From: an uncultured Pelagibacteraceae bacterium
GTDB lineage: Bacteria > Pseudomonadota > Alphaproteobacteria > Pelagibacterales > Pelagibacteraceae
DNA: 46,472 bases
Direction: 5' to 3'
Assembly (NCBI GenBank): GCA_902603945.1
Contig: CACKWP010000006.1
Coordinates: forward strand, 1-46,472
Positions within the stretch are counted from its first letter, which is position 1, and each line of letters begins with the position of its first letter. This document shows positions 1 to 46,472 of the stretch, piece after piece. Below the pieces are notes generated by a model. It was given only the letters and a program-made list of their open reading frames with translations. It searched no databases and was not told the origin of the DNA. A program made the position numbers and the translations under genes.

Positions 1-3000
1 TTAAAAAAAATGAGTCGTTGCAAACAAATGATCTAGAAAGAGATTTATTTGAAACAAGAAAAAAAATTGAGAAAGTTGCACGAGACAAACAAATAAAAGA
101 CTTCTACATTTGTTCTTTCAGCTCAAGATCTATTGTTTACAAAGGTATGTTTCTAGCTGAAATGTTATCTGAGTTTTATCCAGATCTTAATGACAAGAAA
201 CTAACATCTAGATTTGCGATTTTTCACCAAAGATACTCAACAAACACTTTTCCTAGCTGGGATTTAGCTCAACCATTTAGAACCTTGGCACATAATGGTG
301 AAATTAATACAGTTAAAGGAAATATAAACTGGATGAAGATACACGAGCAAGACATGTCAAGCCCGCTTTTTAAAGATGTTAAAAATTTAAAGCCAGTTAT
401 TAGAAGCTCATCAGACTCGGGGGCACTTGACAACGTATTTGAACTTCTGACTCACTCAGGAAAATTAGCCCCGTTGATTAAACTGATGATGATTCCGGAC
501 TCATGGTCGAAGAGAAGCAAAACAGTTCCAAAAAATCACCAAGACTTATTTAATTTTCTTAACAGCACGATAGAACCGTGGGATGGCCCAGCAGCTATTT
601 GCGCAACTGATGCTAAATGGGTTTTGGCCTCTTCTGATAGAAATGGTTTAAGACCTCTTAGATATTCAATCACCTCTGATGATTTATTTTTTGTTGGATC
701 CGAAACGGGGATGATTAAAATTCCAGAGGAAATGATTATTGAAAAAGGAAAACTTGGTCCCGGTCAAATAATTGCGATCGATTTAAAAAAAGGTAAATTA
801 TTTAAAGACAAAGAAATAAAAGATCTTTTGGCAAAAGATTATAAAAAATATAATAAACAAATTATTGATTTAGAGAAAAAAATTTCATCTGAGGATGAAA
901 AGCCTAATTTTTTAAGTGAGGACCTAAGAAAAAGACAGTACTTGTCAGGTCTAAGCATTGAGGATCTAGAATTGATCCTTCATCCGATGGCTGAAGAAGG
1001 TAAAGAAGCATCAGGTTCAATGGGTGACGATACCCCAGTTGCAGTTTTATCTAGTCATTTTAGACCTGTCTCACATTATTTCAGGCAAAACTTTAGCCAA
1101 GTTACCAACCCTCCAATAGACTCTTTAAGAGAAAATAAAGTTATGAGTCTAAAAACAAGATTTGGAAATTTAGGCAACATTTTAGATTTTGATAATCTTA
1201 CAGAGGAAAATATTTATGTTTTGGATAGTCCTATACTTACTAACTCACAATTTAAAAAATTTAAAAAATTTTTTTCAAAAAAAGTAAAAGTAATTGACTG
1301 CACCTTTGATATTGAGAGGTCTCTTAAAGAAAGAATTGAGTTAATAAGAGAGGAGGCAGAAACAGCTGTAAGGGAAGGAAGTACCTGTTTAATATTATCT
1401 GATAAGAATATTTCAAATCAAAAGGCAAGTATTCCAAGTATACTAACTGTAGGAGCAATCCATTCTCACTTGGTAAAACATGGTTTACGAGGCTATTGTT
1501 CTCTAAACGTTGAATGCTCCGATGCAATGGATACTCACTCGTTTGCTATTTTAATTGGAGTAGGCGCTACAACAGTAAATCCATATTTAGCAATAGATAG
1601 CATTTATCAAAGATTTGAGAGGAAATTATTTGGTAAATCAGATTTTGAAACATGTGTAAGTAAATTTAAAAAATCGATTGATGCCGGTCTCTTAAAAATT
1701 ATGTCGAAGATGGGAATATCAGTAATTAGTTCTTATAGAGGTGGGTGCAATTTTGAAGCAGTAGGTCTAAGTAGAGCAATTGTTTCAGATTATTTTCCTG
1801 GAATGTCTTCAAGAATTTCAGGAATAGGTATAATTGGAATTGAGAAAAAAATTAAAGAACTTCATGAAAAGTTTAAAGCAAAAAATGTTTATACGCTTCC
1901 AATCGGAGGTCTTTATAGATACAGAAAAACAGGTGAAGATCATCAATACCAAGGGAAACTAATTCACTTATTGCAAAGCGCTGTTGGTAGTGGATCATAC
2001 GAACAATACAAAAAGTATTCCGTTGGAATACATAACCTACCACCAATTAACATCAGAGATTTGCTAGAATTTAAAAGATCAAGAAAACCAATAGATATAG
2101 ATGAAGTAGAGCCAATTGAAGAAATACTCAAACGCTTTGGAAGCGGAAGTATGTCTCATGGAGCTTTATCAGCAGAGGCACACGAAACTTTAGCGATGGG
2201 AATGAATAGAATTAAAGGCGCCTCTTGCAGTGGAGAAGGAGGTGAGGATGCTAAAAGGTTTAAAACACTTCCTAATGGAGATAGCGCAAACTCAAGAGTA
2301 AAACAAATTGCATCTGCAAGATTTGGAGTTACTGTTGATTATTTAAATAATGCTAATGAAATAGAAATAAAAATTGCTCAAGGCGCTAAACCCGGTGAGG
2401 GTGGACAGCTTCCAGGTTTTAAAGTTACTGAGGAGATCGCAAGGTTGAGACATTCGACTCCAGGCGTTACTTTAATATCGCCACCGCCACATCATGATAT
2501 CTACTCTATAGAGGACTTGGCACAATTAATTTATGATTTGAAACAAATCAACCCAGGGGCAAGAGTTGGAGTAAAACTAGTTGCATCAACTGGCATCGGA
2601 ACGATAGCAGCAGGAGTTGCAAAGGCTAAAGCTGATATTATTCTAATTTCAGGTCACTCAGGAGGTACAGGTGCGAGCCCGCAAACTAGCATTAAATACG
2701 CTGGAATACCTTGGGAGATGGGTTTAACTGAAGCGAACCAGATTTTAACATTAAATAATTTAAGACATAACGTTACTTTGAGAACGGATGGAGGATTAAA
2801 AACTGGTCGAGATATAGTTATGGCTGCAATGATGGGAGCAGAGGAGTATGGAATGGGAACATCATCTTTAGTAGCGATGGGATGCATCATGGTAAGACAA
2901 TGTCATTCCAACACATGCCCAGTTGGAGTTTGTAGTCAAGACGAGGCTTTGCGTGAAAAATTTACAGGTACTCCAGAAAAAGTTGTAAATTTATTTAAAT

Positions 3001-4022
3001 TTGCTGCAACTGAAGTAAGAGAAATTCTTGCATCTCTTGGATTTAAGTCAATTAATGAAATAATTGGGAGAACTGATTTATTAACTCAGGTAAATAAAGG
3101 TGCATCGAACTTAGATGATTTAGATTTAAATCCGTTATTAGTGCAGGCAGACCCAGGTGAAAATTTAAGATATTGTAAAGATAAACATATTAATAAAGTG
3201 CCTGATACTCTCGATGAGAAGATTTGGTCTGAGATAAAAAATAAGATTAAATTAGACTCAGAAAATAAATTTAATTACGAGATAGAAAATACATCGAGAT
3301 CTGTTGGAACAAGGTTATCTCACCACGTATATAAAAAATTTGGTAACAATAAATTAAAAGAAAATACGATTCATATAAAACTAGAGGGTTCTGCAGGACA
3401 ATCTCTTGGTGCTTTTCTCACTAAAGGAGTAAAACTTACTGTAAAAGGAGATTGTAACGATTACGTTGGCAAGGGATTATCCGGGGGAACTATTGTTGTA
3501 TATCCATCTCCAAAAAGTTCTTTAGTTTCAAATGAAAACACAATTATTGGTAACACCGTTCTTTATGGAGCTACTTCTGGAAAATTATTTGCATCAGGAC
3601 AGGCGGGTGAAAGGTTTGCGGTTAGAAATTCTGGAAGCTTTTCAATTGTTGAAGGATGTGGAGCTCATGGATGCGAGTATATGACTGGCGGATCTGCTAT
3701 TATTTTGGGACAAGTAGGAGATAATTTTGGCGCAGGAATGACAGGCGGTATGGCCTTTGTTTATGATGAAAAAAATACTTTCGAAAATTATGCTAATCCA
3801 GCTTCAATAATTTGGCAAGAAGTTGAAACAGATCATTGGAAAAACTTTTTAAAAATTAACTTAAACTCTTTTGTTAAAGAAACAAATTCAATAATTGCTC
3901 AAAAAATATTAAATAATTTTGATAATGAACTTAAAAAATTTAAACAAGTTTGCCCTATAGAAATGTTAGATAAATTAGAAAATCCAATTAGTCTGAAGCC
4001 TCGCGTTAAAAAGGCAAGTTAA
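1..4022 (+). CDS. gltB: glutamate synthase (GOGAT) large subunit, 5' end outside window
   Basis: Large subunit of glutamate synthase, which makes two glutamates from glutamine and 2-oxoglutarate in ammonium assimilation. The frame is open through base 3 with no stop, so the gene begins before the window. About 1,340 of the usual ~1,500 residues are present; the missing part carries the N-terminal catalytic Cys of the glutamine amidotransferase domain. Visible in order are the rest of the amidotransferase domain (RYSTNTFPSWDLAQPFR, then HNGEINT), the central domain, the FMN-binding synthase domain (KPGEGGQLPG, SGHSGGTGASP), and the C-terminal GXGXG beta-helix. Three cysteines encoded at 2883, 2901 and 2916 are spaced C-x5-C-x4-C, as in the 3Fe-4S site of the family. 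The small subunit gltD is not in the window. The TTG at 18 is an internal codon, not a start. Confidence 0.97.
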   Translation, partial: KKNESLQTNDLERDLFETRKKIEKVARDKQIKDFYICSFSSRSIVYKGMFLAEMLSEFYPDLNDKKLTSRFAIFHQRYSTNTFPSWDLAQPFRTLAHNGEINTVKGNINWMKIHEQDMSSPLFKDVKNLKPVIRSSSDSGALDNVFELLTHSGKLAPLIKLMMIPDSWSKRSKTVPKNHQDLFNFLNSTIEPWDGPAAICATDAKWVLASSDRNGLRPLRYSITSDDLFFVGSETGMIKIPEEMIIEKGKLGPGQIIAIDLKKGKLFKDKEIKDLLAKDYKKYNKQIIDLEKKISSEDEKPNFLSEDLRKRQYLSGLSIEDLELILHPMAEEGKEASGSMGDDTPVAVLSSHFRPVSHYFRQNFSQVTNPPIDSLRENKVMSLKTRFGNLGNILDFDNLTEENIYVLDSPILTNSQFKKFKKFFSKKVKVIDCTFDIERSLKERIELIREEAETAVREGSTCLILSDKNISNQKASIPSILTVGAIHSHLVKHGLRGYCSLNVECSDAMDTHSFAILIGVGATTVNPYLAIDSIYQRFERKLFGKSDFETCVSKFKKSIDAGLLKIMSKMGISVISSYRGGCNFEAVGLSRAIVSDYFPGMSSRISGIGIIGIEKKIKELHEKFKAKNVYTLPIGGLYRYRKTGEDHQYQGKLIHLLQSAVGSGSYEQYKKYSVGIHNLPPINIRDLLEFKRSRKPIDIDEVEPIEEILKRFGSGSMSHGALSAEAHETLAMGMNRIKGASCSGEGGEDAKRFKTLPNGDSANSRVKQIASARFGVTVDYLNNANEIEIKIAQGAKPGEGGQLPGFKVTEEIARLRHSTPGVTLISPPPHHDIYSIEDLAQLIYDLKQINPGARVGVKLVASTGIGTIAAGVAKAKADIILISGHSGGTGASPQTSIKYAGIPWEMGLTEANQILTLNNLRHNVTLRTDGGLKTGRDIVMAAMMGAEEYGMGTSSLVAMGCIMVRQCHSNTCPVGVCSQDEALREKFTGTPEKVVNLFKFAATEVREILASLGFKSINEIIGRTDLLTQVNKGASNLDDLDLNPLLVQADPGENLRYCKDKHINKVPDTLDEKIWSEIKNKIKLDSENKFNYEIENTSRSVGTRLSHHVYKKFGNNKLKENTIHIKLEGSAGQSLGAFLTKGVKLTVKGDCNDYVGKGLSGGTIVVYPSPKSSLVSNENTIIGNTVLYGATSGKLFASGQAGERFAVRNSGSFSIVEGCGAHGCEYMTGGSAIILGQVGDNFGAGMTGGMAFVYDEKNTFENYANPASIIWQEVETDHWKNFLKINLNSFVKETNSIIAQKILNNFDNELKKFKQVCPIEMLDKLENPISLKPRVKKAS

Positions 4023-4898
4023 ATGAGCAAAATAAAAGTTTTTTGTTTTGGATTTGGTCAAGTAGCCAGATATTTTATCAAGAAAATTATAAATGAAAAT
4101 CAAGATATTGAACTTAATGTCAGCTCAAGAAAAAAGACCGATAATTTAAAATTTGAGGGTCTAGATTTTAATACTTATGAATTTAATGATAAAAAAATAG
4201 ACAAAAATATAAATTCAAAAATTCAAGACGCAGATTTTATATTAGTATCAATTCCACCAACTAATGAAGAAGATATTGTAATAAATAATTTTGGAGAAGT
4301 AATTAAAAAAACAAAAACAAAATGGATCACCTACTTATCTGCAACTAGCGTATACGGAAATCATAATGGCAAATGGGTGAACGAACACAGTGATGCTAAA
4401 CCTACATCAAGTAGTGGTATCAAAAGATTAAAAGCTGAAAATCAGTGGTTAAAATTTTCAAATGAAAATAATTTACCTCTGCAGATTTTCAGATTATCTG
4501 GAATTTATTCACTCCAAAACAATATTTTACAAAGATTAATTTCTGGTCAGGCCAAAATAGTTAAAAAAGAAAATCATTTTTTTTCAAGAGTTCATGTCGA
4601 AGATATTGCAAATCTTTTGTTTCACTCGATGAAAAAATTCAAAAGTAGCGAAATCTATAATATTTCAGATGACAAGCCAGCTTCACAAGAGGAAGTTGCT
4701 ACTTATGGTTCGAAACTACTTAAATTAAGTTCCCCGGAATTTCTTGAATTAGATGCTTTGGAGGATGGAATGTTGAAGGACTTTTATAAAGACTCAAAAA
4801 AAGTGGACAATCGAAAAGTAAAAGAGTTCTTTAATTATCAATTTACTTATCCAACTTATAAAGAAGGCTTAGAAAAAATCTTTAATGATATAGTTTAA
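4023..4898 (+). CDS. NAD(P)-binding SDR-like protein, YeeZ-type
   Basis: A 291-residue Rossmann-fold protein resembling the atypical short-chain dehydrogenase family that includes E. coli YeeZ. The N-terminus has a glycine-rich dinucleotide motif (FGFGQVA, near residue 10). A mid-protein segment reads YLSATSVYG, then NGKWVNE, which is the family hallmark. The position where classical SDRs carry YxxxK reads SSSGIKRLKAE, so the usual catalytic Tyr is absent and classical epimerase activity is doubtful. ATG follows the gltB stop with no gap, so the two are probably cotranscribed. The last 30 bases overlap the convergent hydrolase gene. The substrate is unknown. Confidence 0.8.
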   Translation: MSKIKVFCFGFGQVARYFIKKIINENQDIELNVSSRKKTDNLKFEGLDFNTYEFNDKKIDKNINSKIQDADFILVSIPPTNEEDIVINNFGEVIKKTKTKWITYLSATSVYGNHNGKWVNEHSDAKPTSSSGIKRLKAENQWLKFSNENNLPLQIFRLSGIYSLQNNILQRLISGQAKIVKKENHFFSRVHVEDIANLLFHSMKKFKSSEIYNISDDKPASQEEVATYGSKLLKLSSPEFLELDALEDGMLKDFYKDSKKVDNRKVKEFFNYQFTYPTYKEGLEKIFNDIV

Positions 4899-5624
4899 CT
4901 CTTTAACAATTATTTTTAATTGACGCGGGTTAGATAAACTGTGATCTCCGTTCCTTATAATTTTTAACTTCCTCTTTGCATTTTTAAAAATAGACAGTAC
5001 TAATCTTGAAAAATTTACTGGCACTACTTCATCTTTTTCCCCATGGATCATTGTAACCCTTATTTTTGAATTTATCTTTTTATTTAAAACTCTGTTTTTT
5101 CTTCCGTCTCTAACTAATTGATAAGTAATAGGATATTCATAATCTCCGCTTTTTATAGTTGTTATACCTTTGATAGTTAACTCTGATTTAATTATTTTTG
5201 AAAATTTGTTCCACATTAATCTTGTAAGAAATTCTGGAGCAGAACCTATTCCAATAAAACCTCTAATTTGTTTTTTGTAGTATTTAAATTGATTAAGACC
5301 AATCCAAGATCCCATACTAGAACCTATGAGAATAAAATTATTTTTTTTTACTATTTTTTTAATTATTAATCTTGTTTCTCTTGTCCAAGAGCTAATATTT
5401 CCTTTAGTGAATTTCCCAGATGATTTTCCATGACCTGAGTATTCAAGAGCTAAAAAACCTAACTTATTTTTTTTGGCAAATCGAAGAAATGTTTGAGGTT
5501 TTTTTCCCTCAATATTGGACATAAATCCATGCAAAAAAACAATATAAAGTTTTTTTTTAAAGTAATTATCAATAAATCTTAGTTTTTTTGTTTTAGATAT
5601 TCGTAAATATTTGAATTTTTTCAT
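4869..5624 (-). CDS. alpha/beta hydrolase, ABHD10-like
   Basis: A 251-residue alpha/beta hydrolase without a signal peptide, so probably cytoplasmic. The oxyanion loop is LHGFMSN (residue 31 on). The nucleophile elbow is GSSMG with Ser103, and the likely triad partners are Asp199 (GEKDEVVP) and His228 (NGDHS). The EYSGHGKSSG segment and the elbow resemble an alphaproteobacterial family related to mitochondrial ABHD10, a thioesterase/esterase; this is from memory of the family. It ends inside the convergent SDR gene. The 36 bases to the divergent glycosyltransferase at 5661 must hold both starts. The physiological substrate cannot be told from sequence. Confidence 0.82.
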   Translation of the reverse strand: MKKFKYLRISKTKKLRFIDNYFKKKLYIVFLHGFMSNIEGKKPQTFLRFAKKNKLGFLALEYSGHGKSSGKFTKGNISSWTRETRLIIKKIVKKNNFILIGSSMGSWIGLNQFKYYKKQIRGFIGIGSAPEFLTRLMWNKFSKIIKSELTIKGITTIKSGDYEYPITYQLVRDGRKNRVLNKKINSKIRVTMIHGEKDEVVPVNFSRLVLSIFKNAKRKLKIIRNGDHSLSNPRQLKIIVKELNYIIKDFF

Positions 5625-5660
5625 ATAAGAATGTTTAAGTGCTATTATATTACAAATTAG

Positions 5661-6818
5661 ATGATTACTAAAATAAATGTTCTACAAGTAATTCCTAAGC
5701 TTGGCTACGGTGGTGCTGAAACAGGTTGTTACGATATTGCTCATTTTTTAACTGAAAATGATTGTGGCTCTCATATAATTACTTCAGGAGGGGAATTATT
5801 AAAATTTGTAAAAAAGAATAAAGTTAGGGTGACAAGATTGCCGGTTCATTCTAAGAATCCTTTATTAATAATATTTAATGCTTTAGCACTAGTTGTATAT
5901 ATAATTCTATTTAAAATTAATATTGTTCATGCAAGAAGTAGGGCGCCGGCATGGTCCTGCTATCTTGCTTGTCTCTTAACAAACCGTGTTTTTGTGACAA
6001 CTTTTCATGGAACTTATAATTTTAGAAGTAAACTTAAAAAGTTTTATAACAGCATAATGCTAAGAGCGAAATTAACAATCGCTGGGTCGAATTTTATTTT
6101 TACCCACATAAATGAAAATTACAGTGAGTACCTAACGAAAGCAAAAAAACTAAGGGTCATTTTTAGAGGCATTAATGTTGATTATTACCATCAAAAAAAT
6201 ATTTCAATGCTTAAGCAAGAAAAACTAAAACAGGAATGGGGCTTATCTTCTAATAAATTTACCATACTTCTTCCAGGTAGACTTACTTATTGGAAGGGAC
6301 AAGAAAAGTTTATTGAGTCTTTAAATATACTAGTTGAAGATTATAATATCACAAATTTTCAAGCTATAATACTTGGCTCCGATCAAGGTAGAAAAGTTTA
6401 TTCTAAAAAATTAATTAATTTAGTTGAAAGATATAATCTCAATAAAAAAATTAGATTTATTAGTCATTGCAAGGAGATGCCTTTAGCTTATTCTTTAGCT
6501 GATGTCGTAGTTTCAGCATCAATTGAGCCAGAAGCTTTTGGAAGAGTTTCTGTAGAAGCTCAATCAATGGGAAAACCAATCGTCGCTAGTAATATTGGGG
6601 GGTCGAAAGAAACAATTGTTAATAAAAAGACTGGCTTTTTATATAAACACGATGATCCAAGAGAACTCGCTAAAAATCTTAATACTGTTATCCAATTATC
6701 ACCAGATGAATTGAAAAATATGGGAAATGAGGGTAGAAAAAATATAACAAAAAAATTTGATGTTGAAACAATGTGCCAATCTAATTTAAAAGAATATAGA
6801 AGATTGATTAAAAATTAA
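5661..6818 (+). CDS. glycosyltransferase family 4
   Basis: A 385-residue GT-B fold glycosyltransferase. The N-terminal acceptor domain opens with VIPKLGYGGAE, the usual loop in GT4 enzymes. The C-terminal nucleotide-sugar domain has LLPGRLTYWKGQ and the EX7E-type segment EPEAFGRVSVEA. A hydrophobic stretch around residues 72-88 may touch the membrane. Enzymes of this kind build lipopolysaccharide core or other surface glycans on the cytoplasmic side of the inner membrane. Its stop overlaps the thrS start by one base (TAATG), so thrS is probably translated by coupling from this message. Donor and acceptor are not predictable. Confidence 0.88.
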   Translation: MITKINVLQVIPKLGYGGAETGCYDIAHFLTENDCGSHIITSGGELLKFVKKNKVRVTRLPVHSKNPLLIIFNALALVVYIILFKINIVHARSRAPAWSCYLACLLTNRVFVTTFHGTYNFRSKLKKFYNSIMLRAKLTIAGSNFIFTHINENYSEYLTKAKKLRVIFRGINVDYYHQKNISMLKQEKLKQEWGLSSNKFTILLPGRLTYWKGQEKFIESLNILVEDYNITNFQAIILGSDQGRKVYSKKLINLVERYNLNKKIRFISHCKEMPLAYSLADVVVSASIEPEAFGRVSVEAQSMGKPIVASNIGGSKETIVNKKTGFLYKHDDPRELAKNLNTVIQLSPDELKNMGNEGRKNITKKFDVETMCQSNLKEYRRLIKN

Positions 6819-8737
6819 TGCCCAAAATTCAATTATTAGACGGAAAACAAATCCCTTTTGCAAAGTCTATCAGTGGATTTGAATTAACAAAAAAAATTAG
6901 CAAGTCACTAGAGAAATCAGCATTAATCATGGAAGTTAATGGAGAGCTAAAAGATTTAAGTCATGAGATCATCAAAGACTCTAAAGTAAAAATTATTACA
7001 TCAAAAGATAAGGAAGGTTTAGAAGTCATAAGGCACGATGCGGCTCATATCATGGCAATGGCTGTTCAGGAATTATACCCTGGTACTCAAGTTACAATAG
7101 GGCCTGTTATAGAAAACGGTTTTTATTATGATTTTGCAAGAAAAGAACCATTCACAAGTGATGACCTAGATAATATAGAAAAAAAAATGTCAGAAATAAT
7201 TGATAGAGATGTGAAAACTAGAAGAGAAGTTTGGAAAAGAGATAAGGCAATATCTCACTTTAAAAAAATTGGAGAAAAATACAAGGCTGAAATTATTGAG
7301 AGTATACCAGAAAATGAAGAGCTATCTGTTTATCACCATGGAGATACTTGGCATGATTTATGTAGAGGCCCGCATTTAGCTTCATCTGGGAAAATCGGAA
7401 AAGCTTTTAAGCTTACAAAAGTATCTGGTGCGTATTGGCGAGGTGACTCCAATAATGAGATGCTTCAAAGAATCTATGGAACTTGCTGGAGCACTAAAAA
7501 AGATCTTGAAGATTATTTACACCGCTTAGAAGAGGCTGAAAAAAGAGATCATAGAAAACTTGGCAAGGAAATGGATTTATTTCATTTCAGAGAAGAAAGC
7601 CCTGGCGCTGTATTTTGGCATGAGAAAGGCTGGTTATTATTCCAAAGATTAGTTGAATATATGCGAGCCAAACAAAGACTTGCAGGATATAAGGAAATTA
7701 ATACCCCTGAGTTATTAGACAAAACACTTTGGGAAAAATCTGGACACTGGGATAAATTTGGAGAGCATATGTTTACATCCGAAACACCAGACGAAAAAAC
7801 ATTTGCCGTAAAACCAATGAACTGTCCTGGTTGTGTACAGGTTTTTAATCAAGGTTTAAAAAGCTATAGAGACTTGCCGCTAAAATTATCTGAATTTGGA
7901 AAAGTGCATAGATACGAACCATCAGGGGCCCTACATGGATTGTTAAGAGTAAGAGCATTTACTCAAGATGATGCACATATATTTTGCACAGAGGACCAAA
8001 TCACTGAAGAGTCCTTATCAGTTACAAATTTGATTTTAAGAATTTATAAAGACCTAGGTTTTGAAAATGTAGTTTTAAAATACTCTGATAGGCCTGAAAA
8101 AAGAGTTGGTGATGATAGTGTTTGGGACAAATCGGAAGCAGCGCTTTTGGCTGCGATTAAACAATCTAAACTTGAATACACAATCAACAAAGGTGAGGGA
8201 GCTTTTTATGGACCAAAGATTGAATTTGTTTTGCGAGATGCAATCGGTAGAGATTGGCAATGTGGAACTTTACAAGTTGATCTAAACTTACCTGGTAGAT
8301 TAGGAGCAACATATGTTGCAAAAGACGGCAGTAAAAAAGTTCCTGTAATGTTACACAGAGCATTATTTGGTTCTTTAGAAAGATTTATTGGAATATTAAT
8401 TGAAAATTATGCTGGTAAGTTACCATTTTGGCTCTCACCAGCACAAGCTGTTGTGTGTCCCATAGCTGAAGAAAACAATGATTATGTAAAAAAGTTATTT
8501 GAAGATCTTTTTAAAGAAGGTATAAAATGTGAAATGGATTTAAGAAACGAAAAAATAAATTATAAAGTTAGAGAGCACTCTTTAGCCAAAGTGCCTTATA
8601 TAATTGTTTGTGGAAAAAAAGAAGTTAAAGAAAATACTGTGACCGTCAGAAAACTAGGTTCAGATAAACAAGAAATTGTGAAAAGAGAAGATCTTATTAA
8701 AAATATGCTTGCCTCAAATAAGTTGCCTTTAAATTAA
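6818..8737 (+). CDS. thrS: threonyl-tRNA synthetase
   Basis: Class II aminoacyl-tRNA synthetase charging tRNA-Thr; 639 residues, normal for the bacterial enzyme. Domains in order are TGS (about 1-60), the editing/second additional domain (about 65-230, with HDAAHIMAMA), the catalytic core (about 265-530) and the anticodon-binding domain (about 540-635). The zinc ligands of the family are visible: Cys336 in MNCPGC, His in DDAHIF and His in MLHRALFGS. The start overlaps the stop of the preceding glycosyltransferase gene by one base, and infC follows with no gap. The thrS-infC-rpmI-rplT-pheS-pheT order is the classic bacterial cluster. Confidence 0.98.
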   Translation: MPKIQLLDGKQIPFAKSISGFELTKKISKSLEKSALIMEVNGELKDLSHEIIKDSKVKIITSKDKEGLEVIRHDAAHIMAMAVQELYPGTQVTIGPVIENGFYYDFARKEPFTSDDLDNIEKKMSEIIDRDVKTRREVWKRDKAISHFKKIGEKYKAEIIESIPENEELSVYHHGDTWHDLCRGPHLASSGKIGKAFKLTKVSGAYWRGDSNNEMLQRIYGTCWSTKKDLEDYLHRLEEAEKRDHRKLGKEMDLFHFREESPGAVFWHEKGWLLFQRLVEYMRAKQRLAGYKEINTPELLDKTLWEKSGHWDKFGEHMFTSETPDEKTFAVKPMNCPGCVQVFNQGLKSYRDLPLKLSEFGKVHRYEPSGALHGLLRVRAFTQDDAHIFCTEDQITEESLSVTNLILRIYKDLGFENVVLKYSDRPEKRVGDDSVWDKSEAALLAAIKQSKLEYTINKGEGAFYGPKIEFVLRDAIGRDWQCGTLQVDLNLPGRLGATYVAKDGSKKVPVMLHRALFGSLERFIGILIENYAGKLPFWLSPAQAVVCPIAEENNDYVKKLFEDLFKEGIKCEMDLRNEKINYKVREHSLAKVPYIIVCGKKEVKENTVTVRKLGSDKQEIVKREDLIKNMLASNKLPLN

Positions 8738-9283
8738 GTGTCAAACTTTAAACCCAATTATTTTCAGAGAAGAAGTAAACCTCAAGGTCCAAAGGCCAAC
8801 GAGAGAATAAGAGCTCTTGATGTTCAAGTTATCGGAAGTGAAGGTGGCAATCTCGGAACTATGCCACTTAATAAAGCAATTGAACTTGCAAAACAGGAGG
8901 GTTTAGATTTAATTGAAATCTCACCAAACGCCAATCCACCAGTTTGTAAAATTATGGATATGGGAAAATACAAATATGATTTGCAGAAAAAAGCTAATCA
9001 AGCCAAGAAAAAACAAAAGACCGTTTCTCTTAAAGAAATCAAGTTAAGACCAGGCACAGAAATTCATGACTACAATTTTAAAATTAAGAATGCTAAAAAA
9101 TTTATATCGAAAGGCAATAAAGTAAAATTTACAGTAAAATTTAAAGGTAGAGAAATGCAACATACTGACCTAGGTAAAGATTTGATGGATAAGATTATAG
9201 ACGAGACTAAAGATGTTGCAAAAATAGAAAGTAAGCCTAAATTTGAAGGCAGACAGATGGTGATGATTATTCAACCTCTTTAA
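8738..9283 (+). CDS. infC: translation initiation factor IF-3
   Basis: 181-residue IF-3, which binds the 30S subunit, prevents premature 50S joining and checks the start codon. The N-domain segment GPKANERIRALDVQ and the C-domain KEIKLRPGTEIHDY are diagnostic. The start codon is GTG placed directly after the thrS TAA. ATG is the common choice elsewhere in the window, and in E. coli infC uses the rare AUU for autoregulation, so a non-ATG start here may also permit autocontrol (inference). The product ends QMVMIIQPL as in other IF-3 proteins. Confidence 0.97.
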   Translation: MSNFKPNYFQRRSKPQGPKANERIRALDVQVIGSEGGNLGTMPLNKAIELAKQEGLDLIEISPNANPPVCKIMDMGKYKYDLQKKANQAKKKQKTVSLKEIKLRPGTEIHDYNFKIKNAKKFISKGNKVKFTVKFKGREMQHTDLGKDLMDKIIDETKDVAKIESKPKFEGRQMVMIIQPL

Positions 9284-9301
9284 ATTATCAATAATAGCAT
9301 C

Positions 9302-9330
9302 TTGTAAAGACTAATTAATGCCTATATAAG
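9302..9330 (+). promoter_or_regulatory. possible sigma-70 promoter before rpmI
   Basis: TTGTAA at 9302-9307 and TATAAG at 9325-9330 are separated by 17 bases, matching 4/6 and 5/6 consensus positions. They lie in the 60-base infC-rpmI gap, the widest in this cluster. A transcript from here would have only about 7 bases before the rpmI ATG at 9344, which weakens the call. The AT-rich background makes chance matches likely. Confidence 0.25.
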
Positions 9331-9343
9331 TCCGAAATATTTT

Positions 9344-9550
9344 ATGCCAAAACTTAAAACAAAAAGCTCAGCAAAAAAAAGATTTAGATTTACTGCTTCA
9401 GGAAAAATTAAAATGCCTCAAGCTGGTAAAAGACATGGAATGATTAAGCGAACCAATTCGCAAATAAGAAAGCAAAGAGGCACTACAATTATGACAAAAC
9501 AAGATACTAAAATTGTCAAATCGTATATGCCATATAACTTAAGAGGATAA
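9344..9550 (+). CDS. rpmI: 50S ribosomal protein L35
   Basis: 68-residue L35, a basic protein of the large ribosomal subunit. The sequence [20 protein letters not shown] is the standard L35 N-terminus, and the length is normal. It lies 60 bases after infC and one base before the rplT start, so L35 and L20 are made from one message as in most bacteria. No strong Shine-Dalgarno sequence is visible upstream of the start. Confidence 0.98.
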
Positions 9551-9551
9551 T

Positions 9552-9908
9552 ATGGCTAGAACAAAACGAGGAGTAGTTAGTAGGGCAAAACATAATAAAG
9601 TTTTAAAATCAGTTAAAGGCCAAAGAGGAAGAAGAAAAAATACTATCCGAATAGCACGTCAAGCTATGGAAAAAGCAATGCAATATGCTTACAGAGATAG
9701 AAAAGCTAAAAAGAGAGAGTTTAGATCTTTGTGGATTCAAAGAATCAATGCTGGAGTTAGAGCAGAAGGCTTAACTTATGCAAAGTTCATCCATGGTTTG
9801 GCTAAATCAAAAATTAAGTTAGATAGAAAAGTTCTAGCAGAGCTTGCGTACAATAATCCTGAAGTATTTAAATCAGTAGTAAAAAAAGTTCAATCCTCCC
9901 TAGCTTAA
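9552..9908 (+). CDS. rplT: 50S ribosomal protein L20
   Basis: 118-residue L20, which binds 23S rRNA early in 50S assembly. It begins [19 protein letters not shown] and contains [19 protein letters not shown], both signature segments. A good ribosome-binding site (AGAGGA) overlaps the end of rpmI a few bases before the ATG. In E. coli L20 represses the rpmI-rplT message. Whether the short leader here can do the same cannot be judged from sequence alone. Confidence 0.98.
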
Positions 9909-9956
9909 AAGGGTCTTTGATTTATTCCCAACTTAATATAAAAAATCAATTACCTA

Positions 9957-11024
9957 ATGAGTGATTTAGATAAAATAAGTTCAGTTTTTAACGCAAAGAT
10001 AGACTCTGTAAAAACAAAAGACGATCTTCAAAATATCAAAACTGAATTTTTTGGAAAAAATGGACAAATTACCCTTCAATTCAAAACTTTAGGTTCTTTG
10101 GATCCAGAAAAGAGAAAAAAGTTTGCGTCTAATTTAAACAAAATTAAAGAGGACTTAACAAGTCAACTTGAGCAAAAAAATATTGAAATTGAAATAAGTG
10201 AAATCAATGAAAAGTTAAAGAATGAAAAAGTTGACGTTACTTTACCGTTCAGACCGTATCGACAAGGTAAGATTCATCCAGTTTCACAAGTGATCGACGA
10301 AATATCTTCAATCTTCTCAGAAATAGGCTTTTCTGTTGCAGAGGGTCCTGATGTTGAAACTGAGTATAATAATTTTACAGCATTAAATACTCCAGAAGAT
10401 CATCCGGCTAGAGATATGCATGATACTTTTTACTTAGAAGAAAACAAAAAATTATTACTAAGAACGCATACTTCACCAGTTCAAATTAGAACAATGATAT
10501 CAAGTAAACCTCCATATAAAATAATTGTTCCTGGGAGAACTTACAGATGCGATAGTGATCAAACTCATGCCCCGATGTTTCATCAGTTGGAAGGTCTTCA
10601 TATTGATAAAGGTATAACAATGGGACATCTAAAGGGATGTCTTGACTATTTTATTAAAGAATTTTTCGAAGTTAAAAATGTTAAAATGAGATTTAGACCT
10701 AGTCACTTCCCATTCACTGAACCATCAGCTGAAGTTGATATTGGATATAAAATTGAAAAAGGAAAAATTGTAATTGGCGACGGTGATAAATGGTTAGAAG
10801 TTTTAGGGTGTGGAATGGTTCATCCCAATGTTTTGAGGAATGTGAAAGTCGATACGAAAAAATATCAAGGATTTGCCTTCGGTATAGGGATAGATCGTTT
10901 AGCAATGTTGAAATATGGAATAAATGATTTAAGGGCTTTCTTCGAAGCAGATTATAGATGGTTAAGTCATTTCGGCTTTGATCCACTTGATGTTCCTACA
11001 AATTATAGAGGATTAAGCAAATGA
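9957..11024 (+). CDS. pheS: phenylalanyl-tRNA synthetase alpha subunit
   Basis: 355-residue catalytic subunit of the alpha2-beta2 PheRS. The N-terminal coiled coil occupies roughly residues 1-85. The class II core shows [11 protein letters not shown], the [10 protein letters not shown] segment of motif 2 and the motif 3 segment [10 protein letters not shown]. The gene starts 48 bases after rplT and its TGA overlaps the pheT ATG (ATGA), so the two subunits are translationally coupled. No Phe-rich leader peptide or attenuator was recognised in the upstream gap. Confidence 0.98.
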
Positions 11025-13423
11025 TTATTACCATTCCGTGGCTAAAAGAACATCTTAAAACAACAGCCAAAGAAAGTGAAATCATTAACCAACTTACAAA
11101 CATAGGGCTAGAAGTTGAAGAAGTAAAAGAAAATTCGGGAGAGATGAGCAAGTTTAAAATCGCAAAAGTTTTAAAAGCAGAAAAACATCCAAATGCTGAT
11201 AAATTAAAAGTATGCGATGTTACAATTGGTGGAAAAGAAATCTTAAAAGTAGTTTGCGGAGCACCAAATGCAAGAGAGGGTCTTATCACAATTTATGCGC
11301 CTCCAGGTGCTGTAATACCCAAAACAAATTTCGAATTAAAGGTAGCTAAGATAAGGGGCGTAGAATCAAGCGGAATGTTATGTTCTGAGAGTGAACTAAA
11401 TCTATCTGATGATAGTGAAGGTATAATTGAACTTAAAAATAGAGAAAAGGAAATAGGCAAAAGTTATTTTAAAAAAAATTCACAAAAAGTTATTGATATT
11501 TCAATCACCCCAAATCGTGCTGACTGCCTTGGAGTAAGGGGGATTGCAAGAGACCTATCTTCAGCTGGAGTTGGCAAATTAATTCAAATTAAAAAGAGAA
11601 AACTAAAACAAGAGGTAAAGCATCTAATTAAAACTTCTATAACTAAAGAAAAAGATCAAGGATGTGAAATATTTGGCAGCTGCTATATTAAAAATATTAC
11701 TAATAGAGAAAGTCCCGACTGGCTTAAAAATAAATTAATTGCATTAGGATTAAAACCTATTTCTGCAGTAGTAGATATAACTAATTATGTAATGTTTGAT
11801 CTAAATAGACCTTTACATGCATATGATGCAGATAAAATAGATAAAGAGATTATAGTCAGAAACGCAAGAGATGGGGAAGTTTTTGAGGCATTAGATAATA
11901 AAAAATACAAATTAAAAAAAGGAATGTGCGTGATTTCTGATAAATCAAGGGTTCTAGGTTTAGGTGGAATCGTGGGGGGTACTTCTACCTCTACGGAATT
12001 AGAGACAAAAAATATCCTTTTAGAGGCAGCTTATTTCAGTCCATCGTCAATTAGAAAAACTGCTAGAGTTCTTAACATTAATACCGACGCGAAATACAGA
12101 TTTGAAAGAGGTATTGATCCTAACTCAGTAACAGAAGGACTAGAACGGGCGACTGAATTAATTTTGAAAATTTGTGGAGGACAGATAAGTAAATTTCAAA
12201 TTATTGGAAAAAATAAGAAAAAAAATAAAATTATAAGTTTTCAGATTGATAAATTTAAGAAATTAATCGGTATTCCAATGACTGCTGATGAAATTAGTAA
12301 AATTCTAGGTTCTTTAGGGTTTAAATGTAAAAAAAGTAAAAGCAGTATTAAAGTAGAAGTACCAAGTTGGAGGCCAGATGTAAATTTAGACGAGGACTTA
12401 ATTGAGGAATTGATTAGGATTAAAGGTTTTAAACATATTCAATTAATTGAACCCGAGAGAAATAGAAGTCAGGATACATTAAATTTTAAACAAAAACTTT
12501 TTCACTTATCACAAAGATCTTTGGCCTCAAAAGGTTATATGGAAATAGTAACTTGGTCTTTTTCAGACTCAAAAGTTGATAAGCAATTTTCAAAAGGTGA
12601 AAAAGAAATTTCTTTATATAATCCAATTTCGTCAGATTTAAATGTTTTAAGACGTTCAATTTTCTCAAATTTATCAATTTATTTAAAAAGAAATCAAGAT
12701 AGAGGATACGAAGATTTATCTTTGTTTGAAATAGGGCCTACATTTTTCGGAAAAAATCCAGGAGAACAACAAATAGTTGTTGGAGGGTTAAAATCTGGAA
12801 GAGTTAATAGAAAAAGTTGGTTGGACAAAGAGAGAAATATTGATGTTTTTGATATTAAAAGTGATGTAATAAAAACTTTAATCGAACTTGGTATTGAAGA
12901 AAAAAATCTTTTTGTAAGTGATAATACAAAAAATAGTTATCACCCTGGACGTTCAGGATCTGTGACATTAAAATCTGAGAAAGGTCCGCACTTAGCTTAT
13001 TTTGGTGAAATCCATCCTGCGATTACAAAGAGTATGGACTTTAAAGATAAAAATATTTTTGGATTTGAAATATTTTTAAAGAATATTCCTGAGCCTAATA
13101 AAAAATTAAGACAAACAAAAAAAAGTTTTAAGGCTTCAGATTACCAAAAATCAGAGAGAGATTTTGCATTTGTTATTGATAAAATTTTTAAAATTGGTGC
13201 ACTAGAAAAAATTATAAGAGAGGTAGATGAGACACTTATTCAAAGTGTAACCACTTTCGATGTTTATCAAGGTGAAAATATTCCAAAAGATAAAAAATCA
13301 GTAGCAATTAACGTTACACTACAAGCTATTGATAAAACTCTCACCGAAAACGATCTAGAACAAATTAGTAAAAGAATTATTGATACGGTCAGTGAAAAAA
13401 CTGGTGCTACAATTAGGTCTTAA
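11021..13423 (+). CDS. pheT: phenylalanyl-tRNA synthetase beta subunit
   Basis: 800-residue beta subunit of PheRS, normal length. It begins [12 protein letters not shown], followed by a tRNA-binding OB domain (about 40-150, with [12 protein letters not shown]), the B3/B4 editing domain (about 210-380), B5 (about 400-475), the core-like region and a C-terminal ferredoxin-fold anticodon-binding domain (about 705-800). It overlaps pheS by four bases and lepA by one (TAATG), placing it in a continuous translation-factor operon. Confidence 0.98.
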
Positions 13424-15231
13424 TGTCAGATATAAAAAGAATACGTAATTTCTCAATAATTGCGCATATTGATCACGGCAAATCAACTATTGCTGATCGA
13501 ATTATTCATAAATGTGGTGGCTTAACTGATCGTGAAATGAAACAGCAAGTTTTAGACTCGATGGACATTGAAAGAGAAAGAGGTATTACGATCAAAGCTC
13601 AAACTGTTAAACTTAATTATAAGGCTAAAGACGGCAAGGATTATATTTTGAATATAATAGATACTCCTGGTCACGTAGATTTTGGTTATGAAGTTAGTCG
13701 ATCATTATCTGCATGTGAAGGATCTTTATTAATTGTTGATAGCACTCAAGGAGTTGAAGCACAAACTTTAGCAAATGTTTATCAGGCGCTAGAAATTAAT
13801 CATGAAGTAATACCAATTTTAAATAAAATTGACTTACCCGCGTCCGATATTGAAAAAACAAAAAAAGAAATCGAAGATGTTGTTGGTATTGAGACAACTA
13901 ATGCTATTCCTTGCTCTGGTAAAACTGGTGAAGGTATAGATGAAATTTTAGAGACTATAATTAGCAAATTACCTGCTCCAAAAGGAATAGTTGGTGACAA
14001 ATTGAAGTGTCTGTTGGTTGATAGTTGGTATGATAGTTATCTTGGAGTAGTCATTTTAGTAAGAGTAATTAATGGAAAACTTAAAAAGAATATGAAAATA
14101 AAATTAATGTCAAATAACCAAGAATATATGGTAGAAAAAGTTGGTGTATTTACTCCAAAACCAAATGATATAGGAGAATTAGGTTCAGGTGAAATTGGAT
14201 TTATAATTACAGGTATCAAATCTCTATCAGAAACAAAAGTTGGAGACACAATATGTGATGCGAGCGCTCCAACTGACAAACCTTTGCCAGGTTTTAAACC
14301 AAGTAAACCAGTTGTATTTTGTGGACTTTTTCCAGTAGATAGTTCTGAATACCAGAAACTAAAAGATGGGCTAGCAAAATTAAAACTAAATGATGCTAGT
14401 TTTTCCTTTGAGCCAGAGTCCTCAAGCGCCTTAGGTTTAGGATTTAGATGTGGTTTTCTAGGTTTGCTACATCTTGAAATTATTACTGAAAGACTAGAGA
14501 GAGAATTTGATGTTAATTTAATCACCACAACACCAGGAGTGATATATAAAGTTCACAAAACTAAAGGAGAAGTTTTAGATTTACAAAATCCATCTAATAT
14601 GCCTGATCCATCTCAAATTGAAAAAATAGAAGAACCCTGGATTAAATCTACAATTATAACTCCGGATGAGTATCTAGGATCGATTATTAAAATCTGTCAG
14701 GATAAAAGAGGAGTTCAAACTAACTTAGCTTATTCAGGTAAGAGAGCAGTACTGTCATATGATTTACCATTAAATGAAGTAGTTTTTGATTTTAACGACA
14801 AACTAAAATCTGTATCTAGCGGCTATGCGAGTTTTGATTATGAAATTTCAAGTTATCGTGAAGGAGATTTAGTGAAATTGGGCATCCTTGTTAATGCAGA
14901 ACCAGTTGATGCTTTAGCAATGATCATACATAAAGATTTTGCTCAAACCACAGGACGACAAGTTTGCGAAAAATTGAAAGATTTAATCCCACGACATAAC
15001 TTTATGATACCAGTTCAAGCTGCAATTGGAGGAAAAATAATTGCTCGAGAGTCTATCAAAGGATTTAAAAAAGATGTTTTAACAAAAATTCATGGAGGCG
15101 GAGCCACAGACCGTAAAAGAAAACTTTTAGAGAAACAAAAAAAGGGAAAAGCGAGATCTAAACAATTTGGAAAGGTTGAAATACCCCAAGAAGCATTTAT
15201 TGGTGTTTTAAAAATAAACAAGGATACATAA
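13423..15231 (+). CDS. lepA: elongation factor 4 (LepA), ribosome back-translocating GTPase
   Basis: 602-residue translational GTPase. The G1 motif AHIDHGKST lies at residues 14-22, with G2/G3 segments ([21 protein letters not shown]) and G4 NKIDLP. The C-terminal LepA-specific region ends with [16 protein letters not shown], characteristic of LepA rather than EF-G. It acts at the ribosome and influences initiation and elongation under stress. It shares one base with pheT upstream and one base with a glycosyltransferase gene downstream, so that gene can be read on the same transcript. Confidence 0.98.
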
Positions 15232-16253
15232 TGAAAAAAAAATTGTTCATTTTTTCCAACGAGAGTATTTCATCTCAAGATGGAAAGTTTTGTTGTGATA
15301 ATATTGATCTAAAAACTACTCCTGAAGGATTAAACAAAGAATTTGAGGTCAATTTATTTGGTAGAAAATCTAAAATAAGTAGATCTCACGAAATTAAAAT
15401 TAAAAAAATTAAGATATACAACAATATTTTTTCTTATATTTTTTCCGCTATTGAAGCTTCGAAAATGGCAGATGCAAAATATTTAGTTATTTCCATAACG
15501 CCTTACACTTTTATGTGTTCTATATTTTTAAGGTTATTTGGAAAAAAACCAACTTTATATCTAAGAAGTGACGGCTATGGTGAATACAAAGCCATATTTG
15601 GAAAAATTGGACCTTTGATTTATCACTTTATGTTTAATATTACTTGTTCAATCTCTAATTTGATCAGCTGTAGAGAATATATTTTAAGAGGAAAAAAAGG
15701 AAAAATTGTTAGTCCCTCTCAATTAGACTCAACTTGGTTGAGACAACCAAAAAATTTAGAGGTAAAAAATTTTAAATTATTATATGTGGGAAGATTTAAA
15801 GTAGAAAAAGGAATTTTCTCTTTACTAAACTTGATTAAGAATAAGAAGAATATATCTCTTACAGTGGTTGGAGCAGAGAAGGGAACGGAGAGTTACCTTA
15901 ACCAAAGCAATGTAAAGATATATAAAACTCAGACAAGTAAACTAAAACTAATGAAATTTTACGATGATCATAACATATTTGTTTTACCATCTTTTACAGA
16001 GGGTCACCCTCAAGTTATTCTTGAAGCTTTAGCAAGAAGACGCCCAGTAATTGTGTTTGACGATATTAAACATGTAATAGGTGATAAAAAGGGAATATTT
16101 GTATCAAAAAGAAATTTTATAAATTTTTTTGCTACATTAAATGGAATTAAAAAGAATTATAAAAAAATTCAAAAAGAATTAAAAAAGAATAAATTACCGG
16201 TTTATAAAGAGTTTATTGAAAATTTAGGTAGAAATATTTTAAGTTTTGATTAG
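15231..16253 (+). CDS. glycosyltransferase, GT4-like
   Basis: 340-residue GT-B glycosyltransferase. The C-terminal half carries LLYVGRFKVEKGIFSL (donor-domain start) and FVLPSFTEGHPQVILEALA, an E-x7-E type nucleotide-sugar site. The N-terminal half is divergent. Its ATG overlaps the lepA stop by one base. It heads a block of three surface-glycan type genes (glycosyltransferase, methyltransferase, glycosyltransferase) running to the tRNA-Ser gene. The product probably adds a sugar to lipopolysaccharide or another envelope glycan; donor and acceptor are unknown. Confidence 0.82.
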   Translation: MKKKLFIFSNESISSQDGKFCCDNIDLKTTPEGLNKEFEVNLFGRKSKISRSHEIKIKKIKIYNNIFSYIFSAIEASKMADAKYLVISITPYTFMCSIFLRLFGKKPTLYLRSDGYGEYKAIFGKIGPLIYHFMFNITCSISNLISCREYILRGKKGKIVSPSQLDSTWLRQPKNLEVKNFKLLYVGRFKVEKGIFSLLNLIKNKKNISLTVVGAEKGTESYLNQSNVKIYKTQTSKLKLMKFYDDHNIFVLPSFTEGHPQVILEALARRRPVIVFDDIKHVIGDKKGIFVSKRNFINFFATLNGIKKNYKKIQKELKKNKLPVYKEFIENLGRNILSFD

Positions 16254-16271
16254 TAAACTTTAATAAAAACT

Positions 16272-17093
16272 ATGATAAAAAAAAAAATTAGATATGTTTT
16301 AAAATTCTTATTATTTACGTTAACAAAAATCTTTAACCTAATTTTAAAAAAGACAAATTTTAAAATTCTACCAGCATTAGAAACTAATGAGCAGTTCAAT
16401 TTCGAATTCTCAAAAAAAACTAGAAGATTTGTTTTTAGAAAAAACTCTGGAAAGCTTGGAAAAATAATATTTGATAGCTCTTTAGATGAAACAAATCTTT
16501 GTAAATTAGGAAGGAAATTTAACACAAATAAATCTGGAATAAATTTAGATGGTCATAGAAGCGGATATACAAGTTTATATAATTTACTTTTTTATCATTT
16601 AATAAATAAAAATTGTTCAGTTGCTGAAATAGGTATTGAAAAAAATGCTTCAACAAAAATGTGGAGAGAGTATTTTAAAAAAGCAAGTATTGATTGTTTT
16701 GAACTAGATAAAAATAAAATAAATTTAGCTACAAGAGATAAACTTAAAAATGTTAGATACCATTATATTGATGTGAGTCACAAAAAAATAATCACATCAC
16801 AATTTAAAAAAACAAAAAAAAAATATGATATAATTATTGATGACAGTACTCATTTGTTTAGTCATCAAATTAATATAATTTTAAGTACTTATAAATTTTT
16901 AAAACCAGGGGGAATTTTAGTGATAGAGGATATTTATAAATTTCGAAAAGGCTATGAGGAAAAAAAATATCATGAAAAGATAAAGCATATATTAAAATTT
17001 TTTTCTTATGTCACTTTCATAGATACCTCACATATAAATAATTTTACAGCTAGTTGGAAAAATGAAAAAATTTTATTATTAATTAAAAAATGA
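16272..17093 (+). CDS. class I SAM-dependent methyltransferase
   Basis: 273-residue protein with an N-terminal basic, extension-like region (about 1-75) and a methyltransferase fold (about 95-270). SAM-binding motif I is VAEIGIEKNASTKMW, followed by the acidic DCFELDKNKI strand, then YDIIIDDSTHLFSHQ and FLKPGGILVIEDIY. This pattern resembles the CmcI/TylF-like and sugar O-methyltransferases found in glycan clusters. Its stop overlaps the next glycosyltransferase gene by four bases. The DNA is extremely AT-rich and the product very Lys-rich even for this window. The target is likely a surface sugar, by context only. Confidence 0.72.
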   Translation: MIKKKIRYVLKFLLFTLTKIFNLILKKTNFKILPALETNEQFNFEFSKKTRRFVFRKNSGKLGKIIFDSSLDETNLCKLGRKFNTNKSGINLDGHRSGYTSLYNLLFYHLINKNCSVAEIGIEKNASTKMWREYFKKASIDCFELDKNKINLATRDKLKNVRYHYIDVSHKKIITSQFKKTKKKYDIIIDDSTHLFSHQINIILSTYKFLKPGGILVIEDIYKFRKGYEEKKYHEKIKHILKFFSYVTFIDTSHINNFTASWKNEKILLLIKK

Positions 17094-18115
17094 AAAATAT
17101 TATATTTTTAATTGATGCACAAAAAGGCGCTTCAGGTGGAGGAAAGGTAATTTATCAATACTCAAATTATATAAATTCTCTTAAAAGATATTCTTCTTCA
17201 ATAGTTCATGTTAAAAAAAAGAAGATAGGAAAAATTTTAAATTCCTTAAACAAAAAATTTAGCGGTAGTTTAAAAAAGATTAAATATTCTGGATGGAATT
17301 TTAAAGACTTAACAGTTAAAAAAAATTATTCTTTTTCATGGTTTAATATAAAAGTAAAAGTAAAAAATGACTTAGTCTTTGATAAACAAAAAGATTTTGT
17401 AATTTTACCTGAAATGTTTGCTCATTTTGCAGCTGAATTTTTTATTAAAGAAAAAATACCTTATGCCATATTTGTTCAAAATGGTTATTCAATATTTCCA
17501 ACTAATAATGCTGCGAAATTAAACTTAGCTTATAAAAAATGTAAATTTATTTTGAGTTATTCAAAAGATATAAAAGAGTGTGTTTCATTGGCCTACCCAA
17601 AGGAAAAAAAGAAAATTATTGATGTTAAATATTCTATTGATTTTAAAAAATTTAGAAAAACAAAAAAGAAAAATTTAATTACTTATATGCCGAGAAAACT
17701 GAAACGACACAGTGAGTTAGTTATATCTTTTTTAAAAAATTATCTTCCAAAAAAATGGAAAATTAAACCATTAATAAATCTCAGCGAAAAAGAAGTTTAT
17801 AAAAATCTAGCAGAGTCAAAAATTTTTTTAGCTTTTTCTGAACTTGAAGGTTTACCGCTTCCTCCAGTTGAAGCAGCGATATCAGGAAATAAGGTAATTG
17901 GTTACACAGGTGAGGGAGGTAAAGAATATTGGAAAAAACCAATTTTTACTGAGGTAAAATCGTCGGAAATTAAAAATTTCTGTAAACTAATTTTATCTAA
18001 TTTAAAGTTAGAAAATTTTTTAAAAAAATCATCTAGCCAAAGAAAAAAATTATCAAACATGTTCTCACCTAAAGAGGAACATAATGCGATAACAAAATTT
18101 TTAAAAAAAATTTAA
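17090..18115 (+). CDS. putative glycosyltransferase (GT-B fold)
   Basis: 341-residue protein that starts [19 protein letters not shown], a glycine-rich acceptor-domain loop. Near residue 250 it has [21 protein letters not shown], an E-rich segment typical of GT4-like nucleotide-sugar sites, followed by [13 protein letters not shown]. No other domain is visible and there is no signal peptide. It is the last gene of the glycan block, coupled to the methyltransferase by an ATGA overlap and ending 19 bases before tRNA-Ser. A glycosyltransferase call is likely; the substrate is not known. Confidence 0.65.
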
Positions 18116-18134
18116 TTTATTGTTTTTTTTAAAA

Positions 18135-18224
18135 GGAGAGGTGGCCGAGTGGTTGAAGGCGCACGCTTGGAAAGCGTGTAAACGGGAAACCGTTTCGAGG
18201 GTTCGAATCCCTCTCTCTCCGCCA
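18135..18224 (+). tRNA. tRNA-Ser (anticodon GGA)
   Basis: A 90-base tRNA including encoded CCA at 18222-18224. The acceptor stem GGAGAGG pairs with TCTCTCC (one G-T) and the discriminator is G. The anticodon stem CACGC/GCGTG encloses the loop TTGGAAA with anticodon GGA at 18169-18171, which reads UCC and UCU serine codons. A long variable arm (AACGG-GAAA-CCGTT) is the class II feature of tRNA-Ser. The T arm reads GAGGGTTCGAATCCCTC. It sits between the glycan gene block and the autotransporter-like gene. Confidence 0.97.
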
Positions 18225-18289
18225 TTATCAAGGATTTTATTAACTTTTTTAAAATTGATATTAATTCTATCTTAAATAAATTACACAAA

Positions 18290-20026
18290 ATGTATTTCAA
18301 GCTAATTTTACTCTTTTTTAGTTTTTTATCCTTATCCCAAGTTGTCTTAGCTGACAGCGCAACTCTAAATGATGGCGCTACAACTACCAGTCAGCAAAAT
18401 ATTGATGGGAACGATGAATTTTTAACAGTTACAAATAATTCAACTTTAAATACTAGCGCAACTAAACCTGCAAACATTACCGGAGACACTGTAAGTGTTA
18501 CCATTGACTCTGGTTCCACAATAACATCAAATACAGTTAGTATTTTTGCAGACGATACTTCTGATTTAACAATTTCAAATTCTGGCACAATCAGTGCAAG
18601 CGGAATAGTGGCAATAGATGTTAAAGGAACAACTGATGCAAGCATTACAAATAATTCTGGTGGTCAGATTTCTGCAACTAGAAATACAATTAGAATTAGT
18701 AAATCCACTAGTAATAGTACTACAGGCTTGACAATTACCAACTCTGGAACAATTGAAGCAACAAATGATGGTTCAGCAATTTTTGCAGCTGACTCAAATA
18801 CTACAGCTACAATAATAAATAATTCTAGTGGTGTTATGACAAATTCTGACAGCAGTAACGCAACTATAAGAGTTGGTGCAAGTTCTTCAATTACCAATAG
18901 CGGAACAATAAAAAATGATGTTGGAAATGATGCAATCAAATTGTACGGAAACAATTCAACAATTACTTTAAAAGACAAAGGTATTATAGTTGGAAAATTA
19001 GATGCTCTTTTAAGAACTGGAAGTACATTAAAAATTAATCATGGAGCTGGTCAATCTTATTTCTATGAAACCGAAGGTGATTTCACATTAAAAGATCTTG
19101 ATGGTAATCAAGTAGTAAAAGGATCGGCAGGATCAGTAGGCCAAGGAGGAAGCGAGACATTAGACGAACTTTTAAGTTATAAATCTTTAAACATAAGACA
19201 ATTTTTAAATCGATACAAAGATACGGAAAATTTATATGACAGTAATGGATGGGGAGAAACTTATAGTTCTTATTTAAATAGAGACAGTCATGCTTCGAAT
19301 TTAGCTTTAGAGTATGACTTGTTTAATGTAGGAGCTAATTTAGTATCACCTTTAGAAAATTCAGATTTTATACTCGCTTTTGAAGCAGGAATTCAGGATT
19401 TTGAAAGAGACCATAAAATTAATTATCAGAATATATCAGCAGGATTATATTTTCCAGAAAACAAATATCTTTTGAACCTCGATACATTTATTATGGGTGG
19501 TGTTACTTTAAAAAATGGGGAAAGGACTATTTTAACTAATACCACATCTTCAGGTAAACTAGATATAGATAGCAATTACCAAACTTTTGAAATTCACTCT
19601 GGTTTTACTAAAACCAATCCGAAGATAGTGCCGAATATTGGGTTATCAGGAAGTTTTTCAATCACCCCGAGTTATGATGAGAGTAATTATTTTTCATGGA
19701 GAAATAGAAAAGTAGGAAATGTTTCTTTATTTTTTACCGACAAGTATAACTTAATGAGTAAAAATGATAAAAAATTTAATTTAGGTTGGACACTAGATTT
19801 AAGAAGTTTAGTTGGAAATAAGTCACAAATTTATTCTATCAACGGGACGAGCGCAACTTATAATCAAGTAAATGCTCTTACACGAGAGATTTCACTAATT
19901 GCAAATTTAGGATACGAAAAAAAGATAACAAAAAATGGAAAATTTACTGCTGGTATATCTTCAAAAAATTCAAATCAGAGTGTAAAAAGTTTGAGTGGAG
20001 ATTTAGGTTTTAAACTTAATTTTTAA
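18290..20026 (+). CDS. autotransporter-like outer membrane protein
   Basis: 578-residue exported protein. Residues 1-21 form a signal peptide (hydrophobic LILLFFSFLSLS, cleavage likely after VVLA). Residues about 22-270 are rich in Ser, Thr, Asn and Gly with recurring NSGTI units, the pattern of a passenger beta-helix. Residues about 300-578 look like an autotransporter beta-barrel: alternating aromatic strands (GWGETYSSYLNRD near the start) and a C-terminal LGFKLNF ending in Phe, as expected for BAM recognition. Likely roles are adhesion or surface display, by family. It starts 65 bases after tRNA-Ser and is monocistronic. Its Ser/Thr/Gly composition is unlike the surrounding Lys-rich proteins. 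Confidence 0.8.
   Translation: MYFKLILLFFSFLSLSQVVLADSATLNDGATTTSQQNIDGNDEFLTVTNNSTLNTSATKPANITGDTVSVTIDSGSTITSNTVSIFADDTSDLTISNSGTISASGIVAIDVKGTTDASITNNSGGQISATRNTIRISKSTSNSTTGLTITNSGTIEATNDGSAIFAADSNTTATIINNSSGVMTNSDSSNATIRVGASSSITNSGTIKNDVGNDAIKLYGNNSTITLKDKGIIVGKLDALLRTGSTLKINHGAGQSYFYETEGDFTLKDLDGNQVVKGSAGSVGQGGSETLDELLSYKSLNIRQFLNRYKDTENLYDSNGWGETYSSYLNRDSHASNLALEYDLFNVGANLVSPLENSDFILAFEAGIQDFERDHKINYQNISAGLYFPENKYLLNLDTFIMGGVTLKNGERTILTNTTSSGKLDIDSNYQTFEIHSGFTKTNPKIVPNIGLSGSFSITPSYDESNYFSWRNRKVGNVSLFFTDKYNLMSKNDKKFNLGWTLDLRSLVGNKSQIYSINGTSATYNQVNALTREISLIANLGYEKKITKNGKFTAGISSKNSNQSVKSLSGDLGFKLNF
18562..18915 (+). repeat. NSGTI-type repeats in the autotransporter passenger
   Basis: The encoded peptide repeats a TI-x-NSGTI-like unit at uneven spacing: ISNSGTISA, ITNNSGGQISA, ITNSGTIEA, IINNSSGVMT and ITNSGTIKN. 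The copies are similar at protein level but not identical in DNA, so they are old rather than recent duplications. Such units usually form turns of a right-handed beta-helix. Confidence 0.6.
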
Positions 20027-20107
20027 TTAGGATTTGCCACTACTGCTCATATCCACACAACTAAAAAGAGTCTTAATTATTAACTACGAATCATTTAAAT
20101 TATATTT

Positions 20108-20139
20108 AAGGGCAGTGGAGGGAGACTGAAGCTGCCTTT
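20108..20139. other. hairpin in convergent intergenic gap; possible terminator
   Basis: AAGGGCAG at 20108-20115 can pair with CTGCCTTT at 20132-20139 (8 pairs, one G-T) around a 16-base loop. It lies in the 118-base gap between the ends of the autotransporter gene (20026) and the NlpC/P60 gene (20145), where a bidirectional terminator would be expected. There is no clean T run after the stem in either direction, so function is uncertain. The G-rich loop is unusual for this AT-rich DNA. Confidence 0.4.
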
Positions 20140-20144
20140 GCCAT

Positions 20145-20885
20145 TTATAGCCTTTTAATTCCAATTACTTTTAAATTTGCGGTTTTTTTAATCCTTTTTA
20201 TTGTTTGATCTATTCCCATTATTACCGTCCTTTTCATTGGTCCATAAGCGTGAATAAGTTTTTTATTAGATAAAGCTAAAGCTACGTGTCCTTTCCAATA
20301 AATAATATCGTTTTTCTTTACATTGCTTAGTTTTACATTTTTTTTGAAATACTTTACTTGATCTTTAGCATCTCTAGGACAAAACTCATTATTAAAATTA
20401 AGAAATAGTTGGATTAAGGCAGAGCAGTCAATCCCTTTAAAAGTTTTTCCTCCCCATTTATATTTAATGTTTTTAAAGATAGTAATTTTGCTAAATGGAT
20501 TTTTATTTTTATATGAAATAGGTTTTACTTCTTTTTTATTAATCCAACCTTTCGAAAATTTAAAAAATTTTCCTTTGATACTTATAACCTTAATTTTTGA
20601 TCCAAAAGTAATTTCATTTATTTTTTTTCGTTTATTAGGAAATTTGTAAATTTTTGCTTTTAAAACATTAATTTTATGACTAGGTTTTAATAAGTTTATA
20701 AAGTTTTTATTTAATATATAACCCTTATAATTATCTTCAGAAATTTTGATTTTAAGCCATTTTTTAGTTTTTTTTGATACCAAAAAACTTTGCCCATAAA
20801 TCATTTGAGTCACTACTTCTGATTTTGTTGAGGGTCTCTTATGAAGACTTATTACTGGAAAATTGTTAGTAAAATACTTAGTCAT
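20145..20885 (-). CDS. NlpC/P60 family cysteine peptidase with SH3-like domains
   Basis: 246-residue peptidase of the C40 family. The N-terminal ~130 residues look like one or two bacterial SH3 domains (HKRPSTKSEVVTQMIYGQ is a typical start). The catalytic domain shows WGGKTFKGIDCSALIQ with Cys154, GHVALAL with His200 and HAYGP with His212, forming the C-H-H set. Members with this layout cleave murein stem peptides between D-Glu (gamma) and the diamino acid. No signal peptide is visible, which suggests cytoplasmic action on imported peptides. The start overlaps the end of the AmpG-like permease by 8 bases, supporting a murein-recycling pair. Confidence 0.87.
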   Translation of the reverse strand: MTKYFTNNFPVISLHKRPSTKSEVVTQMIYGQSFLVSKKTKKWLKIKISEDNYKGYILNKNFINLLKPSHKINVLKAKIYKFPNKRKKINEITFGSKIKVISIKGKFFKFSKGWINKKEVKPISYKNKNPFSKITIFKNIKYKWGGKTFKGIDCSALIQLFLNFNNEFCPRDAKDQVKYFKKNVKLSNVKKNDIIYWKGHVALALSNKKLIHAYGPMKRTVIMGIDQTIKRIKKTANLKVIGIKRL

Positions 20886-22251
20886 TTAATTTAAGTTTAT
20901 CTTTTATTAAATAGAGAAAAATTAAAGAGGGGATTACCATCACTGCTGTTATTATAAAGAATATTCCCCAATCACCATTTAACCAATCGACTAAAGCACC
21001 CGAAGATGCTGCAAGAGTAGTTCTGCCTGCAGTGCCTATCGAGGATAAGAGCGCATACTGTGTAGCAGTATAAGTTCTATCGACCAACATAGAAATGAAG
21101 GCTACAAATGCTACAGTGGCAAAAGCAGCTGCCATATCATCAAAAATGACTGCAATTGCAAAAAGTAATTCAGATTTTCCTGACCAAGCCAAAAGTGAAA
21201 ATAAAAGATTTGTTGAAGCCATTAAAATTCCCGATACAAACATTGCAGTAATTACTCCAGATCTAATTGCAAATAGTCCACCTAATAAGGTAAATATTAC
21301 AGTTGTAATCCAACCAAGTCCTTTTGAGTAAAGTGCTATGTCAGACTTGGTAAATCCAATTTCCTTATAAAAAATTACAGACATTCTTCCAAGAAAAGCC
21401 TCCCCAATTTTAAAAAGAAAAACAAAACCCAAGATAGCTATTGCAATACTAAAACCATTTTTTTTGAAAAAACTAATAACTGGACCAATAATTGTTCCTG
21501 TCAACCATGCAATAATTTTAGTTATTATATTCGAGGAGCCCAGCTTTCCTGCAATAATGTTTTCAGCTTTTTTTTGAATTGATTCTTTATCAAATGTATT
21601 TGTCTCATTCACGAACATTAAACCAATATTGCAAATAATTATTAAGATACCCAAAACTAAAAAAGTTATTTGCCAATAGTTCTCAAAACCAGCCAGCTGA
21701 AAAAATTCTGCAGTATTGAGAGAAACGACACCACCTAGTTTGTAACCAGTCCACCAACCGACTACAGCCATTGCAGCACCTGCTTGCATTGACTTACCTT
21801 CATGCTCTCCGATTTGCTCAATTCTTAAAGCATCTAAAGTGATGTCCTGGGTTGCAGAGGCTATTGCAATTATCAAACCTATGCTTATTACTAATGCCAA
21901 ATTTGCAGTTGGATTGATTAAACTCCAAGAAATTAAGCTAAATAAAATAATTGTTTGCATTACTATTATCCAACTTCGTCTATGACCAAATTTATTTGTT
22001 AGCAAAGGAATTCTAACTCTATCGATAATAGGCGCCCACAAGTAATTAAAAGCGTAAACAGCAAATATTAAACCTGCCCACCCAATTGTACTTCTACTTA
22101 AACCATCTTCCTTTAGCCAAAGGCTCAAACTACTTCCTATAATTACCCAAGGGAAACCACTTATCGCGCCAAGTAATAATATCTTTATCATTCTCCGATC
22201 AAAATAGACCGCGAACGAATTAGAAAGAGTTTGTTTTTTTGATATTTCCAT
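20878..22251 (-). CDS. ampG: MFS permease, AmpG-like muropeptide transporter
   Basis: 457-residue major facilitator protein with about 12-14 membrane segments. The N-terminal segment GFPWVIIGSSLSLWLKEDGLSRSTIGW, followed by YLWAPIIDRVRIP, closely matches AmpG, the inner-membrane importer of anhydro-muropeptides. ATQDITLDALRIE is also typical of AmpG (the family D-x-x-x-D segment). It overlaps the NlpC/P60 peptidase gene by 8 bases and starts 3 bases after the trkH stop, so all three may share one transcript. AmpG-like members sometimes carry other solutes, so the substrate is inferred. No other recycling gene is in the window. Confidence 0.82.
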   Translation of the reverse strand: MEISKKQTLSNSFAVYFDRRMIKILLLGAISGFPWVIIGSSLSLWLKEDGLSRSTIGWAGLIFAVYAFNYLWAPIIDRVRIPLLTNKFGHRRSWIIVMQTIILFSLISWSLINPTANLALVISIGLIIAIASATQDITLDALRIEQIGEHEGKSMQAGAAMAVVGWWTGYKLGGVVSLNTAEFFQLAGFENYWQITFLVLGILIIICNIGLMFVNETNTFDKESIQKKAENIIAGKLGSSNIITKIIAWLTGTIIGPVISFFKKNGFSIAIAILGFVFLFKIGEAFLGRMSVIFYKEIGFTKSDIALYSKGLGWITTVIFTLLGGLFAIRSGVITAMFVSGILMASTNLLFSLLAWSGKSELLFAIAVIFDDMAAAFATVAFVAFISMLVDRTYTATQYALLSSIGTAGRTTLAASSGALVDWLNGDWGIFFIITAVMVIPSLIFLYLIKDKLKLND

Positions 22252-22254
22252 ATT

Positions 22255-23703
22255 TTAATTTCTCCAAAAAGAAGGAAAAAAAAGTACCAGAACTGCAAAT
22301 AGTTCTAATCTTCCTAGTAACATTCCAGTTGCTAAAATCCATTTAGATAAATCTGGTAAATTTTTATAGTTTCCATCTGGCCCAATAATTTCTCCTAATC
22401 CCGGCCCGACATTAGAAATTGAACTTGCAGCACCAGATATTGATGTAACAAAATCTAATCCACTTATCGAAAGAAGCATGGCAATTATTAAAAATATAAA
22501 CAAAAAGGAAAAAATAAAAATTATTACTGACCTAATAAAATCATCTGAAATTTTTTGGTTATTATATTTGGTTATAATTACACTATTAGGGTAGACCAAC
22601 TTTTTGACCTGATTTTTAAGAAATATTAAAAGCATTTGTAGTCTAAAAATTTTTATACCACACGCAGTTGAACCTGCACATCCACCTATAAACATTAAGA
22701 ATAAGAAAAAAATTAAAGAAAATTTTCCCCATAAACCAAAGTCATCAGTTACATATCCAGTTCCGGATAAAATTGAAATAACGTTAAATGACGAAATTCT
22801 TATCTTATCAAATACATTACTTTCATAATTTATAAATAGTAGATACAAAAACATTATTGTTATTGAGATCACCAACAAGTAAATCAGACCTTTAATTTGA
22901 ACATCCTGAAAAAAAATTTTTCTATTTCCTTGGGAAAATTTTAAGTAAGAAATAAAAGGAATACTCCCCAAAATAATAAATATGCTCGCAACTATTTCTA
23001 TATTAGAATTTTTAAAGAAACCTATTGAGTCATTGTGGGTAGAAAAACCTCCCGTAGCTATGGTTGTCATAGCATGACAAATACTGTCAAAGATTGTCAT
23101 ACCAAATATCCAATAAAAAAAACCACAAAACAATGTTAAGACTATATAAGTAGAAATTATAATAGCAGCTACTTCAATAGTTCTTGGCAAAATTTTTTCT
23201 GTTGTATCTGGGCCTTCCATTTTAAAAAGTTGCATCCCTCCGACCTTTAATAAAGGTAGAATTGTAATAGCCATAACTACTATTCCAATTCCGCCTAACC
23301 ATTGCATTATAGCTCTCCACAATAAAATGCTTTTAGGACTATTGTCTAAATCAGAAATAATCGTTGCTCCTGTAGTTGTAATACCAGACATACTTTCAAA
23401 AAAGGCGTCGCTGAAAGAGAAAGACTCACTCGATAACAAAAATGGTAAACTACCAAAAATTGCAACCATCACCCAAGCAAGTGTTGAAAATAAAAAAGTT
23501 TGTCTAAGGTTTAGCTTAAAATCTTTTTCTAGATTTGCTAGCACACATAAAATTCCAATGAATATGGTTACAAAAGACGATGATATGAAACTATGACTAT
23601 TTTCTTTATATAAAATTTGCATCGAATATGGTGCTAACATTGAAAGACCTAGTACAATGAGTAGTACACCGATTAAGAAAAAGACTGTTTTGTTGCTAGC
23701 CAT
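22255..23703 (-). CDS. trkH: Trk-type potassium uptake channel TrkH
   Basis: 482-residue inner-membrane potassium translocator built from four M1-P-M2 units. Selectivity-filter loops are visible: TTTGAT (SGITTTGATIIS), TIATGGFST, LSGTGYVTDDFG and SNVGPGLGE. The PLLKVGGMQLFKMEGP segment is typical of TrkH. It works with the cytoplasmic regulator TrkA, which is not in this window. It is the first gene of the minus-strand run with the AmpG-like and NlpC/P60 genes, and is divergent from lysK. SAR11-type cells need potassium uptake for osmotic balance in seawater, so presence is unsurprising. Confidence 0.95.
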   Translation of the reverse strand: MASNKTVFFLIGVLLIVLGLSMLAPYSMQILYKENSHSFISSSFVTIFIGILCVLANLEKDFKLNLRQTFLFSTLAWVMVAIFGSLPFLLSSESFSFSDAFFESMSGITTTGATIISDLDNSPKSILLWRAIMQWLGGIGIVVMAITILPLLKVGGMQLFKMEGPDTTEKILPRTIEVAAIIISTYIVLTLFCGFFYWIFGMTIFDSICHAMTTIATGGFSTHNDSIGFFKNSNIEIVASIFIILGSIPFISYLKFSQGNRKIFFQDVQIKGLIYLLVISITIMFLYLLFINYESNVFDKIRISSFNVISILSGTGYVTDDFGLWGKFSLIFFLFLMFIGGCAGSTACGIKIFRLQMLLIFLKNQVKKLVYPNSVIITKYNNQKISDDFIRSVIIFIFSFLFIFLIIAMLLSISGLDFVTSISGAASSISNVGPGLGEIIGPDGNYKNLPDLSKWILATGMLLGRLELFAVLVLFFPSFWRN

Positions 23704-23796
23704 TATAAATGAGATTATTTAATTAGTTTTAAAATTCAACTTAATATGACGTAATTATATCTGTATTTTGCATATAAAATTTAATAAACCATTAGT
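23704..23796. promoter_or_regulatory. divergent trkH / lysK intergenic region
   Basis: This 93-base gap separates divergent trkH and lysK and must contain both promoters. ATTATA at 23754-23759 reads TATAAT on the minus strand and is a candidate -10 for trkH, but I see no convincing -35 at the right spacing. TATAAAAT at 23773-23780 could serve lysK but is close to its start. No hairpin, riboswitch or operator was recognised. Confidence 0.35.
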
Positions 23797-25365
23797 ATGC
23801 TGGATAAGAACTTAATTCAATCAACATCATCTTGGCCATTTGTTGAAATAAGAAAGTTATTAAAAGATAGAAACGAAATTATAAAAAAAAAGAACAAAAT
23901 AACTTTTCAAACTGGCTATGGTCCGAGTGGTTTGCCACACATTGGAACATTTGGAGAAGTTGCTAGGACTACCATGATGATTAATGCCCTTAACCATATA
24001 GAAAAAATTAACCATGAACTGATTACTTTCTCTGATGATATGGACGGCTTAAGAAAAGTACCTGACAATATTCCGAACGATCAAGTTTTAAAAGATAATT
24101 TAGGAAAACCTCTTACAGATATACCAGACCCATTTAAAAAATATAATAGTTTTGGTGAGCATAATAATGAGATGCTCAAAAAGTTTTTAAATAAATTTAA
24201 TTTTAAATTTATTTTTAAAAGCTCGACAGAGAATTATAAAACTGGTGTTTTTAATGACTCATTAATAAGAGTTTTAGAAAAATATGATGATGTGATGAAT
24301 ATTATCTTACCTACTCTAAGACAGGAAAGAAGAAAAACATATTGTCCATTCCTACCAATATGTCCTGAAACTGGAAAAGTTTTAGAGATTTCATTATTAG
24401 AAATGAATAAAAAGACTGGAGAAGTAGTTTTTGATAATAATGGAAAAAAAATAGAAACTAGTATTTTAAATGGAAAATGTAAACTTCAGTGGAAGGTAGA
24501 CTGGGCAATGAGATGGTTTACGTTTGATGTTGACTTTGAAATGTATGGTAAAGACTTAACAGAGAGCGCAATTTTGTCTAATAAAATTTGTAAAACTCTT
24601 GGAAAAAATCCTCCCCACGGCTTTGCTTATGAGCTCTTTCTAGATGAAAAAGGAGAAAAAATATCAAAGTCTAAAGGTAATGGAATTTCAATTGAACAAT
24701 GGTTAAGATATGCCTCACCAGAGAGTTTGTCTCTTTATATGTATCCAAATCCTAAAAGAGCTAAAAAGCTTTACGCCGAAGTTGTACCCAAAACAGTTGA
24801 TGAGTATTTGACTAGTATCGAAAAATATTCCAGTCAAAAAGACAAAGACCAAATTTTAAATCCAGTTTGGCACGTACACAATGGAAAACCGCCATCAGAA
24901 AAAATTGTAATGCCGTTTTCAATGTTGCTAAATTTAGTTGGGTCTAGCAATGCAGATAATAAAGAAATACTATGGAAGTTCATTAATAGATTTCATAAAG
25001 AGATAAAACCAAAAGATTATCCGATTTTAGATGGATTGACTGAATATGCTATAAATTATTTCAAAGATAAAGTTGAACCAAATAAAAAATTTAAAAAACC
25101 TTCAGCGAGTGAGAAGAAAGCATTAGATAATCTAGTTATTAAATTATCTGAAATTAAACAAAATTTAAAACCAGAAGAAATCCAAACTATTGTTTACGCA
25201 ACAGGTAAAGAAAATGGTTATGAAGAAAATCTCCGAGATTGGTTTAAATTAATTTATGAAGTTGTATTTGGAGAAGAAAATGGTCCTAGGATGGGTTATT
25301 TTGTCAGCTTCTTCGGATTGAAAGAGACAATCGAATTAATGAAAGATAAGATAAGTAATAATTAA
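23797..25365 (+). CDS. lysK: lysyl-tRNA synthetase, class I
   Basis: 522-residue class I LysRS, the Rossmann-fold form found in archaea, spirochaetes and alphaproteobacteria and unrelated to the class II LysS. The HIGH-like signature is GYGPSGLPHIGTFGE (HIG at residues 48-50) and the KMSKS-like loop is KISKSKGNG near residue 288. Length and the C-terminal alpha-helical anticodon-binding region fit the family. The stop overlaps the pyrD start by one base, so pyrD is likely coupled. No class II LysS is seen in this window. Confidence 0.96.
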   Translation: MLDKNLIQSTSSWPFVEIRKLLKDRNEIIKKKNKITFQTGYGPSGLPHIGTFGEVARTTMMINALNHIEKINHELITFSDDMDGLRKVPDNIPNDQVLKDNLGKPLTDIPDPFKKYNSFGEHNNEMLKKFLNKFNFKFIFKSSTENYKTGVFNDSLIRVLEKYDDVMNIILPTLRQERRKTYCPFLPICPETGKVLEISLLEMNKKTGEVVFDNNGKKIETSILNGKCKLQWKVDWAMRWFTFDVDFEMYGKDLTESAILSNKICKTLGKNPPHGFAYELFLDEKGEKISKSKGNGISIEQWLRYASPESLSLYMYPNPKRAKKLYAEVVPKTVDEYLTSIEKYSSQKDKDQILNPVWHVHNGKPPSEKIVMPFSMLLNLVGSSNADNKEILWKFINRFHKEIKPKDYPILDGLTEYAINYFKDKVEPNKKFKKPSASEKKALDNLVIKLSEIKQNLKPEEIQTIVYATGKENGYEENLRDWFKLIYEVVFGEENGPRMGYFVSFFGLKETIELMKDKISNN

Positions 25366-26411
25366 TGTTTTCAATATTAAGACCTTATATATTTTCTCTA
25401 GACCCAGAAGTAGCACATGATTTGGCTATTAAATCTTTAAAAGCAAACATTCTTCCAAAAAGTTTTTTTTATGTTGAAGGTGAAGAAATGCTTAAGATAA
25501 ATCTTTTAGGTAAAACAATATCCAACCCCATTGGCTTAGCAGCAGGTTTTGATAAAAGTGCAGAGGTTTATAACTCTTTATTTAAATTTGGATTTGGTTT
25601 TATAGAAGTAGGCACAATTACTCCAAAACAACAATTGGGCAATCCTAAACCTAGAATATTCAGACTAGAGAAAGATCAAGCACTTATTAATCGACTTGGA
25701 TTTAATAATCATGGTTCAGAAACTGTTTCAAAACGAATATCTAATAATCATCCTGATGGATTTCTAGGCATTAACATTGGACCAAATAAAGAAACAAAAA
25801 ATAAAGAGAATGATTATTACATTTGCCTTTCGAAACTTGCAATTCATGCTGGATATATAACAATCAATATTTCTTCCCCGAACACAGAAGGTTTAAGGGA
25901 TTTTCATGACCAAGAAGAAATGAAAAAACTTCTTTCTGGAATAAATAAAATTAAAAAAGAAAAAAAGATTAATTGTCCAATAGCAATAAAAATATCACCA
26001 GATATAAATGGTAATGAAATAAGCAAAATAGTTGAATTGGTAATTAGCCATAAAATACAAGGTTTAATAGTTTCTAATACGACAGACAGTAATCGTGATG
26101 TTCTTTCTGATATAAACAAGCACGAAACTGGTGGGCTATCAGGGCAACCACTTAAAGACATTTCAACAAATTTAATAAAAAAATTTTATAGAGAGACTAA
26201 AGGAAAAATAAAAATAATTGGAGTTGGAGGAGTAGACTCAGGAGAAAGTGCCTATGAAAAAATAACAGCGGGAGCTGATGCTGTACAATTATATACAGGG
26301 ATGGTTTACAAAGGGCCTGGTATTGTTAAAGAGATAAAGAGAGACTTAATATCAATATTAAAAAAAGAAAATCTCAAAAATATAAGTGAAGCAGTTGGAA
26401 TTAACGCTTGA
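25365..26411 (+). CDS. pyrD: dihydroorotate dehydrogenase (quinone), class 2
   Basis: 348-residue FMN enzyme that oxidises dihydroorotate to orotate in pyrimidine synthesis and passes electrons to quinone at the inner membrane. The N-terminal ~40 residues form the membrane-associating helices of class 2 enzymes. FMN/active-site segments are GLAAGFDKSAEV, INRLGFNNHG, NISSPNTEGLRDF (with the class 2 catalytic Ser) and GVGGVDSGESAYEKI. The ATG shares one base with the lysK stop. It is followed after 41 bases by rpmB. Confidence 0.97.
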   Translation: MFSILRPYIFSLDPEVAHDLAIKSLKANILPKSFFYVEGEEMLKINLLGKTISNPIGLAAGFDKSAEVYNSLFKFGFGFIEVGTITPKQQLGNPKPRIFRLEKDQALINRLGFNNHGSETVSKRISNNHPDGFLGINIGPNKETKNKENDYYICLSKLAIHAGYITINISSPNTEGLRDFHDQEEMKKLLSGINKIKKEKKINCPIAIKISPDINGNEISKIVELVISHKIQGLIVSNTTDSNRDVLSDINKHETGGLSGQPLKDISTNLIKKFYRETKGKIKIIGVGGVDSGESAYEKITAGADAVQLYTGMVYKGPGIVKEIKRDLISILKKENLKNISEAVGINA

Positions 26412-26452
26412 CCCCACTGCATACAGGAACTATATAAAACCAGGAATAAATT

Positions 26453-26731
26453 ATGTCTAAAAGATGCGAATTGACAGGAAAATCACCTTTAAAAGGTCAC
26501 AACGTTAGCCACGCTAAAAATAAAACTAAAAGAAGATTTTTACCAAATTTAAAGAAAGTAACTTTTAGGAGTGATATTTTGAAAAAAGATATTAAATTAA
26601 ACGTAGCAAACGCTGCTTTAAGAACTGTAGATTTCAAAGGCGGTTTAGATAAGTTTTTGATATCAACTAAAAATGCAAACTTATCCAAAAAAGTAAAAAA
26701 AATTAAAGCATCTATTTCAGCTAAATCATAG
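26453..26731 (+). CDS. rpmB: 50S ribosomal protein L28
   Basis: 92-residue L28, longer than the ~78 residues of E. coli but normal for alphaproteobacteria, which have a C-terminal extension. It begins with MSKRCELTGKSPLKGHNVSHAKN, the family signature, in which zinc-type cysteines are reduced to one. An AGGA ribosome-binding site lies about 8 bases before the ATG. Alphaproteobacterial genomes often encode L28 alone, as here. The VUT transporter gene follows after 7 bases. Confidence 0.97.
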   Translation: MSKRCELTGKSPLKGHNVSHAKNKTKRRFLPNLKKVTFRSDILKKDIKLNVANAALRTVDFKGGLDKFLISTKNANLSKKVKKIKASISAKS

Positions 26732-26738
26732 TTCTATA

Positions 26739-27314
26739 ATGAATTTATTTTACAAACTCTCTTTGTTGATGGGTTTAGTTGTAGTTATCTCAAACTATTT
26801 AGTTCAATATCCAATTCAATATTTTGGTTTAAGTGAAATTTTAACTTATGGCGCTTTTAGTTATCCAATCACTTTTTTAATTACAGACTTAGCAAATCGT
26901 GCTTATGGAAAATTTGTAGCAAGAAAAGTTGTATATATAGGGTTTACAATAGGTGTGCTTTTAACGCTATTTGTATCTACTAATTTTGGAGATATTATCT
27001 CTATAAGAATTGCTATTGGTTCAGGTGTTGCATTTTTTATAGCTCAAAACTTAGATGTTCAAATCTTTGACACCCTGAGAAAAAGAGTGTGGTATGTAGC
27101 TCCTCTAGCATCTTCAGTGATTGGATCTGCAACTGATACTTTTTTATTTTTTTCAATTGCTTTTTATGCGACAGGGATTCCTTGGGTAACTTTAGCTTTA
27201 GGAGATTTAGCTGTTAAGTTATTTATAGCTTTAGCAATGCTAATTCCATTTAGGTTGCTTCTTAAAAAGATAAAAGATTTTTCAGATAATTCCGTTTCTG
27301 AAGCTAATAATTAG
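26739..27314 (+). CDS. yhhQ: queuosine precursor transporter, VUT (YhhQ) family
   Basis: 191-residue inner-membrane protein with about six hydrophobic segments. The motif [16 protein letters not shown] and the [13 protein letters not shown] segment are hallmarks of the vitamin-uptake-transporter (YhhQ/COG1738) family. E. coli YhhQ imports queuosine precursors (preQ0/preQ1) for tRNA modification. A final [16 protein letters not shown] helix also fits. Its last 4 bases overlap the convergent cobT gene. Substrate specificity within the family varies, so preQ import is inferred. Confidence 0.9.
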
Positions 27315-29110
27315 TGAATTGTTTTCTTATTTTTTTCTACAAAAAGATCAGTAAGTTGATTTATCATAACATCACCTAAATCTTGAACATCTGTAATCTT
27401 CACTGCTTGATTATAGTATCTCGTTACATCGTGGCCGATCCCTATAGCCAGTAATTCAATAGTAGTCTTGTTCTCAATCCATTTAACTGTTTTCTTAAGA
27501 TTAGACTCTAAATAATCACTTGTGTTTGTTGAAAGAGTAGAGTCATCCACAGGTGCCCCATCAGATATCACCATTAAGATTTTTCTATCTTCTTTTCTTC
27601 TATTCATTTTGTTGAAAGCCCATTTTAGAGCTTCACCGTCTATATTCTCTTTTAATAATCCTTCTTTTAGCATTAGCCCCATATTATTTTTGGCTTGTCT
27701 CCAAGGTGTATCCGCTGATTTATAAATAATATGTCTTAAATCGTTCAATCTTCCTGGTAGAGTCGGTTTGTCATTTTTCATCCATTTTTCTCTAGAGGAA
27801 CCACCTTTCCAATGTTTTGTTGTAAAACCAAGTATTTCAACTTTTACCGCACATCTTTCTAAAGTTCTCGAAAGAATATCTGCACAAATAGCAGCGACAG
27901 AAATTGGTTTTCCTCTCATCGATCCAGAATTATCAATTAAAATTGTCACCAGGGTATCTTTGAATTCAATATCCTTCTCTTTTTTAAAAGATAAAGAATT
28001 AAAAGGATCCATGATTATTCTAGGTAATTTTGAAGTGTCCAACAAACCTTCTTCAAGATCAAAGTTCCATGATCTGTTCTGTTTTGCCAAAAGTTTTCTT
28101 TGTAATTTATTTGCAAGCTTAGAAATAAAATTTTTTAGCTGTAATAATTGTTGGTCTAAATTTTTTCTTAATCTCGTGAGTTCTTCTGTATTTTCTAAGT
28201 CCTCAGCTTTTATGATTTCATCAAATTCTGTTGTATAAGCTTTATAATAAAGATCACCAAAAGAGCTTTTGCCTTTCTTTCTTATATCTGGTTGAGAACT
28301 TTCTTCGATTTCAACATCTTCCTCTGCTTGATCAGACTCTTTTGCCTGATTTTCTAGATCAGGCATACCAGAATCTATGGACATCTCCTCTTTTTTGTCC
28401 TCTTTTTCTTTGGCCTGTTTATCCTGATTGTCAGGTTTGTTTTGTTTATCATCATTATTTTGCTCATCATCTTTTTTCTCTTCTTCATCTAGATTTTCAT
28501 CTAAATTCATATTAGCAATAAGTTCAGATATTAGGGAATTAAACTTTTCCTGATCTAGCGTGAAATCATTCAATTGGTTTATTTTATCTTTAAACTTTTC
28601 ATTCAAATCTTTTTTATAAGTTTTCAGTTTTTTATCAATTTGTTCATTACTTTCAAAATTTAAGAATTTTGTCCTTAAATAATTTTCAAAAGACTCAACA
28701 ATTTTGTCTTCACTACTCTTTAGATCTAATCCCGAAATCCTCTCTTGATAATATTTTTCAATATTGTTTTTTACTCCTTTAAAATAACTAGTTCCTATTT
28801 TTTCACATCTAATTTTTTCTGAAATTTTATAAAGCTGTTTCGAAATATTTCCCTCTGGCTCAAATTGGTTAAGTGTTTTTTGATCTGAAAATCTATGTCT
28901 TAGGGATTTTGAGTCTGCTATTGCTCTAATCTGACTATAATTTATTTTATTATTAATTGGGCTAAGATCTGGTAGTTTTATTAAGTTTTTTTCTGATTTT
29001 GAATTTTCACTTCCAAATGAAACTTCAATTTTTTGAGAATTAGATAAAGATCTGACAGTTGAACTTATTGCTGCTTTAAAATCTTCGATTTTTTCTTTTT
29101 TATTGTCCAC
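27311..29110 (-). CDS. cobT: CobT-like VWA-domain protein (aerobic cobaltochelatase subunit family)
   Basis: 599-residue protein. The N-terminal part (to about 180) is helical. Residues about 200-270 are a highly acidic, Asp/Glu/Lys/Gln-rich linker. The C-terminal region holds a von Willebrand A domain with MIDAS motif DNSGSM at about residues 392-397 and a later [13 protein letters not shown]. In B12-making bacteria CobT and CobS form the ATPase that drives cobalt insertion by CobN. No cobN or other cobalamin gene is in the window, so a different ATP-driven remodelling role is possible. The start is 2 bases after the cobS stop, and cobS and cobT are surely coexpressed. Confidence 0.92.
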
Positions 29111-29111
29111 T

Positions 29112-30089
29112 TTACAAAGTGATATTTATTGAAGACTCTGGTAAATCTTCACCAAAACATCTTTGGTAATACTCAGAAATTATCTTTTTTTCTAAATCAT
29201 CACATTTATTCAAAAATGTGATTCTAAAAGCATAACCTTTATCTTTAAAAATACTTGTATTTTCTGCCCAATGTAAAACAGTACGAGGACTCATTACAGT
29301 TGAGATATCACCGTTAATAAAACCTTTTCTTGTAAGATCAGCGACTTTAACCATATTAGATAAGAGTTCTTTTCCATCTTTGTTATTAAAGCTTTTGTTT
29401 TTTGCTAAAATTATTTCCAATTCTTTTTCAAAAGGAAGGTAATTTAAAGTTGATACTATATTCCATCTATCCATCTGACCTTGGTTAATTTGTTGGGTAC
29501 CATGGTAAAGGCCTGTTGTGTCACCTAATCCGACTGTGTTTGTTGTTGCAAATATTCTAAATAAGTCGTGTTGTTCTAAAACTTTATTTTTATCTAATAA
29601 AGTAAAATTACCCTCACTTTCCAAAACTCTTTGGATTACAAACATTACATCTGGTCTCCCAGCATCATATTCATCAAATACTAATGCAACAGGATTTTGG
29701 ATTGACCAAGGCAATATTCCCTCTTTAAATTCGGTAATTTGTTTTCCATCCTTTAAAACAATTGCGTCTTTCCCTATCAAATCGATTCTACTGATGTGAC
29801 TGTCTAAATTTACTCTTACACATGGCCAGTTGAGTCTGGCTGCTACTTGCTCAATGTGAGTAGACTTTCCAGTTCCATGGTAGCCTTGAATTAAAACTCG
29901 TTTATTAAAAGAAAAACCTGCTAAAATAGCTAAAGTAGTATCTTTATCAAATTTGTAATCAGGATCTATTTTTGGAACGTATTCATTTTTTTTTGAAAAA
30001 GCTCCTACACGCATATCACTTTCAATTCCAAACGTCTGTTTCACAGATAGTTTAATGTCTGGCTTCTGTAAAAATTCTTGTGAACTCAT
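29112..30089 (-). CDS. cobS: CobS-like AAA+ ATPase (MoxR-type)
   Basis: 325-residue AAA+ ATPase. The N-terminal ~60 residues include the [13 protein letters not shown] segment typical of CobS. Walker A is GYHGTGKS at 69-76 and Walker B is VALVFDEYD at 134-142; [13 protein letters not shown] follows as sensor 1. It would form a hexamer that acts with the VWA protein encoded next (cobT). The start overlaps the J-domain gene stop by 4 bases. The pair resembles the MoxR-VWA arrangement used for protein remodelling and metal insertion. Confidence 0.95.
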
Positions 30090-30601
30090 TTTTTACCTAA
30101 AGTTTTTTTCAGTTGACTATAAGCTAAAGTAATTTTTTTTAATTTATCTTCAAACTTCTTATTTCCCTGGTTTTTATCAGGATGATATTTTTTTACAAGC
30201 TCTTTGAATTTTGCTTGAATTTGCTCCCATTTTACTTCTTGATTTAATTCCATTACCTGTAATGCATCCTTATCTTGTTGTGAAACTTTTGTTTTTTTAA
30301 AATCCCTGAAATTTGAGCTTTTGAAGATGTTCAATTTATCATCTAGAGCATTGTTCCATAAAATATTAAAAAAATTCTCAGACGATCCAAAAGTTTTAGT
30401 AGATTTATGCCAGGTTAAATCAGATTTAATAAAAAACTCTATTTCTTCATCATTCATATTTTCAAAATAGTTCCAATTTTTATTAAAAATTTTAATGTGG
30501 GTTAAACAAAGTAGTCTATACTTTTTACTGTTGTCTTTTTCTACCGGGGCTTTATATGTCCCAGTTTCATTACAATTTTCCCAATCACAAATTATTTTCA
30601 T
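30086..30601 (-). CDS. J-domain protein with N-terminal Cys/His motif
   Basis: 171-residue protein with a C-terminal J domain (about 112-171) containing HPD at 140-142 in [13 protein letters not shown], so it should stimulate an Hsp70 (DnaK). The N-terminal ~65 residues are not a J domain but carry Cys5, Cys10, Cys32 and His35, a possible zinc or metal site. Alphaproteobacteria often keep this kind of protein next to cobS. It overlaps cobS by 4 bases and is divergent from bolA. No G/F-rich region or DnaJ zinc domain is present, so it is a specialised co-chaperone rather than DnaJ. Confidence 0.88.
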
Positions 30602-30631
30602 TGAGTAGTTCTATATAGTAAAATTATATTA

Positions 30632-30889
30632 ATGAAAAATTATTTTGATGAAATTAAAGCAAAAATAAATAATAAGATAGAAGTAGAGAATATCGAGATT
30701 GTTGATAATACTCACAAACACAAAGGTCACAAGTTTTATTCACCTAATAAATTTCATTTACATTTAAAAATTAAATCTTTGTATCTAAACTCCTTATCAA
30801 GAGTAAGTTCACAAAAAATAATTATGAAAATTTTAAGTGATGATTTAAAAACAAAAATTCACGCACTAGAAATTAGTATTGAGAAATAA
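30632..30889 (+). CDS. bolA: BolA family protein
   Basis: 85-residue BolA/YrbA-like protein. The FHLHLKIKS strand, the SSQKIIMKIL helix and the terminal IHALEISIEK match the family. BolA proteins pair with monothiol glutaredoxins to handle [2Fe-2S] clusters; a His within KHKGHKFYSP could be a ligand. It is divergent from the J-domain/cobS/cobT genes with a 30-base gap, and its last 17 bases overlap the convergent aroB gene. The same bolA / J-domain / cobS neighbourhood occurs in other alphaproteobacteria, as I recall. Confidence 0.9.
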   Translation: MKNYFDEIKAKINNKIEVENIEIVDNTHKHKGHKFYSPNKFHLHLKIKSLYLNSLSRVSSQKIIMKILSDDLKTKIHALEISIEK

Positions 30890-31985
30890 CCGAAGTTAAT
30901 TTTTTAAAGTTTTTAATTGAAATCTTACTTTTATTTGGCAAAGCAGTTTTCCCAATTTTTTTCAAAAGAATAAAATTCACTTTATCATCATCATTTTTTT
31001 TATCGTTCTTAATATAAGGAATGAGTTTATTAATTGAACTTTGTGTAGTGAAATTTTTGTATGTGTAGTCTAAATCATTTTTAAGATAAATATTTTTAAT
31101 ACGATTTAGTATTTGACTTGAACACATTTTTTTCACAACTGATAATTTAGTTGCTAAGATCATACCGGCTAAAACAGACTCACCATGTGTCGATTTTTTT
31201 GAATAATTATTTTTCACCTCAATTGCATGTGCAAATGTATGTCCGAAATTTAAAATCATTCTCAATCCTTTTTCGTGAACATCTCTGCTTACAAAATGTA
31301 TTTTAATTTCACAGCTCTTTTTTATTGCATAAGACAATTCTCTAGTTTTCTTTGAAAAGACAGAGTCTGTATTTTTTTCAAGCCAATGAAAAAATTTTTG
31401 ATCTTTTATAATTGAATGTTTTAAAATTTCTGCGTACCCACAAATTAATTCTTTTTTTGATAAAGAATTTATAAAAGAAATATCACTTACTACTAGTCTA
31501 GGTTGATAAAAACTACCTATTAGATTTTTACCAAAACTAGAATTTACTCCAGTTTTTCCGCCAATAGCCGAGTCAACCTGAGCAAGTAAAGTGGTTGGGA
31601 TATTTATGAAGTTAATACCCCTTTTGAAAATACTCGCAACAAACCCGACTACATCTCCTGTTATACCACCACCAACTCCAATAATTAAATCAGAACGATT
31701 AAAATTTTTAGATAGCAATATTTTTAAAAAATAATTAATTTTGCTTAGTGATTTATTTTTTTCACTTGGTGAAAAAGAAAGAATTAAAAGGTTATAATTT
31801 TTAAGTTTATTTTTAAGTACCTTTTTAAACTTTTTTGGTACATTCTTATCAATTATTAAAGCAATGTTATTTGTTTTAGGGCATAATAATTTTATTTTTT
31901 TTGGTAAAATATTTAGAGTATTTTTTCCTATTAATATTGAATAATTATAATTCTTGCCTTTAACTTTAATTTCCTGATTTTTCAT
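30873..31985 (-). CDS. aroB: 3-dehydroquinate synthase
   Basis: 370-residue NAD- and metal-dependent enzyme for the second step of the shikimate pathway (DAHP to 3-dehydroquinate). The NAD-binding segment GVGGGITGDVVGFVAS and the signature PTTLLAQVDSAIGGKTGVN are present. Metal ligands occur in HGESVLAGM and NFGHTFAHAIE. The start lies 20 bases inside the end of aroK, so the two enzymes are translationally linked. Its 3' end overlaps bolA by 17 bases on the opposite strand. Confidence 0.97.
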   Translation of the reverse strand: MKNQEIKVKGKNYNYSILIGKNTLNILPKKIKLLCPKTNNIALIIDKNVPKKFKKVLKNKLKNYNLLILSFSPSEKNKSLSKINYFLKILLSKNFNRSDLIIGVGGGITGDVVGFVASIFKRGINFINIPTTLLAQVDSAIGGKTGVNSSFGKNLIGSFYQPRLVVSDISFINSLSKKELICGYAEILKHSIIKDQKFFHWLEKNTDSVFSKKTRELSYAIKKSCEIKIHFVSRDVHEKGLRMILNFGHTFAHAIEVKNNYSKKSTHGESVLAGMILATKLSVVKKMCSSQILNRIKNIYLKNDLDYTYKNFTTQSSINKLIPYIKNDKKNDDDKVNFILLKKIGKTALPNKSKISIKNFKKLTSVISQY

Positions 31986-32481
31986 ATAAATTAAGTATTT
32001 TATTTGCTATTTCCTCAGACTTAAGAGAGTTACATCTTATTCTATAATTAGCTTCATTATAAATTTTTTTTCTCTCAAAATATATTTTTTTTATTGTCTG
32101 ATTAATATTTTTTTTAAATAAAAGCGGTCTTTGTTTACTGTTATTTAACCTTTTGATTAACTTATCTAATGGAACATCTAACCAAAAGCAAAGTGACATT
32201 TTTTTTGCATTTTTTCGTATTGCATTATTTAAAAAGGCTCCACCACCTAAGGAAATTACTGAGTTGTCCTTTTTTAATTCACCTAGGGTGATATCGTTTT
32301 CAATTTTTCTAAAATAACTCTCACTTTTATTTTTAAATATAGAATTTATCGAAGAACCTTCCTTTGCTTCAATTAATTTGTCAATATCTATAAAGTTATA
32401 ACTTAGCTTTTTGGCAAGAATTTTACCTATAGTGGATTTTCCCACTCCCATCATCCCTGTCAAAATTAGGTTTTTACCCAA
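31966..32481 (-). CDS. aroK: shikimate kinase
   Basis: 171-residue kinase that phosphorylates shikimate. The P-loop is GMMGVGKST (residues 9-17), the family's DID segment reads NFIDIDKLIEAKEGSSI, and the glycine-rich ISLGGGAFLN motif follows. Length is normal. It overlaps aroB by 20 bases, the usual aroK-aroB operon. It is divergent from the small membrane protein gene at 32554. Confidence 0.96.
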   Translation of the reverse strand: MGKNLILTGMMGVGKSTIGKILAKKLSYNFIDIDKLIEAKEGSSINSIFKNKSESYFRKIENDITLGELKKDNSVISLGGGAFLNNAIRKNAKKMSLCFWLDVPLDKLIKRLNNSKQRPLLFKKNINQTIKKIYFERKKIYNEANYRIRCNSLKSEEIANKILNLYEKSGN

Positions 32482-32553
32482 ATTAGCTTCCTTTTTGAAT
32501 TTGATTTTTCATAAATATGTCTTATTTATTGAGTTTAAATCAAATCGTAAAGT
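32482..32553. promoter_or_regulatory. divergent aroK / small membrane protein intergenic region
   Basis: This 72-base gap lies between the aroK start and the plus-strand ATG at 32554 and should hold both promoters. Overlapping TTGAAT and TTGATT boxes occur at 32495-32506, but I see no good -10 at standard spacing. No repeat, hairpin or riboswitch was recognised. Confidence 0.3.
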
Positions 32554-32733
32554 ATGCAACTTAAATACAACAGACAGCCAAGTTTAGGAAGCTCAATATT
32601 AAAAACTTTATTCAAGATAATTTTACTTATTGTGATACTTATTTTTGCAATTTTTTTAATTGAAAAAATTAGTTTTCCAAGCCCAGAAAAAAAATATCAG
32701 ATTGATGTGACCAATGAAATTAAGAAGCTTTAA
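32554..32733 (+). CDS. small single-span membrane protein
   Basis: A 59-residue ORF: basic N-terminus (MQLKYNRQPSLGSS), one hydrophobic helix from about residue 18 to 36 (FKIILLIVILIFAIFLI), and a short charged tail. The topology suggests an N-in inner-membrane anchor. It ends 20 bases inside the start of the exported 577-residue protein, which strongly suggests coupled translation and a shared task. The frame fits the otherwise empty space between aroK and 32714. I do not recognise a named family. Confidence 0.65.
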   Translation: MQLKYNRQPSLGSSILKTLFKIILLIVILIFAIFLIEKISFPSPEKKYQIDVTNEIKKL

Positions 32734-34447
32734 TTATTTTATAGGCTTAATAATAATTTTTTTTTGCTCACATCTTTTAAGTGAAGAAAAAATAGATATT
32801 TGGAAAAAAAAAAAAGAATTACCTCAAGAAAATCTAGAACTTGAGGAAAAAAATAATCAGGGAAATTCTAATTTAAAAATTTCAGAACCTATAAAGGCTT
32901 TAGATAAAATTAAAATACAAGAAAGTTCTACAATACAGTCTGAGGAAAAAAATGTTTTCGGTATTTATGAGCCAGCTAGCTATGGCTTTAATTTAAATAT
33001 GTGGTCAGAAACTAAGGCTGAAGATTTGAGATCAAGTTTAAAAAGATTGAAAAAAATTGAACTTTCAAAATCCTCAAATGAGATTTTAGAAGCTATTCTA
33101 TTTTCATTTTCATATCCTCCTCAAGGTATGACTGAGAAAGAGTTTGTAGATTTGAAAATAAATTGGATGATAGAACATGATCGCATTAATTTGATAGAAA
33201 GTTTTTTGAAACAAAACGATCAATTTGATAGTAAAAAAAAAGCCGTTGAATATTTAGTTAACAAAAAAATTGCTAGCGGGAATATAAAGGAAGGGTGTGA
33301 AAAAATTAAATTTATAGACGCAAAAATAAAAGATTCCTATTTGGAAAAATTTAAAATTTATTGCTTAGTATTTAATGACAAAAAACTAGAGGCTCAACTT
33401 TTGTTAGATCTTTTACGCGAACAAAAACAATCAAGTAAGTTTTATGATGATAAAATCAATTTCTTACTTGGCATTACCGATAAAACCAATAATAAAATTA
33501 ATGAAAAAAATTTATTAAATTTTTATCTTTCCAGTGTTACCATCAAAGACTTCAAGTACGAGCCAACGAACAAAACTAAACCAGAAATATGGTCTTATCT
33601 AAATGCAGCTAATTTAATTACTTTAGAAGACGCCTCAGATAAAGAAAAGTTAAAAGAATTAGAAAAAGCAGCAAATAATAATCAGCTAGATAAAAATAAA
33701 ATTTTTGAAATTTATAAACAGATACCCTTTAATTTAAATACTTTAATTAATGCCAAAAATAATTTTCAAACTTTAAATGAAAGTGACGCGAGAGCTTTAA
33801 TTTATCAAAAATATCTCCTATCAGACTCAATTGAATCAAGGATTGAATATTTGTTTTTATTAGAGGAGCTATTTAAGAAAAATAATTTAGCTAATATTTT
33901 TTCAAAATTTTTAAGTGATAGAATTGAAGAAATTGGTATTGAAAATCTTCCAACAAAATATCAAGAAACTGCGCAGGCAAAAATTGTTTCAGAGGAAGAT
34001 TTGTTATTAGGAAAAGTTAAATATAACGATAAAATTTTGCATCAATCAAAAATATTAAAATATTACACAGAAGGAGAGAATAAAGTTAAAATTCAAAAGG
34101 ATATCAACAAAATTTTTAAAAGAATAGGTAAAAATAAAAAGTATTTCATTTCAGCTAAAGATTTAGCCTTAGCTGATACTTTGATCGCAGATGGTTTTTC
34201 TTTGCCTTCAAGTTTCAAGTATAACGAGCTCTCACAGCAAATTGATGTTCCAAGTAATTTGTTACAATTAGCTGAGAATAATCAAAAAGCATTTCTTGCG
34301 CTAAAAATTGTAGAGATAATTGGAGAAGATGAGCCTTATCAACTTGATCCAGAAACTATATATTTTGTAACTAATCTTCTTAATAAAACCGATCTAGTGA
34401 CCATTAGAAATAAAGTTTTAAATTCTGCCCTACCCAAAAGAATCTAA
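32714..34447 (+). CDS. exported protein of unknown function
   Basis: 577-residue protein with a signal peptide (basic MKLR, then FIGLIIIFFCSHLLS, cleavage near residue 23), so probably periplasmic. A Glu/Lys-rich linker runs to about residue 85, followed by a long helical region resembling tetratricopeptide-like helical repeats. The segment NLNMWSETKAEDLRSSLKRL recalls an uncharacterised alphaproteobacterial family found near aroK/aroB; this is a memory-based hint. The N-terminus overlaps the 59-residue membrane protein gene by 20 bases, and def follows after 17 bases. The function is unknown. Confidence 0.7.
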   Translation: MKLRSFNYFIGLIIIFFCSHLLSEEKIDIWKKKKELPQENLELEEKNNQGNSNLKISEPIKALDKIKIQESSTIQSEEKNVFGIYEPASYGFNLNMWSETKAEDLRSSLKRLKKIELSKSSNEILEAILFSFSYPPQGMTEKEFVDLKINWMIEHDRINLIESFLKQNDQFDSKKKAVEYLVNKKIASGNIKEGCEKIKFIDAKIKDSYLEKFKIYCLVFNDKKLEAQLLLDLLREQKQSSKFYDDKINFLLGITDKTNNKINEKNLLNFYLSSVTIKDFKYEPTNKTKPEIWSYLNAANLITLEDASDKEKLKELEKAANNNQLDKNKIFEIYKQIPFNLNTLINAKNNFQTLNESDARALIYQKYLLSDSIESRIEYLFLLEELFKKNNLANIFSKFLSDRIEEIGIENLPTKYQETAQAKIVSEEDLLLGKVKYNDKILHQSKILKYYTEGENKVKIQKDINKIFKRIGKNKKYFISAKDLALADTLIADGFSLPSSFKYNELSQQIDVPSNLLQLAENNQKAFLALKIVEIIGEDEPYQLDPETIYFVTNLLNKTDLVTIRNKVLNSALPKRI

Positions 34448-34464
34448 TTAAAATATAGTTAATA

Positions 34465-34989
34465 ATGCCTCAAAAAAAAATTGTAATTGAGCCTGATCCA
34501 ATTTTACGAAAAAAAAGTAAACCGGTTGAAAAAGTTGATGATGAACTTAGAAGATTATTAGATGATATGCTTGAAACAATGTATGCGGCACCTGGTATTG
34601 GTTTAGCTGCAGTACAGGTAGGAATTTTAAAGCGTTTAATTGTAATAGATATTTCAAAAGATGAAGATAAAAAAGAACCTCTTTTTTTAATAAATCCTAA
34701 AATAATTTCCAAATCTCAACAGACATCAACATATGAAGAAGGATGTTTGTCTTTACCTGGACACTTTGCAGAAATTGAAAGACCAGCTGAATGTGAAATT
34801 AATTTTATAGATTACAATGGTAAAAAAAAAGAAATTAAAGCTGACGGGCTTCTTTCAACTTGTATTCAACATGAAGTCGATCATCTTGATGGCGTATTAT
34901 TCATTGATTATTTGTCAAAATTAAAAAAAGACATGATTATAAAAAAATTAGTAAAACACAAAAAAGAACTCAACAAAATCGTTTTGTAA
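34465..34989 (+). CDS. def: peptide deformylase
   Basis: 174-residue metalloenzyme that removes the formyl group from new proteins. The three conserved motifs are present: [19 protein letters not shown] with metal ligand Cys94, and QHEVDHLDG with His136 and His140 and catalytic Glu137. It lies 5 bases before fmt, which adds the formyl group to Met-tRNA, so the formylation cycle is encoded together. Length is normal. Confidence 0.97.
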
Positions 34990-34994
34990 ATTAA

Positions 34995-35916
34995 ATGACT
35001 TTGAAAATAATTTTCATGGGGACCCCAGAATTTGCAGTTCCATCGTTGAAGTCGATTGCAAACTCAAGTCACAAAATTCTAGAGGTTTATACTCAGCCTG
35101 CAAAAAAAAAAAATCGAGGTCAGAAAATTAAAAATTCCCCAATCTATGAGTGTGCCGCAAAATTGAATTTAAAGATAAGATGTCCTATTTCATTAAATAC
35201 ACAAGATGAATTTGACCATTTTAAAAGTTTGAAACCTGATTTAGTGGTAGTTGTAGCCTATGGAAAGATTATACCTGCTAATTTTTTAAATATTAAAAAG
35301 ACTCTTTTCATTAACTTACATGCCTCTTTATTACCAAGGTGGAGAGGAGCAGCACCAATACAAAGATCAATTATAAACATGGATGAAGAAACTGGTGTTT
35401 CAATTATGAAAATAGTTGATAAACTCGATGCTGGTCCAATTTTGTTAACCTCAAAAATTAAGATTACAAAAGATAGCAAATTTAATGAAATTAGTCAGAA
35501 GATGTCAAATATTGGAGCTAAGCTTGTATTTGAAGCTATAAATCTCATAAAAAAACAATACTGTAAATTTTATAGACCAAAATGAAAATGAAGCTACTTA
35601 TGCAAAAAAAATTGAAAAAAAAGAATTAAAAATTAATTGGAATGAGGAAGCAGATCAAATTATTGCAAAAATAAATGCGTTCAATCCAAGTCCTGGATGT
35701 TGGTTTAATTTGTCGGGATTAAGAATAAAAGTCTTAACAGCCAAAGAAGTCGAAGCTTCGGGGAAGCCAGGGACTATAGTAGATCAAAATTTAACAATCG
35801 CATGTTCAAAAAATGCTATCCAAATCTTAGAGTTAAAAAAAGAGGGTAAGCAAAAAATTAAAACAGAGGAATTTCTCAAAGGAAACAAGATTAAAATTGG
35901 TCAATGCGTAAGTTAA
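34995..35916 (+). pseudogene. fmt: methionyl-tRNA formyltransferase, frameshifted in this sequence
   Basis: Fmt formylates initiator Met-tRNA. The first frame (34995-35585, 196 residues) holds the complete catalytic domain: NLHASLLPRWRGAAP with Asn107 and His109, and Asp145 in KLDAGPI. It then stops early. The C-terminal domain continues in another frame, readable as NFIDQNENEATYAKKIEKKE and on to the stop at 35914-35916. Removing one A from the run of seven A at 35549-35555 joins the two into about 306 residues, the normal Fmt length. An indel in that homopolymer is the simplest cause: sequencing error, recent mutation or slippage site. The intact def and truA neighbours favour a functional gene in the real genome. 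Confidence 0.9.
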
Positions 35917-35917
35917 A

Positions 35918-36658
35918 ATGTTTAATTACCTTTTGAAAATAGAATACGATGGAACAAATTTTGTAGGTTGGCAAAGTCAGAAAAATGGAAATTCAATTCA
36001 AGACAGCATCGAGAAGGCTTTAAAAAAAGTACTTAAAACCAAAGTCAAAATCATAGGTGCTGGAAGAACTGATAAAGGTGTCCACGCTTTATCACAATTT
36101 GCAAATTTTCAATTAAAAAAAAAGATAGAGGATAAAAAAGTTTTTATTAACTCTATTAATTTTTTTCTAAAAAAAAAATTAATAACCATTTTAGGCATAA
36201 AAGAAGAAAAAAAAAATTTCCATGCACGTTTTAGCGCTAAACTTCGTACTTATGAATATTTAATAATTAACAGGCAAGGATCATTATCAATTGATAAAAA
36301 TAGAGCTTGGCATGTCAAAAACAACATAGATTTAAAATTAATGAAAAAAGGAGCTAGAATTTTAGAGGGAACTCAAGATTTTTCAACATTTAGAGCTGCT
36401 TCGTGTTCAGCTAAATCTCCAATTAAAAAAATTTTACCAATAAAAATAAAAAAATTAGGTAACACTATTTCAATAAAAATTAGCTCGAAGTCTTTCTTGC
36501 AAAATCAAGTAAGATCAATGGTTGGTTGTTTGAAATACCTATCTACAAATAAATGGAGTATTACTGACTTTAAAAAAGCTTTCAAATCAAAACAAAGAAA
36601 TAATTGTGCACCTCCTGCACCCGCATGTGGCTTATATTTAAAAAAAATAAAGTACTAA
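35918..36658 (+). CDS. truA: tRNA pseudouridine(38-40) synthase
   Basis: 246-residue TruA, which converts uridines 38, 39 and 40 of tRNA anticodon arms to pseudouridine. The catalytic Asp52 lies in GAGRTDKGVHA. The N-terminal KIEYDGTNFVGWQSQ and the C-terminal SFLQNQVRSMVG segments are diagnostic. The start is one base after the fmt stop. Its own stop directly abuts the end of the convergent GT2 glycosyltransferase gene with no gap. Confidence 0.97.
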   Translation: MFNYLLKIEYDGTNFVGWQSQKNGNSIQDSIEKALKKVLKTKVKIIGAGRTDKGVHALSQFANFQLKKKIEDKKVFINSINFFLKKKLITILGIKEEKKNFHARFSAKLRTYEYLIINRQGSLSIDKNRAWHVKNNIDLKLMKKGARILEGTQDFSTFRAASCSAKSPIKKILPIKIKKLGNTISIKISSKSFLQNQVRSMVGCLKYLSTNKWSITDFKKAFKSKQRNNCAPPAPACGLYLKKIKY

Positions 36659-37414
36659 TTATTTAATCCCGTACTTCTTAAAAGAGTTTAAAGAGATAAA
36701 AAATAACGAATACAAACTAGTAATAAAATTTAATTTATTAAATTTTCTATTAATTCTCCATAACCAAAAGACATTTCTTAATTTATTTTTTGATAAAGAG
36801 TTTTCTTTAATTCTATATTTAAGTAAATTTTCCTGTAAGCAGTGAGCATTTTTTGCTTTCTTAAGCGCCTGACATTTCAAATAATAATCCTCAAAATTAG
36901 GAGACATACATAATTTTATATTTTTAAGTATTTCTTTTTTCATCATTATACTACTTGTTGCAATCGAAGAGTTTTTTATGAATGAGTTAAAATCAAATTT
37001 CTTTGGCGGTTTAATCTCTTTCAGGTAAACATTTTTATTCTTGAATGGAATATAATTTGTGTAGGTAAAAATAAATCTATTTTTTTGCATAAAATCAAGT
37101 TGGTTTTTCAGTTTATTTTTTGTCCACAGATCATCAGAGTCTATAAAAGCGATAATTCTTGATTTAGATTTTTTAATTCCATAGATTCTACAATAACCAT
37201 CTCCTTTATTTTGTTTTAAAAAAAAAACCTTTATTCTTTTATTATTTTTTAAACTTTTTAAAATATTCTTAGTTTTTATATTTGAATTGTCATCAACAAT
37301 TATTAGTTCCCAATTTTGATAAGTCTGTTGCGTAATTGATTTAATCGTTTCTCTCAAGTAATTTTGGCTATTATAATTCGGCATTATAATTGAAATTTTT
37401 GCAATGTTTTTCAT
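36659..37414 (-). CDS. glycosyltransferase family 2
   Basis: 251-residue GT-A fold enzyme. It starts KISIIMPNYNSQNYLRETI, the family entry motif, followed by ELIIVDDNS and IAFIDSDDLWT, which supplies the DXD-type metal/nucleotide site. No membrane anchor is obvious. Enzymes of this kind add sugars to lipopolysaccharide or capsule. It is the last gene in a minus-strand run behind the SET-domain gene, 46 bases downstream, and ends exactly where truA ends. It is the fourth surface-glycan gene placed among housekeeping genes in this window. The substrate is unknown. Confidence 0.88.
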   Translation of the reverse strand: MKNIAKISIIMPNYNSQNYLRETIKSITQQTYQNWELIIVDDNSNIKTKNILKSLKNNKRIKVFFLKQNKGDGYCRIYGIKKSKSRIIAFIDSDDLWTKNKLKNQLDFMQKNRFIFTYTNYIPFKNKNVYLKEIKPPKKFDFNSFIKNSSIATSSIMMKKEILKNIKLCMSPNFEDYYLKCQALKKAKNAHCLQENLLKYRIKENSLSKNKLRNVFWLWRINRKFNKLNFITSLYSLFFISLNSFKKYGIK

Positions 37415-37460
37415 AATCGTAATTAATTAAGATAATTTTAAATTAAAATTATCCAATTGT

Positions 37461-37919
37461 TTATAATTTCTTTTTTTTCAATTTCTTGATTCTCCACCTA
37501 GAACCCTCTCGAACAATAAATCCACAGCAATTTTTTGATTTGCACTTACATGGATAATTTTTAAAATCTTTATCGAAGCTAAAGCCATAATCATAAGAAA
37601 ATTCCTCGCCTTTCTTAATATCCTTAATTGCATACACCCAAACTTTTAGTCCTGTTCCAGTTACTTCACAATTTGGATTGCACGAGTGGTTTATTAGCCT
37701 TGCTGTATTGAACTTAAAATCACCATCTAAGTCGTATTTTTTATTTAAATTAAATAAATAGATAGCTTTATCATTGTCGTATTTTGGATTTTCCTCTGCT
37801 TCTCTTCTTGTAATGACTTTGCCTTTATACTCAATTATTTTTGCTCCTCTTTTAATATTTCTTGCTGCGTACAGACCTAAGTTATCAATTTTAGATCTCC
37901 TTACTTTGTAAGGCCTCAC
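37461..37919 (-). CDS. SET-domain lysine methyltransferase with post-SET cysteines
   Basis: 152-residue protein made almost entirely of a SET domain, the SAM-dependent lysine methyltransferase fold common in eukaryotes. Visible are GLYAARNIKRGAKIIEYKG (residues 15-33), RLINHSCNPNCE with NHSC at 77-80, and GEEFSYDYG near 104-112 holding the catalytic-type tyrosines. A C-terminal CxCx4C (Cys124, Cys126, Cys131) is a post-SET motif which with Cys80 can bind zinc. The tail is strongly Lys-rich. The start is GTG, overlapping the dapE TGA (GTGA). The target is unknown; a ribosomal or nucleoid protein is possible. Confidence 0.85.
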   Translation of the reverse strand: MRPYKVRRSKIDNLGLYAARNIKRGAKIIEYKGKVITRREAEENPKYDNDKAIYLFNLNKKYDLDGDFKFNTARLINHSCNPNCEVTGTGLKVWVYAIKDIKKGEEFSYDYGFSFDKDFKNYPCKCKSKNCCGFIVREGSRWRIKKLKKKKL

Positions 37920-39073
37920 TTAAAATAATCCTCGAGGATAGTTTGATATATTTTTGTTAAGTTTTTTAAATCTTTTAAAGACACACATTCATCAATTTTG
38001 TGCATTGTTTTATTAACTAATCCAAATTCTAGGCATGGAGATATTTTTCTGATAAACCTAGCATCCGAAGTACCTCCTGTAGTAGAAAATTTAGGATTTA
38101 TTCCGGTAATTTTTTTGATAATCTTTTTTGCCATAAATATAGTTTTCTCAGGCTTTGTTAAGAAAGACTCCCCGTTTACAATATAATTTATTTTGTAACT
38201 ACATTTATATTTTTTGCTTATGTTTTTAACCAAAATATTAATTTTTTTTTTCAAAGATTTTGAATTATGAATATTATTATACCTTATATTAAATTGAGCT
38301 CTTGCCCTTGCAGGTATTACATTATGCGCTTTATTATCAACGTTTATCGATGTGAACTCTAAATTAGATGGTTGAAAATTTTTATTTCCTTTATCAAGTT
38401 TTTTTTCCTTAAGTTTCTTGCAAATAGCAACTAAAGCATTTATCGGATTATTTGATAGGTGAGGATATGCTATATGCCCTTGGGTACCAGTGATTTCAAT
38501 TTTTCCTGACAGACTTCCTCTTCTACCAATTTTTATCATTTCTCCAAGTATATTCGGATTTGTTGGCTCTCCAACAATACAAAAATCAATCTTTTCTTTT
38601 CTTTTTTTTAAATATTCTACGACTTTTTTAGTTCCATTTATTGCGTATCCCTCTTCATCACCAGTAATTAAAAAGCTTATTGACCCATTAAATTTTTGGT
38701 TTTTTTGTAAAAACTTACTTACAGCTGCTACAAAGCATGCAATTGAGCTCTTCATATCATTAGCTCCTCTTCCGATTAAAAAATTTCTTTTAACTGAAGG
38801 CCTAAAAGGATTAATAGTCCAGTCTTTAATGTTTCCAGGCGGCACGACGTCGGTATGTCCAGCGTAGCAAAGGTTTGGTCCCTTTTTCCCTATGCGTGCA
38901 TAGAGATTTTTTATTGGTTTACTTTTTTTGTCTCTGAATTCTAGTATTTTACAATTGAAACCTAATTTTCTTAATTTTGTACTAAGAAACTTAATTGCTC
39001 CTGCATCTCTAGGAGTGACACTAGGGAATCTGATTAAATCTTTTGATAATTGTAATTCGTTAATTATAGCCAT
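37916..39073 (-). CDS. dapE: succinyl-diaminopimelate desuccinylase
   Basis: 385-residue M20-type zinc hydrolase of lysine/diaminopimelate synthesis, removing succinate from N-succinyl-L,L-DAP. Metal-site segments are YAGHTDVVPPG, GRGANDMKSSIACFVAA and ITGDEEGYAINGT, with a final His in KTMHKIDECVS. It shares one base with dapD upstream and four with the SET gene downstream. DapD and DapE are sequential partners in the succinylase branch, consistent with this order. Confidence 0.96.
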   Translation of the reverse strand: MAIINELQLSKDLIRFPSVTPRDAGAIKFLSTKLRKLGFNCKILEFRDKKSKPIKNLYARIGKKGPNLCYAGHTDVVPPGNIKDWTINPFRPSVKRNFLIGRGANDMKSSIACFVAAVSKFLQKNQKFNGSISFLITGDEEGYAINGTKKVVEYLKKRKEKIDFCIVGEPTNPNILGEMIKIGRRGSLSGKIEITGTQGHIAYPHLSNNPINALVAICKKLKEKKLDKGNKNFQPSNLEFTSINVDNKAHNVIPARARAQFNIRYNNIHNSKSLKKKINILVKNISKKYKCSYKINYIVNGESFLTKPEKTIFMAKKIIKKITGINPKFSTTGGTSDARFIRKISPCLEFGLVNKTMHKIDECVSLKDLKNLTKIYQTILEDYFK

Positions 39074-39900
39074 TAGTCTCTTAGTAAGTCGTTAATAGAG
39101 GTTTTGCTTCTAGTTTTCTCATCAACTTTTTTAACTATAACTACACAATACAGTGAAGGACCATTAGGATTTGATTTGTTAGGTAAACTACCAGGAACCA
39201 CAACTGAATATGCAGGTACTTTTCCGTAATATATTTCTCCACTGTTTCTATCAACTATTTTCGTTGATGCTCCAATGTAAACTCCCATTGAAAGCACAGC
39301 ACCTTCTTCTACCAAAACGCCTTCAGCAATTTCAGATCGAGCACCAATAAAACAATTATCCTCAATTATTACTGGACCAGCTTGCAAGGGTTCTAAAACT
39401 CCTCCGATACCTGCACCTCCGGAAATATGACAATTTTTTCCAACTTGAGCACAAGAGCCAACTGATGCCCAAGTATCAATCATTGTACCCTCATCAACAT
39501 AAGCTCCAAGGTTTACAAAGCTTGGCATTAAAACAACATTTTTAGCAATATACGCTCCTTTTCTTACAACTCCGTTAGGTACATGACGGTACCCAGCTTT
39601 TTTCCATTCTTTCTCTTTCCACTTGACTGTCTTTCCAGGAACTTTGTCATACCAAGTAGTGTAGGGACCTTTACTCATCTCCATTTTATTTATTCTAAAG
39701 CTTAGCAAAATAGCTTTTTTAATCCATTGGTTTACAATCCAATTACCATTTTGTTTGTTTGCCACTCTTATTTTTCCACTGTCAACTAAATTAATAGTTT
39801 CATTAATAGCTTTTATTAATTTTTTATCTGATTTAGGACCTACTTTTTCCTTTTTTTCAAAACTTTCGTTTATAATTTTTTCTAGCTTACCGTAATTCAT
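39073..39900 (-). CDS. dapD: tetrahydrodipicolinate N-succinyltransferase
   Basis: 275-residue left-handed beta-helix acyltransferase using succinyl-CoA on tetrahydrodipicolinate in the lysine/DAP pathway. The hexapeptide region runs about 100-220 ([42 protein letters not shown]). An ideal Shine-Dalgarno (AGGAGA) lies a few bases before its ATG. It overlaps the HAD gene by 14 bases and dapE by one. Length is normal. Confidence 0.97.
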
Positions 39901-40552
39901 TAATCTCCTTTAAAAATTTTGCCAAATTATCAGTTTTATAATTGATAAATTCTGAGTCAGAATATTTTGCTGCCCAAGGTTCATCATTTTTAATCCAAAC
40001 AGTTTTCATTCCTAATTCGTATGCTGGTTTTAAGTTCCTCGCAATATCTTCGAAGAATATACAATATTGTGGCTCAATTTTGTAATTTTCTACTAATTTT
40101 TTATAAGGTTCTTTCGAAGGTTTCGGAATAAATTCGCAATCTCGTATATCAAAAATTCCATCAAAAAGCTTATCTATTCCTATTCGTTTAGTAACATTGA
40201 GGGCATGCGCTCTAGAGCCATTTGTAAAAATTATTTTTTTGCCATCTAATTTTTTAATTTCGTCCTCCAAATTCTTATCTTTATTTAGAAAACTAAGATC
40301 TACATCATGAACAAATTCTAAAAATTCATCGGCATCTATTTTATGGTGTTTTATCATTCCGTTTAAAGTTGTATTATATTCCTGAAAATAGTTCTTTTGA
40401 ATTTTTCTAGCTTCGTCTAAACTTATACTTAACTTTTCTGAAATAAATTTTGACATTTTTTTATCTACTTGATCAAAAACTTTGGTAGCGCCATCATAAA
40501 GCGTATTGTCTAGGTCAAATAACCAAAATTTTATATCTTTTAAATCTTTCAT
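39887..40552 (-). CDS. HAD-family pyrimidine 5'-nucleotidase-like protein
   Basis: 221-residue haloacid-dehalogenase-type phosphatase. Motif I is FDLDNTLYD (near residue 13), motif II IIFTNGS (near residue 110) and motif [19 protein letters not shown]. Sequence layout fits the pyrimidine 5'-nucleotidase subgroup (SDT1/Phm8-like) common in alphaproteobacteria beside argB and dapD. It overlaps argB by four bases and dapD by 14. The true substrate is unproven; a role as nucleotide house-cleaning phosphatase is likely. Confidence 0.88.
39904..39909 (-). promoter_or_regulatory. strong ribosome-binding site of dapD
   Basis: Reading the minus strand, AGGAGA sits about 3-4 bases before the dapD ATG (start base 39900), inside the 3' end of the HAD gene. 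It is one of the clearest Shine-Dalgarno sequences in a window where most starts rely on overlap, and it supports this start. Confidence 0.6.
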
Positions 40553-41418
40553 TCTCTAATCAGTGTTCCAGATCCCTTATCTGAAAAAATTTCGTGTAAA
40601 ATCGAATGGGGTTTTCTTCCATCTAGAATTACTACACCTCTCACTCCATTTTGCACAGCATCTACACAATTTTCTATTTTTGGAATCATACCTCCCTGAA
40701 CAACTTTCCATTTAATTAGATTTTCAAGATCGAAAGGTTTAATTTCTGATATCAATTTCTTCTGATCATCATATACGCCTTCAACATTTGTCATTAATAT
40801 TAGCCTTCTAGACTTAAGTTTTTTTGCAATAGCACTGGCTGCAGTGTCACCATTAATATTATACGCTTGTTCATTCTTTCCTAAACCTAAAGGTGCTATG
40901 ATTGGTATTTTATTTTCATTTAATGCTTTTTGAATTAAACTATCATTTATTTTTTTTGGTATTCCTACAAATCCAAGCTCCTCTCTTTCAGGCTCAACTT
41001 CTATAATGTTGTCAGACTTGGTATGAAACATAGTCACTTGAGAACCTAATTTCTTAAGAGAACTAGATATGTCCTTATTAAAATCAATTAAAACTTCCTC
41101 CACAGTATCAATTATATTTTTATCAGTAACCCTCAAGCCATTAATAAATTTCGATACAATTTTTTTCTTATCTAACTCTCTTTTGATTCTTGGACCGCCT
41201 CCATGAACCACAACCACAGATAAACCCAATCTATTAAGAACATTTATATCTGATATAAAATTATTAAAGACATTTCTGTCTATTAGGACATTGCCGCCAT
41301 ATTTGATTACAATTTTTTCATTTTCATATTTCTTTATGTATTTTTGAACGATATTAATGTCTGGAGCTTTATCAGGCCAAAATTGTTTTATCTCGTCTAG
41401 AGAAATATTTTTTGACAT
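40549..41418 (-). CDS. argB: acetylglutamate kinase
   Basis: 289-residue amino-acid kinase fold enzyme that phosphorylates N-acetyl-L-glutamate in arginine synthesis. Typical segments are IVIKYGGNVLID (the usual Ala-Met pair replaced), VVVVHGGGPRIKREL, GLRVTDKNIIDTVEEVL and the nucleotide-site region NINGDTAASAIAKKLKS. The C-terminus SDKGSGTLI also fits. Its ATG abuts the yidC stop without gap, and the HAD gene follows with a 4-base overlap. Confidence 0.96.
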   Translation of the reverse strand: MSKNISLDEIKQFWPDKAPDINIVQKYIKKYENEKIVIKYGGNVLIDRNVFNNFISDINVLNRLGLSVVVVHGGGPRIKRELDKKKIVSKFINGLRVTDKNIIDTVEEVLIDFNKDISSSLKKLGSQVTMFHTKSDNIIEVEPEREELGFVGIPKKINDSLIQKALNENKIPIIAPLGLGKNEQAYNINGDTAASAIAKKLKSRRLILMTNVEGVYDDQKKLISEIKPFDLENLIKWKVVQGGMIPKIENCVDAVQNGVRGVVILDGRKPHSILHEIFSDKGSGTLIRE

Positions 41419-43101
41419 TTAATTTGTTTTCACAGTCGTTTTTTTAACAATTACATACTGTTGAGCAATTGTGAGAATATTATTTATTGTCCAGTAAACA
41501 ACTAAACCAGAAGGGAAAGAAGCAAGTATGATCGTTAAAAATAATGGAAAGAAAGCAAATATTTTTGCTTGTATAGGATCAGCAGGAGCAGGGTTTAATT
41601 TTTGTTGAACCCACATAGAGGCCCCCATTAATATTGGCCAAATGCCAATAACCAAGAACCCTGGAGGATCCCATGGAATTAGACCAAATAAATTGAATAA
41701 AGAAGTCGGGTCTTGCGCAGACAAGTCTTTTATCCAACCAAAAAATGGCTGATGCCTCATTTCTAAAGAAATAAAAAGCATCTTATAAATTGCAAAAAAG
41801 AATGGAATTTGAATTAAAACTGGCAAGCAGCCTGATGCAGGATTTATTTTTTCTTTCCTATATAACGCCATCATCTCTTGTTGCAATTTAACTTTATCAT
41901 CTTTGTGTAGTTCTTTAAGCCTCATCATCTCAGGTTGAACCGCTTTCATTTTTGCCATTGACCTGAATGAGAAGTTAGCCAGCGGGAAGAAAATAAGTCT
42001 TATAGCAATTGTTAATAGCACTATAGCTGTTCCAAAATTTCCTGAAATTTTAAATAAATAATCTATTACGAAAAATAGAGGTTTTGTGAAAAAGTAGAAC
42101 CATCCCCAGTCTATAACTAGATCAAATTTATTTATATTTTGGTCTGCAGCATACCCGTCAATTGTCTCAACCTCTTTAGCCGCAATAAATAATCTAAGTT
42201 TATTTGACCCAGTTGATAATTTACCAATATTTACCGGTTCATTAATAATATAATTAGCTTTAAATCCATTTTCATAGAGGAACGTGGATTTAAAATTTTT
42301 ACCTGACTCAGGGACAAAGGCAGTCATCCAATATTTATCTGTTATTCCAAGCCAGCCTTCACTAGACTCTCTAACTATTTTTTTTTCTTCCACATCATCA
42401 TAGTCGTCTTCCTTTAATTCATCGTCAAATACGCCGATAAAACCCTCGTGTTGAATGTAAAAATTTTGAATATCATCAGGAATTTTATTTCTCGTCATCT
42501 GTGCATATGGATATAAATCAATAGCTGAATTCGAATTATTTTTTACTTTCTGTGAAATTTTAAATAAATATTTGTCATCTAACTCAATTTTTTTTTCAAA
42601 AGTAACGCCCTCTTGATTGTTCCATTGCAAAATGACAGGAGAGTTGTCACTTAAAATATTATTATCTTTAACTGTCCATTCAGAGTCTTTTGATGGGACT
42701 TTAATTTTATTTCCAATGCTCGTCCAACCTGTTTCAATATAAAAACCGTTTTCCGTATCAGAGGGATTTAGAAAAATAATATTTTTTCCATCTTCAACTT
42801 TTTGCTTGTGTTTTTTAAAAGATATATCGTCAATCAAAGCTCCTTTTAAATTAATTGAACCTACTACACTGTCATTCTCGATTTTAATTCTTTTATTCGA
42901 ATTGATAGACTCTTCTCTAGTAAGTTTTTTTATTATCTGTGGTTGAGTTATTGTTGGTGTAATAGAGTTTTGTTCACCATTTTGCTCTACATTTTGATTA
43001 CTTTGTTGATTAGGAGATTTTTTAGGTGTTCCAAAAAAAGCTTCCCAGAAAAGCAAAACAGACATAGCGAGAGCAATTGCTACAAAAACATTTCTATCCA
43101 T
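41419..43101 (-). CDS. yidC: membrane protein insertase YidC
   Basis: About 560 residues starting [20 protein letters not shown], the standard YidC first transmembrane segment. An open frame extends 51 bases upstream into yidD, but that start would put a basic tail before the helix; I take the ATG ending at 43101, which overlaps yidD by 8 bases. A Gln/Asn-rich linker and the large periplasmic domain (about 60-350) precede the five-helix insertase core. The core shows [11 protein letters not shown] with the conserved Arg and [20 protein letters not shown]. It inserts inner-membrane proteins with or without SecYEG. Confidence 0.97.
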
Positions 43102-43417
43102 TTTTACTATCCTTTTTATCTTCGTATTTCCATCCAGCCTTTTGTAAGCCATCTACAATTATTTTTAATCTTTCTTGTCTACTAGCATTTTTTGGAATTG
43201 GCACGAAATCTACACCTTGACTGCCGCCGAGTTTCTTAAATGGATGACATTTAAAAATTCTTTTTACCCCTAATTTAATTCCTATTGTTAAACCCTGGGT
43301 TTTAAGTGCTTCAATAAAATACTCTGAACAAGAAGGTAAAAATCTACATCTACTACCTAACAATGGAGAAATTAAATATTGATAAATTTTAATTATGAAA
43401 ATAAGAATATTTGTCAT
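43094..43417 (-). CDS. yidD: membrane protein insertion efficiency factor YidD
   Basis: 107-residue peripheral membrane protein that assists YidC. The signature is [25 protein letters not shown], followed by CHPFKKLGG. The C-terminal ~40 residues are longer than in E. coli and Lys-rich. It follows rnpA after one base and overlaps yidC by 8 bases, the conserved rnpA-yidD-yidC order. Confidence 0.96.
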
Positions 43418-43418
43418 T

Positions 43419-43769
43419 TTATTTCTTTAATTTACTAAAACTTTTCTCCATCATTTGCAAAAGCACATTATGTTTTTGGGCGAAAGTATTAGGCTTACCG
43501 AAAACTATATAAGTGTAATCCTTATTAATTGCACCTCTTTTTTTTACTAATATTTGTACGATAGATTTTAATTTTCTTCTAATTTTGTTTCTTTTGACAG
43601 CATTTCCAATTTTTTTTTTCATTACAAAACTTATTAATAAATTATTTTTTTGTTTAGGTTTAATAAAATTTTTGGCGGCGAATAAAGAGAAATAATCAGT
43701 GTGAAATTTTTTCTCTCTTAAAGCCTTTTTGAATTGGTTGCTTTTTTTTAGACTTTCAAGCTTAACCAT
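43419..43769 (-). CDS. rnpA: ribonuclease P protein component
   Basis: 116-residue basic protein of RNase P, which matures tRNA 5' ends. The RNR-type motif reads [16 protein letters not shown], and the N-terminal [24 protein letters not shown] fits the family. It lies 6 bases after rpmH and one base before yidD. It works with the RNase P RNA, which is not in this window. Confidence 0.95.
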
Positions 43770-43775
43770 TAAAAT

Positions 43776-43910
43776 TTATGTTGAAAGAGTTTTTCTTCCT
43801 TTAGCTCTTCTTCGAGCGATGAGCTGTCTTCCTGTTTTTGTGGCCATTCTGGCTCTAAAACCATGTCTTCTTTTTCTGACTAAATTGCTTGGTTGATATG
43901 TTCTTTTCAT
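43776..43910 (-). CDS. rpmH: 50S ribosomal protein L34
   Basis: 44-residue L34. The translation begins [20 protein letters not shown] and ends [11 protein letters not shown], the standard protein with no gaps. It heads the rpmH-rnpA-yidD-yidC cluster on the minus strand and is divergent from the TVP38/DedA-like gene at 43961. Its small size keeps it out of coarse ORF screens. Confidence 0.98.
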
Positions 43911-43960
43911 AGATATTTTAAGTTATATATTTTAATTGCTGTCTATTGTACAGGTAAATT
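43911..43960. promoter_or_regulatory. divergent rpmH / TVP38-like intergenic region
   Basis: This 50-base gap must hold the promoter for the long rpmH-to-GT2 minus-strand run and one for the TVP38-like gene. The minus strand reads AAAATATATAAC close to rpmH, a possible -10, but no confident -35 is visible. Nothing else was recognised. Confidence 0.3.
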
Positions 43961-44683
43961 ATGAGTAAAAATTTAAAAATATCTTTAGGTGTTTCTTATT
44001 TATTCATTTTAATTATATTCTTGTATTTTATTTATAGGTTCATCGAATTTAGTAGGTTAGATGATTTCTCTTACTACAAAGAGCTCCAATCATCATTAAA
44101 AATTTACATAAGTACTAATATGGTTATTAACTTATTCTATTTTTCTATTTTTGCTATAGTTTGGATTGCACTTCTTGGATTTGGCTCACCAATTTTAATT
44201 ATATCTGGAATATTATTTGGACAGTGGTTTGGAACATTTATTTCTATAATTTCAATTTCTTTTGGGGCGCTAATTTTATATTCAATTGGTAATTTTTTTT
44301 TCAGAGATTTGGTGAAAGAAATTTTAGAAAAAAAATTTGAAAAATATATTCAGCTATTTCAAAAAAACGAATTTTACTATTTTTTTATCTATAGATTCGT
44401 AGGTGGGTTAGGAGTTCCTTTTGGATTACAAAATTTACTTCCTATTTTATTTGGTATGAAAAAATTTAATTACTTTTTTGCGAGTCTTCTTGGATTTATT
44501 CCAAGCTTTTTTATCATGAATACTATTGGTGCAGGATTGAATACGTATGTAGCGCAAGCTAAAACATTTAGTATGATTGAATTTATAATGACACCTGAGA
44601 TTTATCTACCAATATTAATGTTTGCGGTTTTAATGATTTTATCTTTATTGATAAAAAAAAAATTTTTCGATAATGCAAATTAA
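43961..44683 (+). CDS. TVP38/TMEM64 (DedA-like) membrane protein
   Basis: 240-residue inner-membrane protein with about five to six hydrophobic segments. The core motif region reads GSPILIISGILFGQWFGTFIS, then FFIYRFVGGLGVPFGLQNLLP and GFIPSFFIMNTIGAG, matching the SNARE-associated/VTT domain of the TVP38, TMEM64 and DedA families. Relatives act as lipid scramblases/transporters, for example of undecaprenyl phosphate, but the role here is inferred. Its stop lies 11 bases inside the start of the YyaL-like gene, so the two are coupled. Confidence 0.87.
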   Translation: MSKNLKISLGVSYLFILIIFLYFIYRFIEFSRLDDFSYYKELQSSLKIYISTNMVINLFYFSIFAIVWIALLGFGSPILIISGILFGQWFGTFISIISISFGALILYSIGNFFFRDLVKEILEKKFEKYIQLFQKNEFYYFFIYRFVGGLGVPFGLQNLLPILFGMKKFNYFFASLLGFIPSFFIMNTIGAGLNTYVAQAKTFSMIEFIMTPEIYLPILMFAVLMILSLLIKKKFFDNAN

Positions 44684-46409
44684 TAAAAACGTTTTATCAG
44701 ATGATCTGAGTCCATATCTCAAGCAACACAAAGATAACCCAGTCTTTTGGCAAAAATGGAATAAAGAAACTCTAGAATTTGCTAAAATAAATAAAAGACC
44801 TATTTTATTAAGTATTGGATACGCAAGTTGTCATTGGTGCCACGTAATGGCTCATGAAAGTTTTGAAGATGAAGAAACTGCACAAATAATGAATCAATTA
44901 TTTTTAAATATAAAAGTTGATAGAGAAGAAAGACCAGATTTGGATTTTGTTTTTCAAAGTTCGTATCAATTATTTAATCAAACAGGAGGTGGTTGGCCAC
45001 TAACTATGTTTTTAGATGAGAATGGAGTTCCGTTTATGGGTGGCACTTATTTTCCAAAAGAGTCGAAACACGGGTTACCTTCATTTAAAGAGGTGCTTGT
45101 GAAGGTTTCAGAGGCATATAAAACTGAGAGAGAAAATATAATCAAACAAAAAAATTTAATAGTTAAAAATTTAGATTTAAAGAAAACCTCTGTTTTGAGT
45201 CAGGACCTCGAGCCTATTTTAGAATTATCGTTAAATTCTCTAGATGCTTCTAGAGGGGGTTATAAAGGTGCACCTAAATTTCCTACATTCAATTTATATG
45301 AAACACTTCTTTATTTTTATAATAAATCAAAAAATAAAAAATATTTAGAACCAGTTGATTTAATTCTAAAACAACTTTGCTCTAAAGGAATTTATGATCA
45401 CGTTGAAGGGGGTATTTCCCGATACACGGTAGATGAAAATTGGATAATACCTCATTTTGAAAAAATGTTGTACGATAATACTCAATTTATTTTACTGCTG
45501 TCAAAATATTGCAAAATTAATACTGAAACTTATTTTAAAAATAAATTGGAGCAGACAATTGAATTCTTAAAAAAAGACTTTATCAATAAAGACGGCTTTC
45601 TTGGCTCGGCTTATGATGCCGACAGTGACGGGGTAGAGGGAAAGTATTACGTCTATACTTATGAAGAAATAAAAGGATTAAAAAATATCGAAAGATATTT
45701 TGAAATTAAACCAGAGGGTAATTGGGAAAATAAAATAATTTTAGTTGAAAAAGAAAAACCGACGCATGAAATTTTAAATAAACTTTTAGAATTAAGATCT
45801 AATAGAACAAAACCATTTTTTGATAATAAAACTCAATTAGATTTGAATTGTTTATGGATTAGCTCATTAGTATTTGCCAGCGAGATATTACCAGATAATG
45901 GATATCTCAAATTAGCTGAGGAATTTTTTTCTAAAATTGAAAAAAAATATATAAACAATAAAATCCATCATAGCTATTCTAAAAACATAGTATTTATTGA
46001 AGATTACGCATTTTTAGCTAACGCTCTTAATGATCTTTCAGATAAAACTATGAATTATAAATATAAGGATTTAGCAAAAAAAGTAATTGTTGAGGCTGTA
46101 AGTAAATTCTATTTGGATGATAAAAATATTTTTCAAAAAAATTTAAAAGAGAATAATGACGTTTTTTATAAACCTATTGATATTGGAGACAATACAATAC
46201 CAAATGGCAATGCTATAATGTTAATTAATTTAATCAGATTAGGTATGATGGAGCAAGCTAAAAAATTATCGGTCAGTTTAAATGGATATCTCAATATTTA
46301 TAAAAATCATATGATGACTTCTTTGAAGGCAATAGATTTTTTTAATAATGTTAAAAATGGAAAAAATTGTAATGAACAAGGTTGTGATGTAGATGGTAAA
46401 AAAAATTAA
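44673..46409 (+). CDS. thioredoxin-domain protein, YyaL/SPATA20 family
   Basis: 578-residue protein. The N-terminal thioredoxin-like domain (about 1-165) contains YASCHWCHVMAHESFED with a CxxC pair, then TGGGWPLTMFLDENG and GGTYFPKE, all hallmarks of this family. The rest looks like an alpha/alpha barrel of the type seen in glycosidases and N-acylglucosamine epimerases (YDHVEGGISRYTVDENW, SAYDADSDGVEGKYYVY). It is shorter than the ~690 residues of B. subtilis YyaL, mainly through trimmed later regions. The biochemical role is unknown for the family. It overlaps the TVP38-like gene and the partial ORF at 46393. Confidence 0.9.
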   Translation: MQINKNVLSDDLSPYLKQHKDNPVFWQKWNKETLEFAKINKRPILLSIGYASCHWCHVMAHESFEDEETAQIMNQLFLNIKVDREERPDLDFVFQSSYQLFNQTGGGWPLTMFLDENGVPFMGGTYFPKESKHGLPSFKEVLVKVSEAYKTERENIIKQKNLIVKNLDLKKTSVLSQDLEPILELSLNSLDASRGGYKGAPKFPTFNLYETLLYFYNKSKNKKYLEPVDLILKQLCSKGIYDHVEGGISRYTVDENWIIPHFEKMLYDNTQFILLLSKYCKINTETYFKNKLEQTIEFLKKDFINKDGFLGSAYDADSDGVEGKYYVYTYEEIKGLKNIERYFEIKPEGNWENKIILVEKEKPTHEILNKLLELRSNRTKPFFDNKTQLDLNCLWISSLVFASEILPDNGYLKLAEEFFSKIEKKYINNKIHHSYSKNIVFIEDYAFLANALNDLSDKTMNYKYKDLAKKVIVEAVSKFYLDDKNIFQKNLKENNDVFYKPIDIGDNTIPNGNAIMLINLIRLGMMEQAKKLSVSLNGYLNIYKNHMMTSLKAIDFFNNVKNGKNCNEQGCDVDGKKN

Positions 46410-46472
46410 TTGGTTATGTTGGTTTGCTTTAGTGATTTTATGGAATTACGGTTTTCCAAATGCAACTCCACT
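46393..46472 (+). CDS. N-terminal fragment of a small membrane protein, cut by window end
   Basis: An ATG 17 bases inside the end of the YyaL-like gene opens a frame that stays open to the window edge (26 full codons). The peptide begins MVKKINWLCWFALVILWNYG, a basic start and a hydrophobic helix, suggesting an inner-membrane protein. The overlap with the preceding gene is typical of this window. I recall small proteobacterial membrane proteins with WNFGFPNA-like segments but cannot name the family with certainty. Confidence 0.6.
   Translation, partial: MVKKINWLCWFALVILWNYGFPNATP

Follow-up and report, generated by a model that had tools for sequence, protein, structure and literature searches.

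Does the living cell behind this SAR11 assembly carry a broken fmt gene, or did the break arise on the way from cell to assembled sequence? The question comes from the window, the whole stretch of 46,472 nucleotides analysed here, which is contig C6 of a Pelagibacteraceae (SAR11) draft genome (G000; 838 kb in 29 contigs, 76% complete). The preliminary description of the window placed a one-base indel of fmt in a run of seven A, and listed an error of sequencing or assembly, a fresh mutation and polymerase slippage as possible causes, unranked. Its position for the indel and its two frames proved correct to the base; of the causes that it listed, the error is the best supported by our analysis, and slippage rescue is disfavoured.

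A check of the sequence confirmed seven A at 35549-35555 on the forward strand, which is also the strand of fmt and of its two neighbouring genes. The fmt ORF at 34995..35585 (196 aa) reads through this run to an early TGA stop 30 bases on, and contains the catalytic half of the enzyme (Pfam Formyl_trans_N, PF00551; 1.9e-36, profile positions 2-181 of 181). The +1 frame stays open over 35551-35916 (121 codons), has no usable start and carries the C-terminal domain (Formyl_trans_C, PF02911; 3e-24, profile positions 1-99 of 100). Against TIGR00460, a single NCBIfam model of Fmt, the first half matches positions 1-187 and the second 189-310, and therefore the two halves abut in the model. Scored separately they reach 198.4 and 75.6 bits, against a curated cut-off of 201.5, so that no single frame of this genome carries both domains with a score above the cut-off. 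The locus thus has both Fmt domains, adjacent and in order, between an upstream intact ORF of 174 aa (34465..34989), which we take from its sequence and neighbourhood to be def, for peptide deformylase, and a downstream intact ORF of 246 aa (35918..36658), presumably truA, for a tRNA pseudouridine synthase; it differs from an ordinary fmt in being divided between two frames, and this in the present assembly only. A separate gene for the C-terminal half can be rejected, as the one start-like codon of its frame, a TTG, leaves 68 codons. Runs of seven A in the sense strand are not unusual in the window, with 80 of them across 39 other ORFs. Further downstream, a small ORF (37461-37919) looks from its sequence like a SET-domain protein, which is unexpected in so streamlined a genome.

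The relatives found by searching with Fmt were Pelagibacteraceae drafts, mostly with plate-style names such as AG-447-P19. The N-terminal half was matched in 118 of 121 genomes (the genome itself, its genus and its order); within the genus, 140 of the 169 genomes searched matched the C-terminal half. In 136 of these 140, by a tally made by eye, as were all our whole-gene counts, the C-terminal half lies within a single frame of 305 aa or more; three copies are cut at contig ends (in G177, where the end was checked, and in G178 and G150, read from coordinates), and only that of G000 is split. Among the genomes searched the closest relative is AG-447-P19 (L032 and G217, and to judge by its coordinates also G183), whose sequence agrees with that of G000 at 3609 of 3700 positions near fmt, or about 98%; over these 3.7 kb (34001-37700) the sole gap is at the run, which has six A there and seven in G000. 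Its Fmt is intact at 309 aa, with which both the repaired junction of the preliminary description and its repaired length of about 306 residues agree.

The same description had proposed a comparison of homopolymer length in related genomes, and had held that seven A conserved with a stop in all relatives would point to slippage or to a truncated functional Fmt; no other genome proved to be split. For the comparison, 61 loci were named and 43 distinct ones were left once duplicates had been removed (L019, which is without the search motif, was left out). Among these 43 the A-run of the linker is not conserved and there is no further break besides contig ends, while six loci (L004, L020, L025, L033, L053 and L066) have seven or eight A in the linker and yet remain in frame. 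These findings dispose of a clade-wide truncation or a conserved slippery site. An old pseudogene was rejected on the ratio of non-synonymous to synonymous change (pN/pS), which is alike in the two halves at 0.31 and 0.32, although from only 13 and 7 differences.

Comparison with AG-447-P19 was extended to the whole window, where seven small gaps were found; the fmt indel is the sole uncompensated coding indel, the rest being intergenic or compensated. One side observation is that an ORF at 43094-43417, presumably yidD, has a product 107 aa long in G000 and 83 aa long in AG-447-P19, with gaps that compensate each other. Beyond the window, 324 kb could be aligned at a mean identity of 94% over the stretches taken, against about 98% near fmt (34001-37700), an excess which may reflect local recombination. 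A gene-level test for breaks, run both ways, covered 317 and 316 ORFs; four flagged rows, two each way, proved to be false flags from tandem paralogues and were discarded. Only two of the 317 genes tested are truly broken in G000, which speaks against a generally bad assembly: fmt, and an epimerase/methyltransferase gene (850 aa in AG-447-P19) that is split near position 91214 of contig C2 (L082), where five A have become six. In the reverse direction the CMP kinase gene cmk, whole in G000, is truncated in AG-447-P19 near position 98921 of its contig C1 (G217:C1; L096), where six A have become seven. Each of these three breaks is thus one surplus A in an A-run. As cmk is essential, a lesion of this sort need not be a true feature of the living cell, and the cmk frameshift is probably a fault of the public AG-447-P19 assembly.

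How often such lesions occur was gauged with two genes that we take from their sequences to be pheT and thrS, searched in the same 169 genomes of the genus as the C-terminal half of fmt. Both are essential, and breaks in such genes can only rarely occur in living cells. pheT was matched in 137 genomes: 120 copies are whole, 14 are cut at contig ends (G041 and G162 were checked, the remaining ones read from coordinates), one (G149, L134) is joined to unrelated sequence that looks to us like uvrA, and two are frameshifted. These two of 122 spanning genomes are G036 (L132), broken where the sequence is rich in A and has one run of ten A and one of eight, and G028 (L133), broken within a G run. 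For thrS, 128 copies are whole and eight are cut at contig ends, with no frameshift in any of the 128 full-length copies. Together pheT and thrS give two frameshifts in about 538 kb (0.37 per 100 kb), and fmt one in about 126 kb (0.79 per 100 kb). At the rate of the two essential genes 0.47 breaks of fmt would be expected against the one observed; a single break is therefore unremarkable, and fmt is not enriched.

For comparison, a single-cell genomics workflow tried on benchmark cultures gave 3.0 indels per 100 kb in the portion of that study cited here, which also has plate AG-447 in a table (PMC6122165); the figure recurs in the relevant passages of PMC9771814, PMC8443664 and PMC11247762. 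The density of breaks seen here, about 0.4-0.8 per 100 kb, is below this value. Like the indel errors of single-cell assemblies, as the cited parts of PMC6122165 and PMC9771814 present them, the fmt lesion is a one-base indel confined to one assembly, and lesions of like kind and density lie in essential genes (cmk, pheT) of sister assemblies; it differs in that the G000 case is known from assembled sequence alone.

Given that this is the sole split in 140 genomes, and that essential genes of sister assemblies are broken as well, we conclude that the split of fmt is most likely an indel of amplification, sequencing or assembly. The seventh A would then be absent from the gene of the living cell, and the one-base insertion would have arisen after capture of the cell, in one of the steps from whole-genome amplification and library PCR to sequencing and assembly of a SAR11 genome taken from a single cell (or from comparably little input); the true fmt would be an ordinary intact gene in a def-fmt-truA arrangement. 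That G000 was made by a workflow of the single-cell type we infer from its relatives and from its draft state (838 kb in 29 contigs), and its reads would be expected to show six A. Simple run-length-driven error cannot be the whole story, since longer runs are in frame, including one of twelve A (35102-35113) in this very fmt gene that is also present in AG-447-P19; the absence of breaks from 128 copies of thrS likewise counts against so simple a model. A genuine frameshift that arose very recently in the cell sampled or in its near relatives, leaving a 196-aa product without the C-terminal domain and formylation lost or weak, would look identical to an assembly error if it were confined to one wild cell. 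The assembly itself does read seven A, neither half of fmt has decayed, as expected of a recent event, and homopolymer indels are ordinary replication errors. We nevertheless think such a mutation unlikely, with none of the 136 other full-span genomes split, the closest relative and the neighbouring def intact, and like breaks in cmk and pheT of other assemblies, two essential genes in which one would not expect a true null.

It is very unlikely that a real seven-A allele is rescued by slippage or that the short Fmt is functional. To the former, in which slippage of RNA polymerase or +1 shifting of the ribosome would restore part of the Fmt, we give hardly any credence, even though the two frames meet at the A-run and the C-terminal half looks constrained. 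The run in the linker is unconserved, with only seven A. Nor do SAR11 ORFs avoid such runs, which are slightly over-represented against an expectation from shuffling synonymous codons: 695 observed and 598 expected in G000 (406 ORFs, 405 kb), and 1270 observed and 1129 expected in AG-447-P19. Depletion sets in only from about ten to twelve A, and up to nine are tolerated without it; if slippage at seven A were frequent, hundreds of genes would suffer. Rescue would also require a one-base deletion in the transcript, the rarer direction: in the parts of the Buchnera and E. coli study cited here, transcript slippage at A/T runs mainly inserts bases, and restoration of a frame was not observed (PMC5574713). 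Selection against slippage is described for nine A in many bacterial genomes, in the portion of PMC1088944 cited here, where eight are called non-slippery. The 'pseudo pseudogenes' of that text, rescued by transcriptional slippage, resemble our locus in that an A-run joins two frames (PMC1088944); the present run differs in having seven A, short of about nine or more, in being unconserved as a slippery site with a frame break, and in needing a deletion and not an insertion. Programmed ribosomal frameshifting, whether -1 or +1, was rejected as well, for the -1 frame hits a stop and the frame needed is +1, and there is no stable downstream structure (z of 0.57 and -0.19). Of the papers that a literature search on SAR11 frameshifts, homopolymers or pseudogenes brought up, none dealt with slippage rescue in SAR11 in its title or the opening of its abstract. 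Least probable of all is that the 196-aa Fmt works alone, the C-terminal domain having become dispensable in the lineage. The 196-aa ORF does contain a complete formyltransferase domain; the C-terminal domain of Fmt is, however, needed for tRNA binding, both domains lie in one frame in all 136 other full-span Fmt of the genus, and constraint on the C-terminal half is unchanged in G000.

With a post-capture indel as the most likely origin of the split, the lesson is one of caution: by our counts, draft SAR11 genomes of this type carry about one gene-breaking indel per 130-270 kb, essential genes included, and 'pseudogenes' or 'slippage candidates' taken from one assembly should be backed by reads or by another genome. 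We see very little chance that a SAR11 population both carries a true seven-A allele and either lives on the full-length Fmt that slippage supplies or, as a free-living ocean bacterium, is in the course of losing formylation. If the allele were true, it would bear on how far a streamlined free-living bacterium tolerates the loss of initiator formylation.
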